A stretch of DNA of 64,000 bases, from assembly GCF_012927045.1 (NCBI RefSeq), contig NZ_JABBFW010000002.1:102702-166701 (forward strand), given 5' to 3'. This DNA comes from Azohydromonas caseinilytica (GTDB taxonomy: Bacteria > Pseudomonadota > Gammaproteobacteria > Burkholderiales > Burkholderiaceae_C). The translations under genes were made by a program, and so were the position numbers. Positions 1 to 64,000 of the stretch are shown here, piece after piece. Numbering within the stretch: the first letter of the stretch is position 1; each line of letters starts with the position of its first letter. Below the pieces are notes generated by a model, which ran no database searches, had not been told where the DNA came from, and saw only the letters and a list, made by a program, of their open reading frames with translations.

Positions 1-810
1 ATCCGGCTGGTCGAGGAGCGCCCGGACGCCTGGATCATCGAGGCCGGCGCCGGCGAGAGCTGGCACGGCCTGGTGGAGTGGACGCTGGCGCACGGCTTCC
101 CCGGCCTGGAGAACATGGCGCTGATTCCCGGCACCGTGGGCGCCTCGCCGGTGCAGAACATCGGCGCCTACGGGCTGGAGCTCAAGGACCGCTTCGAGTC
201 GCTGGACGCGGTGGACCTGGTCACGGGGCGCAGCGTCACGCTCAGCGCCCACGCCTGCCGCTTCGGCTACCGCGACAGCGTCTTCAAGCAGGGCGGCTTC
301 GCCGGCCTCGCGGGCAAGAGCCTCATCACGCGCGTGCGTTTCAGATTGCCGCGGCCCTGGCAGCCGGTGCTCGGCTACGTCGATCTGGAGAAGAAGATGG
401 CCGAAACCGGTGTGCATGAGCCGGACGCCCGCCAGATCTTCGACTGGGTCTGCGCCATCCGCCGCGCCAAGTTGCCCGACCCGGCGGCCATCGGCAATGC
501 CGGCAGCTTCTTCAAGAACCCGGTGGTCAGCGCCGAGCAGTGCCGCGACATCATCGGCCGCGACCCGCACATCGTGCACTACCCGCTGGCCGACGGCCGG
601 GTCAAGCTGGCCGCGGGCTGGCTCATCGACGCCTGCGGCTGGAAGGGCAAGAGCATCGGGCGCGCGGGCGTGTACGAGAAGCAGGCGCTGGTGCTGGTCA
701 ACCGCGGCGGCGCCAGCGGCGCGGAGGTGCTGACGCTGGCGCGCGCCATCCAGGAAAGCGTCTACGGCCGCTTCGGCATCCGGCTCGAACCCGAGCCGGT
801 GGTGGTGTAG
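1..810 (+). CDS. murB: UDP-N-acetylenolpyruvoylglucosamine reductase MurB (5' end cut by window)
   Basis: Cytoplasmic FAD enzyme that reduces UDP-GlcNAc-enolpyruvate to UDP-MurNAc with NADPH in peptidoglycan precursor synthesis. The reading frame is open from base 1, so the N terminus lies outside the window. Visible family motifs are the FAD-site stretch '[17 protein letters not shown]', the 'YRDSVFK' segment typical of type I MurB, the catalytic-serine loop '[10 protein letters not shown]', and the C-terminal 'LEPEP', whose glutamate matches the proton-donating Glu of the family. '[12 protein letters not shown]' is also conserved. A GTG at 73 could be taken for a start, but the coding sequence clearly continues upstream of it. 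The gene ends 73 bases before the convergent kinase gene, with an imperfect palindrome between them. Identification is secure. Confidence 0.96.
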
Positions 811-832
811 CGGACGCCGTCCCACAAAACTT

Positions 833-874
833 CCCGTTCGGGCTGAGCCCTTCGACAGGCTCAGGGCGAACGGG
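833..874. repeat. Imperfect palindrome between convergent genes (interspersed repeat, variant type)
   Basis: Two 17-base arms, CCCGTTCGGGCTGAGCC and GGCTCAGGGCGAACGGG, pair except at the central GGG/GGG positions and surround the loop CTTCGACA. It lies between the convergent ends of murB and the kinase gene and could act as a bidirectional terminator, although it has no U-run. The outer CGTTCG/CGAACG ends match three longer repeats at about 14.2, 15.5 and 25.3 kb, but the loop differs, so this is a different subtype. Confidence 0.7.
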
Positions 875-883
875 ATCAGGAAA

Positions 884-3187
<2,304 letters not shown>

Positions 3188-3374
3188 GGAATTGCCGCCC
3201 GCATCGGGCGCCGCAGGGCCAGAGGAAGGCGCCGCGCCTGCGACGGCGTGACTCCGGCCGGTGGAGGGAGACTGCAACTCGGGACTCTCAAGGCTCGGGA
3301 CTCCAGGCGCACGGCGCGCGTGCGCAACCAGCCGATTATGGCCGCCACCCGCAAGCGGCCCCGGCGACGCGCCT

Positions 3375-3635
3375 TCAGCCCGCTGCGGCACCCGGCGCGG
3401 CTGCGGGCTGGGCCTTGATCACGCCGTCGGCGACGAGCTTCTTGATCACCGTCTCCTGCATGCCGAAGGCGCGGATGAAGCCCTCCAGCGGCATGACCAC
3501 CTGCTGCGTCGGCGTGGTGGTGAACTCCTGCTTGCCGTTGGAGCCCGGCGCCGGGGTGACCGTGCCCAGCTCCAGCCGCACCAGCGGACCGGTGACGGTG
3601 ATGTTGAGGACGGTGTCGGCGAAAGTCGTTTGCAT
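3375..3635 (-). CDS. Small conserved-looking protein of unknown function
   Basis: Encodes 86 residues with no signal peptide or membrane segment. The N-terminal half ('FADTVLNITVTGPLVRLELG') looks like beta strands; the middle ('MPLEGFIRAFGMQE') and 'VIKKLVADGVI' look helical; the end is an Ala/Pro tail. I do not recognise a named domain. It starts 42 bases after the stop of the large PPC-clostripain-RTX gene on the same strand, so co-transcription is likely. Being cytoplasmic by appearance, it could be a chaperone, inhibitor or regulator linked to that protein, but this is inferred only from position. Coding status is supported by the operon layout and by a protein-like, non-repetitive composition unlike the Arg/Ala-rich shadow frames. 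Confidence 0.7.
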   Translation of the reverse strand: MQTTFADTVLNITVTGPLVRLELGTVTPAPGSNGKQEFTTTPTQQVVMPLEGFIRAFGMQETVIKKLVADGVIKAQPAAAPGAAAG

Positions 3636-3677
3636 GGGGAAAAGCTTCTTGGTCGTGGTGGTGGTTGGGGCCGGGCC

Positions 3678-6600
3678 TCAGGCGATCACGAGGAAGTCCG
3701 AGGCGCTCAGCGCGGGATGGCTGGTGGTGCCCAGCAGCGCGATCTGCCGGGCCGCGCCGGCGCCGGAGCCGTCCGCGTCGTAGTACAGCGCGCCGGTGGC
3801 GCCGTTGTAGATGACGCGGTCCAGCGCGTCGAGCGCCGCGCTGCCGTTGACGAAGGCACTCGCGCCCAGGGCCGTGCCGGCCAGCGTGCCGGTGATGCCC
3901 AGCGCGTAGAAGTCGTCGTCGAACACGATCTTGTCGCTGCCGGCCGTGAAGTCGGTGATCGTGTCCACGCCGTTGGCGGTCGCGGCGGTGTTGAAGACGA
4001 ACTGGTCTGCGCCCGCGCCGCCGGTGAACACGTCGTTGCCGCCGGCGCCCGAGATGGTGTCGTTACCGGCGAAGCCCATGAAGGTGTTGACGTTGGCGTT
4101 GCCGGTGAGCACGTCGCCGCGCGTGTCATTGAGCATGAAGCGCAGGAAGTTGCCCCAGCCCGTGTCCTGCAGGAAGGTGAAGCGCTCGGTGGTGTAGGTG
4201 CTGCTGATCGAGGACAGCGGCAGGTAGACGCTCAGGCCGTTGGCGCCGGCGACGGTGCCGCTGGAGGACAGCACCGCGGCGTCCAGTGCCGCCACCACCT
4301 GCTGCGCGGCGCCGGCCACTGCCGTGCCCGGCAGGGTGGACACCACCTCGCGCATGAAGTCGCCCAGGTCGCGGTAGCCGGAGTCGCCGCCGTCGATGGC
4401 CGTGGCGCGCGTGGCCGCGGACACCAGCTGGCCGGCGATGCCGCTGCCGGCGTTGATGGCCGCGGTGCTGAAGGCGTCGATGGCCGTCTTCAGCGCGGCC
4501 AGGCTGCTGGTGCGCGTGGCCGAGAGCGTGACGTCGGGCTGGCCGGCGTAGTAAGCGCCGTAGGAGCTGACCATGGCGTTGGCCAGGTTGAACGCGGTGG
4601 AGGAGGGGTTGCTCGCCAGCGTGCCCAGGAAGTCCTGGTACTCCCAGCCGTCGCCGGGTTCGAGCTCCTGCGAGGCCACCAGCACGTCGGTGAGGCCGTT
4701 GACGTCCCAGGCCTGCTCGACCATGCCCTGCAGGCAGGCGTCGAAGCCCAGCAGGTCGAAGCGCGCCACGTTGGAGGCATCCACCGCCGCGCGGTACTCG
4801 GCCAGCGTGAGGTTGTCGCCGCCGCTGCTGTCGTCCCAGGCCGTGCCCGAGAGGCCGCCGCCGTGGTTCCACACGATCAGCCCGTAGTGGCTGGCGGGGT
4901 TGGCGGCCACGGCGTTGTTGATGAACTGCGTCAGCGTCGCGCCGTCGCCGGTGTTGCGCTCGCCCAGCGAGGTCAGCGTGGAGCCCAGCGTCGAGGTGTT
5001 GGTGTCGTAGCGGATCGAGCCCCAGCGCGTGTCGGTCCAGTTGCCGTTGCTGCTGTCGTAGCCGCCGGCGCGGTCCACCAGCACCACCACGTTGACGTTG
5101 GCCGGCAGGTTGACCGACTCCATTTCGTTGAGGTCAGCGATGCCGAAGCCTTCGAGGTTGTTGTCGGCCGCGACATAGACCAGCACCGTCCAGCTGTCGA
5201 GCTGGTTCGCGGCGGCGGTGCGGAAGTTGAACTGCGAGCTGGAAGTGAGGCCGGCGAAGCTGTTGCCGGCCAGGTCCTTCACCACGCCGGCGCCGAAGGT
5301 GACGCTGTAGTCGGTGTTGAGGGCCAGGTCCGCGCTGGGATTGAGGGTCAGGGTCGAGCCGTTGAAGCTGACCTGGCTGGTGTCGGTCACCGAGATCGCG
5401 CGCGTCACGCCGCCGCCGGTGAGGTAGATGGTGCCCGTGCCCGCGCGCACCGCCTCGCTGAACTCGATGCTGAGGTTGGACGACGCGGCCACGCCCGTGG
5501 CGTTGTCCGCGGGCGAGGTGGCCAGCAGCGTGGGTGCCGTGGTGTCGGTGCCCTGGGCCGTGAGCCGGACCTGGTAGCTGCCCGTGGCGGCCGAGAAGGC
5601 GCCCACGGAGAGGTAGAAGGTGCCGCTTTGCGTGGCCGTGAAGGTCACGAGCGCGTTCGTGCCGGTGCCGCCGTCGTCGTCGCTGGTGCCGGGCACGAAG
5701 GCGCCGCTGGCGTTGTACAGGCCCTGGATCAGCGGGTCCGCCAGGGTGCCGTTGCCGGTGGCCGAGCCCAGCGCCTCGATGCGGTAGGTGGTGCCGGCGC
5801 TGAGCGAGACGCGGAACCAGTCGGCGTCGCCGACCGTGTCGATGACGCTGCTGTGCGTGCCGCCGGGCGCGAGCACGGCGGTGGTGGTGACGTTGGCGGG
5901 CAGGTCGGTGGAGGCGGTGACGGCGTTGACCGCCACCGAGTAGCTGCCGGTGCCGTCGTTGGCGGCATGGACCGCGACGTAGTAGGTGCCGGTGGCCGTG
6001 GCGGTGAACAGCGTCTGCGCATCGGGCGTGCCGGCGCTGTTGTCGTTGCCGGTGCCCACGATGATGCGGCCGCTGGCGTCGTACAGGCCGCCGATCTCCG
6101 GGTCGGCCAGCGTGCCGGAGCCGCTGTCGGCGCCGCGCGCGGTGATGCGGTAGGTCTGGCCCGCGGTCAGCGCGACGCGGAACCAGTCCACGTCGCGCGC
6201 GAAGTCGATGCTGCCCGTGCGCGCCGTGCCCAGCGTCAGCGCCGCCGTGGTGGCGGTGCTGGCGGCCTCGGCATCCGTGACCGTCGGCGTCAGCGCCGTC
6301 AGCCGCAGTTCGTAGGCGCCGATCTGCGTGCCGAAGCCGCCGGCCGCCAGGTAGTAGGTGCCGCTGGCCGTGGGCGTGAAGGTCACGCGCGAGTTGGTGC
6401 CGATGCCGTAGTCGTCGTTGCTGGTGCCCGCGATCAGCGTGCCCGCGGCGTTGTAGATGCCGCGGAAGTAGGGGTCCATCAGCGGGCTGGCGGCGGTGGT
6501 GTCGGCATTGAGCTCGATGACGTAGCTCTGCCCGGCGGTGAGCGAGGCGCGCACCCAGTCCACGTCGTTGGCGGGCGTGATCAGGCTGCGCAGGCTGCCG

Positions 6601-8849
6601 CCCGCGGCCAGCGTGGCGGTGGTGGCGGTGCTGGCCGCGATGTCGGTGTTGGCGCTGCCCGTGACCAGCAGCTGGTAGCTGCCGGTGCCGGAGCCGTAGC
6701 CCGCGGCGGACACGTAATAGGTGCCGCTGGCCGTGGGCGTGAACACCACGCGCGACTCGCGGCTGCCGCCGTAGTCGTCGTTGCTGGTGCCGGCCACGCG
6801 CACGCCGCTGGCGTCGAAGATGCCGTCGAGCAGCGGGTCGCCCAGCGTGCCCACGCCGGAAGGCGCGCCCTTGAGCGTGATGGTGTAGGTGCTGCCCGCG
6901 GTCAGCGCGACGCGGAACCAGTCCTGGTCGCCGGCGGACTCGATGTTGCCGCTGCGCACCGTGTTGAGCGCGGCGCTGCCGCCGGTGGCCGTGGAGGCGG
7001 CGAAGTCGTCCGAGGAGGCCCGCACCCGGTAGCTGCCGGTGCCGCTGCCGTAGGCGCCGGCACTGAGGTAGTAGGTGCCGGTGGCGGTGGGCGTGTAGGT
7101 CAGCAGCGCATCCAGGCCGGTGCCGCCGTCGTCGTCGGAGGCCAACTGCACGCCGCTGCCGTTGTAGAGGCGCAGCAGCGGATCGGTCAGCGTCCCGTTG
7201 CTGCTGTCCTGGCCCAGCACTTCGAGCCGGTAGGTCTGCCCGGCATTGAGCGTGATGCGGAACCAGTCGGCGTCACCGGCGCTGTTGATGTTGCCGCTGC
7301 TGCTGCTGTTTGCGGCCAGCGTTCCCGTGGTGGCGGTGGAGGCGGCGTAGTCGTCGGCCACCGTGGCCCGGACCTGGTAGCTGCCAAGGCCGGTGCCGTA
7401 GGCGCGCACGCCGAGGTAGTAGGTGCCGCTGGCGGTGGCGGTGTAGCTCAGCAGCGAGTTGCCGTTGGTGCCGCCGTCGTCGTTGGAGCCCAGCGCCGTG
7501 CCGCCGGCGTTGTAGAGCGTGAGGTAGGGGTCGCCCAGCGTGCCGTTGCTGGTGCCCGCGCCCAGGGCTTCGAGCCGGTAGCTCTGGCCGGCGGCGAGCG
7601 TGACGCGGAACCAGTCGATGTCGTTGGTGCTCTCGATGCGGCCCGCGGCGCTGCCGCCCACGGCGAGGCTGCCGCTGGTGGCGGTGGAGGCGGCGTAGTC
7701 GTCCGCCACGGAGGCGCTGATCTGGTAGGTGCCGGTGCCGCCGCTGCCATGGGCGATGGCGCCCAAGTAATAGGTACCGCTGGCGGTGGCGGTGTAGGTC
7801 AGCAGCGAGTTCAGCCCCGCGCCGCCGTCGTCGTCGCCGGTGATGCGCGTGCCGGTGCTGCTGTAGAGCGCCAGCTCGGGATCGCGCAGCGTGCCGCTGC
7901 CGCTGTCGTAGCCGCGCAGCTCCAGCGTGTAGGTCTGGCCCGCGGTGAGCGTGACGCGGAACCAGTCGGCGTCGGTGGTGCTTTCAATGGTGCCCGCGGC
8001 GCTGCCGCCCACGGCGAGGCTGCCGCTGGTGGCGGTGGAGGCGGCGTAGTCGTCCACCACGGAGGCGCGGACCTGGTAGGTGCCGGTGCCGGTGCTGTAG
8101 GCGCGCGCGGCGAGGTAGTAGGTGCCGCTGGCGGTGGCGGCGTAGCTCAGCAGCGAGTTGCCGTTGATGCCGCCGTCGTCGTTGGAGGCCAGCGCCGTGC
8201 CGCTGGCGTTGTAGAGCGTGAGGTAGGGATCGCCCAGCGTGCCGCTGCTGGTGCCCGCGCCCAGGGCTTCGAGCCGGTAGTTCTGGCCGGCAGCGAGCGT
8301 GACGCGGAACCAGTCGACATCGCCGCTGCTTTCAATGGTGCCCGTGGCGCTGCCGCCTACGGCGAGGCCGCCGCTGGTGGCGGCGGAGGCGGCGTAGTCG
8401 TCCACCACCGAGGCGCTGACCCGGTAGCTGCCGTAGCCGCTGCTGTTGTGGGCAATGGCGGCGAGGTAGTAGGTGCCGCTGTAGGTGGCGGTGTAGGTCA
8501 GCAGCGAGTCCAGGCCCGTGCCGCCGTCGTCGTCGCGGGTGAGGCCCTGGCCGGCGCTGTTGTAGAGCAGCAGCTCGGGGTCGCGCAGCGTGCCGTTGCC
8601 GCTGTCGTAGCCGCGCAGCTCGAACCGGTAGAGCTGGCCCGCGGTCAGCGTGACGCGGAACCAGTCGGTGTCGTAGTTGGAGTCGAGGTTGCCCGAAGTG
8701 CTGCCGCCCAGGCTGACGCTGCCGGTGGTGGCGGTGGAGCCGGCGTAGTCGTCCGCCACCCGGGATACGGTGCGGGTGGTTGCCAAAGCCGTGTCCATGG
8801 CCTGTGGGTCCTGGGTCTGGCTGGTGCTGAGGAGATTGGTTTGGCTCAT
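3678..8849 (-). CDS. Large secreted protein: nine PPC domains, Ig-like domain, clostripain (C11) peptidase, RTX C terminus
   Basis: About 1,723 residues. Nine pre-peptidase C-terminal (PPC) repeats of about 115 residues run from residue 33 to about 1100, each with 'DWFRV..TAGQ.Y' and 'SGTYYL' motifs. An SbsA-type Ig-like domain follows (about 1105-1210). A clostripain-family cysteine peptidase starts near 1217 ('WTVLVYVAADNNLE') with the dyad His in 'WNHGGG' and Cys in 'GFDACLQG'. From about 1580 there are RTX-type repeats ('GNDTISGAGGNDVFTGG') and a terminal segment ending 'LSASDFLVIA', as in type I secretion substrates. No N-terminal signal peptide is seen, consistent with C-terminal secretion. 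An in-frame GTG at 8876 is an alternative start; ATG 8849 (MSQTNLL) is preferred. The leader resembles other RTX proteins. No transporter genes are adjacent. Confidence 0.9.
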   Translation of the reverse strand: MSQTNLLSTSQTQDPQAMDTALATTRTVSRVADDYAGSTATTGSVSLGGSTSGNLDSNYDTDWFRVTLTAGQLYRFELRGYDSGNGTLRDPELLLYNSAGQGLTRDDDGGTGLDSLLTYTATYSGTYYLAAIAHNSSGYGSYRVSASVVDDYAASAATSGGLAVGGSATGTIESSGDVDWFRVTLAAGQNYRLEALGAGTSSGTLGDPYLTLYNASGTALASNDDGGINGNSLLSYAATASGTYYLAARAYSTGTGTYQVRASVVDDYAASTATSGSLAVGGSAAGTIESTTDADWFRVTLTAGQTYTLELRGYDSGSGTLRDPELALYSSTGTRITGDDDGGAGLNSLLTYTATASGTYYLGAIAHGSGGTGTYQISASVADDYAASTATSGSLAVGGSAAGRIESTNDIDWFRVTLAAGQSYRLEALGAGTSNGTLGDPYLTLYNAGGTALGSNDDGGTNGNSLLSYTATASGTYYLGVRAYGTGLGSYQVRATVADDYAASTATTGTLAANSSSSGNINSAGDADWFRITLNAGQTYRLEVLGQDSSNGTLTDPLLRLYNGSGVQLASDDDGGTGLDALLTYTPTATGTYYLSAGAYGSGTGSYRVRASSDDFAASTATGGSAALNTVRSGNIESAGDQDWFRVALTAGSTYTITLKGAPSGVGTLGDPLLDGIFDASGVRVAGTSNDDYGGSRESRVVFTPTASGTYYVSAAGYGSGTGSYQLLVTGSANTDIAASTATTATLAAGGSLRSLITPANDVDWVRASLTAGQSYVIELNADTTAASPLMDPYFRGIYNAAGTLIAGTSNDDYGIGTNSRVTFTPTASGTYYLAAGGFGTQIGAYELRLTALTPTVTDAEAASTATTAALTLGTARTGSIDFARDVDWFRVALTAGQTYRITARGADSGSGTLADPEIGGLYDASGRIIVGTGNDNSAGTPDAQTLFTATATGTYYVAVHAANDGTGSYSVAVNAVTASTDLPANVTTTAVLAPGGTHSSVIDTVGDADWFRVSLSAGTTYRIEALGSATGNGTLADPLIQGLYNASGAFVPGTSDDDGGTGTNALVTFTATQSGTFYLSVGAFSAATGSYQVRLTAQGTDTTAPTLLATSPADNATGVAASSNLSIEFSEAVRAGTGTIYLTGGGVTRAISVTDTSQVSFNGSTLTLNPSADLALNTDYSVTFGAGVVKDLAGNSFAGLTSSSQFNFRTAAANQLDSWTVLVYVAADNNLEGFGIADLNEMESVNLPANVNVVVLVDRAGGYDSSNGNWTDTRWGSIRYDTNTSTLGSTLTSLGERNTGDGATLTQFINNAVAANPASHYGLIVWNHGGGLSGTAWDDSSGGDNLTLAEYRAAVDASNVARFDLLGFDACLQGMVEQAWDVNGLTDVLVASQELEPGDGWEYQDFLGTLASNPSSTAFNLANAMVSSYGAYYAGQPDVTLSATRTSSLAALKTAIDAFSTAAINAGSGIAGQLVSAATRATAIDGGDSGYRDLGDFMREVVSTLPGTAVAGAAQQVVAALDAAVLSSSGTVAGANGLSVYLPLSSISSTYTTERFTFLQDTGWGNFLRFMLNDTRGDVLTGNANVNTFMGFAGNDTISGAGGNDVFTGGAGADQFVFNTAATANGVDTITDFTAGSDKIVFDDDFYALGITGTLAGTALGASAFVNGSAALDALDRVIYNGATGALYYDADGSGAGAARQIALLGTTSHPALSASDFLVIA
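5520..8753 (-). repeat. Nine tandem PPC-domain repeats, first four arranged A-B-A-B
   Basis: Repeat units begin at about 8753, 8402, 8054, 7703, 7355 and 7010 and continue to about 5520. The first spacings alternate 351, 348, 351 and 348 bases. Units 1 and 3 share 'LRGYDSG.GTLRDPEL' while units 2 and 4 share 'LGAGTS.GTLGDPYLTLYNA', so a two-domain block of 699 bases was probably duplicated. Units 6-9 are longer and more divergent. Confidence 0.85.
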
Positions 8850-8952
8850 GGGATTGCCCGGCTGGGTTGGCGGCACAACCCGTGGAGAGGGATGAGGAGG
8901 GCGCCTGCGTGCCCGGCCGCGAAGGCAACGGCTTTCTGAAGGTCGCTAACAA

Positions 8953-8980
8953 ATTAGCACACAGAGCAATAATTTGTCAC
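8953..8980 (-). promoter_or_regulatory. Candidate sigma-70-type promoter for the PPC-clostripain-RTX gene
   Basis: On the minus strand a GTGACA (8980-8975) is followed after 16 bases by GCTAAT (8958-8953), about 100 bases upstream of the proposed start at 8849. A TTGACA lies slightly further upstream at 8992-8987 but has no good partner at 17 bases. The segment from about 8941 to 8992 is strikingly AT-rich against the surrounding DNA. The hexamers match the consensus only in part. Confidence 0.4.
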
Positions 8981-9072
8981 TCCGTGTGTCAAGGCGAACG
9001 CAAATCCGCGCGGGCGTTTCCGCGCCGCGGATGGTTTGGGCCGGAGTCGGCTCGACTGGATCAGGCCGGGAG

Positions 9073-9552
9073 TCAGCCCGCGCGGATGGCCGCCAGCAGC
9101 TCCAACTCGACGGTGGCGTTCTTGGGCAGCTGGTAGGCGCCCACGGAGGTGCGAGCATGTGCGCCCGCCTCGTTGCCGAGCACGAAGCACAGCAGGTCCG
9201 AGGCGCCGTCGGCCACCTCGCTGTGCTGGGTGAAGTCCGCCGTGCACTGCACGTGCACGGTAATGCGCAGGATGCGCTCCACTTGGTCCAGCGAGCCCAG
9301 GCTGCGCTGCAGCAGCGCCAGGGCGCGCATGGCGCAGACCTTGGCCGCCTCCTGCGCCCGCGCCAGCGTCACCTCGGCGCCGGCGCGGCCCGTGACGAGC
9401 ACGGTGTCGCCCACGCGCGGGATCTGGCCGCTGACGTGGACCTGGTCACCGTGGCGCACCAGCGGCACGTAATGGCCGCCGATCTTGATCTCGCCGTCGA
9501 AGCGGTGGCCCAGCGCCTGGGCGGCCTGCAGGAAACGCTGGTCGGCGGACAT
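9073..9552 (-). CDS. Rid family protein (YjgF/YER057c/UK114-like)
   Basis: 159 residues. The family adopts a chorismate-mutase-like trimer; its best known members hydrolyse reactive enamines/imines formed by PLP enzymes. Visible motifs are 'VHVSGQIPR' in the middle and, near the C terminus, 'ARTSVGAYQLPKNATVELE', which aligns with the conserved Rid end and contains the Arg expected to bind the substrate carboxylate. It is longer than E. coli RidA (about 128 residues) because of an N-terminal extension, so it belongs to one of the other Rid subfamilies and its substrate is not certain. ATG 9552 is preceded by a GAGGAG-type ribosome site. It is the last gene of a leftward run after the DUF924 gene (33-base gap). 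Confidence 0.9.
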   Translation of the reverse strand: MSADQRFLQAAQALGHRFDGEIKIGGHYVPLVRHGDQVHVSGQIPRVGDTVLVTGRAGAEVTLARAQEAAKVCAMRALALLQRSLGSLDQVERILRITVHVQCTADFTQHSEVADGASDLLCFVLGNEAGAHARTSVGAYQLPKNATVELELLAAIRAG

Positions 9553-9585
9553 GGCTCTTCTCCTCGTGCGTATCGTCGTTCGATG

Positions 9586-10164
9586 TCAGAAGCGCGACCC
9601 GGGCTGCTTCAGGAACTCGACTTCCTCCGGCGTCGAGGCCCGGCCCAGGAGGGCGTTGCGGTGCGGGAAGCGTCCGAAGCGCTGGATGATGACGTGGTGC
9701 TTCTTCGCCCACTCCTCGTTGTCCGCCAGCGACGGCTCGGCGGCGCTGAGCGCGGCATAGAGGCGCAGCGCCTCCTCCTGAGAGCGAAGGTCCTCGGCGT
9801 GCTCGAAGGGCAGGTAGGCGAAGACGCGCTGCAGCGGCGCCAGCGCCTGGTCGAAGCCGCGCCGCACCATGTCGCGCGCGCCGGCCAGCGCCTGCGCATC
9901 GCCGGCGAAGGCGCGCGGCGTGTCGCGGAAGGCGTTGCGCGTGAACTGGTCCAGCACCAGCACGCGCGCCAACGCGGTCTCGGGCGCGGCCTGCCAGGCG
10001 TCGAGCCCGCCCCGCAGCGCGGCCTCGATCAGGGCGCCGAAGCGCTCGCGGATCTCGGTGTCGAAGGCGGTGCTCTTGGTGAACCACTGGGGGCGTGCCG
10101 CCAGCGGTGCCGGGCCGAACCAGAAGTCCAGGACCGCCTGGGCCTCGGGAGCGGTGGCGCTCAC
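9586..10164 (-). CDS. DUF924 family protein
   Basis: 192 residues with the features of the DUF924 family: N-terminal 'VLDFWFG', 'WF.K...FD..IRERFG', 'VLVLDQFTRNAFR', 'PLQRVFAYLPFEHAEDL' and C-terminal 'RFGRFPHRNALLGR'. The family is all-helical with a tetratricopeptide-like fold and has no established biochemical role. The start is fixed by context: the GTG at 10164 overlaps the TGA of the upstream acetyltransferase gene as GTGA, a sign of translational coupling. The open frame extends about 100 codons further upstream but only as an Arg/Pro/Ala-rich shadow of the neighbouring gene. Confidence 0.88.
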   Translation of the reverse strand: MSATAPEAQAVLDFWFGPAPLAARPQWFTKSTAFDTEIRERFGALIEAALRGGLDAWQAAPETALARVLVLDQFTRNAFRDTPRAFAGDAQALAGARDMVRRGFDQALAPLQRVFAYLPFEHAEDLRSQEEALRLYAALSAAEPSLADNEEWAKKHHVIIQRFGRFPHRNALLGRASTPEEVEFLKQPGSRF

Positions 10165-10445
10165 GCCCCGCGCTCCAGCAGGTCCTGCGTCTCGGGATGG
10201 CGGCGCATGTAGGAGGCCACGTAGCTGCACAGCGGCCGCACGCTCAGGCCCTCGCTGCGCGCCCACTCCAGCGCCTGCCGCACCATCGCCGCGGCCACGC
10301 CCTGGCCGCTCAATGCCTCGGGCACCTCGGTGTGGACGAAATCGACGCCGCCGTCGCGCCGGCGGTACTGGCACAGCGCCAGCGCGCCCTGCAGGCTGCA
10401 CTCGAAACGGTTCTGGTCGGGGTTGTGCTGGACGGGAGGGTTCAT
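10161..10445 (-). CDS. Small GNAT-fold N-acetyltransferase (YjdJ/GTL3-type)
   Basis: 94 residues matching the compact acetyltransferase family COG2388 (PF14542 type). Typical pieces are 'HTEVPEALSGQGVAAAMV', which forms the acetyl-CoA pyrophosphate loop, and the C-terminal 'PLCSYVASYMRRHPE'. Members are about 90-100 residues, so it is full length. The acceptor substrate is not known for the family. The TGA stop overlaps the GTG start of the DUF924 gene by four bases, and the yaeQ gene lies 73 bases upstream on the same strand. Confidence 0.88.
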   Translation of the reverse strand: MNPPVQHNPDQNRFECSLQGALALCQYRRRDGGVDFVHTEVPEALSGQGVAAAMVRQALEWARSEGLSVRPLCSYVASYMRRHPETQDLLERGA

Positions 10446-10518
10446 CGGCGGGGTTCCACAAGCCAGGATCGGCCCATTGTGGCGCCGCCGCGGCCGGCCC
10501 CGGGCCGGGGAGGGCGGC

Positions 10519-11070
10519 TCAGGGCGTGAGCTTCACCGGCTCGATCTGCACCGAGTGCTCGCCGTCGCCAACCCAGACGATGCCGTCCTGCACCGTGACC
10601 TGCAGGTTCATGCCGCGCTGCGCCAGCGCCGCCAGCGCCTGGCTCTGCTCGGCCGGGATCTGCCACACGCTGATGTTGGGCGCACGCGAGAGCTTGCCCT
10701 GCAGCGGCGCCCACCACACCGGCGTGGAGGCGGCGTAGGCGATGACGGTGACGCGCTCGGCGCGCCCGGCGGCCTTGATGAGCCGACGATCGTCGGGCTG
10801 GCCCAGCTCGATCCAGTGCAGCAGCTGCCCGGTGAGGTCCTTGTGCCACAGCGCGGGCTCGTCCACGTCGGACAGGCCCTTGGTGAATTCCAGCTGGCCA
10901 TGCGTGTCGTCGGCGGACACGTGCAGCGCGAAGGCCAGCACCCGCATCATCAGCCGCTCCTCGGTCTCGGAGGGGTGGCGCGCCAGGGTGAGCGAGTGGT
11001 CGGCGTAGACATGGCGGTCCATGTCGGCCAGCTGCAGCTGGACCTTGTAGATGGTGGACTTCAGCGCCAT
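10519..11070 (-). CDS. yaeQ: YaeQ family protein
   Basis: 183 residues, close to the 181 of E. coli YaeQ, and collinear with it: 'MALKSTIYKVQLQLADMDR' at the N terminus, 'HPSETEERLMMRVLAFALH', 'GLSDVDEPALW', 'WIELGQPD..R' and 'VWQIP'. YaeQ has a compact fold resembling restriction endonuclease-like enzymes (PD-(D/E)XK relatives); its role is unclear, and an early report of suppressing loss of RfaH was later questioned. ATG 11070 is chosen because the family begins exactly there; the open frame continues upstream without family similarity. The gene is divergent from the channel gene, with about 110 bases between starts. Confidence 0.93.
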   Translation of the reverse strand: MALKSTIYKVQLQLADMDRHVYADHSLTLARHPSETEERLMMRVLAFALHVSADDTHGQLEFTKGLSDVDEPALWHKDLTGQLLHWIELGQPDDRRLIKAAGRAERVTVIAYAASTPVWWAPLQGKLSRAPNISVWQIPAEQSQALAALAQRGMNLQVTVQDGIVWVGDGEHSVQIEPVKLTP

Positions 11071-11179
11071 GCGCGGGCTCCGCGGGAAAAGGACATCGGA
11101 AAAACTTCTTGAGGGTTGCGGTGGGGCAGCGGGGCGCGACTGTGCCACAGCCGAAAATCGGCCCGTACCGGAGACGCCC

Positions 11180-12082
11180 ATGAATCTGGCCTCGAAGCCT
11201 TCAGCCCTTGAACGCGCCACGCGCTCGGATGCGCAACGCCTGGGCCGTCCGCTTACCGGCTGGCGGCTCAAGCTCTACACCGTCATCTTCGAGGCCGACA
11301 CCCCGGCCGGCCGCACCTTCGATTTGCTGCTCATCAGCCTGATCCTGGCCAGCGTGACGGTGGTCATGCTCGACAGCGTGGCGGGCTATCGCCAGCGCTG
11401 GGGCCCGGTCTTCGACGCGCTGGAGTGGGCCTTCACGGTGCTGTTCACGCTGGAGTACATCGCCCGGCTGTCGTGCGTGATGCGCCCGCTGCGTTACGCG
11501 CGCAGCATCTTCGGGATCATCGACCTGCTGGCCATCCTGCCCACGTACCTGTCGCTGCTGGTGCCGGGGCTGCACGCGCTCATCGACGTGCGCGTGCTGC
11601 GGCTGCTGCGGCTGTTCCGGGTGCTCAAGCTCGGGGCCTACGTCGAGGAGTACGGCATGCTGGGCCGGGCGCTGCTGGCGAGCCGGCGCAAGATCCTGGT
11701 GTTCCTGTCCTTCGTGCTGCTGGTGATGGTGGTCATGGGCACGCTGATGTACGTGGTGGAGGGCCCGGCCAATGGTTTCCACAGCATCCCCGTGTCGGTG
11801 TACTGGGCCATCACGACCATGACCACCGTGGGCTTCGGCGACATCACGCCCAAGACCGAACTGGGCCGCTTCATCGCCTCGGCGATGATGCTGCTGGGCT
11901 GGGGCACACTGGCCGTGCCCACCGGCATCGTCAGCGCCGAGTTCACGGCGCTGCGCGTGCGCCGCGAGCCCACCACGCGCACCTGCCCGGCGTGCCTGAG
12001 CGTGGGCCACGAGCCCTCGGCCCGCTTCTGCCGCGACTGCGGTGCGCGGCTGCCGCGCTACTTCACCGACACCGAGGCCTGA
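11180..12082 (+). CDS. Voltage-gated potassium-type ion channel with C-terminal zinc ribbon
   Basis: 300 residues. A six-helix channel subunit: membrane helices near residues 35-60 and 75-100, a further pair, an S4-like Arg-rich helix ('RVLRLLRLFRVLKLG'), then the pore helix and filter 'TTMTTVGFGDI' followed by the last helix. The filter TVGFGD is the potassium-selective signature. After the membrane domain there is a short four-cysteine segment with CPAC and CRDC pairs that looks like a zinc ribbon, a common tail in proteobacterial members. Start ATG 11180 is placed before the first family-like residues; upstream in-frame sequence is antisense to the yaeQ start region. Inner membrane. Confidence 0.92.
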   Translation: MNLASKPSALERATRSDAQRLGRPLTGWRLKLYTVIFEADTPAGRTFDLLLISLILASVTVVMLDSVAGYRQRWGPVFDALEWAFTVLFTLEYIARLSCVMRPLRYARSIFGIIDLLAILPTYLSLLVPGLHALIDVRVLRLLRLFRVLKLGAYVEEYGMLGRALLASRRKILVFLSFVLLVMVVMGTLMYVVEGPANGFHSIPVSVYWAITTMTTVGFGDITPKTELGRFIASAMMLLGWGTLAVPTGIVSAEFTALRVRREPTTRTCPACLSVGHEPSARFCRDCGARLPRYFTDTEA

Positions 12083-12129
12083 GGCGCCTTGGTCTTCTCA
12101 AGCTTTTGCGTTTCGCCAGAAAGGTTCCC

Positions 12130-12873
12130 ATGCTGCCCCCGCCCTTCACCGACCCGGCCCGGCTCGATGACGTCCTGCGCGCGCAGGGCCACGCGGTGCT
12201 CTCGCCGCAGGCGCTGCAGACGCTGCTGCACGCCGGGCCCGATGCGCTGCAGGCCTGGCGGCCGTTCTGGGACCGGCTGCCGCCCGACGCCTACCTGCGC
12301 GACGGCGGCCGCTACCGGCGCCGGCGCCACGCCAACTACGTCGTCAGCGACGGCCAGGTGCGGCCCGTGCCGCACCGCGCCCACTGGCAGCCCGTCGAGT
12401 ACAACGCGCTGCACGGCGGCATCGAGCGCTGGTTCGAGCCGGTGGAACCGGCGCTGGAGGCCGATGCGCTGTGGATGCCGCTGCTGCGCCTGCTCGCGGC
12501 CCGGGCCGACGCGCTGCGCGGCGTGCAGCCCTGGTACGTGGAAGCGCATGCCTTCCGCATCGACACCACCGACGGCATCGGCCGGCCCACGCCCGAGGGC
12601 GCGCACCGCGACGGCGTCGATCTGGTGGCGGTGCTGCTGGTCGATCGCCAGGGCGTCAAGGGCGGCGAGACGCGCGTCTTCGACGCCAACGGCCCGCAGG
12701 GCCTGCGCTTCACCATGAGCGAGCCCGGCTCGCTGCTGCTGCTGGACGACACCCGCGTCATCCACGAAACCACGCCCATCCAGCCCGCGGGCGAGATCGG
12801 CTGGCGCGACACCCTGGTGGTGACGCTGCGCAAGGGCGGCTTCCAGGGGCCGGCGGACCCGCTGCACCGCTGA
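12130..12873 (+). CDS. 2OG-Fe dioxygenase family protein (PF10014 type)
   Basis: 247 residues. It resembles the 2OG-Fe dioxygenase family that includes amino acid hydroxylases such as Bacillus isoleucine dioxygenase. The likely iron triad is visible: 'EGAHRDGVDLV' supplies His and Asp, and 'TRVIHETTPI' the distal His; the C-terminal 'WRDTLVVTLRK' probably carries the Arg for 2-oxoglutarate. 'RRRRHANYV' and 'QPVEYNALHGGIERWFEPV' are also typical of the family. The substrate cannot be told from the sequence; a free amino acid is a reasonable guess from the family. It follows the channel gene by 47 bases and may share its transcript. Confidence 0.85.
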   Translation: MLPPPFTDPARLDDVLRAQGHAVLSPQALQTLLHAGPDALQAWRPFWDRLPPDAYLRDGGRYRRRRHANYVVSDGQVRPVPHRAHWQPVEYNALHGGIERWFEPVEPALEADALWMPLLRLLAARADALRGVQPWYVEAHAFRIDTTDGIGRPTPEGAHRDGVDLVAVLLVDRQGVKGGETRVFDANGPQGLRFTMSEPGSLLLLDDTRVIHETTPIQPAGEIGWRDTLVVTLRKGGFQGPADPLHR

Positions 12874-12978
12874 AGCCGCCGCCCGCACAGGCCGTGGCGC
12901 CGCCCGGGCGTCACGGCTTGTGACACCGCTCCATGCTGCACTGCGTCAAAGTCACGCCCCTTCGCAGCCTGGAGCCTC

Positions 12979-14181
12979 ATGAACTCGCTCGTCACCGCCC
13001 CCTGGGACCTGAGCCCGGACACGCTTCTCGGCGCGACGCTGGTGCTGATCCTGGCGGCGCTGCTGGGCGAGGGGCTGTGGCGGCTGCTGCACTGGCCGCG
13101 CCTGATGGGCTACGGCGCCGTGGGCACCGTGCTGGCCATCTTCGGCGGCGGCGCCAGCGGCAGCGAGACCGCGCTGCGGCTGGTGGTGGACATGGCGCTG
13201 GCGCTGTTGCTGTTCGAGGCCGGCGCGCGGCTGAACCTGCGCTGGCTGCTGCGCAACCCGGCGCTGCTGGCCACCAGCATCCTCGAATCCCTGCTCACGG
13301 CGCTGGCGGTGTACGCGCTGGCGGCCTGGCTGGAGGTGCCGCACAACGTGGCGGTGGTGCTGGCCTTCATCGCCGTGAGCGTGTCGCCGGCAGTGGTGCA
13401 GCGGGTCATTGGCGAGAGCGACGCCGCCGGGCAGGTCACGGAGCGGCTGAGCACGCTCAGCGCGCTCAACACGCTCTATGCCGTGCTGCTGCTCAAGGCC
13501 CTGAGTGCCGGGCTGCGCCTGGGAAATCCCGGCTGGGAAGAGGCACTGCTGCCGGTGCTGGTGGGCTTTGCCGGCTCCATCGTGCTGGGCGCGCTGCTGG
13601 GCTCGGCGCTGGGGCTGATCGCGCGGCGGCTGGACCTGCGCCAGGACAACGCCGTGGCGCTGCTGCTGGGCTGCGTGCTGCTGGCGCTGGCCGTGGCCAA
13701 GACGCTGCAGCTGTCCACGCTGCTGGTGCCGCTGCTGGCGGGCATCTGGCTGCGCAACCGCCATCCGCGCCCGTGGGTGTGGCGGCGCCAGTTCGGCAGC
13801 GCCGGCGGCGTGCTGGTGATGGTGCTGTTCGTCACCGCCGCCTCGGCCTGGTCGCCGGCGAAGCTGCCCGAGGCCATCGGCGTGGCCGCGGCGCTGCTGG
13901 GCGCGCGCGCGCTGGCCAAGCTCGCCGCCGTGGCGCTGCTGGCCCCGGCCAGCGGATTGAGCTGGCGCCAGGCCGGCTGCCTGGGCGCGACGCTGCTGCC
14001 GATGTCGGCCACGGCCTGGCTGCTGGCGCTGGACTTCGCCGCGCTGCACCCGGCCAGCGCGGCGGATCTCATGCCGCTGCTGCTGAGCATGCTGGCGCTG
14101 CTGGAGCTGCCCGCGCCGCTGGTGCTGCTCTACGGGCTGCGCCTGGCCAACGAGGCGGAAGTCCACGAGCAACCGCGCTGA
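12979..14181 (+). CDS. Cation/proton antiporter (CPA family) membrane protein
   Basis: 400 residues, nearly all in hydrophobic segments; roughly 11-13 membrane helices can be counted. 'RLMGYGAVGTVLAIFG', 'LVVDMALALLLFEAGARLNLRWLL' and the following 'AFIAVSVSPAVVQRVIGE' match the sodium/hydrogen exchanger fold (PF00999). The usual Asp/Asn-Asp pair of helix 5 is not obvious here ('SVSPAVVQ' occupies the region), so ion selectivity or even transport activity is open. Transport would be across the inner membrane. Followed by an interspersed repeat and then ybdK. Confidence 0.8.
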   Translation: MNSLVTAPWDLSPDTLLGATLVLILAALLGEGLWRLLHWPRLMGYGAVGTVLAIFGGGASGSETALRLVVDMALALLLFEAGARLNLRWLLRNPALLATSILESLLTALAVYALAAWLEVPHNVAVVLAFIAVSVSPAVVQRVIGESDAAGQVTERLSTLSALNTLYAVLLLKALSAGLRLGNPGWEEALLPVLVGFAGSIVLGALLGSALGLIARRLDLRQDNAVALLLGCVLLALAVAKTLQLSTLLVPLLAGIWLRNRHPRPWVWRRQFGSAGGVLVMVLFVTAASAWSPAKLPEAIGVAAALLGARALAKLAAVALLAPASGLSWRQAGCLGATLLPMSATAWLLALDFAALHPASAADLMPLLLSMLALLELPAPLVLLYGLRLANEAEVHEQPR

Positions 14182-14204
14182 GTTGTGGAGTGCATGACAG
14201 AGAA

Positions 14205-14284
14205 CCGTTCGCCCTGAGGTATCGAAGGGCGAATCCGACAGGCTGCAGTGCCCGCCCGGGCTTCGATACCTCAGCCCGAACGGG
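14205..14284. repeat. Interspersed double-hairpin repeat, copy 1
   Basis: Left hairpin: TTCGCCC (14208-14214), 12-base loop TGAGGTATCGAA, GGGCGAA (14227-14233). Right hairpin: CGGGC (14257-14261), loop TTCGATACCTCA, GCCCG (14274-14278). The two loops are perfect reverse complements, so the element can alternatively fold as one long hairpin. The central part contains CAGGCTGCAGTGCC, partly conserved in the other copies. It sits between the antiporter gene and ybdK. Confidence 0.85.
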
Positions 14285-14322
14285 CTCATAGAGGCCTGCC
14301 ACCGAATGAAAGGAGTTCCGAC

Positions 14323-15456
14323 ATGAGCCTGCCGCCCTTTGCCCGTTCCGAGGCCTTCACGCTGGGCGTGGAGCTGGAGCTGCAGATCGTCAGCCGCCAC
14401 GACTACGACCTCACGCCCGGCTCGGACGACCTGCTGCGCCTCATCGGGCGCCACAAGCTGGCCGCCGACGTCAAGCCCGAGATCACCAGCAGCATGATCG
14501 AGCTCTCCACCGGCGTGTGCCACAGCCACCCGCAGGCGCTGGCGCAGCTGCGCGAGGTGCGCGACGCGCTGGTGGACTGCGCCCAGCAGCAGAACCTGCG
14601 CCTGTGCGGCGGCGGCACGCACCCGTTCCAGGACTGGAGCCGCCGGCGCATCTACGACACGCCGCGCTACCGCCAGGTCTCCGAGCTCTACGGCTACCTC
14701 AGCAAGCAGTTCACCGTCTTCGGCCAGCACGTGCACATCGGCTGTCCCGACGCGGACCAGGCGCTGTGGCTGCTGCACGCGCTGCAGCGCTACATCCCGC
14801 ACGCCATCGCGCTGTCGGCCTCCTCGCCCTACGTGCAGGGCAGCGACACCGGCTTCCAGTCAGCCCGGCTGAACTCGGTGTTCGCCTTCCCGCTGTCCGG
14901 GCGCGCGCCCTACGTGCTGACCTGGGAGGAGTTCAAGACCTTCTTCGGGAAGATGCACCACACCGGCGTGGTCGAGTCCATGAAGGATTTCTACTGGGAC
15001 ATCCGGCCCAAGCCCGAGTACGGGACGATCGAGGTGCGGGTGATGGACACGCCGCTGACCATCGAGAAGGCGGCGGCCATCGCGGCCTACCTGCAGTGCG
15101 TGGCGCGGCGCCTGGTGCTGGAAAAACCGTTCCAGCCGCAGGAGGACGACTACCTGGCCTACACCTACAACCGCTTCCAGGCCTGCCGCTTCGGGCTGGA
15201 GGGCGAGGTGGTGGACGCGCGCAGCGCCGAGCGCCAGTCGCTGCGGGCGCAGATCGCGCAGACGCTCAAGGAGGTGGAGTCGCACGCCATCGAGCTGCAG
15301 GCCGAGCCAGCGCTGCTGCTGCTGCGCGACATGCTCGGCCGCGACGACGGCAGCGACGCCGCCTGGCTGCGCGCGGTGCAGGCGCACGAGCAGTACCTGC
15401 CCGAGGTCGTGCGCCGGCAATGCCTGCGCTTCGAGGGAAGGGCGGCGACGCTGTGA
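14323..15456 (+). CDS. ybdK: YbdK family carboxylate-amine ligase (weak glutamate-cysteine ligase type)
   Basis: 377 residues against 372 in E. coli YbdK. The family belongs to the glutamate-cysteine ligase 2 (GCS2) superfamily; E. coli YbdK has only weak gamma-glutamylcysteine ligase activity and its true role is unsettled. Visible motifs: '[12 protein letters not shown]' with the metal-binding acidic residues, '[14 protein letters not shown]', '[10 protein letters not shown]', 'FGQHVHIGC', and '[11 protein letters not shown]'. ATG 14323 is preceded by an AAAGGAG ribosome site (14308-14314) at ideal spacing, which settles the start against the longer open frame that would begin inside the upstream repeat. 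Cytoplasmic. Confidence 0.93.
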
Positions 15457-15481
15457 CGCCGGCCTTCCATTCGTGAAATGA

Positions 15482-15579
15482 CCCGTTCGCACTGAGGTAT
15501 CGAAGTGCGAAGCCGTCAGGCTGCGATGGCGGCACCACGGTGAGAGCCGTTCACCCTTCGATACCTCAGGGCGAACGGA
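15482..15579. repeat. Interspersed double-hairpin repeat, copy 2
   Basis: Left hairpin: TTCGCAC (15486-15492), loop TGAGGTATCGAA, GTGCGAA (15505-15511), a perfect 7-bp stem that differs from copy 1 by compensatory changes. Right hairpin: CCGTTCACCC (15547-15556), loop TTCGATACCTCA, GGGCGAACGG (15569-15578), 10 bp with one mismatch. The spacer holds CAGGCTGCGATGGC. It lies between the convergent ybdK and MFS genes and may terminate both. Confidence 0.85.
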
Positions 15580-15601
15580 AAGCTCGTTACGGGCAAGCGG
15601 G

Positions 15602-16846
15602 TTATTGGGCCGGCCCCTGCAGCCGGTCGCGCCGCGCCAGCGCGGGGAAGAACCTGAACCACAGCCCCACCACCAGCAGCGTGCCCGCGCCGCCCAGCAA
15701 CACCGAGCCCACCGGGCCGAACGCGGCGGCGGTGGCGCCGGACTCGAACTCGCCGAGCTGGTTGCTCGCGCCGATGAAGATGGAGTTGGCCGCCGCGACC
15801 CGGCCGCGCATCTCGTCGGGCGTGTCCAACTGCACCAGGGTCTGGCGGATCACGACGCTGACCATGTCGGCCCCGCCCGAGACGAACAGCGCCATGAAGG
15901 AGAGCGCGAAGCTGGTGGAGGCGCCGAACACCAGCATCGACATCCCGTACACGCCCACGGCCAGCAGCATCTTGCGGCCCACGCCGCGCTCGATGGGCGC
16001 GCGCGTCAGCCACACCGACACCAACAGCGCGCCCACCGCCGGCGCCGCGCGCAGCAGGCCCAGGCCCCAGGGCCCGGTGTGCAGCACGTCGCGCACGAAG
16101 ATCGGCAGCAGCGCCGTGGCGCCGCCCAGCAGCACGGCGAACAGGTCCAGCGACAGTGCGCCCAGGATCGCCTGGCGCTGCCAGATGAAGCGCAGGCCTG
16201 CCAGCATCGAGCTCCAGCTCGCCGGCTCGCGCTGCGCCGCTCGCGCCACCGGCGTGATGCGCAGGATCAGCACGCAGCCCAGCGCGAACAGCGCCGCGCA
16301 CACGCCGTAGACCACCGTGGCCCCGGCGGCGTACAGGAAGCCGCCCAGCGCCGGCCCGGCCACCACCGCCGCCTGCATCGCGCCGGAGCTGAAGGCCAGC
16401 GCCCGCGGCAGCACCGCCGCCGGCACCAGCGTGGGCGCCAGCGCCTGCTGCGAAGGCATCTGGAAGGCGCGCGCCACGCCCAGCAGCAGCGACAGGCCCA
16501 GGATCAGCTCGCGGCCGACCCAGCCGCCGGCCGTGCCCAGCGCCAGCGCCAGGCCCACCACGAGCTGCAGCGCCAGGCACAGCGTCAGCAGCCAGCGCCG
16601 GTCGTGGCGGTCCACGATGTGGCCGGCGGGCAGCGTCAGCACCAGCGCCGGCAGGAACTGCAGCAGGCCGACCAGGCCCAGGTCCCAGGCGCTGCCGGTG
16701 ATCTCGTACATCTGCCAGCCCAGCGCCACCATCAGCATCTGCGCCGCCGTGGTGCCGGCCAGGCGTCCCCACCAGAACAGCATGAAGGAACGGAAAGAGC
16801 GCAGCGGCGAGTCGGACGCGGAGACGGTGGGCGAAACGGCGGTCAT
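15602..16846 (-). CDS. MFS transporter (EntS-like, MFS_3 type)
   Basis: 414 residues with about 12 hydrophobic helices. The N terminus 'FRSFMLFWWGRLAGTTAAQMLMVALGWQMYE' and the loop 'PAGHIVDRHDRRWLL' between helices 2 and 3 are typical of the MFS group that includes the enterobactin exporter EntS and many drug or siderophore efflux proteins. 'TLVQLDTPDEMRGRVAAANSIFIGASNQLGEFESG' near the C-terminal third is also characteristic. The substrate cannot be told; no siderophore synthesis genes are nearby. It is divergent from thpR with about 160 bases between starts. Confidence 0.88.
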   Translation of the reverse strand: MTAVSPTVSASDSPLRSFRSFMLFWWGRLAGTTAAQMLMVALGWQMYEITGSAWDLGLVGLLQFLPALVLTLPAGHIVDRHDRRWLLTLCLALQLVVGLALALGTAGGWVGRELILGLSLLLGVARAFQMPSQQALAPTLVPAAVLPRALAFSSGAMQAAVVAGPALGGFLYAAGATVVYGVCAALFALGCVLILRITPVARAAQREPASWSSMLAGLRFIWQRQAILGALSLDLFAVLLGGATALLPIFVRDVLHTGPWGLGLLRAAPAVGALLVSVWLTRAPIERGVGRKMLLAVGVYGMSMLVFGASTSFALSFMALFVSGGADMVSVVIRQTLVQLDTPDEMRGRVAAANSIFIGASNQLGEFESGATAAAFGPVGSVLLGGAGTLLVVGLWFRFFPALARRDRLQGPAQ

Positions 16847-17004
16847 GGAGCGCAGCCGCCTCGGAAAGCGGCCGAAAGACGATCAGGGGGTGCTTACTGG
16901 AAAGCGGGCGGACCGGGCGGGCGGTCGCCGCGATGCCTGCGCGCGGCAGGGGCATGAGCCCAACCAGCTTACGCGAAACGCCCGGGCCGGCTAGGGTAGG
17001 GGGC

Positions 17005-17562
17005 ATGACAACGCCCGACGCCACCGCTGTGCTTTCCGACAACAACTCCACTCCCAATGCCGCCATGGCCCGGCTCTTCATCGGCCTGTGGCCGGATGAC
17101 GCGCAGCGCTGGGAGGCGCGCGCCCACCAGCAGCTGTGGCGCTGGCCGCCGCAGGCGCGCACCACGCCGGCCTCCAAGCTGCACCTGACGCTGCACTTCA
17201 TCGGCGAGGTGCCGCAGGCGCAGGTCGAGCCGCTGGTCCAGGCCATGCCGGCCTCCTTCGCGGCGGCGGAGCTGACGCTGTCGCAGCCGTCGCTGTGGCG
17301 CGGCGGCATCGCGGTGCTGGAGCCCGACACCGTGCCGGCCTCGCTGCAGGCGTTGCACGCGCAGCTGGGCCTGCGGCTGCGCCAGCTGGGCGTGTCGCTG
17401 GAAGCCAAGCCCTGGCGTCCGCACCTGACGCTGGCGCGCCAGGCGCAAGGCGCCAAGCCGCCGGTGGCGCCGCCGCCGCTGCACTGGCGCCTGGCGCAGC
17501 TGGCGCTGGTGCAGTCCGACGGCGGCTTCTACAAGGTGCTCAGGACGGCCGAGGCGGTCTGA
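17005..17562 (+). CDS. thpR: RNA 2',3'-cyclic phosphodiesterase ThpR (LigT family)
   Basis: 185 residues. Members hydrolyse 2',3'-cyclic phosphate RNA ends and belong to the 2H phosphoesterases. Both HxTx catalytic motifs are present: 'LHLTLHFIGEV' and 'WRPHLTLAR'. The N-terminal 'ARLFIGLWPDD' is the usual family start. ATG 17005 has a purine-rich GGTAGGGGGC in front; another ATG at 17065 sits directly before 'ARLFIGL' and would give a protein without the 20-residue extension, so the start is uncertain. The gene ends 13 bases before the convergent SDR gene end. Confidence 0.92.
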   Translation: MTTPDATAVLSDNNSTPNAAMARLFIGLWPDDAQRWEARAHQQLWRWPPQARTTPASKLHLTLHFIGEVPQAQVEPLVQAMPASFAAAELTLSQPSLWRGGIAVLEPDTVPASLQALHAQLGLRLRQLGVSLEAKPWRPHLTLARQAQGAKPPVAPPPLHWRLAQLALVQSDGGFYKVLRTAEAV

Positions 17563-17575
17563 GCGGCCGGCCCGC

Positions 17576-18334
17576 TCAAGGCTCCCTCACATCCGCCACC
17601 GGCTGCTGGCCGAAATCGGGCCGCTCCAGGTAGGCCAGCAGCTTCGCGGCGGCGGCTTGCGGGCTGTCGAGCAGCCCTTGCGCGCGCAGCTGCACGAAGC
17701 GGTCGTGGTCCGGGAAATGCGCCGGGTCGCCGCCGCGCAGCTGCACCTGCATGTCGGTGTCGATCACGCCCGGGGCCAGCGACACCACGCGCGCGCCCAG
17801 CGGTTTGAGCGCCTCGTCCAGCGCCAGCGCGCGCGTGAAGTGGTCCAGCCCGGCCTTCACCGCGCAGTAGGGCGCGCTGGCGGCCATGGCACGCCGGCCC
17901 AGGCCCGAGGAGATGTTGAGCACCTTGCGCGGCACGCGCCAGGGCTCGGTGGCGCGCAGGAAGGCGCGCGTGAGCAGCACCGGCGCCTCCAGTCCCACGC
18001 GCAGCGCGGCCGAGAGCAGGTCGGCCTCCACCGACTCCACCGGCCCCGGCGGCGTCAGCAGCGCGGCGTTGTTGACCAGCGCCGCTTCCGAGACCGAGTT
18101 GCCACCCTGCGCCGCGAGCCAGGCCTCCAGCCGCGCGGCGGCCTCGACCGGCTGCGCCAAGTCCAGCGCCCATTGCTCCAGCGTGCTGCCGGCGGCGCGG
18201 GGCTCGGCCTCCAGCGCCGCGTCGGGACGGCGCGACAGCGTCAGCAGCCGGGTGCCTTCGCGCTGCAGCAGCGCCACGGCCAGGGCGCGGCCCATGCCGC
18301 GCGAGGCGCCGGTGAGGATGACCAGGCGGCTCAT
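17576..18334 (-). CDS. SDR family NAD(P)-dependent oxidoreductase
   Basis: 252 residues. Classical short-chain dehydrogenase: nucleotide-binding 'TGASRGMGRALA', 'LVNNAALL', catalytic 'SSGLGRRA' region with Ser and 'YCAVKAGLD' with the Tyr-xxx-Lys pair, and 'APGVIDTDMQ'. Dinucleotide preference is probably NADP(H), because 'SRR' follows beta-strand 2. The overall shape recalls sepiapterin-reductase/benzil-reductase-like members, but the substrate is unknown. The ATG at 18334 overlaps the TGA of the upstream flavin reductase gene as ATGA, so the two are translationally coupled; the coupling also fixes the start. Confidence 0.92.
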   Translation of the reverse strand: MSRLVILTGASRGMGRALAVALLQREGTRLLTLSRRPDAALEAEPRAAGSTLEQWALDLAQPVEAAARLEAWLAAQGGNSVSEAALVNNAALLTPPGPVESVEADLLSAALRVGLEAPVLLTRAFLRATEPWRVPRKVLNISSGLGRRAMAASAPYCAVKAGLDHFTRALALDEALKPLGARVVSLAPGVIDTDMQVQLRGGDPAHFPDHDRFVQLRAQGLLDSPQAAAAKLLAYLERPDFGQQPVADVREP

Positions 18335-18933
18335 GACTTCACCTCCTTCACCTCCGAACGGGCCTGCAGCTGCTCGCCGGTGACGAAGAAGCGGCCGCCG
18401 GCGATGTGGTGCAGCGTGCGCAGTTTGTCCAGCGCCGGGTCGGCGTCCGGCCCGGTGCCGAAGCGCCAGCGCCCCTGGGCATAGGCGCGCGTGTCGGCCT
18501 GCGCCGCCACCACCTCGGCCAGGAACAGGTCGTAGCGGGTCTGCACGTCGGGCTGGGGCAGCAGCCGGCACTCCAGCCAGGCCACGCAGCCCTCGACCAG
18601 CGGCGCGCCGGTGGCGCTGCCGGCGAAGCTGCCGATGTTGAAAGCCTCGAACTTGTCGAGCGTTTCGCCGCTGCAGCTGCCCACCGTGTAGGCCATGTCG
18701 GCCTGGGCGCGGCAGGGCAGGTTCAGCACCAGCTCGCCGGAGGCCTCGATCAGCTGGCGCGTGAAGGTGCTCTTGTCGAGCACCACCGCGACCTTGGGCG
18801 GATCGAAGTCCAGCGGCATGGCCCAGGCGGCGGCCATGAGGTTGCGGCGTCCGCCATGGGCGGCGCTCACGAGCACGGTCGGGCCGTGGTTCAGCAGGCG
18901 GTAGGCTTGGGGTAAGGGAACGTCTTGACGCAT
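18331..18933 (-). CDS. Flavin reductase family protein (FMN-binding split barrel)
   Basis: 200 residues. Matches the flavin-reductase-like, FMN-binding split-barrel family (DIM6/NTAB): 'PTVLVSAAHGGRRNLMAAAWAMPLDFDPPKV' in the first third and 'GELVLNLPCRAQADMAYTVGSCSG' in the middle. 'APLVEGCVAWLECRLL' is also family-typical. Such proteins supply reduced FMN to monooxygenases or reduce quinone-like substrates. It is 19 bases downstream of rluA and overlaps the SDR gene start by four bases, so rluA, this gene and the SDR gene probably form one operon. The pairing with an SDR suggests a shared redox task, but this is inference. Confidence 0.9.
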   Translation of the reverse strand: MRQDVPLPQAYRLLNHGPTVLVSAAHGGRRNLMAAAWAMPLDFDPPKVAVVLDKSTFTRQLIEASGELVLNLPCRAQADMAYTVGSCSGETLDKFEAFNIGSFAGSATGAPLVEGCVAWLECRLLPQPDVQTRYDLFLAEVVAAQADTRAYAQGRWRFGTGPDADPALDKLRTLHHIAGGRFFVTGEQLQARSEVKEVKS

Positions 18934-18952
18934 GGGGCGATGATGCCGCCGC

Positions 18953-19582
18953 TCAGAACGGCGCCGGGCTGGCGAAGCGCATGACCTCGCCGTGCAGCGG
19001 GTGCGGCAGCGCCAGCTCCGCCGCGTGCAGCAGCAGCCGCGGCGCGCGCGCCAGCGCCTCGGCCGGGGCGTAGAGCTCGTCGCCCAGGATCGGATGGCCC
19101 AGCGCCGCCAGGTGCACGCGCAGCTGGTGCGAGCGGCCCGTCACCGGCTCCAGCTCCACGCGCGTGGCGTCGTCCTCGTGCGCCAGCACGCGCCAGCGCG
19201 TCAGCGACGCTTTCCCAAGCTCCGGATCGACCATCTGCCGCGGCCGGTTCGGCCAGTCGCAGCGCAGCGGCAGCTCGATCTCGCCCCAGCCGGTCGCCGG
19301 CGCTTCCAGGCGGCCCGCCACCCGCGCGATGTAGCGCTTGTGCACGCGGCGCTCGGCGAAGGCGATGCTCAGCGCGCGTTGCGCTGCCGCGCCGCGGCCC
19401 ATGGCGATCAGGCCCGAGGTCGCCATGTCCAGCCGGTGCACCACCAGCGCGTCGGGAAATTGAGATTGCACGCGTGCCGCCAAACAATCGGACATGGTTC
19501 GTCCGGGTACGGCCAAAAGCCCGGAGGGTTTGACGAGTATCAACAGCGATTCGTCAGCGTGCAGCAAGGAAATAGCGTCCAT
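18953..19582 (-). CDS. rluA: RluA family RNA pseudouridine synthase
   Basis: 209 residues, near the 219 of E. coli RluA. RluA modifies 23S rRNA U746 and tRNA U32. The catalytic motif is 'HRLDMATSG' with the essential Asp; 'VHKRYIARV', 'TGRSHQLRVHLAALGHPILGDELY' and 'RLLLHAAELALPHP' are the other family blocks. There is no N-terminal S4 domain, as expected for RluA rather than RluC/D. The N terminus 'LLHADESLLILVKPSGLLAVPGR' also fits RluA. First gene of a probable three-gene leftward operon; the divergent cold-shock gene lies 263 bases away. Confidence 0.9.
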   Translation of the reverse strand: MDAISLLHADESLLILVKPSGLLAVPGRTMSDCLAARVQSQFPDALVVHRLDMATSGLIAMGRGAAAQRALSIAFAERRVHKRYIARVAGRLEAPATGWGEIELPLRCDWPNRPRQMVDPELGKASLTRWRVLAHEDDATRVELEPVTGRSHQLRVHLAALGHPILGDELYAPAEALARAPRLLLHAAELALPHPLHGEVMRFASPAPF

Positions 19583-19770
19583 GGGGTGCGGGAGCCTATG
19601 TGGGCGCGAGCATATATGCCGTGAAAACGCCGTCAGGAGCCCAAAAGCTCGGTGTGTAGAATGGTTCGCGCAGAATTGCCAAGATTGTTATTGCTGGTCT
19701 TTCCCGCTCCGCCGAGTGGTGTTCCCCCTGGGGACGAGCCCTTGGCCGGCCTGGTTCGAATTCCCGATCG

Positions 19771-19845
19771 ACGCTCTTGAGCGTTTCTGTCTCCGCCCGT
19801 GGGAGACGTGGGCGGGGTTTGACGCTTCAACAACAAGGTATTTGC
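19771..19845 (+). promoter_or_regulatory. Structured 5' leader of the cold-shock gene
   Basis: The bases before the cold-shock ATG contain three possible small hairpins: ACGCTC-TT-GAGCGT (19771-19784), GTCTCC with GGGAGAC (19789-19794 with 19801-19807), and CCGCCC with GGGCGG (19793-19798 with 19810-19815). The second and third share bases and exclude one another. Leaders that change fold with temperature control several cspA-type genes, so a regulatory role is plausible. No promoter could be placed with confidence. Confidence 0.35.
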
Positions 19846-20058
19846 ATGAGCACTCAGCAAAGCGGCATCGTGAAATGGTTTGATGCCGGCAAGGGTTATG
19901 GTTTCATCACCCCCGATGGCGGCGGCAAGGATCTGTTCGCGCATTTCAGCGAGATCCAGTCCGACGGCTTCAAGACGCTGCAGGAAAACCAGCGCGTGGA
20001 ATTCGAAGTGCGCCAGGGCCCCAAGGGCCTGCAGGCCGCCAGCATCCGCGCCCTCTGA
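19846..20058 (+). CDS. CspA family cold-shock protein
   Basis: 70 residues, the usual length of a single cold-shock domain. Both RNA-binding motifs are present: RNP1 'KGYGFI' and RNP2 'DLFAHF', with the leading '[18 protein letters not shown]'. These proteins bind single-stranded RNA/DNA and act as RNA chaperones in cold or growth transitions. ATG 19846 is preceded by AAGG about ten bases away; the frame is open further upstream, but homology begins here. A strong intrinsic terminator follows 20 bases after the stop, so the gene is probably monocistronic. Confidence 0.96.
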
Positions 20059-20078
20059 GCCGGAACGCCTGAGCATGA

Positions 20079-20105
20079 AAAAACGCGGCCGCTGGCCGCG
20101 TTTTT
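20079..20105 (+). terminator. Intrinsic terminator after the cold-shock gene
   Basis: Perfect inverted repeat AAAAACGCGGCC / GGCCGCGTTTTT with loop GCT (20091-20093), giving a GC-rich stem followed by a T-run. The A-run on the other side makes it usable for the convergent phosphatase gene as well. Confidence 0.92.
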
Positions 20106-20135
20106 CGTTATGGGGCCGCGGTCAGGCGCCGCGGC

Positions 20136-20696
20136 TCAGAAGCGCTCCACCAGCCCGGTCTGCTGCGCCGTCTGCGGGTTCGAGCCCGCCTCGCGCACGC
20201 GCTGCAGCGCCTGCTCGGTGGGCAGCCCCAGCGACTTGAGCACGCAGGCCGCGGCGCTGCCGGTGCGCCCCAGGCCGGCGGCGCAGTGCAGCAGCACCGC
20301 GTCGCCCGCGCGCAGCGCCTGGGTGGCCTGGGCGATGCCGTCGTGGAAGTCGGGCAGGTCCGGCGGCAGGCCGAAGTTGCGCATGGGCAGGTTCAGCCAG
20401 CGAAAGGGCAGCGTGCCCTGCGTCACCGCGGTGCGGTAGGCCGGCGACAGCGCCGCCAGCTCCTCCACCGGCGCCAGGCACAGCACCAGTGCCACCTTGC
20501 GCTCCCGCGCCTCGGCCAGGAAGCGCCTGAGCGGCTCGAAGCGCCCGGGCATGGCCGACAGCCACAGCCGCCCGGGCACGTCCGGCGGCAGCGCCACGCC
20601 GCGCATCACGGCCGCGGCGCTGCCCAGCACCCGCGATGCGCCCGGCGGCGGCGTGGTGGACGGACCGTTGCCGGCCATGTCGGGCGTGCTGCTCAT
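20136..20696 (-). CDS. Dual-specificity/tyrosine phosphatase-like protein
   Basis: 186 residues. The Cys-x5-Arg phosphatase signature is seen as 'LLHCAAGLGRTGSAA' (nucleophile Cys and P-loop Arg). Upstream, 'LPMRNFGLPPDLPDF' probably includes the general-acid Asp loop, and 'RKVALVLCLAPVEELAAL' resembles the strand and helix before it, as in small dual-specificity or CDKN3-like phosphatases. It is cytoplasmic by appearance. Substrates (phosphoprotein, lipid or nucleotide) are unknown. It starts 13 bases after the Tim44-like gene ends, on the same strand, so the two are probably co-transcribed. Confidence 0.88.
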   Translation of the reverse strand: MSSTPDMAGNGPSTTPPPGASRVLGSAAAVMRGVALPPDVPGRLWLSAMPGRFEPLRRFLAEARERKVALVLCLAPVEELAALSPAYRTAVTQGTLPFRWLNLPMRNFGLPPDLPDFHDGIAQATQALRAGDAVLLHCAAGLGRTGSAAACVLKSLGLPTEQALQRVREAGSNPQTAQQTGLVERF

Positions 20697-20709
20697 TGCG
20701 CTGGGGGCC

Positions 20710-21684
20710 TCAGTGGTACTGCTGGATGCCGGCGATGGCCCAGTTGCGGCTGCCGTCGTTGGGCTTGACCAGGTGCCAGACCTCGTCGAAGTCCGCGGCC
20801 GGCGCGTCGCGCTCCTCGCGGATGAGGCCGCTGTAGCGCACGCTCACCACCTGGCGGTCGGGCTCCTGGGCCCAGTCCAGCACCTGGGCATCGACGCGCA
20901 CCACGTCCGTGGTCTGCGCCTTGGCACCGCGCTCCTGCAGGTCCAGCCGCGCCGCGGCGAACATCTCCGGCGTGGTGAAGCTGCGCAGGTCTTCCAGGTC
21001 GCTAGCGTCGTTGGCCGCCTGCATACGGATGAAGATCTGCTTGGCGATGCGCTCGAAGGCGGCCACGTCGAAGTCGGCCGGCAGGTTCGGCGCGGCCTTG
21101 GGCGCCAGCGCGCTGTCGGCAACGCCGGCGCTGGTGTAGCCCGGGTTGGAGGCCGGCGTGCCGAAGGCGTCAGCCTGGCGCTGCATCGGCGAGGCGTTCA
21201 AGCCCGGCGGCTGCGCGTTCCAGTTCGACGCCGTGCCGGCCGCGCCCGCGCCGGCAAAGGCCGGCTGCTGAGCGGCGGTCTTGTTGCCCATGAAGCGGCG
21301 CATCAGGAAGCGGATCAGGAAGATCGCCGCCACGGCCAGCAGCGCCATCATCACGAAGTTCGCCACGGCCTCGCCCATGCCGAGGTGGCTGAACAGCGCG
21401 GCCAAGCCCAGGCCGGCGGCCAGGCCGGCGACGGGGCCGAGCCAGCTGCGCTTGCCGGCCGCCGCAGCGGCCGCCGGCGCGGTGGCCTGCTGGCCCGGCG
21501 CGGCCTGGTTCGGCGCCTGTTGCGGTGGGGGCGTCTGCGGCGTGCTGCGCTGCGGCAGGCTGCGCTGCATGCCCGAGGAGCCGCCGCCGCCCAGCCGCTT
21601 GGCTTCCACGTCCACGGGCGTGAACGACACGGCCGCCACGGCCAGCATCAGCGCACCCAGCAGTCCAGTCCTTGTCTTGCTCAT
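20710..21684 (-). CDS. Tim44-like domain membrane protein
   Basis: 324 residues. The N-terminal 'GLLGALMLAVAAVSFTPVDVEA' looks like a signal or anchor sequence, followed by a Gly/Ser and Pro/Gln/Ala-rich linker, membrane segments near residues 85-105 and 110-130 ('FVMMALLAVAAIFLIRFLMRRF'), and a C-terminal Tim44-like domain (about 200-324) with 'FDVAAFERIAKQIFIRMQAAND', 'LRSFTTPEMFA' and 'DFDEVWHLVKP'. In mitochondria Tim44 tethers Hsp70 to the import channel; the bacterial relatives (TimA-like) have no settled role. ATG 21684 is chosen because a signal-like sequence follows at once. Confidence 0.9.
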   Translation of the reverse strand: MSKTRTGLLGALMLAVAAVSFTPVDVEAKRLGGGGSSGMQRSLPQRSTPQTPPPQQAPNQAAPGQQATAPAAAAAAGKRSWLGPVAGLAAGLGLAALFSHLGMGEAVANFVMMALLAVAAIFLIRFLMRRFMGNKTAAQQPAFAGAGAAGTASNWNAQPPGLNASPMQRQADAFGTPASNPGYTSAGVADSALAPKAAPNLPADFDVAAFERIAKQIFIRMQAANDASDLEDLRSFTTPEMFAAARLDLQERGAKAQTTDVVRVDAQVLDWAQEPDRQVVSVRYSGLIREERDAPAADFDEVWHLVKPNDGSRNWAIAGIQQYH

Positions 21685-21768
21685 TGCTTGTCTCTCTTGA
21701 GGTCTCCGGGCGATGGCCCGGGCTTCCGGTTCTGAATGATGGGGGCGTGACAAAGTTCCCCAATAAGG

Positions 21769-23994
21769 GTGAATGACAATTTCGGAATGTCCTGTCCGAA
21801 GTCCGCTCTCCCGTTCCAGCGTCTGGGCCTAGCCGCCCTGGCATGTGGCCTGGCCACCGTCGCCGCCGCGCAAACCGCGGCAACGCCCGTGCCCTCTCCA
21901 TCGGCAGAGGCCGTGCCTGCCGAGGCGCCGCAGCGGGTGGAGATCACCGGCGAGCGCGTCGGCAGCGACCTGCGCGAGCGGCGCGAGTCCACCGTGGCCA
22001 AGACCGTGGTGGGGCGCGAGGAGATCGAGCGCTTCGGCGACGCCACGCTGGGCGAGCTGCTCAAGCGCCTGCCCGGCGTGACGGTGGACGGTGCCCCGGG
22101 CCGCGGCGGCAACCCGCGCCTGCGCGGCCTGGGCAACGGCTACACCCAGATCCTGCTCGACGGCGAGGCCGTGCCGCGCGGCTTCGAGATCGACTCGCTG
22201 GCGCCGGAGCAGGTCGAGCGCATCGAAATCCTGCGCGCGCCCACCGCCGAGACCGGCGCGCGCGCCATCGCCGGCACCCTCAACATCGTCACGCGCGAAA
22301 GCTTCAGGAAGCGCCTCAACGACCTGCGGCTGTCGCTGGGCCTGGAAGACGGGCTGCTGAGCCCGGGCCTGAGCTGGACGCGCAACGGCAGCGCCGATGC
22401 GCTGTCCTACACGCTCACGCTGGGTGCGGCGCGCACGCGCAGCGACACCCAGAGCGTGCGCAGCGTGAGCGACGGCGGCGGCGCCCTGTTGCGGCGCGAG
22501 GCCAGCGACAGCCGCAGCGAGCGCCAGCGCCTGAGCCTCAACGGCCGGCTGCAGTGGCGGCTGGGCGAAGGTGAAAGCTTCACGCTCACGCCCTTCGCCC
22601 TCTACGCCGAAGGCGACAGCCGCCGCCACGTCGGCGTGTTCGACCTCGCCGACCCGGCCTACGTGCGCTCCGACGGCAGCGGCCGGACCCGCTTTTCGCT
22701 CACGCGGCTGAGCGCGCAGCGCAACCAGCGCCTGGACGACGGCACGCGGCTGGAGTGGCGCGCCAGCCTCGGGCGCTGGCAGTACGACGACGACGGCCTG
22801 CGCTTCGAGCGCGATGCCGCCGGCCGCGCGCTGCGCACGCGCGACGACCAGGCCACCACCACGGACCACAGCTGGAGCGCCAGCGTGAAGGCCTCGACGC
22901 TGCTGGCCGAGTCGCACAGCGGCGTGGCCGGGCTGGAGCTGGAGGGCTCGCGGCGCGAGGAGGCGCGCGTCAACCTGCTCAACGGCGCGGCGCTGTTCCC
23001 CGATTTCGGCAACAGCCTGCAGGCGCGCTCGCAGCGCGTGGCGGTCTATGCGCAGGACGAGTGGGAGATCAACCGCCACTGGGCCGCGCATGCCGGGCTG
23101 CGCTGGGAGGCGATCGAGACGCGCGGTGCGGGCCTGGACGACGCGCAGCGCAACCGCAGCGCCGTGTGGAGCCCGCTGCTGCACGCGGTGTGGAAGCCCG
23201 ATCCCAAGAAGCGCGACCAGCTGCGCCTGAGCCTGACGCGCAGCTACCGCGCGCTGACGCTGGGCAGCCTCATCGGCCGCCCGGTGCCCAGCACGGACAA
23301 CTCGCCCACCAGCCCCGACCGCGCCGGCAACCCGGCGCTGCGCCCCGAGCTGGCCACCGGGCTGGACCTGACTTTCGAGCGCTACCTGGGCGGCGGCGGG
23401 GTGCTGAGCGCGGGCGTGTTCCACCGCGAGATCAGCGAGCTGGTGCGCAACGAAACGCGGCTGGAGACGCTGCCCGGCGCGGGCGCGCGCTGGGTGAACC
23501 GGCCGCGCAACGTGGGCGACGCCACGGTGCAGGGCCTGGAGCTGGAGGCGAAGTTCGCGCTGCGTGAATTCATGGCGCAGGCGCCGGCGCTGGACCTGCG
23601 CGGCAACGTGAGCTTCTTCCGCTCGCGCGTGCACGACGTGCCGGGGCCGGACAACCGCGTGGACCAGCAGCCGGGCATGACGGCCAACCTGGGCGCGGAC
23701 TGGAAGCTGCGCAGCGTGCCGCTGACGCTGGGCGCGAATTTCAACTGGACGCCGGGCTACGTCACGCGGCTTTCGGCCACGGAATTCGCGCGCCAGGGCC
23801 GCAAGCCGGTGTTCGACGCCTACGCGCTGTGGAACTTCAACCCGAACCTGGCGCTGCGGCTGTCGGCCACCAACCTCACGACGCCGGACTACCTGCGCGG
23901 CAGCGGCGTGGAGGCGGCGGGCGTGAGCGAGTTCTCGCAGACGGTGACGCGCAGTGACGTGGACTGGCTGCTGCGGCTGGAGATGAAGCTCTGA
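21769..23994 (+). CDS. TonB-dependent outer-membrane receptor
   Basis: About 741 residues. A signal peptide ('LGLAALACGLATVAAA') leads to a TonB-box-like 'QRVEITGER', then the plug domain: 'TLGELLKRLPGVTVDG', 'RLRGLGNGYTQILLDG', 'EQVERIEILRAPTAETGARAIAGTLNIVTR'. The rest is a beta barrel of about 580 residues ending 'LLRLEMKL'. Such receptors take up ferric siderophores, haem, cobalamin or sugars using TonB energy; the ligand cannot be inferred. GTG 21769 and ATG 21787 are both possible starts and neither has a good ribosome site. No clear Fur box was found in the 84-base divergent gap to the Tim44-like gene. Confidence 0.92.
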   Translation: MNDNFGMSCPKSALPFQRLGLAALACGLATVAAAQTAATPVPSPSAEAVPAEAPQRVEITGERVGSDLRERRESTVAKTVVGREEIERFGDATLGELLKRLPGVTVDGAPGRGGNPRLRGLGNGYTQILLDGEAVPRGFEIDSLAPEQVERIEILRAPTAETGARAIAGTLNIVTRESFRKRLNDLRLSLGLEDGLLSPGLSWTRNGSADALSYTLTLGAARTRSDTQSVRSVSDGGGALLRREASDSRSERQRLSLNGRLQWRLGEGESFTLTPFALYAEGDSRRHVGVFDLADPAYVRSDGSGRTRFSLTRLSAQRNQRLDDGTRLEWRASLGRWQYDDDGLRFERDAAGRALRTRDDQATTTDHSWSASVKASTLLAESHSGVAGLELEGSRREEARVNLLNGAALFPDFGNSLQARSQRVAVYAQDEWEINRHWAAHAGLRWEAIETRGAGLDDAQRNRSAVWSPLLHAVWKPDPKKRDQLRLSLTRSYRALTLGSLIGRPVPSTDNSPTSPDRAGNPALRPELATGLDLTFERYLGGGGVLSAGVFHREISELVRNETRLETLPGAGARWVNRPRNVGDATVQGLELEAKFALREFMAQAPALDLRGNVSFFRSRVHDVPGPDNRVDQQPGMTANLGADWKLRSVPLTLGANFNWTPGYVTRLSATEFARQGRKPVFDAYALWNFNPNLALRLSATNLTTPDYLRGSGVEAAGVSEFSQTVTRSDVDWLLRLEMKL

Positions 23995-24016
23995 GCCAAG
24001 GGGCGGTGCGCCATCT

Positions 24017-24265
24017 TCACTCCGGCAGTGAAGCTGCCCCCGTCGGCGGCGTGATGCGCACCCGCGTGCCGGCCACGGCCACCACCTGGCCGGCGCGCAG
24101 CTTGGCGGTCTTGCGCAGCTCCTGCTGGCCGTCCACCTCCACCTTGCCGGCGGCCACCATGGCCTTGGCGGCGCCGCCGTTGTCGGCCAGGCCCGTGGCC
24201 TTGAGCAGCGCGTCCAGCGGGATGAAGTCCCCGCGCAGCTCGAAATCGATCTGTTGCATGCGCAT
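24017..24265 (-). CDS. YbcJ-like RNA-binding S4 domain protein
   Basis: 82 residues, consisting of one S4 domain: 'IPLDALLKATGLADNGGAAKAMVAAGKVEVDG' and 'RKTAKLRAGQVVAVAG'. E. coli YbcJ (70 residues) has the same compact form; its RNA target is not established. The start is tied to the upstream luciferase-like gene: ATG 24265 overlaps that gene's TGA as TGATG, and a GTG at 24268 would overlap as GTGA; an ATG at 24259 is a third option. In all cases the two genes are coupled. Confidence 0.9.
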   Translation of the reverse strand: MRMQQIDFELRGDFIPLDALLKATGLADNGGAAKAMVAAGKVEVDGQQELRKTAKLRAGQVVAVAGTRVRITPPTGAASLPE

Positions 24266-25278
24266 CACGCGCTCCCCTTCAAGTTGAATTCGCGTGCCAG
24301 CAGCGCATAGGAGCGCCGCCGCACGGCCGGGTCGAAAGCCCAGGTGTTGATGACCAGCTCGTCGAGATCCAGGTTCGCCGCCAGCGCACGCAGCTTCCGG
24401 CCCACGCTCCCGGCCGTGCCGACGAAGGCTTTATGACGCATCGGCTCCAGCTGCTGCGTTTCGATGGCGTCGAAGCCGCGCCGGGCGACCTCGTCGGGCG
24501 GCTGCAGCGCGCCGAACACGCCGCGGGCGCGGTCCAGCCGCCAGCGCTCGCGCGACAGCGTGTGGTGCCGCGCCTCCTCCTCGGTGTCGGCCGCCAGCGC
24601 CCAGACGCAGATCGTGGCCTGCGGCTTCGGGTGCCGCTCACTGGGCCGGTACAGCGTGCGGTAGAGGTGCAGCGCCTGCTCCACGCCCTGGCCGTCCATG
24701 AAGAAGTAGGCGAAGGCGTAGGGCAGGCCCAGGTGCGCGGCCAGCTGCGCGCCGTAGTCCGAGCTGCCCAGCATCCACAGCTCGGGCGATCGCTCCACGC
24801 CGGCCCCCTCGGGCGGGCGCGGGTGCGCGGTGATGCCCTGGAGCGTCGCGCCGCCGACCCAGGCCTGCAGCTCCTGCACCTGCTGCGGGAAGTTTTCGGC
24901 CGCCGCGTAGGCGTTGGGATTGAGGGCGCGCGCGGTGCGCATGTCGCCGCCCGGGGCGCGGCCCACGCCCAGGTCGATGCGGCCCGGGGCGAGCGCGTCC
25001 AGCACGCGGAACTGCTCGGCCACCTTCAGCGCCGAGTAGTGCGGCAGCATCACGCCGGCGCTGCCCAGGCGGATGCGCGTGGTGCGCGCGGCGATGGCGG
25101 CCAGCAGCAGCTCCGGCGCGCTGCCCACGATGGTCAACAAATTGTGGTGCTCCGAGCACCAGAAGCGCTGGTAGCCCAGCGCCTCGCAGTGCACGGCCAG
25201 GTCGAGCGTGTCGCGGATCGCCGCGTCTTCCCCGGCGCCGGCCAGGGAAACGGATTGGTCGAGGACGGAGAGTTTCAT
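24265..25278 (-). CDS. LLM class flavin-dependent oxidoreductase (luciferase-like)
   Basis: 337 residues with a bacterial-luciferase-like TIM barrel. Family features: 'LSVLDQSVSL' at the N terminus, 'CEALGYQRFWCSEHHN', 'SPELLLAAIAARTTRIRLGSAGVMLPHYSALKVAEQFRVLD', 'GRIDLGVGRAPGG' and 'LWMLGSSDYGAQLAAHLGLPYAF'. It closely recalls the YhbW group, whose substrate is unknown; luciferase-like monooxygenases usually use reduced FMN from a partner reductase. ATG 25278 is chosen since family similarity starts there; the longer open frame runs through an interspersed repeat. Overlaps the S4 gene. Confidence 0.92.
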   Translation of the reverse strand: MKLSVLDQSVSLAGAGEDAAIRDTLDLAVHCEALGYQRFWCSEHHNLLTIVGSAPELLLAAIAARTTRIRLGSAGVMLPHYSALKVAEQFRVLDALAPGRIDLGVGRAPGGDMRTARALNPNAYAAAENFPQQVQELQAWVGGATLQGITAHPRPPEGAGVERSPELWMLGSSDYGAQLAAHLGLPYAFAYFFMDGQGVEQALHLYRTLYRPSERHPKPQATICVWALAADTEEEARHHTLSRERWRLDRARGVFGALQPPDEVARRGFDAIETQQLEPMRHKAFVGTAGSVGRKLRALAANLDLDELVINTWAFDPAVRRRSYALLAREFNLKGSA

Positions 25279-25322
25279 GAGTGGCACGGCGGCGCGGCGC
25301 CAAAGAAAAACGGTTGGCCCAT

Positions 25323-25402
25323 CCCGTTCGGGCTGAGGTATCGAAGCCCTGCCACCTGGCTGCAGCGCCCGTTCGTACTTCGATACCTCAGCACGAACGG
25401 GC
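25323..25402. repeat. Interspersed double-hairpin repeat, copy 3
   Basis: Left hairpin: GGGC (25330-25333), loop TGAGGTATCGAA, GCCC (25346-25349). Right hairpin: CCGTTCGTAC (25369-25378), loop TTCGATACCTCA, GCACGAACGG (25391-25400), 10 bp with one mismatch. The spacer holds CTGGCTGCAGCGCC. It lies in the 272-base divergent region between the luciferase-like gene and dbpA. Confidence 0.85.
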
Positions 25403-25550
25403 ATTCAGTGTTCGTGCTCATGGCCGGAGCGCGCATGAGTGCAAAGAGCCGCCGGGACGGCAGGGCGGGCAATCTAACCCAGCCCCGCTGCCGGGCCCGC
25501 GGCAAGTCCCTTGCCGGTGCGGCTTGATGGGGCTCCGGATAATCGCCGCA

Positions 25551-26975
25551 ATGACCGAATCAATCACCTCCGCAGCGGCCGGCCCGGGTTTCGACCGGCT
25601 GCCGCTGCCGCCCGCGCTGCTGGGCAACCTGGAGCAACTGGGCTTCGTTTCCATGACCCCGATCCAGGCCGCGGCGCTGCCGCTGGCGCTGGCCGGGCAC
25701 GACCTGATCGCGCAGGCGCGCACCGGCAGCGGCAAGACCGCCGCCTTCGCGCTGCCGCTGCTGGCGCGCCTGGACGCGGCGCGGCCCGACGTGCAGGCCC
25801 TGGTGCTGTGCCCCACGCGCGAGCTGGCCGAGCAGGTGGCGCAGCAGGTGCGCCGCCTCGCGCGCGCCGAGGCCAACGTCAAGGTGCTCAACCTCAGCGG
25901 CGGCAGCCCGATCAAGCCCCAGGCCGAGAGCCTGGCCCATGGCGCGCACGTGGTGGTGGGCACGCCCGGCCGGCTGCTGGACCACCTGGAGCGCGGCAAC
26001 CTGCAGCTCGACGCGCTGTCCACCCTGGTGCTGGACGAGGCGGACCGCATGCTCGACATGGGCTTCTTCGACGACATCGCCGCCGTGGCCGCGCGCTGCC
26101 CCAAGCAGCGGCAGACGCTGCTGTTCTCCGCCACCTACCCCGAAGGCATCGCCAAGCTGGCGCAGCGCTTCCTGCGCGAGCCCAGGGAAGTGAAGGCGGC
26201 CGAGGCGCACGCGCCGGGGCGCATCGTCGAGCACTGGTTCGAGGTCACGGAAGACCAGCGGCTGCATGCCGTGTCGCAGCTGCTGGCGCATTACCGGCCC
26301 GAGAGCAGCCTGGCCTTCTGCAACACGCGCCAGCAGTGCCGCGACCTGGTGGACGTGCTGCGCGCGCAGGGCATCGAGGCGCTGGCGCTGCACGGCGAAC
26401 TGGAGCAGCGCGAGCGCGACCAGGTGCTGATCCGCTTCGCCAACCGCAGCTGCTCGGTGCTGGTGGCCACCGACGTGGCCGCGCGCGGCCTGGACATCGA
26501 GGGCCTGGACGCGGTGATCAACGTCGAGATCACGCCCGACGCGCAGCAGCACGTGCACCGCATCGGCCGCACCGGCCGCGCCGATGCGCCGGGCCTGGCG
26601 CTGAACCTGGCCAGCCTCGACGAGATGGGCCGCGTGGGCTTCATCGAGCAGCAGCAGGGCCGCGAGTCGCGCTGGGAAAAGCTCGATGCGCTCAAGGAGG
26701 CGCCCGGCGGCGCGCTGCGCCCGCCGATGCACACGCTGCAGATCCTGGGCGGACGCAAGGACAAGATCCGCCCCGGCGACGTGCTGGGCATGCTCACCGG
26801 CGAGGGCGGCCTGGAGGCCGGCCAGGTCGGCCGCATCAACGTCGGCGACTACCAGACCTACGTGGCCGTGGCGCGCGAGGTGGCCGAGGCCGTGGTGGCG
26901 CGGCTGGCGCAGGGCCGCATCAAGGGCCGGCGCGTGAAGCTGCGGCTGCTGCAGGACGCGCCGCAGGACGCCTGA
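25551..26975 (+). CDS. dbpA: ATP-dependent RNA helicase DbpA
   Basis: 474 residues. DEAD-box helicase with Q motif 'FVSMTPIQAAALP', motif I 'ARTGSGKT', Ia 'PTRELAEQ', Ib 'TPGRLLDHL', II 'LDEADRML', III 'SAT', IV 'SLAFCNTR', V 'ATDVAARGLDI' and VI 'HRIGRTGR'. The C-terminal DbpA RNA-binding domain is present ('LQILGGRKDKIRPGDVLGML', 'GLEAGQVGRINVGDY'), which targets hairpin 92 of 23S rRNA during large-subunit assembly. ATG 25551 matches the family start. The ABC gene follows after 31 bases. Confidence 0.95.
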   Translation: MTESITSAAAGPGFDRLPLPPALLGNLEQLGFVSMTPIQAAALPLALAGHDLIAQARTGSGKTAAFALPLLARLDAARPDVQALVLCPTRELAEQVAQQVRRLARAEANVKVLNLSGGSPIKPQAESLAHGAHVVVGTPGRLLDHLERGNLQLDALSTLVLDEADRMLDMGFFDDIAAVAARCPKQRQTLLFSATYPEGIAKLAQRFLREPREVKAAEAHAPGRIVEHWFEVTEDQRLHAVSQLLAHYRPESSLAFCNTRQQCRDLVDVLRAQGIEALALHGELEQRERDQVLIRFANRSCSVLVATDVAARGLDIEGLDAVINVEITPDAQQHVHRIGRTGRADAPGLALNLASLDEMGRVGFIEQQQGRESRWEKLDALKEAPGGALRPPMHTLQILGGRKDKIRPGDVLGMLTGEGGLEAGQVGRINVGDYQTYVAVAREVAEAVVARLAQGRIKGRRVKLRLLQDAPQDA

Positions 26976-27006
26976 GCCCGACCGACCCCATCAGAAAAGA
27001 GGTTCC

Positions 27007-28923
27007 GTGTTCCGTTCCCTGTCCGCGTTCTTCGAGCGCCTGGTCGATCCCTACCCGGAAGGGCCGCCGCCCAGCCCGCCCAAGCAGTTCTTCCCCTTCC
27101 TGTGGGCCTGTTCGCAGGGCATGCGGCCCTGGCTGCTGGGCATGACGCTGCTCACCGCGCTCATCGGCGCCTTCGAGGCGCTGCTGTTCGGCATGCTCGG
27201 CCGCATGGTGGACTGGCTCGCCGGCGTGCCGCCTGCGCAGCTGTGGGAGCGCGAGAAGTGGAACCTGCTGGGGCTGGCGGCCATCCTGCTGTTCAGCCCG
27301 CTGGTGGTGGCGCTGCAGACGGCCTTCAAGCACCAGACGCTGGCCGGCAACTTCCCGATGCGGCTGCGCTGGAATTTCCACCGCCGCATGCTGGGCCAGA
27401 GCCTGGCCTTCTACCAGGACGAGTTCGCCGGGCGCGTGGCCACCAAGGTGATGCAGACCGCGCTGGCGGTGCGCGAGGCCTGGTTCACGCTGGGCGACAT
27501 CCTGGTGTTCGTCACCATCTACTTCGTGACCATGGTGGCGGTGGTGGGCGCCTTCGACCTGCGCCTGGTCGGCCCCTTCGCGGTCTGGGTGGTCTGCTAC
27601 GGGCTGGCGCTGTGGTACTTCGTGCCGCGCCTGGGCCGCGTCTCCAAGGCCCAGGCCGATGCGCGTTCGCTCATGACCGGGCGCATCACCGACGCCTACA
27701 CCAACATCACGACCGTGAAGCTGTTCTCGCACGCGCAGCGCGAGGCGGCCTACGTGCGCGGCGCGATGCAGGAGTTCATGGTCACCGTGCACGGCCAGAT
27801 GCGGCTGGTCAGCGGCTTCGAAGTCGTCAACCACACGCTGAGCATGGGCCTGATCGGCTGCACCGCCGGCATGGCGCTGTGGCTGTGGCTGCGCGGCGAG
27901 GCCAGCGCCGGCGCGCTGGCGGCCTCGACCGCCATGGCGCTGCGGCTCAACGGCATCTCGCACTGGATCATGTGGGAGATGGCCTCGCTGTTCGAGCATG
28001 TGGGCACGGTGCAGGACGGCATCAACACGCTGAGCCGGTCGCGCACGGTGGTGGACGAGCCCGGCGCGCCGGCGCTGCAGGTCACGCGCGGCGAGGTGCG
28101 CTTCGAGCACCTGCGCTTCGCCTACGGCGGCGATGGCCACGGGCAGCCGCTGCTGGAGGATTTCAACCTGCACATCCGCCCGGGCGAAAAGATCGGCCTG
28201 GTCGGGCGCTCCGGCGCGGGCAAGAGCACCCTCGTCAACCTGCTGCTGCGCTTCTACGACGTGCAGGGCGGACGCATCCTCATCGACGGCCAGGACATCG
28301 CCAAGGTCACGCAGGACAGCCTGCGCGCGCAGATCGGCATGGTCACGCAGGACACCTCGCTGCTGCACCGCTCGGTGCGCGACAACATCGTTTACGGCCG
28401 CCCCGACGCCGGCGACGCGCAGGTGATGGCCGCTGCGAAGCGCGCCGAGGCGCACGACTTCATCCAGAGCCTCAACGACCCGACCGGCCGCCACGGCTAC
28501 GACGCCCATGTCGGCGAGCGCGGCGTGAAGCTCTCGGGTGGGCAGCGCCAGCGCATCGCCATCGCGCGCGTGATGCTCAAGGACGCGCCGATCCTGCTGC
28601 TCGACGAGGCCACCAGCGCGCTGGACTCCGAGGTGGAGGCCGCGATCCAGGCCAGCCTCTACAAGCTCATGGAAGGCAAGACGGTGGTGGCCATCGCGCA
28701 CCGGCTGTCCACCATCGCCGCCATGGACCGGCTGGTGGTGCTGGACCGGGGCCGCATCGTCGAGGAGGGCGACCACCGCAGCCTGCTGGCGCGCGGCGGC
28801 ATCTACGCGCGGCTGTGGGCGCACCAGAGCGGCGGCTTCATCGGCGAGGAAGAGGAGGACGCGCTGCACGTGCTCGGCCGCGCCGACGACGACGAGGAAG
28901 AGGTGCCGCGGCCGGCGCTTTGA
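27007..28923 (+). CDS. ABC transporter, fused permease and ATP-binding protein (MsbA-type exporter)
   Basis: 638 residues. An N-terminal six-helix exporter domain (about residues 30-330) is followed by a nucleotide-binding domain with Walker A 'GRSGAGKST', Q-loop 'MVTQDTSLLHRSVRDNI', signature 'LSGGQRQR', Walker B 'ILLLDEATSALDSE' and switch His in 'VAIAHRLST'. The C-terminal tail is notably acidic ('EEEEDALHVLGRADDDEEE'). It forms a homodimeric inner-membrane exporter; lipid, peptide or drug cargo cannot be told. The GTG start at 27007 has AGAGG about seven bases upstream. It lies 31 bases after dbpA and may share its message. Confidence 0.92.
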   Translation: MFRSLSAFFERLVDPYPEGPPPSPPKQFFPFLWACSQGMRPWLLGMTLLTALIGAFEALLFGMLGRMVDWLAGVPPAQLWEREKWNLLGLAAILLFSPLVVALQTAFKHQTLAGNFPMRLRWNFHRRMLGQSLAFYQDEFAGRVATKVMQTALAVREAWFTLGDILVFVTIYFVTMVAVVGAFDLRLVGPFAVWVVCYGLALWYFVPRLGRVSKAQADARSLMTGRITDAYTNITTVKLFSHAQREAAYVRGAMQEFMVTVHGQMRLVSGFEVVNHTLSMGLIGCTAGMALWLWLRGEASAGALAASTAMALRLNGISHWIMWEMASLFEHVGTVQDGINTLSRSRTVVDEPGAPALQVTRGEVRFEHLRFAYGGDGHGQPLLEDFNLHIRPGEKIGLVGRSGAGKSTLVNLLLRFYDVQGGRILIDGQDIAKVTQDSLRAQIGMVTQDTSLLHRSVRDNIVYGRPDAGDAQVMAAAKRAEAHDFIQSLNDPTGRHGYDAHVGERGVKLSGGQRQRIAIARVMLKDAPILLLDEATSALDSEVEAAIQASLYKLMEGKTVVAIAHRLSTIAAMDRLVVLDRGRIVEEGDHRSLLARGGIYARLWAHQSGGFIGEEEEDALHVLGRADDDEEEVPRPAL

Positions 28924-29166
28924 GGGCGCGGCCCGGGGAGCGGCGCGGCTACACACGTCGCTACCGGCATTTACATCCACTTTCTTGATGTCACCGTTGG
29001 TGGCTCAAGGGCGATAGGCCGCTTTCCGAAGTGGGTGACGTACTCCCTGCATGCCCCTTCGGGCCCGTCCCATGGCTACCGCTTGTTTCTTCCTGCCGTC
29101 CCGCCTCCGCCTTCGTGGCGTCCGGACCGTGCCGTGCAGCGGACATGGCCATCCGGGAGCGGGTGC

Positions 29167-31626
<2,460 letters not shown>

Positions 31627-31738
31627 ACCGGACCCGGGAGGGTCCCGCCCGGGAAGGCATTTCGGGGATTGAACTTTTGCCGCACTGCACAATAGACGGT
31701 TTGCGGCCGGCGGCCGAGCAGCAAAGGAAGGGAAGCGC

Positions 31739-32503
31739 ATGCGGTACGTCGTGTTCAACCAGAAGGGCGGGGTGGGCAAGTCCACCATCACCTGCAACCT
31801 GGCGGCCATCAGCGCGCACCAGGGGCTGCGCACCCTGGTGGTGGACCTGGACCCGCAGGGCAACTCCACGCACTACCTGCTGGGCGACGCCGTGCCCGAG
31901 GGCACGCCGCACCTGGGCGGCTTCTTCACCAACGTGCTGAGCATCTTCAACGAGCGCCCGCTGGCCGAGTACGTGGTGCCCACGCCCTTCGAGAACCTGT
32001 CGCTGCTGGCCTCGCATCCGCAGCTGGAGGAGCTGCAGGGCAAGCTGGAGTCGCGCTACAAGATGTACAAGCTGCGCGACGCGCTGGCCGCCCTGGCCGG
32101 CGACTACGACCGCATCTACATCGACACTCCGCCGGCGCTGAACTTCTACACGCGCTCGGCGCTGATCGCCGGCAGCGGCTGCCTCATTCCCTTCGACTGC
32201 GATGCCTTCTCGCGCCGCGCGCTGGACGGGCTGCTCGACAGCATCCAGGAGATCCGCGCCGACCACAACGCGGCGCTGCGCGTGGACGGCATCGTCGTCA
32301 ACCAGTACCAGCCCCGCGCCAACCTGCCGCAGCAGCTGGTGCGCCAGCTCGTCGAGGAAGGGATGCCGGTGCTGCAGCCCTACCTGAGCGCCTCGGTGAA
32401 GATCCGCGAGTCCCACCAGCGCGCGCAACCCATGGTGCACCTGGACCCGAGGCACAAGCTCACCCAGGAATTCCAGCAGCTGCACGAGGCGCTGCCGGGG
32501 TGA
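31739..32503 (+). CDS. ParA family ATPase (orphan)
   Basis: 254 residues. ParA/MinD-type P-loop ATPase with deviant Walker A 'KGGVGKST' at residues 9-16, 'VVDLDPQGNST' (Walker A' region), and 'YIDTPPALNFYTRSAL' (Walker B). There is no N-terminal DNA-binding helix-turn-helix and no adjacent parB, so it is not an ordinary chromosome or plasmid segregation pair; such orphans often position protein clusters or other cargo. ATG 31739 has an AAGGAAGGG ribosome site. It follows the hybrid kinase by 112 bases. A perfect short inverted repeat, GGACCC-GGGA-GGGTCC, lies just after the kinase stop (31630-31645). Confidence 0.9.
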   Translation: MRYVVFNQKGGVGKSTITCNLAAISAHQGLRTLVVDLDPQGNSTHYLLGDAVPEGTPHLGGFFTNVLSIFNERPLAEYVVPTPFENLSLLASHPQLEELQGKLESRYKMYKLRDALAALAGDYDRIYIDTPPALNFYTRSALIAGSGCLIPFDCDAFSRRALDGLLDSIQEIRADHNAALRVDGIVVNQYQPRANLPQQLVRQLVEEGMPVLQPYLSASVKIRESHQRAQPMVHLDPRHKLTQEFQQLHEALPG

Positions 32504-32550
32504 TTCGACGGCTCCATTGGGTTGCGTTGCCGTGACACCGGCAGCACGCC

Positions 32551-33867
32551 TCACTTCCCCGCCGCCGTCACCCGCCACACCGTATTGCCCACGTCGTCGG
32601 CCACCAGCAGCGCGCCGCGGCCGTCGATGGCCACGCCCACCGGGCGGCCCTGGGCCTCGCCCTTGTCGTTGACGAAGCCGGTGAGCACCGGCTGCGGCAG
32701 CCCCTCGGGGCGGCCCCCCTTGAAGGGCACGAACACCACCTGGTAGCCCGACAGCGGCTTGCGGTTCCAGCTGCCGTGCTCGCCCACGAACATGCCTTCG
32801 CGCAGCGCCGGCGGCAGCGCGGCGGAGCCGCTCCAGGCCAGGCCCAGCGCCGCCACGTGCGCGCCCAGCGCGTAGTCCGGCTTCACCGCCTTGGCCACCG
32901 CCTCGGGGTTGGGCGGCTGCACGCGCTCGTCCACGTTGGGGCCCCAGTAGCTCCAGGGCCAGCCGTAGAAGGCGCCGTCGCGCACCGAGGTCAGGTAGTC
33001 CGGCACCAGGTCGTTGCCGATCTCGTCGCGCTCGTTGGCCACCGTCCAGAGCACGCCGGTGCCGGGCTCCCAGGCCATGCCGTTGGGGTTGCGCAACCCG
33101 GTGGCGAACAGCCGCTTGCCGCCGCCGGGCAGCTCGATCTCCCAGATCGCGGCGCGCCCTTCCTCGGCGGGCAGGCCGTTCTCGGCCACGTTGGAGTTGG
33201 AGCCCACGGTGGCGTACAGGCGCCGGCCGTCAGGGCTGGCGATCAGGCTCTTGGTCCAGTGGTGGTTGAGCGGCCCGCCGGGGAGGTCGGTCACCTTCTC
33301 GCCGGGAGCCGTGATCTGCGTCTCGCCGGCGCGGTAGGGAAAGCGCACCACCGCGTCGGTGTTGGCCACGAACAGGCTGTCGCCCACCAGCGCCATGCCG
33401 AAGGGCGAATTGAGCCCCTGCAGCAGCACCGACTTCGTCTCCGCCACGCCGTCGCCGTCGCCGTCGTGCAGCAGCGTGATGCGGTTGGCGCTGGGCACGC
33501 CGGCGCCGGCCTTGGCCATGGTGCGCTTCATGAACCAGCCCTTGATGCCCTTGCCGTCCTCGGGCTTGGGCGGCGCGTTGGTCTCGGCCACCAGCACGTC
33601 GCCGTTGGGCAACACGTGCAGCCAGCGCGGGTGCTCCAGCCCCGTGGCGAAGGCTGCCACCTGCAGGCCCTGTGCCGCCACCGGCTTGGCGTTGGCGGGC
33701 CAGCCCAAGGCGGGCGCGATGTCCACCGTGGGAATGAGGCTCTTGTTCGGCGCCGGCAGCTTGGGGTCGGGCCCGGTCACCTCGTCCGGCGGCGGGTGGG
33801 GCGTGCTGCTGCTGCAGGCCGCCAGCACGGCGGCAAGGGCGGCCAGTAAGGGGCGGCGCAGGCTCAC
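32551..33867 (-). CDS. PQQ-type sugar/sorbosone dehydrogenase family lipoprotein
   Basis: 438 residues. The N-terminal '[15 protein letters not shown]' is a lipoprotein signal peptide with the lipobox LAAC, so the protein is probably anchored in the outer membrane facing the periplasm. The mature part is a six-bladed propeller of the glucose/sorbosone dehydrogenase family: '[21 protein letters not shown]', '[28 protein letters not shown]', '[37 protein letters not shown]', and '[23 protein letters not shown]'. Members may oxidise sugars with PQQ, but many have no proven activity. GTG 33867 is chosen because it starts the signal peptide and has GGAG upstream. Convergent with parA and divergent from the glycosyltransferase. 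Confidence 0.88.
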
Positions 33868-34087
33868 GAAGGTTTCTCCTCGATGCGGCTCGATACCCGG
33901 TCCCGGGGCAAATCCCGGGCCGCGCGGGCAGCGCAGCGCTCGCCCTGTAAAGGCGGCGCCGGCTTGCCGATAACAGCGTGACTTGTTGCAACGCGATGTA
34001 AGGCTCTGAAGGCAGACTCCTTCCCGCTCACTGCGGCGGTCCTGCCCTGGCTCGACCCGCACCGCTTCTCTTCCTGACGTTTTCTTC

Positions 34088-35338
34088 ATGCGCATCTGTT
34101 TCATCCACCAGAACATGCCGGCGCAGTTCCGGCACCTCATTGCGGCGCTGCTGCAGCGCGGCGACGAGGTGCTGGCCGTAGGCGAGCGCGGCGCCGTGGA
34201 GCGCTGGGGCGTGCGCCATCCGCGGCTGAGCGTGTTCGGCTACGGCCTGCCCGAGCCGAAGCAGTTGGCCGCCACGCCGGCGCACCTGCGCGAGTTCGAC
34301 GCCCAGATCGCCCGCGGCCAGGCCGTGGCGCGCGCGCTGCGCACCTTCAATGCCAAGGGCCTCAAGCCCGACCTGATCGTGGTCCACCCCGGCTGGGGCG
34401 AGGCGCTGTTCATCCGCGGCGAGTGCCCCGACACGCCGCTGCTGGGCTACTGCGAGTTCTTCTACCGCGCACGCGGCGCCGATGTGGGCTTCGACCCTGA
34501 GTACCCCAGCGGCCCGGACGCGCTGGCGCGGCTGCAGCTGCGCAAGACGCCTCACCTGCTGGCGCTGGACGACATCGACGCCGGCGTCTGCCCCACCGAG
34601 TGGCAGCGCGCGCAGTTTCCGGCCGTGTACCAGCCCCGGCTCAGCGTGGTGCACGAGGGCGTGGACACGCGGCTGGTGCGGCCGGATGCGCTGGCCGAGT
34701 TCGCCTGGCAGGAGCTGCGGCTGCGCCGCGGCGACCCGGTGGTGACCTACGTCGCGCGCAACCTGGAGCCCTACCGCGGCTTCCACGTCTTCATGCGCAG
34801 CCTGCCGGCGCTGCAGGCGCGCGCCCCGCAGGCGCGCGTGGTGGTGGTGGGCGGCGACGAGGTGAGCTACGGCCAGCGCCTGCCGCCCGGGGAGAGCTAC
34901 CGCGCGCGGCTGCAGGCCGAACTGGGCGAGCGGGTGGACTGGTCGCGCGTGCACTTCACCGGCAAGCTGCCTTACCCGCAGTACCTGCAACTGCTGCAGG
35001 TCTCGGCGGTACATGCCTACCTGACGTACCCCTTCGTGCTGTCGTGGTCAATGCTGGAGGCCATGGCCAGCGGCTGCGCCGTGGTGGGCTCGCGCACCGC
35101 GCCGGTGGAGGAGGTCATCGAGCATGGCCGCAACGGCTGGCTCACCGACTTCTTCGACACCGAGGCGCTGGCCGAGCGGCTGGCCCAGGTGCTGCAGGGC
35201 GGTGCCAAGGTCGAGGCCGTGCGCCGGGCCGCGCGCGCCACCGTCGTGGAGCGCTACGACCTGGCCACGCGCTGCCTGCCGCAGGGGCTGAAGCTGCTGG
35301 AGCGGGTGGCCTCCTCGGGCCGGTCGCGGCCAGCCTGA
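34088..35338 (+). CDS. Glycosyltransferase family 4 (GT-B fold)
   Basis: 416 residues. N-terminal '[17 protein letters not shown]' and the C-terminal nucleotide-sugar domain ('[24 protein letters not shown]', '[56 protein letters not shown]') are typical of GT4 enzymes; the E-x7-E-like acceptor/donor site lies in '[13 protein letters not shown]'. It is cytoplasmic or peripheral to the membrane. The acceptor is unknown. It sits 64-70 bases before the RTX serralysin gene on the same strand, which is suggestive but not proof of a functional link (for example glycosylation of a surface product). Confidence 0.9.
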
Positions 35339-35408
35339 ATGCCGGCCCGGGGCCGGCGCATGGGGCGGGAGCGGTTGCCGTCCACACACCAACAAGAAGG
35401 AAGTGACT

Positions 35409-38400
35409 GTGACCCGACATCTCGTCTTCATCGACAGCCGCGTGGCCGACTTCGAGCACCTCGTCGCGGCCCTGCCGCCGGACAGCGCCTGGGTGCGCGT
35501 CGAGGCGGAGCGTGACGGCCTCACGCAGATGCTGGCTGCCGCCGCGGCCTACCGCGGGCTGGCCTCGATCCAGATCGTCAGCCACGGCAGCGCCGGCGCG
35601 CTGTGGCTGGGTGCCGGCGTGCTGGACGACGCCATACTGGGCGCCGACGCGGCGCGGCTGCGGGCGCTGGGCGCCTCGCTCGCCGCCGACGGAGACCTGC
35701 TGCTCTACGGCTGCAACGTGGCGCAGGGCGAGGACGGAACGCACTTCATCGGCCGGCTCGCGGCCCTGACCGGCGCCGACGTCGCCGCCTCCACCGGCCT
35801 CACCGGCGCCGCGGCGCTGGGCGGCGACTGGCGCCTGGAAGCCGCCACCGGCGCCATCGAGGCCGCCACGCTGCGGCCCGCAGCCTACGCCGGCGTGCTC
35901 GGCACCTGGCAGGGCACGCTGGGCAACGACACCTACACCGGCACGGCCGGCGACGACACCCTCCTCGGCAGCGCCGGCAACGACGTGCTGGCCGGCGGCG
36001 CGGGCCACGACAACATCCAGACCTACGGCTACGGCGGCAGCGACCGCCTCGACGGCGGCGACGGCAACGACACGCTCGTGAGCTGGATCGGCGACGACAC
36101 GCTGCTGGGCGGCGCCGGCAACGACCAGCTCCAGGCCTTCGCGGGCAACGACCAGCTCGACGGCGGCCTGGGCCTGGACACGCTCTTCGGCGGCGATGGC
36201 CTGGACACGCTGCGCGGCGGCGCCGGCGACGACTATCTCGACGGCGGCGCGGGCAACAACACCCTGTTCGGCGACGCCGGCAACGACCGGCTGGTCACGC
36301 GCAACTACCTCGGCCACAACCGCCTCGACGGCGGCGACGGCAACGACTCGGTGCAGGCCGGATCGGGCAACGACACGCTGTGGGGCGGCAACGGCGACGA
36401 CCACCTGGAAGCCTGGAGCGGCGACGACGTCCTGGACGGCGGCGCGGGCCGCGACGTGCTGTTCGGGGGCGACGGGCTCGACACGCTGCTGGGCGGTGCC
36501 GACGACGATCACCTGGAGGGCCAGGCCGGCGCCGACCGGCTCGACGGCGGCCTGGGTGCCGACACGCTGCTGGGCGGCGGCGGCGGCAACACGCTGCTCG
36601 GCGGCGCCGGCAACGACCTCCTCAACGTCTACGGCCAGAGCGGCAACAACCTGCTCGACGGCGGCGACGGCAATGACAACCTCGACGGCGGCCTGAGCGC
36701 CGACACGCTGCTGGGCGGCAACGGCGACGACGACCTGTTCGCCGACGCCGGCAGCGACTCGCTCGACGGCGGGGCCGGGGCCGACACGCTGGTGGGCTAC
36801 GGCGGCAACGACACGCTGCAGGGCGGCGCGGGCGGCGACCGGCTCGAAGGCGGCAGCGGCGACGACGTCTATTACCTCGACGACCTCAACGACCGCGTCA
36901 TCGACAGCGCCGGCACCAAGGATATGGCCTATGTCTCGGCCAGCAACGTCTACGTGCCCAAATCGATCGAGCAGGTGATTTACACCAACGGCGCGCAGGC
37001 CTTGCCTTATTTCGTCTCGACCCTGTATTCCGGGACGATGATGAATTCCGCCATCGGCGGCGCGCGGTCGGTTCAATACAGTTTCGCGACCCAGGCCAGC
37101 GGCACGTCCGGTTTTGCGCTTTATTCAGCGCAGCAGCAGGCCGCCGTGCGCGAGGCGCTGGCCGCCTACAGCGCGGTGTCGGGACTGCGCTTCGTGGAAG
37201 TGGCCGACAGCGCCGGCGTGGGCATGCGTTTCTTCCGTGACAACCTGACTTCGGGCAACGTCTACAACGCCTCGGGTTATGCCATCGACGGCGGGGCCGT
37301 GCACATCCACAGCAGCGTCGTGGACATGGCCCGGGGCAGCTATGGCTTCCAGGTGCTGCTGCACGAGATCGGGCATTCGCTGTATTTGAAGCACCCCTTC
37401 GAGGCGCCCGTGCTCAACCCGGCCGAGGATAATCAGGCCAATACGGTGATGAGCTATAACCGCAGCGCGCCCTGGGTGCAGAATATCGGCATATTCGACC
37501 TGGCGACGATTCATTATCTTGCCGGCGTCAATACCCAGGCCCGCGTCGCCAACAATACCTATTCCCTGAGCGAGCGCTATATCTGGGACGGCGCCGGCGT
37601 GGACACCGTGACGGCGGCCGGGCAGGCGGCCAACGTCAGCATCAACCTCAACCCGGGCAGCTGGAATTTCGTGGGCAGCAAGGCCGCCAGCCTGCTGGCC
37701 GCCGGCCAGTCCTTCCTCGGCTTCGGCACGCTGATCGAGAACGCCATCGGCGGCTCGGGCCGCGACACGCTCACCGGCAACGCCGCGGCCAACGTGCTCA
37801 ACGGCGGCCTGGGCGCGGACACGCTCATCGGCGGCGCGGGCAACGACGTCTACGTGGTGGACAACGCGCTCGACGTGGTGAATGAAAGCTCCACGCTGGC
37901 CGCCGAGATCGACACCGTGCAGGCCGGCGTGAGCTGGACGCTGGGGGCCAATCTGGAGCGGCTGACGCTCACCGGTGCCGCAGCCGTCAACGGCACGGGC
38001 AACGCGCTGGCCAACCTGATCCTGGGCAACGCCGCGGCCAACGTGCTTGCCGGCGCCGACGGCCATGACCAGCTCGACGGCGGCGCGGGCAACGACACGC
38101 TGCAGGGCGGCATGGGCAACGACCTGCTCATCGGCGGCCTGGGGCTGGACCTGCTCGGCGGCGGCGCCGGCCAGGACGCCTTCCGCTTCATCGACCTGCC
38201 CGGCGCCGCCACGCTGGACACGCTCGGCGACTTCAGCAGCGTCGATGACCGGCTGGAGTTCGACGACGCGGTGTTCACCCGGCTGGGCCCGGTCGGGCAG
38301 GTGGGGAGCGGCGCCTTCGTGCAGGGCACGCGGGCACTGGATGCCGGCGACCGGCTGATCTACACCCAGTCCACCGGCCAGTTGCTCTACGACGCCGATG

Positions 38401-38483
38401 GCACGGGCGCCGGCGCGGCGGTGCTGGTGGCCAAGCTCACCGCCGGCACGGCGCTCAGCGCGGTGGACCTGTTCGTGGTGTGA
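35409..38483 (+). CDS. RTX protein with DUF4347 domain and serralysin-type (M10) metalloprotease domain
   Basis: About 1,024 residues. Residues 1-165 form a DUF4347 domain ('LVFIDSRV', '[15 protein letters not shown]', 'LLYGCNVA', 'TGADVAAS'). RTX nonapeptide repeats occupy about 175-490. A metzincin domain follows with zinc site [11 protein letters not shown] (652-662) and Met-turn 'VMSYN' (Met681). A second RTX block (about 775-940) leads to a C-terminal type I secretion region ending '[10 protein letters not shown]'. Serralysins are calcium-dependent secreted proteases; placing the catalytic domain between two RTX blocks is unusual. GTG 35409 is preferred over GTG 35403 because AGAAGG lies eight bases upstream. 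DNA for about residues 500-725 uses more AT-ending codons than its flanks. No transporter is adjacent. Confidence 0.9.
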
Positions 38484-38489
38484 GCCCGC

Positions 38490-38513
38490 GGGCGGCGGCC
38501 CGAGCCGCCGCCC
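38490..38513. terminator. GC-rich hairpin between convergent genes
   Basis: GGGCGGCGGC and GCCGCCGCCC form a perfect 10-bp stem with loop CCGA. An outer pair, AGCCCGCG (38483-38490) with CGCGGGCT (38529-38536), overlaps the stops of both convergent genes. No U-run is present, so it is a candidate bidirectional terminator only. Confidence 0.5.
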
Positions 38514-38534
38514 CGGCGCCGTGCCGGGCGCGGG

Positions 38535-39746
38535 CTATGCGCCGCGCGTCGCCTGCCACGCCGCGTGCAGCCGCGCCACGCCCTCGCGCAGCCGCGCCGG
38601 CGGCTCCGTGGTGAAGCTCAGGCGCAGCCGGTCGCGCGGCGCGGCGTCGGCGTAGAAGGCGTCGCCGGGCACGTAGGCCATGCCCGCGGCCAGCGCCCGC
38701 GGCAGCAGCACGCGGGTGTCGGTGCCGTCGGTGAAGCGCGCCCACACGAACATGCCGCCCTCGGGCTCGCTGAACACCAGCGCGTCGCCGAAGGCCGCGT
38801 GCAGCGCCTCGCACAGCGCGCGGCGGCGCTCGCGGTAGGCGCCGCGCACCCGCTGCAGATGCGCCTCCAGCCGGTCGCCGGCCAGGTACTGCGCCGCCAC
38901 CTCCTGGGCGAAGGAGGAGGTGTGCAGGTCCAGGGCCTGCTTCACGCGCGCCGCGGCCTCGGCCAGCGCCTGCGGCAGCAGCAGCCAGCCCAGGCGCAGG
39001 CCCGGCGCCACGGCCTTGGACAGCGTGGAGGTGCGCCCGCACCAGGCGGCCGCGCCCGGCACGTCCTGCGCCAGCGCCATCAGGCTCGGCGGCGCCTCGC
39101 CTTCGGTGCGCAGCACGCCGTAGGGGTCGTCCTCCAGCACCAGCACCTGGTGGCGCGCGGCCCAGTCCAGCAGCCACTGGCGCCGGCGCAGCGACAGCGA
39201 GGCGCCGGACGGGTTGGCGAAGGGCGTCACCAGGTAGATCAGCTTGGGCTTGCGCGCAAAGGCCAGCGTCTCCAGGTCCTCGACGCGCGCGCCGTCCTCG
39301 TCCTCCTCCAGCCCGACGCACTGCGCGCCGGCCAGGGCAAAGGTCTGGAGCGCGGCCAGGTAGCTGGGGCGCTGCACCACCACCACGTCGCCCTCGTCCA
39401 GCAGCAGCCGCGCCACGATGTCCAGCGCCTGCTGCGAGCCGGTGGTCACCAGCAGGGAGCGGCCGGCCAGGGCGATGCCGTGGCTGCGCTCGCGGGCTTC
39501 GAGCGCGGCGCGCAGCGCCGGCTGGCCCTCGGTGAGGCCGTACTGCAGCGCGGCGGCGGGCGTCTCCAGCGCGGCGCGCGTGGCCGCGCGCAGGCCCTCG
39601 GCATCGAACAGCTCGGCTGCGGGCAGGCCGCCGGCCAGCGAGATCACGTCGGCGCGCTGCGCGGCCTTCAGCAGCTCGCGCACGTCAGAGCTGCGCAGCG
39701 CCGCGGCACGGGTGGACAGGGGATAGAGGCTGGTGGCAGTGGTCAT
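38535..39746 (-). CDS. PLP-dependent aminotransferase (2-aminoadipate/kynurenine-type, class I fold)
   Basis: 403 residues. Fold type I aminotransferase: 'VISLAGGLPAAELFD', 'ALQYGLTEGQPALRAALEAR', 'TTGSQQALDIVARLLLDEGD', 'TPFANPSGASLSL', the 'EDDPYG' Asp that contacts the PLP nitrogen, and the PLP-binding Lys in 'STLSKAVAPGLRLGW'. The closest groups by eye are LysN-like 2-aminoadipate transaminases and related broad-specificity enzymes. ATG 39746 starts at the conserved N terminus. The divergent neighbour encodes a MocR-type regulator with its own aminotransferase-like domain, which strongly suggests that it controls this gene. Confidence 0.9.
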   Translation of the reverse strand: MTTATSLYPLSTRAAALRSSDVRELLKAAQRADVISLAGGLPAAELFDAEGLRAATRAALETPAAALQYGLTEGQPALRAALEARERSHGIALAGRSLLVTTGSQQALDIVARLLLDEGDVVVVQRPSYLAALQTFALAGAQCVGLEEDEDGARVEDLETLAFARKPKLIYLVTPFANPSGASLSLRRRQWLLDWAARHQVLVLEDDPYGVLRTEGEAPPSLMALAQDVPGAAAWCGRTSTLSKAVAPGLRLGWLLLPQALAEAAARVKQALDLHTSSFAQEVAAQYLAGDRLEAHLQRVRGAYRERRRALCEALHAAFGDALVFSEPEGGMFVWARFTDGTDTRVLLPRALAAGMAYVPGDAFYADAAPRDRLRLSFTTEPPARLREGVARLHAAWQATRGA

Positions 39747-39838
39747 GGCGTCGTTCGGGAAGGAGCAGTGGGCCGGACCTGAACGGTAGGGGCGCGGCGC
39801 GAGGCTGTCCCGTGACGGTGACCAGTACGGTTGAGCGC

Positions 39839-39865
39839 ACTGTTCGGTGCGGCGACCGCAACAGT
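39839..39865. promoter_or_regulatory. Candidate operator in the aminotransferase/MocR divergent region
   Basis: Inverted repeat ACTGTT (39839-39844) and AACAGT (39860-39865) separated by 15 bases, with GCGC flanking both sides nearby. A related AGTACGGT precedes it at about 39824, giving a near-direct repeat with TGTTCGGT (39841-39848). GntR/MocR regulators often bind paired sites of this kind between divergent genes. Sequence-only suggestion. Confidence 0.3.
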
Positions 39866-39916
39866 TGGCGCACGGGGGCATGCTTGAATCCGCGGGCTTC
39901 CCCCTTTGCCGCCGCC

Positions 39917-41335
39917 ATGTTCACCCTGACCAAGGACACCGCCGTCCCGCTGACCGAGCAGATCGTGCGCCACTTCGCGCAGCGCATCGACGAGGGCCTG
40001 CTGCTGCCCGGCGCGAAACTGCCCTCGGTGCGACAGCTCGCGGCGCGGCTGGAGGTCAGCGTGCACACCGTGCTGGTGGCGCTGGACCGGCTCGCCGGCC
40101 AGGGCTACGTGGCCTCGCGTCCCGGCGCCGGTTACTTCGTGCTGCGCCCCAGCGGCCGGGCGGCGGAAGGCCCGTCGCCGGCGCCGCCCGCGCCCGCCAC
40201 CACCACCACCGGCTTCACGCACAGCGCGCTGTCGGCCGACGCCACGCTGCTGCAGGCCGGCTCGGGCTACCTGCCGCGCCACTGGTACGAGGACGCCATC
40301 GCCCCCGCCACGCTGGCGCGCAGCCTGCGCGAGAGCGCCGAGGCCGCGGTGCTCCCGCCGGTGCAGGGCCTGCCGGCGCTGCGCGCGCAGCTGGCGGAGC
40401 GGCTGGCGCGGCGCCAGATCCCGGCCACCGCCGCGCACTTGGTGACGAGCTTCGGCGCCTCGCAGGCGCTGCAGCTGGCCGCGCGCGTGCTGGCCGGCCC
40501 GGGCGACGTGGTGCTGGTGGACGACCCGGGCTACTTCCTGCTGCACAGCCAGCTCGCCGCGCTGGGCCTGCGCGTGGTGGGCGTGCCGCGCGACGAGCAG
40601 GGGCCGGAGCTGCAGGCGCTGGCCCAGCTGGCCGAGGAATACCGGCCGCGCGCCTTTTTCACCCAGACGCTGCTGCACAACCCCACCGGCGCCAGCACCG
40701 CTCCGGCGCGCAGCCACCGCATCCTCAACCTGGCCGAGGCCTTCGATTTCATGCTGGTGGAGGACGACGTCTACGGCGACCTTGCCGGCGACGCCGGCGT
40801 GCGGCTGGCGCAGATCGACGGGCTGCGCCGCGTCATCTACATCAGCAGCTTCAACAAGGTGCTCAGCCCCAGCCTGCGCGTGGGCTACCTGGCCGCGCCG
40901 CCGGCGCTGGCCGAGCGGCTGGTGGAGCTGAAGCTCATGGACGTGCTCTCGGGCTCGACGCTGGAGGAGGCGCTGGTGGCGGAGGTGCTGCGCAGCGGGC
41001 GCTACCACCGCCACGTGCTGCGCCTGCGCGAGCGGCTGGCGCGGGCGCGGGCCGCGGCCATCGCGGCGCTGCAGCGCTGCGGGCTGCGCTTCGACGCCGA
41101 CGCGGCCGGCGCGGAGGGCGTGTTCCTGTGGGCGGCGCTGCCGCCCGGTGTGGAGGCGCCGGCGCTGGTGGAGGACGCGCGCGCGGCGGGCATCGTCATC
41201 GCCGGCGGCCACATGTTCTCGCGCCGCGGCGCGGGGCTGGACCGGCTGCGCATCAACGCGGCCTGGGCCACCGATGCGCGGCTGCTGAAGTTCCTGCAGG
41301 AGTGGCTGGCGCGGGCCGCGCCTCAGTCCCCGTAA
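39917..41335 (+). CDS. MocR-type GntR family regulator with aminotransferase-like domain
   Basis: 472 residues. The N-terminal winged helix-turn-helix of the GntR type (about residues 5-75: '[19 protein letters not shown]', '[25 protein letters not shown]', '[13 protein letters not shown]') is joined by a Pro/Ala-rich linker to a fold type I aminotransferase-like domain. The PLP-binding Lys appears in '[15 protein letters not shown]', and 'LLHNPTGAS' and 'EDDVYGD' are kept, so PLP binding is likely. MocR regulators sense PLP or amino compounds and usually control a divergent gene, here the aminotransferase. Its stop overlaps the 3' end of the convergent MCP gene by 13 bases. Confidence 0.93.
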
Positions 41336-42747
41336 GTCCCCGTGCGCGCCGGCATCGCCTGGACCAGCGCCACGGCCGGCCGGGCCCGGAACACCGGCCG
41401 CGCGATGTTGGTGGCGCGTTGCGGGCCGCGCCGCTCGGTGCCGTCCCAGCGCGGCGTAGCCACCGGGGCCGCCGCCATCGGGACGGCCGCCACCGGGGCC
41501 GGGACCGATGTGGCCGCCACCGGCGCGACGAGCATGGGGGCCGGCGCGCTGGCCTGGCGCGTCAGCTGGAACACCGCCACCGCCTGCAGCAGCTCCTGAG
41601 CCTGGGCCTTGAGGCCGTCCGCGGCCGAGGCGCCGTGCTGCACCAGCGCGGCGTTCTGCTGCGTGACGTGGTCCATCTCGGTCACCGCCTGGCACACCTG
41701 CGCCACGCCCTTGCTCTGCTCGGTGCTGGCGACGCTGATCTCGCCCATGAGCTCGGTCACGCGCCCGATGGCGGCGACGACGTCCTCCATGGTGTGGCCG
41801 GCCTGGTCGGCCAGGGCCGAGCCCGCGCCCACGCGCTGCACGCTGTCGGTGATGAGGGCCTTGATCTCCTTGGCCGCGCCGGCGCAGCGCTGCGACAGCG
41901 AGCGCACCTCGCCGGCGACCACGGCGAAGCCGCGGCCGGTCTCGCCCGCGCGCGCGGCCTCCACCGCGGCGTTGAGCGCGAGGATGTTGGTCTGGAAGGC
42001 GATGCCGTCGATGACGTTGACGATGTCGGCGATGCGCCGCGAGCCGGCCTCGATGCCCTTCATGGTGGACACCACCTGCGCCACCACCGTGCCGCCCTGG
42101 GCCGCCACGGCCGAGGCCTCGCGCGCCAGCTCGTTGGCACGCCGCGCGTGGCCGGCGTTGTGCTGCACGGTGCTGCCCAGCTCCTCCATGGAGGCCGCGG
42201 TCTGCTGCAGCGAGGCGGCCTGCTGCTCGGTGCGCCGGCTCAGGTCCTGGTTGCCCTGGGCGAAGCGCGTGCTGGCGCCGGCCACCCCTTCGGCATGGCG
42301 GCGCACGTCGGCGACGATGTGCACCAGCGCGTCGCGCATGCGCGCCAGCGCCTGCAGCAGCCGCGCGGCCTCGTCGCGGCCGCGCACGTCGATGTCCACC
42401 CGCAGCTCGCCCGCGGCCACCGACTGCGCCACGGCCAGCGCCTGCTGGATCGGCCCGGTGATGCTGCGCGTCACCCACAGCCCCAGCCCCATGGCCAGCG
42501 CCCCGGCCAGCAGGCAGGCGCCCAGCAGCAGCACGCGGCTCTGGTCGTAGGCCGCGGCGGCGGCGGCCTGGAGCGCGCCGGCCGCCTGCGTCTGGCCCTG
42601 CGCCACCAGCGCCGCATAGCGCTCCAGGCTGTGCTGCTCCTGGCCGAGCGTGTGCAGCGTGAAGCCGGACACCAGCCACACCATCAGCACCAGCGTGCCG
42701 AACACCAGGGCCAGCCGGTTGCGGACCGACAGGTTGCGCAGGCTCAT
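41323..42747 (-). CDS. Methyl-accepting chemotaxis protein
   Basis: 474 residues. Transmembrane helices near residues 12-32 and 72-95 enclose a very short periplasmic part of about 40 residues, then HAMP and a cytoplasmic signalling domain with the hairpin tip '[41 protein letters not shown]'. The C terminus is an Ala/Pro linker with '[14 protein letters not shown]', a tail common in Burkholderiales receptors. The small periplasmic region suggests sensing through the membrane helices, a partner protein or the cytoplasm rather than a large ligand domain. ATG 42747 has an AGGGGAG ribosome site at good spacing, which rules out the longer frame. Confidence 0.93.
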
Positions 42748-42971
42748 CGTTTCTCCCCTTTGGCTGCCAAAGGTCAATGGGCCGCTGTGTCCTGGCCCGG
42801 GCCGGCTCGGCCGGCGACTTGATGTGTCATTCTGTAAGCGCGTTGTTCGCACTACAGGTCTGGTGAACCCTTAGAAACCGAAGAACAAAACGGCTTTCTG
42901 CACAACCCCTGAGCCGGTGTGCCGAGGGTGTCCGGGGACAATACGGGGTTTGCCCGCACCAGCCCGCCGCC

Positions 42972-45389
<2,418 letters not shown>

Positions 45390-45424
45390 GGCGGCGGGCC
45401 GGCGCGGGGGTGAAGCCTGCCGGC

Positions 45425-45997
45425 TCAGCCCCCCGTCCCCGCCTCCAGATCCCCCGGCCGGTCGATATCCAGCAGCACTCCCGCATCCTCCACCGCCACC
45501 CGCTCCAGCGGCAGCGCGTGCAGCAGCGCTCCCGCGCCGCGGTCGCCGCTCAATCCCAGCAGCAGCTCGCGCCGCGCCGCCGCAAACCCCACCGGGTTGC
45601 CGCGCCGCTCGCCGAAGTAGGGCGCCACGATTTCCGCGCCGTCTTCCAGCCGCCGCGCCAGCGCCCGCAACGTCTGGGGTTGCACGAAGGGCATGTCGGC
45701 CAGGCCGACCAGCACCGGCCCCGGCGGCAGCTGCGCCGCGGCCTGCGCCAGCGTGGCACCGAGGCCTTCCTCGCTGCGGGTGCAGGACAGCGGGTGCCCG
45801 CCCAGCGCCTCCACCCGCAGCGCCAGCGCCGCGTCCTCGGCGCGCAGCGCCACGGACACCGGGCCCAGCGCCTCGACCCAGACGCGCAAGCTGCGCTCCA
45901 GCAGCGTGTCGCCCTCGGCCAGCCTCGCCACGCGCTTGTCCGTGCCGAAGCGGGCCGAGAAGCCGGCGGCCAGGAGCAAAGGTCGAACCGTGCTCAC
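45425..45997 (-). CDS. MobA/MocA-like nucleotidyltransferase
   Basis: 190 residues. The nucleotide-binding start '[15 protein letters not shown]' follows the LAAGxSxRxGxxK signature of MobA/MocA enzymes, and '[19 protein letters not shown]' holds the Asp that binds Mg-nucleotide. In the family these enzymes attach CMP or GMP to molybdopterin. It lies directly after xdhC, in line with molybdenum cofactor maturation for a xanthine-dehydrogenase-type enzyme. The GTG at 45997 overlaps the xdhC TGA as GTGA and is preferred; an ATG at 46012 is also possible. Confidence 0.85.
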
Positions 45998-47001
45998 CCG
46001 TCCACCCGGCATGTGTCCGCCGCGTCCAGCGCTGCCGCGGCCTGCCGGCGCTGGCGCGTCTCCTCGGCGCGGCTGCACTGGATCAGCTCCGCCGCGATCG
46101 CCACCGCGATCTCCGGCGGCGTGCGGCTGCCCAGGTCCAGCCCGGCCGGGCCGCGCAGCCGCGCGATCGCCTCGGGCGCCAGCTCGAACAGCGCCAGCCG
46201 TTCGCGCCGCGCCGCGGTGCTGCGCGCCGAGCCCATGGCGGCGACGTAGAAGGCGGCACTGGGCAGCGCCTCCAGCAGGGCCATGTCATCGAGCTTCGGG
46301 TCGTGCGAGAGCGCGACCACGGCCGTGCCGGCGTCGGGCTGGAGCGCGAGCAGCGCGTCGTCGGGCATCTGCGCCAGCCGCCGCGCCGGCAGCTCTGCCG
46401 GCCAGCTGTCCAGGTACTCGCGGCGCGGGTCGATCACGATCACCTCGAAGTCCAGCGTGCGCGCGATGGGCGCCAGGTAGCGCGACACCTCCGCCGCGCC
46501 GATGAGCACCAGCCGCCGCCGCGGCCCCAGGCGCTGCGCGAAGCGGCCCTCGGCAAGCATGCTCACGTCGCCGGCCTGGGCGGCGCGCACGCGCGAGCCG
46601 CCGTCGGGCAGGTCGATCTCGCGCACGCAGCCCTGGCCCGCGTCGATGAAGCGCAGCGCCTGTTGAAAATCGGCCAGCGGCGCGGGCTCGGCCCACAGCT
46701 CCAGGCTGCCGCCGCAGGGCAGGCGCAGCCGGGCGCGCTCCGCATCGCCGCGGCCGTAGACCAGGCGCTGCCCCGCCTCCAGCCCGGCGGCGTCGGCCTG
46801 CAGCAGCGCCATCAGGTCGTCCTCGACGCAGCCGCCCGAGACCGAGCCGGCCACGCGGCCGTCCTCGCACAGCAGCGCCATGGCGCCCACCGGGCGCGGC
46901 GCCGAGCCGTAGGTGCTCAGCACCGTGGCGCTCCAGCAGCGCTTGCCCTGTGCCGTCCAGGCCAGCGCGGCGCGCATCACTTCCAGATCGACGGCTTCCA
47001 T
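45994..47001 (-). CDS. xdhC: XdhC/CoxI family molybdoenzyme maturation protein
   Basis: 335 residues. XdhC-type proteins bind molybdenum cofactor, promote its sulfuration and insert it into molybdenum hydroxylases. Visible blocks: '[24 protein letters not shown]', '[10 protein letters not shown]' with the conserved Cys, and the Rossmann half '[32 protein letters not shown]', followed by '[31 protein letters not shown]' and '[20 protein letters not shown]'. No xdhA/B or other Mo-hydroxylase genes are in the window, so its client is elsewhere. It starts 44 bases after the phosphoesterase gene; its stop overlaps the MobA-like gene. Confidence 0.92.
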
Positions 47002-47045
47002 GGCTTCGTCGTGCTCCCTTGTGGTTGGTCTGATGAACGCGGCGG

Positions 47046-47504
47046 CTACACCGCCAGCGTGTGCAGGCGCACCTCGACGGCGGCGCCCTCGATGAGCAAT
47101 TCGCCCACCGAGACGGGCAGCTTGAAGCGCCGCGGCCCGGCACTGCCCGGATTGACCCACAGCAGCCCGCCGCGCTCGGCGCAGCCCGGGCGGTGCGAGT
47201 GGCCCGACACCACCACGCGCACGCCCGCGGGCGGCGGGCTGCTCAATTCCTTGACGTCGTGCACCACGCACACCAGCACGTTTTCGACCGGCAGCAGCGC
47301 GGTGTGCGGCAAGGCCCGGGCCCAGTCGGCGCGGTCGTTGTTGCCGCGCACCACGGTCAGCGGCGCGATGGCTTTCAACCGCTCCAGCAGCTCCGGCGGG
47401 CCGATGTCGCCGGCGTGGACCAGCGCATCGCAGCCCCGCAGCGCCGCCAGCGCCTCGGGGCGCAGCAGGCCGTGGGTGTCGGAGATCAGGCCGATGCGCT
47501 GCAT
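47046..47504 (-). CDS. YfcE/MJ0936-type metallophosphoesterase
   Basis: 152 residues. Calcineurin-like phosphoesterase with metal-binding motifs 'ISDTHG', 'HAGDIG', 'GNND', 'VHD' and 'GHSHRPG'. These compact enzymes (about 155-185 residues) hydrolyse phosphodiesters with Mn or similar ions, and their natural substrates are mostly unknown. ATG 47504 directly precedes the first strand of the family. It lies in a leftward run, 23 bases after the VOC gene and 44 bases before xdhC. Confidence 0.92.
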   Translation of the reverse strand: MQRIGLISDTHGLLRPEALAALRGCDALVHAGDIGPPELLERLKAIAPLTVVRGNNDRADWARALPHTALLPVENVLVCVVHDVKELSSPPPAGVRVVVSGHSHRPGCAERGGLLWVNPGSAGPRRFKLPVSVGELLIEGAAVEVRLHTLAV

Positions 47505-47527
47505 GGGCGGGGACCGCGTCGTGTCGC

Positions 47528-47935
47528 TCAGGCCTTGGGCGGCGTGCCGGTGAGGTGCATCAGCTCCCAGATGTGGCCGTCCAGGTCCTCGAAGGCGTGG
47601 CCGTACACGAAGCCCTGGTCCTGCGGCGGGCGCGGGATGCGGCCGCCGGCTTCCGCCGCCCGCTGCACCAGCCCGTCCACCTGCGCGCGGCTGTGGCAGC
47701 TGAGGCAGATCAGCGCCTCGGTGTGGCGCCGCGCGTCGGCGATCTGCTTGTCGCCGATGAAGCCCTGGAAGAAGGGCTCCGTCAGCAGCATCACGTGGAT
47801 GTTGGGGCCCACCTCCATGCAGGTCGCCAGCTCGTTGCTGAAGCGCTCGTCGAAAGTGAAGCCCAGCTGGGTGAAGAAGTCGATGGACCGCTGCAGGTCC
47901 TTCACCGGCAGGTTGAGATAGATCTGCTCGTGCAT
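47528..47935 (-). CDS. VOC family protein (glyoxalase/bleomycin-resistance fold)
   Basis: 135 residues, two beta-alpha-beta-beta-beta modules. Typical features: 'IYLNLPVKDLQRSIDFFTQLGFTFDERF' at the start and 'QGFVYGHAFEDLDGHIWELMHL' at the end, where the His and Glu could be metal ligands. 'HVMLLTEPFFQGFI' resembles the group of VOC proteins often annotated as extradiol-type or lactoylglutathione-lyase-like. No substrate can be given. Part of a leftward run of five genes; 41 bases follow the preceding PhnB-like gene. Confidence 0.88.
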   Translation of the reverse strand: MHEQIYLNLPVKDLQRSIDFFTQLGFTFDERFSNELATCMEVGPNIHVMLLTEPFFQGFIGDKQIADARRHTEALICLSCHSRAQVDGLVQRAAEAGGRIPRPPQDQGFVYGHAFEDLDGHIWELMHLTGTPPKA

Positions 47936-47976
47936 CGCTGCTGCTCCTTGACGGGGATTGAGCCGGAGGCGGCACC

Positions 47977-48474
47977 TTAACCGCCGTGCGCCTGCTGCAG
48001 CGCGGCGATGTCGAGCTTCTGCATCTTGAGCATCGCCTCCATGACGCGGCCGGCCTTGGCCGGGTCGGGGTCGGCGATCAGGCAGTCCAGCAGGCGCGGC
48101 ACCACCTGCCAGGACAGGCCCCAGCGGTCCTTGAGCCAGCCGCACTGCCGCGCGGCCGGGTCGCCGCCGTCGGACAGGCGCACCCAGTAGTGGTCCACCT
48201 CCTCCTGCGTGTCGCAATAGACCTGCAGCGACAGCGCCTCATTGAACTTGAACTCCGGCCCGCCGTTGAGCGCGGTGAAGCTCTGGCCGTCGAGCTCGAA
48301 GGCCACCGTCATCACGCTGCCGGCGGGGCGGCGGTGCACCTCGAAGCCGGCCTCGGTGAAGTGGGAGACATGGGTGATGCGCGAGTTGGGGAACACGCTC
48401 ACGTAGAAGCGGGCGGCCTCCTCGGCCTGGCCGTCGAACCACAGGCAGGGCGTGATCTTCTGGACATTGGGCAT
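47977..48474 (-). CDS. PhnB-like VOC family protein
   Basis: 165 residues with the form of the PhnB/'3-demethylubiquinone-9 3-methyltransferase' domain family: 'KITPCLWFDGQAEEAARFYVSVFPNSRI', 'VAFELDGQSFTALNGGPEFKFNEALSLQVYCDTQEEVDHYW', and 'CGWLKDRWGLSWQVVP'. Despite the historical domain name, methyltransferase activity is not supported for this family. First gene of the five-gene leftward run (PhnB-like, VOC, phosphoesterase, xdhC, MobA-like); divergent from ypfH with 143 bases between starts. Confidence 0.9.
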   Translation of the reverse strand: MPNVQKITPCLWFDGQAEEAARFYVSVFPNSRITHVSHFTEAGFEVHRRPAGSVMTVAFELDGQSFTALNGGPEFKFNEALSLQVYCDTQEEVDHYWVRLSDGGDPAARQCGWLKDRWGLSWQVVPRLLDCLIADPDPAKAGRVMEAMLKMQKLDIAALQQAHGG

Positions 48475-48617
48475 GGCGCGGCTCCTGGTGTGAAGGGCGG
48501 CGTCAGGCTCCCAGGCCCGGCCCGGGCTGTCCAGGGTAGAGGCTCTTCAATGGCGTCCGCGGAAGGGGTTTCAATGGGTGTCCCGGTGCCCCTGGCCCGC
48601 TCCCGCACAATCCCCGG

Positions 48618-49313
48618 ATGAGTAGTTGTCTCGAATTCTTGCCTCCGAACCAGGGGGTGCCGCCGCAGCTGATGGTGCTGCTGCATGGCGTGGGCGGGGA
48701 TGCCGCCTCGATGCTGCCGCTGGCGCGCGCGCTGCGCCACGAGTTCCCGCAGGCGGCGCTGCTGATTCCCGAAGGCTTCGACGCCTACGACGCCGGCCCC
48801 GCGGGACGGCAGTGGTTCTCGGTGAGCGGCATCACCGAGGAGAACCGGCCGCAGCGCGTGGCCGAGGCGCGTGCGCGCTTCGTCACCTGGCTGCGCGCGG
48901 CGCAGGAGCGGCTGCGCGCCGCGCCGGCGGCGACGGCGCTAGTGGGCTTCTCGCAGGGCGCGATCCTGGCGCTGGAGACGGCGCAGGCCGAGGACGGCCT
49001 GGCCGGGCGCGTGCTGGCCTTCAGCGGCCGCTACGCCACGCTGCCCGACCATGCGCCGCAGCAGACCACGCTGCACCTGCTGCATGGCGGCGCCGACGCG
49101 GTGATGCCGCCGCGCCATGCCCGCGAGGCGCTGGACCGGCTGGGCCTGCTCGGCGGCGACGCCACGCTGGACATCGCCGAGGGCGTGGGCCACGAGCTGC
49201 ACCCCGCGCTCATCGACGAGGCCATCCACCGCCTGCGCACCCACATCCCGCACCGCACCTGGCAGGCCGCGCTGGGCGCGGTGCCCTCGCTGCAGAGCGG
49301 CGGCACGCATTGA
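48618..49313 (+). CDS. ypfH: Alpha/beta hydrolase, YpfH-type esterase
   Basis: 231 residues, matching E. coli YpfH (232). The catalytic triad of the phospholipase/carboxylesterase family is visible: nucleophile Ser in 'GFSQGAIL', Asp in 'GGADAVMPPRHA' and His in 'GVGHELHPALI'. The oxyanion region is 'VLLHGVGGDAASML'. Members hydrolyse short acyl esters and the physiological substrate is unknown. The ATG is at 48618. It is followed after 118 bases by yaaA. Confidence 0.92.
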   Translation: MSSCLEFLPPNQGVPPQLMVLLHGVGGDAASMLPLARALRHEFPQAALLIPEGFDAYDAGPAGRQWFSVSGITEENRPQRVAEARARFVTWLRAAQERLRAAPAATALVGFSQGAILALETAQAEDGLAGRVLAFSGRYATLPDHAPQQTTLHLLHGGADAVMPPRHAREALDRLGLLGGDATLDIAEGVGHELHPALIDEAIHRLRTHIPHRTWQAALGAVPSLQSGGTH

Positions 49314-49431
49314 ATGAGGGCTTGGCGGGCCGGTCTCCCAGGAAAACCCTGAGTCAGGGTGGACCGCGCAAAATGCGGCATCTCCGGCCAAAGCCCCGCT
49401 TCGGCCCCGCATCCTGAACCCCGCCGCCTTC

Positions 49432-50220
49432 ATGCTCTTCCTGCTCTCGCCTTCCAAGGCCCTCGACTACGACACCCCCACGCCGCCCGCCGTGCTGGAG
49501 CGCGCCACGCTGCCGGCCTTCATCGACGAGGCCGCGGCGCTGGTGGAACTGCTCAAGACCAGGACGCCGGCCGAGATCTCGGCGCTGATGGACCTCTCCA
49601 GCCCGCTGGCCGCGCTCAACGTCGCGCGCTACGGCGCCTGGTCCACCACCTTCGACGACGACAACAGCAAGCCTGCGGTGCTGGCCTTCGACGGCGACGT
49701 GTACGACGGGCTGGACGCGAAGACGCTGGGCGCCGAGGACCTGGACTGGGCGCAGCGGCATCTGGCCATCCTCTCCGGCCTGTACGGCGTGCTGCGCCCG
49801 CTGGACCGGCTGCAGCCCTACCGGCTGGAGATGGGCACCCGGCTCGCCAACCCGCGCGGCAAGGATCTCTACGCCTGGTGGGGCACGCGCATCGCCGAAC
49901 ACTTGCGCGCGCAGCTGGCGCAGGACGCGCAGCCCGTGCTGGTGAACCTGGCGTCGCAGGAGTATTTCAAGGCGGTGGACCGCAAGGCGCTGGCCGGCAC
50001 GCGCATCGTCGAATGCGTGTTCGAGGACTGGAAGGGCAGCGGCTACAAGGTCGTGAGCTTCTGGGCCAAGCGCGCGCGCGGGCTGATGGCGCGCTGGGCC
50101 ATCGAGCAGCGTGCCGCCCGGGTCGAGGCGCTGCGTGAGTTCGACAGCGACGGCTACCGCTTCGACGCCGCCGCCTCCACCACCGAGCGGCTGGTGTTCC
50201 GCCGCCGTCAGCAGGACTAA
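49432..50220 (+). CDS. yaaA: Peroxide stress protein YaaA
   Basis: 262 residues (E. coli YaaA 258). Family markers: 'FLLSPSKALDY', 'LMDLSSPLAALNVARY', 'AVLAFDGDVYDGLDA', 'ILSGLYGVLRPLDRLQPYRLEMGTRL', 'LVNLASQEYFKAVD', and 'SFWAKRARGLMARW'. In E. coli yaaA belongs to the OxyR regulon and lowers free iron during peroxide stress; the fold has a DNA-binding surface. The next gene starts 21 bases later on the same strand and is probably co-transcribed. Confidence 0.95.
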   Translation: MLFLLSPSKALDYDTPTPPAVLERATLPAFIDEAAALVELLKTRTPAEISALMDLSSPLAALNVARYGAWSTTFDDDNSKPAVLAFDGDVYDGLDAKTLGAEDLDWAQRHLAILSGLYGVLRPLDRLQPYRLEMGTRLANPRGKDLYAWWGTRIAEHLRAQLAQDAQPVLVNLASQEYFKAVDRKALAGTRIVECVFEDWKGSGYKVVSFWAKRARGLMARWAIEQRAARVEALREFDSDGYRFDAAASTTERLVFRRRQQD

Positions 50221-50241
50221 GCAGATCAGGGGAGACCCGAC

Positions 50242-51099
50242 ATGAGCCAGCAGATCACGCCCGAATTGCGCCAGTGGATCATCGACCAGGCTCGAGCCGG
50301 CCACCGGCCCGAGGCCGTGCTGGCGGCCATGCGCGCCAGCGGCTGGGACGAGGCCACGGCGATGGAAGCGATGGAGTCCACGCTGCAGGGCTTCATCGAC
50401 TCGCTGCAGAAGCCCACGGTGCAGCCCGCGCCGCTGGCCAAGGTGGCGGTGCCCGAGCCGGCGCTGGAGAGCCGCCCGAGCACCATGCAGGCCGGCGACC
50501 GCCAGGTGCAGGTGCTCATGACCATGGAGAACCCGCGCGTGGTGGTGTTCGGCGGGCTGCTGTCCGACGAGGAGTGCGACCAGCTCATCGAGCTGGCGCG
50601 CCCGCGCCTGGCGCGCTCGGAGACGGTGGACACCGCCACCGGCGGCAGCGAGGTCAATGCCGCGCGCACCAGCAGCGGCATGTTCTTCGGCCGGGGCGAG
50701 ACCGCGCTGCACCGGCGCATCGAGGAGCGCATCGCCGCGCTGGTGAACTGGCCGGTGGAGAACGGCGAGGGCTTGCAGATCCTGCGCTACGGGCCCGGTG
50801 CCGAGTACCGGCCGCACCACGACTACTTCGACCCCGAGCAGCCCGGCACGCCGGCCATCCTGCAGCGCGGCGGGCAGCGCGTGGGCACGGTGGTGATGTA
50901 CCTGAACACCCCGGCGCAGGGCGGCGGCACCACCTTCCCCGACGTCGGCCTGGAGGTCGCGCCCTTCAAGGGCAACGCCGTGTTCTTCAGCTACGAGCGC
51001 CCGCATCCCGACACCCGCACCCTGCACGGCGGCGCGCCGGTGCTCGACGGCGAGAAGTGGGTCGCCACCAAGTGGCTGCGGGAGAGGGTGTTCGTGTGA
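50242..51099 (+). CDS. Prolyl 4-hydroxylase-like 2OG-Fe(II) oxygenase
   Basis: 285 residues. The C-terminal two thirds is a P4H alpha-subunit-type double-stranded beta helix: 'VVVFGGLLSDEECDQLIELAR', iron ligands His and Asp in 'YRPHHDYFD', distal His in 'TRTLHGGAPV', and the 2-oxoglutarate Lys in 'EKWVATKW'. 'LQILRYGPGAEYRPH' and 'TVVMYLNTPAQGGGTTFPDVGLEVAPFKGNAVFF' are also diagnostic. The N-terminal ~65 residues form an independent helical segment rich in 'RQWI.DQARAGHRPEAVLAAMRASGWDEATA', resembling a small UBA-like helical domain. Substrate unknown; a protein prolyl target is the family expectation. It has an AGGGGAGA ribosome site and lies 21 bases after yaaA. Confidence 0.92.
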   Translation: MSQQITPELRQWIIDQARAGHRPEAVLAAMRASGWDEATAMEAMESTLQGFIDSLQKPTVQPAPLAKVAVPEPALESRPSTMQAGDRQVQVLMTMENPRVVVFGGLLSDEECDQLIELARPRLARSETVDTATGGSEVNAARTSSGMFFGRGETALHRRIEERIAALVNWPVENGEGLQILRYGPGAEYRPHHDYFDPEQPGTPAILQRGGQRVGTVVMYLNTPAQGGGTTFPDVGLEVAPFKGNAVFFSYERPHPDTRTLHGGAPVLDGEKWVATKWLRERVFV

Positions 51100-51181
51100 G
51101 GGGCGGGGCGAGCTGTGTCTTGAGGCGGAAGTCGTTGAGCGTTGGCCAAAGCTGGCCCGCTTCGCTTACTACTTCTTCACC

Positions 51182-51220
51182 CCCGCGCAGGCGCCCACCC
51201 TTGGTGAGCGCCTGCGCGGG
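51182..51220. terminator. Long hairpin between convergent transcripts
   Basis: CCCGCGCAGGCGC (51182-51194) and GCGCCTGCGCGGG (51208-51220) form a perfect 13-bp stem; after one mismatch, CACC pairs with GGTG, leaving a CTT loop. The right arm followed by AATGACG resembles a dispersed palindrome common in Burkholderiales. It sits in the 242-base gap between the convergent P4H and M50 genes and may terminate both. Nothing else is seen in that gap. Confidence 0.6.
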
Positions 51221-51341
51221 AATGACGAGGTGTTTATGGAGGCCGTCCAGCTCACGGTCACCAACCTGAGACTTTCCCCGCACAGCACTGCGCCTGCACG
51301 GGCCTGACGAGTAGACATTCAGCTTCGGCCAGGAGGCCGGA

Positions 51342-53573
51342 TCAGAACCCCAGCTCGCGCACCAGCACGCTGGCGCCCGCCGTCCACAGCCGCTCCCACA
51401 GGCTGCGCGCGGGCTGCGGCAGCACGGCATGGCCGCGCCACTGGCGCAGCGACAGTGCCGGGTCCTCCAGCAGCTCCAGCTCCACGCGGTACAGCGGCTG
51501 CGTGAGCAGCAGCTCACGCCCGTGCGGCACGGCCTCCACCGCGCCGCCGTGGGCCTGCGCCAGCAGCGGCTCGCCCAGCACCGTGCTGGCGTGCGGGGCC
51601 ACGCTGGTCACGCGCGCGGACAGGCGCCGCAGCGGCGCGGCGTCGGCCATGAAGCTGGACTCGTCGCCCGGGCGCAGCGCGCGCGCGGCGTTCTCGCCGG
51701 CATAGGCCACGACGCGCCAGCGCCCCGACGCGGCGAACTGCAGCAGCGTCTGCTGCGGGCTCACCACCAGGCCCGGGCGCAGCCCGTCCTCCAGCGCCAG
51801 CACCACGCCGTCGAAGGGCGCGCGCGGGCGCAGCCGCTCGATCTCCTCCTGCACCGCCTCGACCTCGCGGCGCGCCGTCACCAGCTGCTCCTGCAGCGAG
51901 CCCCATTGCGCCTGCTGCACGGTGTCCACGCTGGCACCGGCCACCTGGGCCTGGAGCCGGCGCACCTGCACCTGCGCCGCCTGCAGCCGCTGCTCCAGCG
52001 CCGCGGCCGAGGCCTCCAGCAGCGGCGCGCCGGCCTTGACGCGCTGACCCGGCTGCACGTGCACGGCCTCCATCACCGCCGTCGCGGGCAGCCGCAGCGC
52101 CAGGTGCTGGGCCGGCTGCAGCAGCGCGCCGGCGCTCTCGTGCGAGGGCAGCGGGATGAAGCCCAGCACGGCCAGCGCGGCCAGCACCGCGGCGCTGCGG
52201 CGCTGCCGCGCGCTGCCGCGCCAGTGGGTGCGCCCGGCGTGCCAGGCGCGCAGCTCTTGAATGACGGGGCGCATGACGAACCAGCCCATTTCCACGGCGA
52301 AGAGCACGATGCCCACCGCCTTGATGGCGAAGTGATAGACCAGCCAGGCGATGCCGAGGTACAGCACCAGCCGGTAGGCCCAGGTGGCGAAAGCGAAGGC
52401 GACCCACAGCCGGCGCCGCGCCGGCGGCAGCTCCTCCGGCGGCGGCGCCTGCCAGCCCAGCAGCGCCCGGCGCAGCCACCAGCGCGCCAGCGCGAAGCTG
52501 CGCTCGTGCAGGTTGGGCTGGTCGAGCAGGTCGCACAGCACGAAGTAGCCATCGAAGCGCATGAACGGGCTGAGGTTGACCAGCACCGTGCCGACCCAGG
52601 TCAGCGTGCCCAGGATGAAGGCCGCCGTGCGCAGCGGCCCCTCGGGCAGCAGCGCCCAGGCCAGCGTGGCCCAGGCGGCGATGCTCAGCTCGGTGCGCAC
52701 CCCGGCCAGCGCCACCTGCAGCCGCGCGCGCGCGTCCGACAGCCGCCACACCTCGGAGGTGTCGGTGTAGGCCACCGGCCACAGCACCATGAAGGCCGCG
52801 CCCATGGTCGGCACGCGGCAGCCGTGCGCGCGGGCGACGAAGGCATGGCCGAACTCGTGCGCCACCTTCACCGCCACCAGCGTCAGGCCGTAGAGCGCCA
52901 GTCCGCGCCAGGACATCAGGTCCACGGCCTGGGCCCGGAACGCCTCCCAGTCGCGCGCCACGGCCAGCAGCCCCAGTACCAGCGCCGCGAGCGTGGCCCG
53001 CGTGAAGCCGCGGCTGCCCAGCCGCCGCGCCGCGGGCAGCAGGCGCTGCAGCAGCCGGTCGGGGTTGAACAGCGGGATGCGGAAGAACAGGTAGTGGTGC
53101 AGCAGCCAGGTGCCCACGGCCTTGAGCCCCGGCTCGGCCTCGGGCCCGCGCGGCGGCGCCGTGGGCTGCAGCAGCTCGTGGCGGTGGGCGAAGTCCAGCA
53201 CGCGCAGCACATGCTCCCTGGAGATGGACAGCGTGGTGTGGGCGTTGACCTGCTCGGCGATCAGCGCCGGGTCGGCCATCCACCAGCAGCGCAGCACCTC
53301 GTAGGTGATCCAGTCGATGCGCGTGAAGCGGTGGCGCACCGGGTCGTGCAGCGTCCAGCTGGGCGTGCCGTCGTGCAGCGCCGGGGCATGGTGCAGCTGC
53401 AGGTCCTGGCGCAGCTCGGGCCACGGCGGCGGGGCGGCCGGCGCCCTGGCCGGCAGCGAGAGGGCCGGCCGCCGGACCTCCGGCACCGCGGCGACGGCCG
53501 GCGTGGGCGCAATGACCGTCTTCGCCGCGGCCGGAGCGTCCGGCGTCGCGGCCCCGGCCGTCGCGTTCACCAT
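51342..53573 (-). CDS. M50 (site-2-protease-like) membrane metalloprotease fused to a HlyD-like lipoyl module
   Basis: 743 residues. After a low-complexity Ala/Pro start, residues about 70-138 ('TLHDPVRHRFTRIDWITYEVLRCW', 'ISREHVLRVLDFAHRHELLQP') look like a PqqD/RRE-type winged helix. A polytopic membrane region follows with the M50 zinc motif HEFGH at residue 239 and 'NLSPFMRFDGYFVLCDLLDQP', whose Asp is the expected third ligand. From about residue 480, after a last membrane helix, there is a membrane-fusion-type segment: 'VMEAVHVQPGQRVKAGAPLLEAS', a coiled-coil stretch, and 'RAPFDGVVLALEDGLRPG'. It resembles 'putative peptide zinc metalloprotease' proteins. Its ATG overlaps the end of the HlyD gene by seven bases. 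A role in processing or export of the upstream giant protein is inferred from the operon. Confidence 0.85.
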   Translation of the reverse strand: MVNATAGAATPDAPAAAKTVIAPTPAVAAVPEVRRPALSLPARAPAAPPPWPELRQDLQLHHAPALHDGTPSWTLHDPVRHRFTRIDWITYEVLRCWWMADPALIAEQVNAHTTLSISREHVLRVLDFAHRHELLQPTAPPRGPEAEPGLKAVGTWLLHHYLFFRIPLFNPDRLLQRLLPAARRLGSRGFTRATLAALVLGLLAVARDWEAFRAQAVDLMSWRGLALYGLTLVAVKVAHEFGHAFVARAHGCRVPTMGAAFMVLWPVAYTDTSEVWRLSDARARLQVALAGVRTELSIAAWATLAWALLPEGPLRTAAFILGTLTWVGTVLVNLSPFMRFDGYFVLCDLLDQPNLHERSFALARWWLRRALLGWQAPPPEELPPARRRLWVAFAFATWAYRLVLYLGIAWLVYHFAIKAVGIVLFAVEMGWFVMRPVIQELRAWHAGRTHWRGSARQRRSAAVLAALAVLGFIPLPSHESAGALLQPAQHLALRLPATAVMEAVHVQPGQRVKAGAPLLEASAAALEQRLQAAQVQVRRLQAQVAGASVDTVQQAQWGSLQEQLVTARREVEAVQEEIERLRPRAPFDGVVLALEDGLRPGLVVSPQQTLLQFAASGRWRVVAYAGENAARALRPGDESSFMADAAPLRRLSARVTSVAPHASTVLGEPLLAQAHGGAVEAVPHGRELLLTQPLYRVELELLEDPALSLRQWRGHAVLPQPARSLWERLWTAGASVLVRELGF

Positions 53574-54865
53574 CCTAGGGCCTCGCGCAGCGCCGCCAGC
53601 GGCCGGCGCAGCACCCAGTACACCAGCGGCACGCGCGCGCCGTCCACGTGGGCGGTGCCGCGCGCGCCCAGGCGCTCGCGCGGCGGGCCTTCGAGGCGGC
53701 CGCGCAGCCGGTAGGCCAGGGTGCCGTCCGGGCGCTGCGCGGCCTCGTAGGCGTAGAGCCGCAGTTGCGCGGCCACGGGCTCGGCGGGGCGGCTGGAGAG
53801 GAACAGCCGCATGCCGCTGTCCGGGGGCAGCTCCACCGCGTCGGCCACGGACAGCCAGGCCTCGACCTCCTGGTCCTCGGGCCGGGCCAGGCGCAGCAGC
53901 GGCTCGCCGGCGGCCACGGTGCGCCCGGCCCAGTTGCCCGGGTCCTCGACCAGCACCACGCCGTCATGCGGGGCGCGCACCTCGGTGCGCTGCACCTGCT
54001 CGCTGAGGTAGGCCACCTCGGTGCGCTTTTCCGCCACGCGGCCCTGCACCACGGCCAGCTGGGCCTTGGCCCGCGCGTCGGTGAGGGCCTGCTGCATGGT
54101 CTGGCGCCATTCGGCCTCGGCGGTGAGCAGGGCCTGGCGCGCCACCTGCAGCCGGCTCGCGGCCTGGGCGTCGTCGAGCTCGGCCAGCAGCTGCCCAGCC
54201 TTGACCACCTGGTTGGGCTCGACCAGCAGCCGCTGCGCCATGCCCTCCACGGTGGCGCGCAGCACGGTGGGTTCGCGCGGCACGATCTCGCCGGGCGCGC
54301 GCACGGTCAGCCGGATCGGCAGCGCCAGCACCAGCAGCACCGCCGCGGCCACCGCCATGCTGCGGCGGCGCGGCCTGAAGCCGCGGACCTTGTCCCGCAG
54401 CGCGCCCAGGTCCAGCGCCTTGCGCGGCTGCGCCGCCACGGCGGCCTGCTCGGCCAGCAGCCACAGGTCGAGCCATTCCTGCAGCGCGGCGATCTCGCCG
54501 GGCGTCCAGGGCATCTCGCGCACCAGCAGCAGCGCGCCGCGCGCACCCGCGGGCAACGCCAGCGCATACGGCGGCCACCACTGCGCCCAGTCCTCGGCCA
54601 GCGCCGGCAGCTCCTGCGCGCCGAAGGGGCCGGCCTGGCCGGCACGCGCGCGCGCCAGGCGCTGCAGCCACTGGCCGTAGGGCCCGTGCGCATCGACCTG
54701 GCTGGCGCCGGAGTGGAACAGCGCGCCGTCCTGCCAGAGGACGGCGGCGTGGTAGGGCAGGTGCGCGCGCGTGCCGTCGAGCAGCACGAAGCGTCGTGCC
54801 GCCGGCGTCTGCGCTGCGCGGACCGTGGCCAGCAACTGCAAGGTGGCCTCGGCGCTCAGACTCAT
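53567..54865 (-). CDS. HlyD-family periplasmic adaptor with an extra N-terminal cytoplasmic domain
   Basis: 432 residues. Residues 1-165 are soluble and not typical of HlyD proteins ('RRFVLLDG', 'AAVLWQDGALFHSG', 'WPPYALALPAGARGALLLVREMPWTPGEIAALQEWLDLWLLAEQ'); the pattern suggests a GAF-like sensor fold. A basic stretch and one membrane helix (about 168-190) follow, then the adaptor: lipoyl half 'VEGMAQRLLVEPNQVVKAGQLLAELDD', a coiled-coil hairpin, second half 'RAPHDGVVLVEDPGNWAGRTVAAGEPLLRLA', and a beta-barrel part. Adaptors bridge inner-membrane exporters to outer-membrane channels. It starts 52 bases after the giant gene and overlaps the M50 gene by seven bases. No ABC ATPase or TolC-like gene is visible in the cluster. 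Confidence 0.87.
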   Translation of the reverse strand: MSLSAEATLQLLATVRAAQTPAARRFVLLDGTRAHLPYHAAVLWQDGALFHSGASQVDAHGPYGQWLQRLARARAGQAGPFGAQELPALAEDWAQWWPPYALALPAGARGALLLVREMPWTPGEIAALQEWLDLWLLAEQAAVAAQPRKALDLGALRDKVRGFRPRRRSMAVAAAVLLVLALPIRLTVRAPGEIVPREPTVLRATVEGMAQRLLVEPNQVVKAGQLLAELDDAQAASRLQVARQALLTAEAEWRQTMQQALTDARAKAQLAVVQGRVAEKRTEVAYLSEQVQRTEVRAPHDGVVLVEDPGNWAGRTVAAGEPLLRLARPEDQEVEAWLSVADAVELPPDSGMRLFLSSRPAEPVAAQLRLYAYEAAQRPDGTLAYRLRGRLEGPPRERLGARGTAHVDGARVPLVYWVLRRPLAALREALGW

Positions 54866-54917
54866 GGCAATTCCCGGGGGTGGTACTGCTGGTCAGCCGG
54901 TGTTGCTGCTCAGCCGG

Positions 54918-57900
54918 TCAGGTCCGGCGCAGGGCATGGCGCTGGGCCTGCCACTGGCCGTTGCGGTGCGCCAGCGCCTCGCCGCGCATGAGCTGGGTGT
55001 CCAGCCCGACGCGGCCCGAGGGCGTCACCGTCGCGGGCTGCGACAGGATACGGAACACCGCGTTGGCCTCGCGGTTCTTGGTGTCGCGGCCCGTGACAAC
55101 CACACGCAAATCCACCGCCGCACCCGGGGGTGGCTCGCCCGTGAAGGTGCCCGCCTTGCCGTCGAAGTGCAGCCAGCCCGGCAGCGGCTGGCCGTTGGCC
55201 TGCTTGGCCGTGAGCAGCACCGTCTCGTTGGGGTCGGTGTGCACGAACACGTCGGCCGGGAGCTGGACGTTGATCACGCGGGTGGTGACCACCTGGTCCT
55301 CCACGCCGTTGAACAGGCGCAGCAGGGGCTCCTTGGCCGGCGTGACCATGGTGCGGAAGCCGCTGGAGCGGGTGTAGATGTCGTCGATGCCGGCGCCGCG
55401 CTCCGAGCCGCTGCGCTGGTCATCCCACGGGTTGAGCCCCGTGAAGCGCTGCAGCGGGTCGGCCAGCGGGTTGTCCGCGGGCAGGCCCAGCGCGGCGAAG
55501 CCCGGGGTCTGCGGCGCGGGCGAGGGCGCCGGGGGCGGCTCGGCCGAGGCCGGCGCCGGCGCAGGTGCCGGCGTGGGCGGGGCTTCCGGCTGGACGGGCG
55601 GCGGCGGGACGTCGTCGTCCACGATCGTGCCCGTGCCGGTGACGGCCTGGCCACCGACCGGGGCCACGACCAGCCGCACATCCTCGTTGTCCTCGATGCT
55701 GTCGTCCCCGTTCACCTGCACGCGCACCAGCAGGCTGCCGTCGGCGGACAGCGCGACCGGGCCGCCGCCGTAGCGCAGCCAGGTCTTGCCGCCGTCGAGC
55801 GAGTAGCGCAGCTCCGTGCCGTAGTCCTCGCCGGCCGCGGCCGAGCCGCCCTCGCGCCGCAGGGTCACCGGCTGGCCGGGGCTGCCGGTGATGGCGAAGA
55901 GCAGGTCGCCCGAGCCCTCGGTGACGCTGGGGCTGGAGATGACGATGGGGCGGTCGTCGGTGCGCGGGGCGTCGGGATCGATGCGGCCATCGGCACCGAA
56001 GACGTCGCCGGAGCCGTCGTCCTTGATGGTGGCCGTGCCGGTAGCGGCCACGCCGCCGGCCGGGGTGACGGTGAGCGTGAAGGTCTCGCCGTTGTCGGAG
56101 ATGCGGTCCTCGACGATGGACGTGCGCACCAGGATCGCGCCGCCCGCGGGCAGCGTGACGGCGCCGCCGTAGCCCGCCCAGGTCTTGCCGCCATCGACGG
56201 AAACCTGCAGCCCGCCGGTGCCGAAGTCCACGCCGGCCGTGGCCGTGCCGCCGGCGAGCGCCAGGCTCACCGACTGGCCGGCGCTGCCGGTGACGGTGAA
56301 GACCGCGTAGGGCGAGGCCTCGTTGACGCTGACGCTGTTGACGCTCACCGGGCGGTCGTCGGTACGGCGGCCGGCCGGGTCAGACGTGCCGTCGCCCTTG
56401 AAGACGGTGCCGGTGCCGTCGTCGCGGATGGTGGCGGTGCCGGTGGCGGCCACGCCGCCGGCCGGGGTGGCGCTGAGCGTGAAGGTCTCGCCGTTGTCGC
56501 TGACCGCGTCGTCGGTGAGCGGGGTGCGCACCAGGATCGCGCCGCCCGCGGGCAGCGTGACGGCGGCGCCGTAGCTCGTCCAGGTCTTGCCGCCGTCGGT
56601 GGAGACCTGCAGGTTCGCGCCGCCGGTGGCGCCGAAGTCCACGCCGGCGCCGGTGGCGGTGCCGCCGCCAAGCGCCAGGCTCACCGACTGCCCGGCGCTG
56701 CCGGTGACGGTGAAGACCGCGTAGGGCGAGGCCTCGTTGACGCTGATGCTGCTGACGGCGAGCGGCGCGACCGGATCGACGCTGATGCTCACCGTGCCGG
56801 TGTCGGTGGCGGTGCCGTCGGTGAGGACGTAGTCGAAGCTCACCGGGCCGGTGTAGCCGGCTTCCGGGGTGAAGCGGATCACGCCGTTGCCGTTGACGCG
56901 CAGCGTGCCGTGGGGCACGGCGATGCTCTGCTCGCGGCCGGTGAGCGCCACGCCGTTGATGGACCGGATGCTCAGGCGGTCGCCGTCGGCGTCGGTGTCG
57001 TTGGCGAGCAGGCTCAGCGCGTTGCCGCTGCTGTTCTGCAACACCGTGGAGCGGTCGTCGCCGGCCACCGGGGCGTCGTTGACCGGGGTGACGCCGATGC
57101 GCACGGTGCCGGTATCGCTGGTCGTGCCGTCGGTGACGACGTAGTCGAAGCTCGCCGGGCCGTTGTAGTTGGCCTCCGGCACGAAGGTCAGCGTGCCGTC
57201 GGCGCCGACGCGCACCGTGCCGTGGGGCACGGCGATGACCTGGGCGGTGCCCGGCGTGAGCAGCGTGCCGTTGATGGACTGGATGCGCAGCGTGTCGCCG
57301 TCGGCATCGCGGTCGTTGCCCAGCAGGTTCAGCGCGAGCGGGGTGTCCTCAGCCACCGTGAAGCCGTCGTCATCGGCCACCGGGGCGTCATTGACCGGGG
57401 TGACGGCGATGCTGACCGTGCCGGTGTCGGTGCCGCCCTGGCCGTCGGTGAGGACGTAGTCGAAGCTCACCGGGCCGTTGTGGTTGGCCGCCGGGGTGAA
57501 GGTGATCACGCCGTTGCCGTTGACGCGCACGGTGCCGTGGGGCACGGCGATGCTCTGCTCGCGGCCGGTGAGCGCCACGCCGTTGATGGACTGGATGCTC
57601 AGGCGGTTGCCGTCGGCGTCGGTGTCGTTGCCGAGCAGGTCGAGCACGTTGCCCTTGCTGTCCTCCACCACCGTGAAGCGGTCGTCGCCGGCCACCGGGG
57701 CGTCGTTGACCGGGGTGACGGCGATGCGCGCGGTGCCGGTGTCGGTGCCGCCCTGGCCGTCGGTGACGACGTAGTCGAAGCTCACCGGGCCGGTGTAGTT
57801 GGCGGCCGGAACGAAGGTGATCACGCCGTCGGCGCCGACGCGCACCGTGCCGTGGGGCACGGTGATGCTCTGCGCGGTGCCGGGCGTGAGCGCCACGCCG

Positions 57901-60900
57901 TTGATGGACTGGATGCTCAGCGTGTTGCCATCGACGTCGGTGTCGCCGTCGAGCAGGTTGAGCGCGATGCCGGGGCTGTCCTCGGCCACGGTGAAGCTGT
58001 CGTCACGGGCCACCGGGGCGTCATTGACCGGGGTGACGACGATGCTGACCGTACCGGTGTCGGTGGCCATGCCGTCGGTGATGACGTAGTCGAAGCTCAC
58101 CGGGCCGTTGTAGTTGGCGGCCGGGACGAAGGTGAGCCCGCCCGCGGCGCCGACGCGCACCGTGCCGTGGGGCACGGTGATGCTCTGTTCGCCGCCGGTG
58201 AGCGCCACGCCGTTGATGGACTGGATGCGCGGCGTGGTGCCGTCGGCGTCGCGGTCGTTGCCCAGCAGGTTGAGCGTGAGCGGGGTGTCCTCGGCCACCG
58301 TGAAGCGGTCGTCCACGGCCACCGGGGCGTCGTTGACCGGGGTGACGGCGATGCTGACGGTGCCGGTGTCGGCGCCGCCATAGCCGTCGCTGACGACGTA
58401 ATCGAAGCTCACCGGGCCGGTGTAGTTGGCCTCCGGGATGAAAGTCAGCGTGCCGTCGGCGCCGACGCGCACGGTGCCGTGGGGCACGCTGATGCTCTGT
58501 TCGCCGCCGGTGAGCGCCACGCCGTTGATGGATTGGAGGCGCAGCGTGCCGCCGTCGATGTCGGTGTCGTTGCCGAGCAGGCTCAGCGTGACCGCGCCGT
58601 CCTCGGCCACCGTGACGCTGTCGTCACGCGCCACCGGGGCGTCGTTCACCGGGGTGACGGCAATGCTGACCGTGCCGGTGTCGGTGAGGCTGCCGTCGGT
58701 GACGACGTAGTCGAAGCTCACCGGGCCGTTGTAGTTGGCGGCCGGGATGAAGGTGAGCACGCCCGAGGCGCTGACGCGCACGGTGCCGTGGGGCACGCTG
58801 ATGCTCTGCTCGCCGCCGGTGAGCGCCACGCCGTTGATGGATTGCAGGCGCGGCGTGGTGCCGTCGGCATCGCGGTCATTGCCCAGCAGGTTGAGCGCGA
58901 GCGGGGTGTCCTCGGCCACCGTGAAGCGGTCGTCCACGGCCACCGGGGCGTCGTTGACCGGGGTGACGGCGATGCGGACCGTGCCGGTGTCGGTGAGGCT
59001 GCCGTCGGTGACGGTGTAGTCGAAGCTCACCGGGCCGTTGTAGTTGGCTTCCGGGATGAAGGTCAGCGTGCCGTCGGCGCCGACGCGCACGGTGCCGTGG
59101 GGCACGCTGATGCTCTGTTCGCCGCCGGTGAGCGCCACGCCGTTGATGGATTGGAGGCGCAGCGTGGTGCCATCGGCATCGCGGTCGTTGCCCAGCAGGT
59201 TGAGCACGGTGCCGGTGCCGTCCTCGGCGACCGTGAAGCTGTCGTCGCCGGCCACCGGGGCGTCGTTCACCGGGGTGACGGTGATGCTGACCGTGCCGGT
59301 GTCGGTGGCCGTGCCGTCGGTGACGACGTAGTCGAAGCTCACCGGGCCGTTGTAGTTGGCGGCCGGGATGAAGGTGAGCACGCCCGAGGCGCTGACGCGC
59401 ACGGTGCCGTGGGGCACGCTGATGCTCTGCTCGCCGCCGGTGAGCGCCACGCCGTTGATGGATTGCAGGCGCGGCGTGGTGCCGTCGGCATCGCGGTCAT
59501 TGCCCAGCAGGTTGAGCGCGAGCGGGGTGTCCTCGGCCACCGTGAAGCGGTCGTCCACGGCCACCGGGGCGTCGTTGACCGGGGTGACGGCGATGCGGAC
59601 CGTGCCGGTGTCGGTGAGGCTGCCGTCGGTGACGACGTAGTCGAAGCTCACCGGGCCGTTGTAGTTGGCTTCCGGGATGAAGGTCAGCGTGCCGTCGGCG
59701 CCGACGCGCACGGTGCCGTGGGGCACGGCGATGCTCTGCTCGGCGCCGGTGAGCACGATGCCGTTGATGGACTGGATGCGCAGCGTGCCACTGTCGATGT
59801 CGGTGTCGTTGCCCAGCAGGTTGAGCGTGACCGTGCCGTCCTCGGCCACCGTGACGCTGTCGTCCACGGCCACCGGAGCGTCATTGACCGGGGTGACGGC
59901 GATGCGGACCGTGCCGGTGTCGGTGAGGCTGCCGTCGGTGACGACGTAGTCGAAGCTCACCGGGCCGTTGTAGTTGGCTTCCGGAATGAAGGTGAGCACG
60001 CCCGCGGCGCTGACGCGCACCGTGCCGTGGGGCACGCTGATGCTCTGCTCGGCGCCGATGAGCGCCACGCCGTTGATGGACTGCAGGCGCGGCGTGGTGC
60101 CGTCGGCATCGCGGTCATTGCCCAGCAGGTTGAGCGTGAGCGGAGTGTCCTCGGCCACCGTGAAGTGGTCGTCAACGGCCACCGGCGCGTCGTTGACCGG
60201 GGTGACGGCGATGCTGACGGTGCCGATGTCGGTGAGGCTGCCGTCGGTGACGGTGTAGTCGAAGCTCACCGGGCCGGTGTAGTTGGCCTCCGGAACGAAG
60301 GTGATCACGCCGTCGGCGCCGACGCGCACCGTGCCGTGGGGCACGGCGATGCTCTGCGCGATGCCGGGAGTGAGCGCCACGCCGTTGATGGAGCTGATGC
60401 TCAGCGTGTTGCCATCGACGTCGGTGTCGCCGTCGAGCAGGTCGAGCGTGATGCCGGGGCTGTCCTCGGCCACGGTGAAGCCGTCGTCACGGGCCACCGG
60501 GGCGTCGTTGACCGGGGTGACGCTGATGCTGACCGTGCCGGTGTCGGTGGCCGTGCCGTCGGTGACGACGTAGTCGAAGCTCACCGGGCCTTTGTAGTTG
60601 GCGGCCGGAACGAAAGTCAGCACGCCGGCGGCGCTGATGCGCACCGTGCCGTTGGGCACGCTGATGGTTTGCTCGCCACCGGTGAGTGCCACGCCGTGGA
60701 TGGACTGCAGGCGCAGCGTGCCGCCGTCGATGTCGGTGTCATTGCCGAGCAGGCTCAGCGTGACCGTGCCGTCCTCGGCCACCGTGAAGCTGTCGTCCAC
60801 GGCCACCGGGGCGTCGTTGACCGGGGTGACGCTGATGCTGGCCGTGCCGGTGTCGGTGAGCGTGCCGTCGGTGACGACGTAGTCGAAGCTCACCGGGCCG

Positions 60901-63900
60901 CTGTAGTTGGCGGCCGGGGTGAAGGTGATGACGCCGGCGGCGCTGACGCGCACCGTGCCGTTGGGCACGGCGATGGTCTGTTCGCCGCCGGTGAGCAGGG
61001 TGCCGTGGATGGACTGGACGGCCAGCGTGTTGCCGTCGGCGTCGGTGTCGTTGCCGAGCAGGTTGAGCGTGACCGTGCCGTCCTCGGCCACCGTGAAGCG
61101 GTCGTCAACGGCCACCGGGGCGTCGTTGACCGGGGTGACGGTGACGTTGACCGTGCCGGTGTCGGTGCCGCCAAAGTCGTCGGTGACGACGTAGTCGAAG
61201 CTCACCGGGCCGTTGTAGTTGGCGGCCGGGATGAAGGTCAGCGTGCCGTCGGCGCCGACGCGCACGGTGCCGTTGGGCACGGTGATGGTCTGCTCGCCGC
61301 CGGTGAGGGTGACGCCGTTGATGGACTGGACGCGCAGCGGGTCCCCGTCGTCGTCGGTGTCGCCGTCGAGCAGGTCCAGCGCGACTGAGCCGTCCTCGGC
61401 CACCGTGACGCTCTCGTCATCGGCCTCCGGGGCGACGTTGAACCGGGTGACGTTGATGCTGACCGTGCCGGTGTCGGTAGCCGTGCCGTCGCTGACGACG
61501 TAGTTGAAGCTCACCGGGCCGCGGTAGTTGGCCGAGGGCGAGAAGGTGATCACGCCGGTGGCGCTGACCTGCACCGTGCCGTTGGGCACGGGAATGGTCT
61601 GCGCAATGCCGGGAGTGAGCGCGACGCCGCCGATGGACTGGATGCTCAGCGTGTTGCCATCGGCGTCGGTGTCGTTGCCGAGCAGGTTGAGCACGTTGCC
61701 GGTGCTGTCCTCGACCACCGAGAAGCTGTCGTCACCGGCCACCGGGGCGTCGTTGACCGGGGTGACGGTGATGGTGGCGGTGCCGGTGTCGGTAGCCGTG
61801 CCGTCGCTGACGACGTAGTCGAAGCTCACCGGGCCGCTGTAGTTGGCGGCCGGGGTGAAGGTGAGCACGCCGGCGGTGCTGACGTACACGGTGCCGTTGG
61901 GCACGGCGATGGTGTAGGCGGTGCCGGCGCTGATGGCGGTGCCGTTGATGGAGGACACGCGCAGCGTGCCGCCGTCGATGTCGGTGTCGTTGCCCAACAG
62001 GTTCAGCACGGTGCCGGTGCTGTCCTCGGCCACGGTGAAGCTGTCGTCGCCGGCCACCGGGGCATCGTTGACCGGGGTGACGGTGATGGTGGCCGTGCCG
62101 GTGTCGGTAGCCGTGCCGTCGCTGACCTCGTAGCTGAAGCTCACCGTGCCGCTGTAGTTGGCGGCCGGGGTGAAGGTGACCACGCCGGTGGTGCTGACGT
62201 ACACCGTGCCGTTGGGCACGGCGATGGTGTAGGCGGTGCCGGCGCTGATGGCGGTGCCGTTGACGGAGGACACGCGCAGCGCGCCGCCGTCGATGTCGGT
62301 GTCGTTGCCCAGCAGATTCAGCACGGTGCCCGTGCTGTCCTCGGCCACGGTAAAGGCGTCGTCACCGGCCACCGGGGCATCGTTGACCGGGGTGACGGTG
62401 ATGGTGGCGGTGCCGGTGTCGGTAGCCGTGCCGTCGCTGACGACGTAGTCAAAGCTCACCGTGCCGCTGTAGTTGGCGGCCGGGGTGAAGGTGACGACGC
62501 CGGCGGTGCTGACGTACACCGTGCCGTTGGGCACGGCAATGGTGTAGGCGGTGCCGGCAGTGATGGCGGTGCCGTTGATGGCAGACACGCGCAGCGCGCC
62601 GCCGTCGATGTCGGTGTCGTTGCCCAGCAGGTTGAGCACGGTGCCCGTGCTGTCCTCGGCCACCGTGAAGGCGTCGTCACCGGCCACCGGGGCGTCGTTG
62701 ACCGGGGTGACGGTGATGGTGGCCGTGCCGGTATCGGTGCCGCCGTTGCCGTCGGAGACGACGTAGTCAAAGCTCACCGTGCCGCTGTAGTCGGCGACCG
62801 GGGTGAAAGTGACCACGCCGGCGGTGCTCACGTACACGGTGCCGTTGGGCACGGCGATGGTGTAGGCGGTGCCGGCGCTGATGGCGGTGCCATTGATGGA
62901 CGCGATGCGCAGCGTGTCGCCATTGGCGTCGGTGTCGTTGCCGAGCAGGTTCAGCGTGAGCGAGCCGTCCTCGGCGACCGTGGAGCTGTCGTCAACGGCC
63001 ACGGGTGCGACGTTGGCGGCCGCCGCGACGTTGATGGTGACCGCGCCGGTATCGGTAGCCGTGCCGTCGCTGACGACGTAGTTGAAGCTCACCGTGCCGG
63101 TGTAGTTGACGGCCGGAGTGAAGGTGACCACGCCGGCGGTGCTGACGTACACGGTGCCGTTGGTCACGGCGATGGTGTAGGCGGTGCCGGCGCTGATGGC
63201 GGTGCCGTTGATGGAAGCGATGCGCAGTGCGCCGCCGTCGATGTCGGTGTCGTTGCCCAGCAGATTCAGCACGTTGGCACCGCTGTTCTTGACCACGGTG
63301 AAAACGTCATCGTCAGCCACCGGGGCGTCGTTGACCGGGGTGACGGTGATGGTGGCCGTGCCGGTGTCGGTAGCCGTGCCGTCGCTGACCTCGTAGCTGA
63401 AGCTCACCGTGCCGCTGTAGTTGGCGGTCGGGGCGAAGGTGACGACGCCGGCGGTGCTGACGTACACCGTGCCGTTGGTCACGGCAATGGTGTAGGCGGT
63501 GCCGGCGCTGATGGCGGTGCCGTTGATGGAAGCAATGCGCAGCGCGCCGCCGTCGATGTCGGTGTCGTTGCCCAGCAGGTTGAGCAGGTTGCCGGTGCTG
63601 TCCTCGGCCACCGTGAAGGCGTCGTCACCGGCCACCGGGGCATCGTTGACCGGGGTGACGGTGATGGTGGCCGTACCGGCGTCGGTAGCCGTGCCGTCGC
63701 TGACCTCGTAGCTGAAGCTCACCGTGCCGCTGTAGTTGGCGGCCGGGGCGAAGGTGACCACGCCGGCGGTGCTGACGTACACCGTGCCGTTGGTCACGGC
63801 GATGGTGTAGGCGGTGCCGGCGCTGATGGCGGTGCCGTTGATGGAAGCAATGCGCAGCGCGCCGCCGTCGATGTCGGTGTCGTTGCCCAGCAGATTCAGC

Positions 63901-64000
63901 ACGGTGCCCGCGCTGTCCTCGGCCACCGTGAAGGCGTCGTCACCGGCCACCGGGGCATCGTTGACCGGGGTGACGGTGATGGTGGCCGTGCCGGTGTCGG
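54918..64000 (-). CDS. Giant cadherin-like (tandem-95 type) repeat surface protein, N terminus outside window
   Basis: More than 3,020 residues are visible and the frame is still open at base 64000. It begins (within the window) with 23 complete repeats of about 103-106 residues of the 'VNDAPVA.DD.FTVAEDG....LLGNDTDADG' type, which belong to the cadherin-like/tandem-95 group with Asp-rich calcium sites. Three Calx-beta-like domains follow at about 55.6-56.8 kb ('VNEASPYAVFTVTGSAGQ', 'DNGETFTL'), then a Pro/Ala linker, and a CADG/He_PIG-like domain ('DVFVHTDPNETVLLTAKQANGQPLPGWLHFD'). The C terminus ends in 'RHALRRT' without RTX repeats, LPxTG or an autotransporter barrel. It is probably an adhesin-like surface or secreted protein. 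The operon continues with the HlyD and M50 genes. A GTG at 63950 is not a real start. Confidence 0.92.
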   Translation of the reverse strand, partial: DTGTATITVTPVNDAPVAGDDAFTVAEDSAGTVLNLLGNDTDIDGGALRIASINGTAISAGTAYTIAVTNGTVYVSTAGVVTFAPAANYSGTVSFSYEVSDGTATDAGTATITVTPVNDAPVAGDDAFTVAEDSTGNLLNLLGNDTDIDGGALRIASINGTAISAGTAYTIAVTNGTVYVSTAGVVTFAPTANYSGTVSFSYEVSDGTATDTGTATITVTPVNDAPVADDDVFTVVKNSGANVLNLLGNDTDIDGGALRIASINGTAISAGTAYTIAVTNGTVYVSTAGVVTFTPAVNYTGTVSFNYVVSDGTATDTGAVTINVAAAANVAPVAVDDSSTVAEDGSLTLNLLGNDTDANGDTLRIASINGTAISAGTAYTIAVPNGTVYVSTAGVVTFTPVADYSGTVSFDYVVSDGNGGTDTGTATITVTPVNDAPVAGDDAFTVAEDSTGTVLNLLGNDTDIDGGALRVSAINGTAITAGTAYTIAVPNGTVYVSTAGVVTFTPAANYSGTVSFDYVVSDGTATDTGTATITVTPVNDAPVAGDDAFTVAEDSTGTVLNLLGNDTDIDGGALRVSSVNGTAISAGTAYTIAVPNGTVYVSTTGVVTFTPAANYSGTVSFSYEVSDGTATDTGTATITVTPVNDAPVAGDDSFTVAEDSTGTVLNLLGNDTDIDGGTLRVSSINGTAISAGTAYTIAVPNGTVYVSTAGVLTFTPAANYSGPVSFDYVVSDGTATDTGTATITVTPVNDAPVAGDDSFSVVEDSTGNVLNLLGNDTDADGNTLSIQSIGGVALTPGIAQTIPVPNGTVQVSATGVITFSPSANYRGPVSFNYVVSDGTATDTGTVSINVTRFNVAPEADDESVTVAEDGSVALDLLDGDTDDDGDPLRVQSINGVTLTGGEQTITVPNGTVRVGADGTLTFIPAANYNGPVSFDYVVTDDFGGTDTGTVNVTVTPVNDAPVAVDDRFTVAEDGTVTLNLLGNDTDADGNTLAVQSIHGTLLTGGEQTIAVPNGTVRVSAAGVITFTPAANYSGPVSFDYVVTDGTLTDTGTASISVTPVNDAPVAVDDSFTVAEDGTVTLSLLGNDTDIDGGTLRLQSIHGVALTGGEQTISVPNGTVRISAAGVLTFVPAANYKGPVSFDYVVTDGTATDTGTVSISVTPVNDAPVARDDGFTVAEDSPGITLDLLDGDTDVDGNTLSISSINGVALTPGIAQSIAVPHGTVRVGADGVITFVPEANYTGPVSFDYTVTDGSLTDIGTVSIAVTPVNDAPVAVDDHFTVAEDTPLTLNLLGNDRDADGTTPRLQSINGVALIGAEQSISVPHGTVRVSAAGVLTFIPEANYNGPVSFDYVVTDGSLTDTGTVRIAVTPVNDAPVAVDDSVTVAEDGTVTLNLLGNDTDIDSGTLRIQSINGIVLTGAEQSIAVPHGTVRVGADGTLTFIPEANYNGPVSFDYVVTDGSLTDTGTVRIAVTPVNDAPVAVDDRFTVAEDTPLALNLLGNDRDADGTTPRLQSINGVALTGGEQSISVPHGTVRVSASGVLTFIPAANYNGPVSFDYVVTDGTATDTGTVSITVTPVNDAPVAGDDSFTVAEDGTGTVLNLLGNDRDADGTTLRLQSINGVALTGGEQSISVPHGTVRVGADGTLTFIPEANYNGPVSFDYTVTDGSLTDTGTVRIAVTPVNDAPVAVDDRFTVAEDTPLALNLLGNDRDADGTTPRLQSINGVALTGGEQSISVPHGTVRVSASGVLTFIPAANYNGPVSFDYVVTDGSLTDTGTVSIAVTPVNDAPVARDDSVTVAEDGAVTLSLLGNDTDIDGGTLRLQSINGVALTGGEQSISVPHGTVRVGADGTLTFIPEANYTGPVSFDYVVSDGYGGADTGTVSIAVTPVNDAPVAVDDRFTVAEDTPLTLNLLGNDRDADGTTPRIQSINGVALTGGEQSITVPHGTVRVGAAGGLTFVPAANYNGPVSFDYVITDGMATDTGTVSIVVTPVNDAPVARDDSFTVAEDSPGIALNLLDGDTDVDGNTLSIQSINGVALTPGTAQSITVPHGTVRVGADGVITFVPAANYTGPVSFDYVVTDGQGGTDTGTARIAVTPVNDAPVAGDDRFTVVEDSKGNVLDLLGNDTDADGNRLSIQSINGVALTGREQSIAVPHGTVRVNGNGVITFTPAANHNGPVSFDYVLTDGQGGTDTGTVSIAVTPVNDAPVADDDGFTVAEDTPLALNLLGNDRDADGDTLRIQSINGTLLTPGTAQVIAVPHGTVRVGADGTLTFVPEANYNGPASFDYVVTDGTTSDTGTVRIGVTPVNDAPVAGDDRSTVLQNSSGNALSLLANDTDADGDRLSIRSINGVALTGREQSIAVPHGTLRVNGNGVIRFTPEAGYTGPVSFDYVLTDGTATDTGTVSISVDPVAPLAVSSISVNEASPYAVFTVTGSAGQSVSLALGGGTATGAGVDFGATGGANLQVSTDGGKTWTSYGAAVTLPAGGAILVRTPLTDDAVSDNGETFTLSATPAGGVAATGTATIRDDGTGTVFKGDGTSDPAGRRTDDRPVSVNSVSVNEASPYAVFTVTGSAGQSVSLALAGGTATAGVDFGTGGLQVSVDGGKTWAGYGGAVTLPAGGAILVRTSIVEDRISDNGETFTLTVTPAGGVAATGTATIKDDGSGDVFGADGRIDPDAPRTDDRPIVISSPSVTEGSGDLLFAITGSPGQPVTLRREGGSAAAGEDYGTELRYSLDGGKTWLRYGGGPVALSADGSLLVRVQVNGDDSIEDNEDVRLVVAPVGGQAVTGTGTIVDDDVPPPPVQPEAPPTPAPAPAPASAEPPPAPSPAPQTPGFAALGLPADNPLADPLQRFTGLNPWDDQRSGSERGAGIDDIYTRSSGFRTMVTPAKEPLLRLFNGVEDQVVTTRVINVQLPADVFVHTDPNETVLLTAKQANGQPLPGWLHFDGKAGTFTGEPPPGAAVDLRVVVTGRDTKNREANAVFRILSQPATVTPSGRVGLDTQLMRGEALAHRNGQWQAQRHALRRT
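56770..64000 (-). repeat. Array of ~309-318-base repeats encoding cadherin-like domains
   Basis: At least 23 tandem units. Those right of about 61.8 kb are mostly 315-318 bases and of one subtype (protein 'NGTAISAGTAYTIAV.NGTVYVSTAGVVTF'); those to the left are mainly 309-315 bases and of a second subtype ('INGVALTGGEQSI.VPHGTVRVGADG'). The units at 58735-59019 and 59356-59640 appear identical base for base, which indicates recent duplication of a two-unit block of 621 bases. Confidence 0.92.

Follow-up and report, generated by a model that had tools for sequence, protein, structure and literature searches.

A five-gene operon stands, in our judgement, about an even chance of exporting a giant repeat protein through a HlyD/TolC-type conduit that lacks an ABC ATPase; a short LE(P/Q)R tag close to the N-terminus of the giant would be the starting point. 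The operon straddles one end of the window, the whole 64,000-base stretch of DNA analysed here. Little is known about how proteins with thousands to tens of thousands of residues leave bacteria, and the gene set is likely to be a so far undescribed route for them. If the model is true, a single short tag with its gene set would explain how a large class of giant proteins is exported, and a further secretion route would unite parts of the Sec pathway, conduits of type I secretion and the leader recognition of RiPPs. We found no description of this system in the journal literature searched, which included PMC10868602 and PMC12322963 and few subscription titles, and in which two papers mention LEPR-XLL and four DUF4347; nor did the sources searched assign a function or export machinery to LEPR-XLL or DUF4347.

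The operon and its proteins

Read 5' to 3', the operon encodes an OEP-family channel, a small HlyD protein, the giant (P0003), a GAF-like/HlyD adaptor (P0002) and a PqqD-like/M50/HlyD fusion (P0001). The original prediction of three tightly packed genes on one strand was correct. P0001, P0002 and the giant all lie on the minus strand at the coordinates first proposed, P0001 and P0002 overlap by 7 bases, and a 52-base gap separates the end of the giant frame (54918) from P0002. The accompanying claim that no outer-membrane channel is present has to be withdrawn. It arose because the window edge cut the operon: directly upstream of the giant, just past base 64000, lie a TolC/OEP-family outer-membrane channel gene (PF02321, 6.9e-32) and a third HlyD gene, so that the operon holds three HlyD-type proteins, two of them in the window. 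Reading past the edge, as had been advised, also yielded the 5' part of the giant. The giant starts at contig position 170286, about window position 67585, and the window edge therefore falls within the gene. A 99-N assembly gap (window 64001-64099) also lies inside it, and the giant frame as assembled is not continuous over this gap. A scan for promoters and terminators returned no promoter-like sites and one terminator-like site, with 0.7 expected. The features are as follows.

51342..53573, minus strand: P0001 (743 aa), M50-HlyD fusion with a PqqD-like N-terminal domain, an M50 intramembrane-type metalloprotease (activity predicted) and a HlyD/MacA-like adaptor
51345..52151, minus strand: HlyD (periplasmic adaptor) part of P0001, residues 475-743; Pfam HlyD_D23 and HlyD_3, MacA chains nearest
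52545..52556, minus strand: FDGY motif, P0001 residues 340-343; D341 invariant in 24/24 aligned homologues
52845..52859, minus strand: HEFGH zinc-binding motif, P0001 residues 239-243; H239, E240 and H243 invariant in 24/24 aligned homologues
53181..53399, minus strand: PqqD/RRE-like domain of P0001, residues 59-131; topology of the predicted model is three strands, then three helices
53567..54865, minus strand: P0002 (432 aa), GAF-like/HlyD adaptor; HlyD_3 2.4e-13
54918..64000, minus strand: P0003, giant tandem-95/cadherin-like gene, 3' part; 5' part on contig 12, 166801-170286 (L007:1-3486)
54984..55283, minus strand: C-terminal module conserved among giants (..PADxFxHT..He_PIG-like..GRxGLxxQL..), P0003 residues 2890-2989
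56711..63992, minus strand: tandem repeat array in the giant, units of ~312 nt (about 104 aa), about 22 copies in the window

Membrane-fusion modules had been predicted in two of the three genes and a zinc protease in one of these, and profile searches bear out both claims. HlyD_3 matches P0001 at 5.1e-10 and P0002 at 2.4e-13. P0001 also matches HlyD_D23 and Peptidase_M50 (PF02163, 2.6e-7), and it carries both the HEFGH and the FDGY motif, the latter of which we take to be the third zinc ligand of M50 proteases. HExxH recurs in 136 of 137 related M50-HlyD frames, the exception (L092) being a split frame, and in the structure model of P0001 long helices flank HExxH and the distal D motif. By its sequence, P0001 is an M50-HlyD fusion with intact protease residues and predicted catalytic activity.

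The N-terminal domain of P0001 appears PqqD-like in the structure model, a fold that would suit leader binding. Profile search gave no Pfam PqqD match in P0001 itself; 7 of 24 aligned homologues match PqqD (PF05402) at E<=1, the best (L101) at 7.3e-7. The N-terminal a/b domain of P0002 is likewise named on topology, which is GAF-like in the model. No Pfam GAF match was found in P0002 by profile search, and its counterpart in a second lineage (L160, of type B below) matches Pfam GAF at 6.6e-5. The nearest solved folds to the HlyD parts of both proteins are MacA chains.

The giant matches the tandem-95 model NF012211 in 23 stretches (1360 bits) and contains a DUF4347 domain. Its C-terminal module is recovered by a profile built from 24 other giants (i-Evalue 1.8e-25, Z set to 100000). 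A BapA/Bap/LapF model scores 100.3 bits against a cut-off of 180, with its best stretch inside the repeat region. The window's part of the giant contains no GGxGxD (RTX) motif, in agreement with the earlier remark that the protein shows no RTX signal. Related giants reach about 19,000 residues.

Conservation of the gene set and the LE(P/Q)R tag

How general is this arrangement? We scanned 153 loci, comprising 80 (the best 80 of 552 confirmed stretches), 33, and 40 from the phylum, the last chosen one per genus from the 89 of 299 sampled genomes that possess M50-HlyD genes. M50-HlyD is present in 137 of the 153, most of which were fetched for that gene; many loci end at contig ends. A HlyD gene adjoins M50-HlyD in 119 of the 132 sampled loci with room for it, and 53 giant-type frames with a visible 5' end occur in the 153 loci. 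The three-gene association proposed from the window is thus conserved elsewhere, and the operon recurs across many genera.

The giant of this operon bears the tag LEPRLMFDAA near its N-terminus. Against the LEPR-XLL model (NF012209, cut-off 17 bits) it scores 15.1 bits by protein hmmscan and 19.3 in the genome search; the giants of this genome match at E 0.01-0.03, and the genome is not one of the 38 positives described below. A tag was present in 42 of the 53 giant-type frames, 39 by a fixed expression, L147 and L156 by eye, and L155 in addition. The 11 untagged frames (seven N-termini inspected; L013, L048, L054 and L076 judged by coordinates) comprise seven judged to be fragments or contig edges and four DUF4347 proteins with other export features. 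Of 1341 other frames of at least 350 codons, 3 carry it, and each of these is a long frame in a locus of this kind (L013, L076, L114). The expression was derived partly from loci that also entered the count, and the independent test is the NCBIfam LEPR-XLL model. Among 299 sampled genomes of the phylum, with LEPR-XLL called at E<=1e-3, M50-HlyD is found in 37 of 38 LEPR-XLL genomes, as compared with 89 of all 299 (Fisher p 1.6e-21). The linkage recurs in DUF4347-free genomes (9/10 LEPR genomes versus 18/215 overall) and in a class-level sample (9/10 versus 20/143). At the thresholds applied, both DUF4347 and LEPR-XLL are missing from nine of the 89 M50-HlyD genomes, some of them with weak M50 matches. 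A strict DNA pattern, LExRxxFD(G/A)A, was dropped as a genome screen: it matched only 4 of 143 genomes, one (G014) apparently by chance, since SAD is the ending of type-B tags, and the NCBIfam model took its place.

Tagged N-termini are less hydrophobic than Sec-like ones. Taking the first M at most 75 residues ahead of the tag as the start, the maximum mean Kyte-Doolittle hydrophobicity is 0.59-1.82 in 45 tagged giants versus 2.08-2.45 in three untagged DUF4347 proteins, and a Sec-like hydrophobic stretch is absent from all 45. Could DUF4347 itself be the export signal? We rejected this possibility. The five untagged DUF4347 proteins inspected have RTX repeats or Sec-like hydrophobic N-termini, RTX repeats being found in the one encoded at 35403-38483 of the window and in that of L008; the presence of M50-HlyD in nine of ten LEPR genomes that lack DUF4347 also argues against it.

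Some tagged giants have additional features. ESPR, which extends the leader in Sec-dependent type V proteins, precedes the tag in three giants, one of them from this genome's second copy. At least one GGxGxD occurs in 7 of the 45 (four in L104, seven in L042), and the L042 giant has RTX repeats alongside its tag. A Vibrio giant with the tag has RTX and serralysin domains according to PMC10868602. As far as sequence can tell, the tag is compatible with other routes too, for example in these RTX-bearing giants.

Two types of the gene set and the search for a motor

The earlier observation that no ABC ATPase is visible extends well beyond the window. There is no ABC gene in this operon, including the genes upstream of the giant past base 64000, and none inside the core span in any of the 137 sampled loci (motif plus home-made profile). 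A standard ABC-HlyD-TolC set upstream of the giant had been named as the finding that would speak against a new system; the HlyD-TolC pair is there and the ABC gene is not. Seven of the 137 loci have ABC- or ATPase-type genes no farther than 3 kb from the core. Five were rejected as exporters: an ABC-F protein, which is soluble (L114), an AAA type (L056), an SMC type (L144) and branched-chain amino acid type transporters (L015, L077). In the remaining two an exporter is possible: the ABC gene of L143 includes a membrane region, and the gene in L074 encodes an ABC domain.

What, then, might drive the process? The loci fall into type A, the window's kind, and type B, a second lineage with the tag LEPR-LLSAD; this split is partly by construction, since the A and B profiles were drawn partly from the same loci. 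A gene for a truncated SecA-like ATPase (profile E<1e-40, at most 1000 bases away, same strand) accompanies M50-HlyD in 17 of 21 type-B loci and in none of 116 of type A. It is missing from type-B L097, L155 and L160 with no contig end to explain the absence. The SecA-like proteins scanned (8 of 17) contain the SecA DEAD, preprotein-binding and P-loop domains and lack the SecA_SW and SEC-C domains of housekeeping SecA. Tag spelling follows type, ..MFDGA in A and ..LLSAD in B: class ..D pairs with type A in 36/36 and class ..S with type B in 6/6, so that all 42 placed giants agree (44 of 45 tagged giants given, 2 unplaced). The type assignment of L114 was a close call, and on a fast tree the SecA label needs four changes rather than one.

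Type B is probably driven by its own SecA-like motor, judging from the neighbouring gene. We considered a dedicated SecA in this genome as well and rejected it, as only one SecA gene was found. With a single SecA gene and an operon without an ATPase, the motor of type A is a guess, namely that it would use housekeeping SecA or another energy source.

A proposed route and its rivals

We propose that the giant would be synthesised in the cytoplasm, lacking an ordinary Sec signal peptide, and that the PqqD-like part of the M50-HlyD protein would capture its LEPR tag, by analogy with RRE domains, which bind RiPP leaders. At this site a SecA-type motor could then thread the chain through the inner membrane; in type B this would be the dedicated SecA-like protein, in type A housekeeping SecA or another energy source. 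Within the membrane, the M50 domain may clip off the tag or a stretch close to it, which would commit or release the chain. The OEP channel and three HlyD-type adaptors would carry the giant to the surface, where its C-terminal module may cap or hold it. Both the leader-reading role of the PqqD-like domain and the cutting role of the M50 domain are inferred. The model predicts that the tag is an address and that the M50-HlyD protein is its reader. In its fullest form, a new Gram-negative secretion system for giants with a PqqD-read leader, a SecA-family motor, protease clipping, a TolC-type exit and two co-evolved versions, the proposal is tentative, and we hold it to be rather less probable than its negation.

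We weighed three rival accounts. Ordinary type I secretion, with an unlinked ABC exporter powering the HlyD and OEP pieces and the M50 part as an accessory, would make good use of genes that are classical partners of an ABC exporter, and it would suit the tagged giants that bear RTX repeats and the two loci (L143, L074) among the seven with nearby ABC/ATPase-type genes where that gene could be an exporter. We nevertheless think it unlikely, given that no core span of the 137 loci contains an ABC gene, that the other five nearby genes are of ABC-F, AAA, SMC or branched-chain amino acid transporter types, that the window's part of the giant has no GGxGxD and that the sister lineage has a SecA-like ATPase instead. 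No more probable is a two-step route, in which an unusual Sec signal leads to a normal Sec crossing, the special step is confined to the outer membrane (MacA/TolC-like) and the PqqD-like domain is not a tag reader. The MacA folds nearest to both HlyD parts, the ESPR ahead of three tags and the lack of a motor in type A would all fit, but the 45 tagged N-termini lack a Sec-like hydrophobic core (all <=1.82), and the tag tracks M50-HlyD even without DUF4347 and matches its type in 42/42 placed giants.

The original prediction spoke of an export or anchoring system, and this remains the best reading of the operon; between its two halves, the evidence favours export with leader recognition over mere retention, on account of the LEPR tag, the type-B SecA-like gene and the PqqD-like fold. 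LapD and LapG provide the precedent for retention and release, acting on LapA. In such a device the giant would leave by another system and the M50-HlyD and GAF-like/HlyD proteins would anchor it or cut it on a signal; the protease residues are intact, the GAF-like domain could sense a signal, and the giant could be held by its conserved C-terminal module. We regard this as the least probable of the three, since an OEP channel of its own, three HlyD-type adaptors and a type-B SecA-like ATPase exceed the needs of an anchor, and the tag sits at the end of the giant that is made first.

How does the proposed export route compare with known systems? It shares with type I secretion (HlyB-HlyD-TolC, or LapBCE for giant adhesins) the HlyD-type adaptors, a gene for an OEP/TolC-family channel and a neighbouring gene for a giant repeat, adhesin-like substrate. 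It differs in a core without an ABC exporter (0/137 loci), an N-terminal shared tag, a protease-adaptor fusion, the SecA-like ATPase of type B and the absence of an RTX motif from the window's part of the giant. MacA of MacAB-TolC is the nearest solved fold for both HlyD parts; however, the operon has no MacB-type ABC partner, and one HlyD part is fused to an M50 protease. Type B alone resembles the accessory Sec systems (SecA2/SecY2) in linking a second SecA-family ATPase to a large repeat-rich protein, but its partners are HlyD and OEP proteins, its SecA-like protein lacks SecA_SW and SEC-C (8/17 scanned), and this genome has none. The LEPR-XLL (NF012209) and DUF4347 entries describe giants like this one, with its LEPRLMFDAA and DUF4347 domain; those entries are domain names, whereas our data link the tag to a gene set. 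Finally, P0001 is an M50-type protease like the daptide-type RiPP intramembrane metalloprotease (NF041824) and YydH/LiaK, and it matches NF041824 with 167 bits over residues 106-430, below the curated cut-off of 300. In contrast to these proteases it is fused to a HlyD adaptor, and its partner is a giant protein rather than a small peptide.

The operon and its conservation

The original prediction described three tightly packed genes on one strand, and the reading frames agree: all lie on the minus strand, with a 52-base gap followed by a 7-base overlap. The giant gene, which encodes a tandem-95/cadherin-like repeat protein, is interrupted by the end of the window, where the 6.65-Mb source assembly has a run of 99 Ns (64001-64099). 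Reading past base 64000, as had been proposed, carries the giant to its start and brings further genes into view.

Genes of the operon and its surroundings
Upstream of the OEP/small HlyD pair, opposite strand to the operon: ABC protein with ABC_tran_Xtn
Upstream of the OEP/small HlyD pair, same strand as the operon: DEAD-box helicase gene
Upstream of the giant past the window end, same strand: OEP/TolC-family protein (PF02321, 6.9e-32)
Upstream of the giant past the window end, same strand: small HlyD protein, 251 aa (HlyD_3, 1.3e-21)
3' end at 54918, minus strand: giant reading frame (P0003 in the window, P0005 its N-terminal part), then 52 bases to P0002
53567-54865, minus strand: P0002, GAF-like/HlyD adaptor, overlapping P0001 by 7 bases
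51342-53573, minus strand: P0001, M50/HlyD fusion

The claim that no outer-membrane channel is present is overturned by the OEP/TolC-family gene just upstream of the giant. With these upstream genes, the operon therefore reads OEP - small HlyD - giant - GAF-like/HlyD - M50/HlyD, and the claimed absence of an ABC ATPase stands. Of a dedicated ABC-HlyD-TolC set, the arrangement that would have spoken against an undescribed system, the HlyD and OEP genes are present and an ABC exporter gene is absent from the operon. The opposite-strand ABC protein with ABC_tran_Xtn belongs to the soluble (ABC-F) kind rather than to an exporter set. In the assembly, the frames flanking the N run do not join up across it, which makes 99 probably no more than an estimated length. 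The same genome has a second five-gene set on contig 31 (loci L006 and L119); its giant frame runs for 3930 codons without a break.

The association foreseen in other genomes holds. Among 153 sampled loci (the best 80 of 552 loci and 73 further stretches), 137 hold an M50-HlyD frame, with an HlyD gene next to it in 119 of the 132 that have room for one. M50-HlyD genes occur in 89 of 299 genomes and 47 of 154 genera of the phylum sample (E<=1e-20), and in 20 of 143 genomes of the class sample (E<=1e-30). A motif and a home-made profile detected no ABC gene inside the core span of the 137 loci; at seven, at least one ABC-type gene lies within 3 kb of the core. Five of these were rejected as exporters, being of ABC-F (L114), AAA (L056), SMC (L144) or amino-acid transporter type (L015, L077), while those of L143, which has a membrane region, and L074 could be exporters. 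Of what defines type I secretion, the set has HlyD and OEP but not the ABC component; as to a secretion signal on the substrate, the window's part of the giant shows no GGxGxD and carries a conserved C-terminal module. The set is therefore not classed with the type I systems, though past the inner membrane it may act in the same way.

Domains and folds of the two adaptors

P0001 matches the Peptidase_M50 and HlyD families and scores 167 bits with the NCBI daptide protease model, under the cut-off of 300. All 24 aligned M50-HlyD members, which cover both lineages described below, keep HEFGH and the FDGY aspartate without change, and HExxH is found in 136 of 137 related frames counted at full length, the other (L092) being a split frame. 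The nearest neighbor of P0001 in the tree, from Azohydromonas aeria, shares 79% identity. In the structure model (mean pLDDT 80, pTM 0.59), residues 59-131 form three strands and three helices; long helices follow, and after them comes the HlyD part, for which MacA chains are the closest solved folds (E 1.8e-13, but a TM of only 0.25 over the whole query). PqqD is a family of leader-binding RRE domains; its profile matches seven of the 24 aligned members at E<=1 (best 7.3e-7, L101) and does not match P0001 itself. The model of P0002 places an alpha/beta domain with GAF-like topology at the N-terminus, ahead of an HlyD part whose nearest fold is likewise MacA. Pfam GAF does not match P0002 and matches one type-B counterpart at 6.6e-5.

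The N-terminal tag and its linkage to the fusion gene

The giants share a conserved module in their final ~100 residues, and a profile built from 24 others locates it at residues 2890-2989 of P0003 (i-Evalue 1.8e-25, Z set to 100000). The N-terminus of the window's giant reads MSEPTWNKKPLASALPRAWALEPRLMFDAAA. Giant-type frames, defined by this module and/or DUF4347 and at least 350 codons, number 53 with a 5' end inside the 153 sampled loci. A fixed expression finds a short tag, LExR.[x]FD(G/A)A or the LEPR-LLSAD form, in 39, and close variants in three more (L147, L156, L155) bring the total to 42. Of the 11 tagless frames, seven were put down to fragmentation or contig edges (L011, L013, L048, L054, L076, L077, L101); the other four are DUF4347 proteins (L008, L095, L107, L120). 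Outside giant-type frames, the tag occurs in three of 1341 frames of at least 350 codons (L013, 1979 codons; L076, 1745; L114, 843), long frames of the same locus kind.

Among the 45 tagged giants, the first residue of the tag lies between positions 4 and 74 (median 26). None shows a Sec-like hydrophobic stretch: their 13-residue Kyte-Doolittle maximum is 0.59-1.82, against 2.08-2.45 in three untagged DUF4347 proteins (L095, L106, L107). RTX repeats occur in the untagged DUF4347 proteins of L008 and of the window itself (L120). The latter, a second DUF4347 protein at 35403-38483 on the plus strand, lacks a LEPR tag but has 13 RTX stretches together with a serralysin C-terminal domain, and serves as a natural control. 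Since tag, RTX repeats or Sec-like N-terminus are found on different DUF4347 proteins, one passenger domain carries three kinds of export feature. The split is not clean: GGxGxD occurs at least once in seven of the 45 tagged giants (four times in L104, seven in L042), the giant of L042 also matches RTX repeats, and PMC10868602 reports a tagged giant from Vibrio that has RTX domains.

ESPR, a leader extension of type V proteins, precedes the tag in three of seven scanned giants, these three having been picked for it (2.4e-13 in the second Azohydromonas caseinilytica copy, 4.4e-9 and 4.8e-14 in the others); the window's own giant has none. At its N-terminus, the contig 31 giant has ESPR and then a LEPR tag.

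Does the tag follow the fusion gene across genomes? The NCBI LEPR-XLL model, made by others, was applied at E<=1e-3 and finds 38 of 299 phylum genomes (21 of 154 genera). M50-HlyD is present in 37 of these 38 versus 89 of 299 overall (Fisher p 1.6e-21, a value that treats related genomes as independent); the exception, genome G347, is 86% complete. Of the 299 genomes, 84 have DUF4347, and M50-HlyD is present in 71 of these 84 (p 7.9e-38, genomes again taken as independent). Among genomes without DUF4347, M50-HlyD is found in nine of 10 LEPR genomes versus 18 of 215 in all; the link between tag and M50-HlyD gene thus does not depend on DUF4347. Nine of the 89 M50-HlyD genomes bear neither mark. 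In the class sample, M50-HlyD is found in nine of 10 LEPR genomes (E<=1e-3) versus 20 of 143 overall, and in 13 of 16 DUF4347 genomes. The model fits the type-B tag spelling better; it gives the two giants of Azohydromonas caseinilytica only E 0.01 and 0.03, and this species is therefore not among the 38. The longest open frame behind a LEPR match has 19,427 codons (genome G197, contig 115); others reach 15,434 (G154, contig 1) and 14,920 (G147, contig 1).

Two lineages and a SecA-like ATPase

By profile score, the M50-HlyD proteins split into type A (116 loci, the window's own kind) and type B (21 loci). The profiles were built from 12 and nine of the 24 aligned members, which makes the split in part a product of how they were made, and L114 falls near the dividing line. 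The neighboring HlyD frame has 430-560 codons at 96 of 116 type-A loci (longer in L063, L064 and L070, shorter in five, not found in 12) and 602-696 codons at 17 of 21 type-B loci (not found in three, cut in one). A SecA-like ATPase, in most cases of 655-684 codons, adjoins the M50-HlyD gene at 17 of 21 type-B loci and at none of the 116 type-A loci. Four type-B loci lack it (L091, L097, L155, L160), of which only L091 ends at a contig edge. The eight of 17 SecA-like proteins scanned match SecA_DEAD (e-68 to e-104), SecA_PP_bind and P-loop_SecA and have neither SecA_SW nor SEC-C, whereas the housekeeping SecA of Azohydromonas caseinilytica, its only SecA gene, has both. SecA-adjacent members cluster in a fast tree, although the tree requires four label changes (shuffled mean 16.3). 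The tag tracks lineage: across 44 of the 45 tagged giants, eight of which had to be paired by way of a different stretch from their genome, tags ending in D go with type A (36/36) and those ending in S with type B (6/6), two being unplaced.

How might the giant be exported? We propose that the five-gene set exports it, that the PqqD-like domain would read the tag and the M50 protease cut it, and that SecA-type motors may drive export, a SecA-like neighbor being known from type B only. Because we found no known kind of system in which a leader tag goes together with a protease-adaptor fusion and with a motor of SecA type, the sequences suggest a new kind of system; no published description was found in the open-access literature other than preprints.

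A SapC-family gene (PF07277, e-71 to e-75) lies at three type-B loci (L101:18552-19313, L108:13899-14687, L124:6700-7593) and may be part of the type-B set. Beside another type-B locus, L137:2404-4748 holds a short frame that by eye looks MotB-type and an EH_Signature protein, reminiscent of the Zorya defence system; an FhaC/ShlB-type porin gene lies on the opposite side of that locus.
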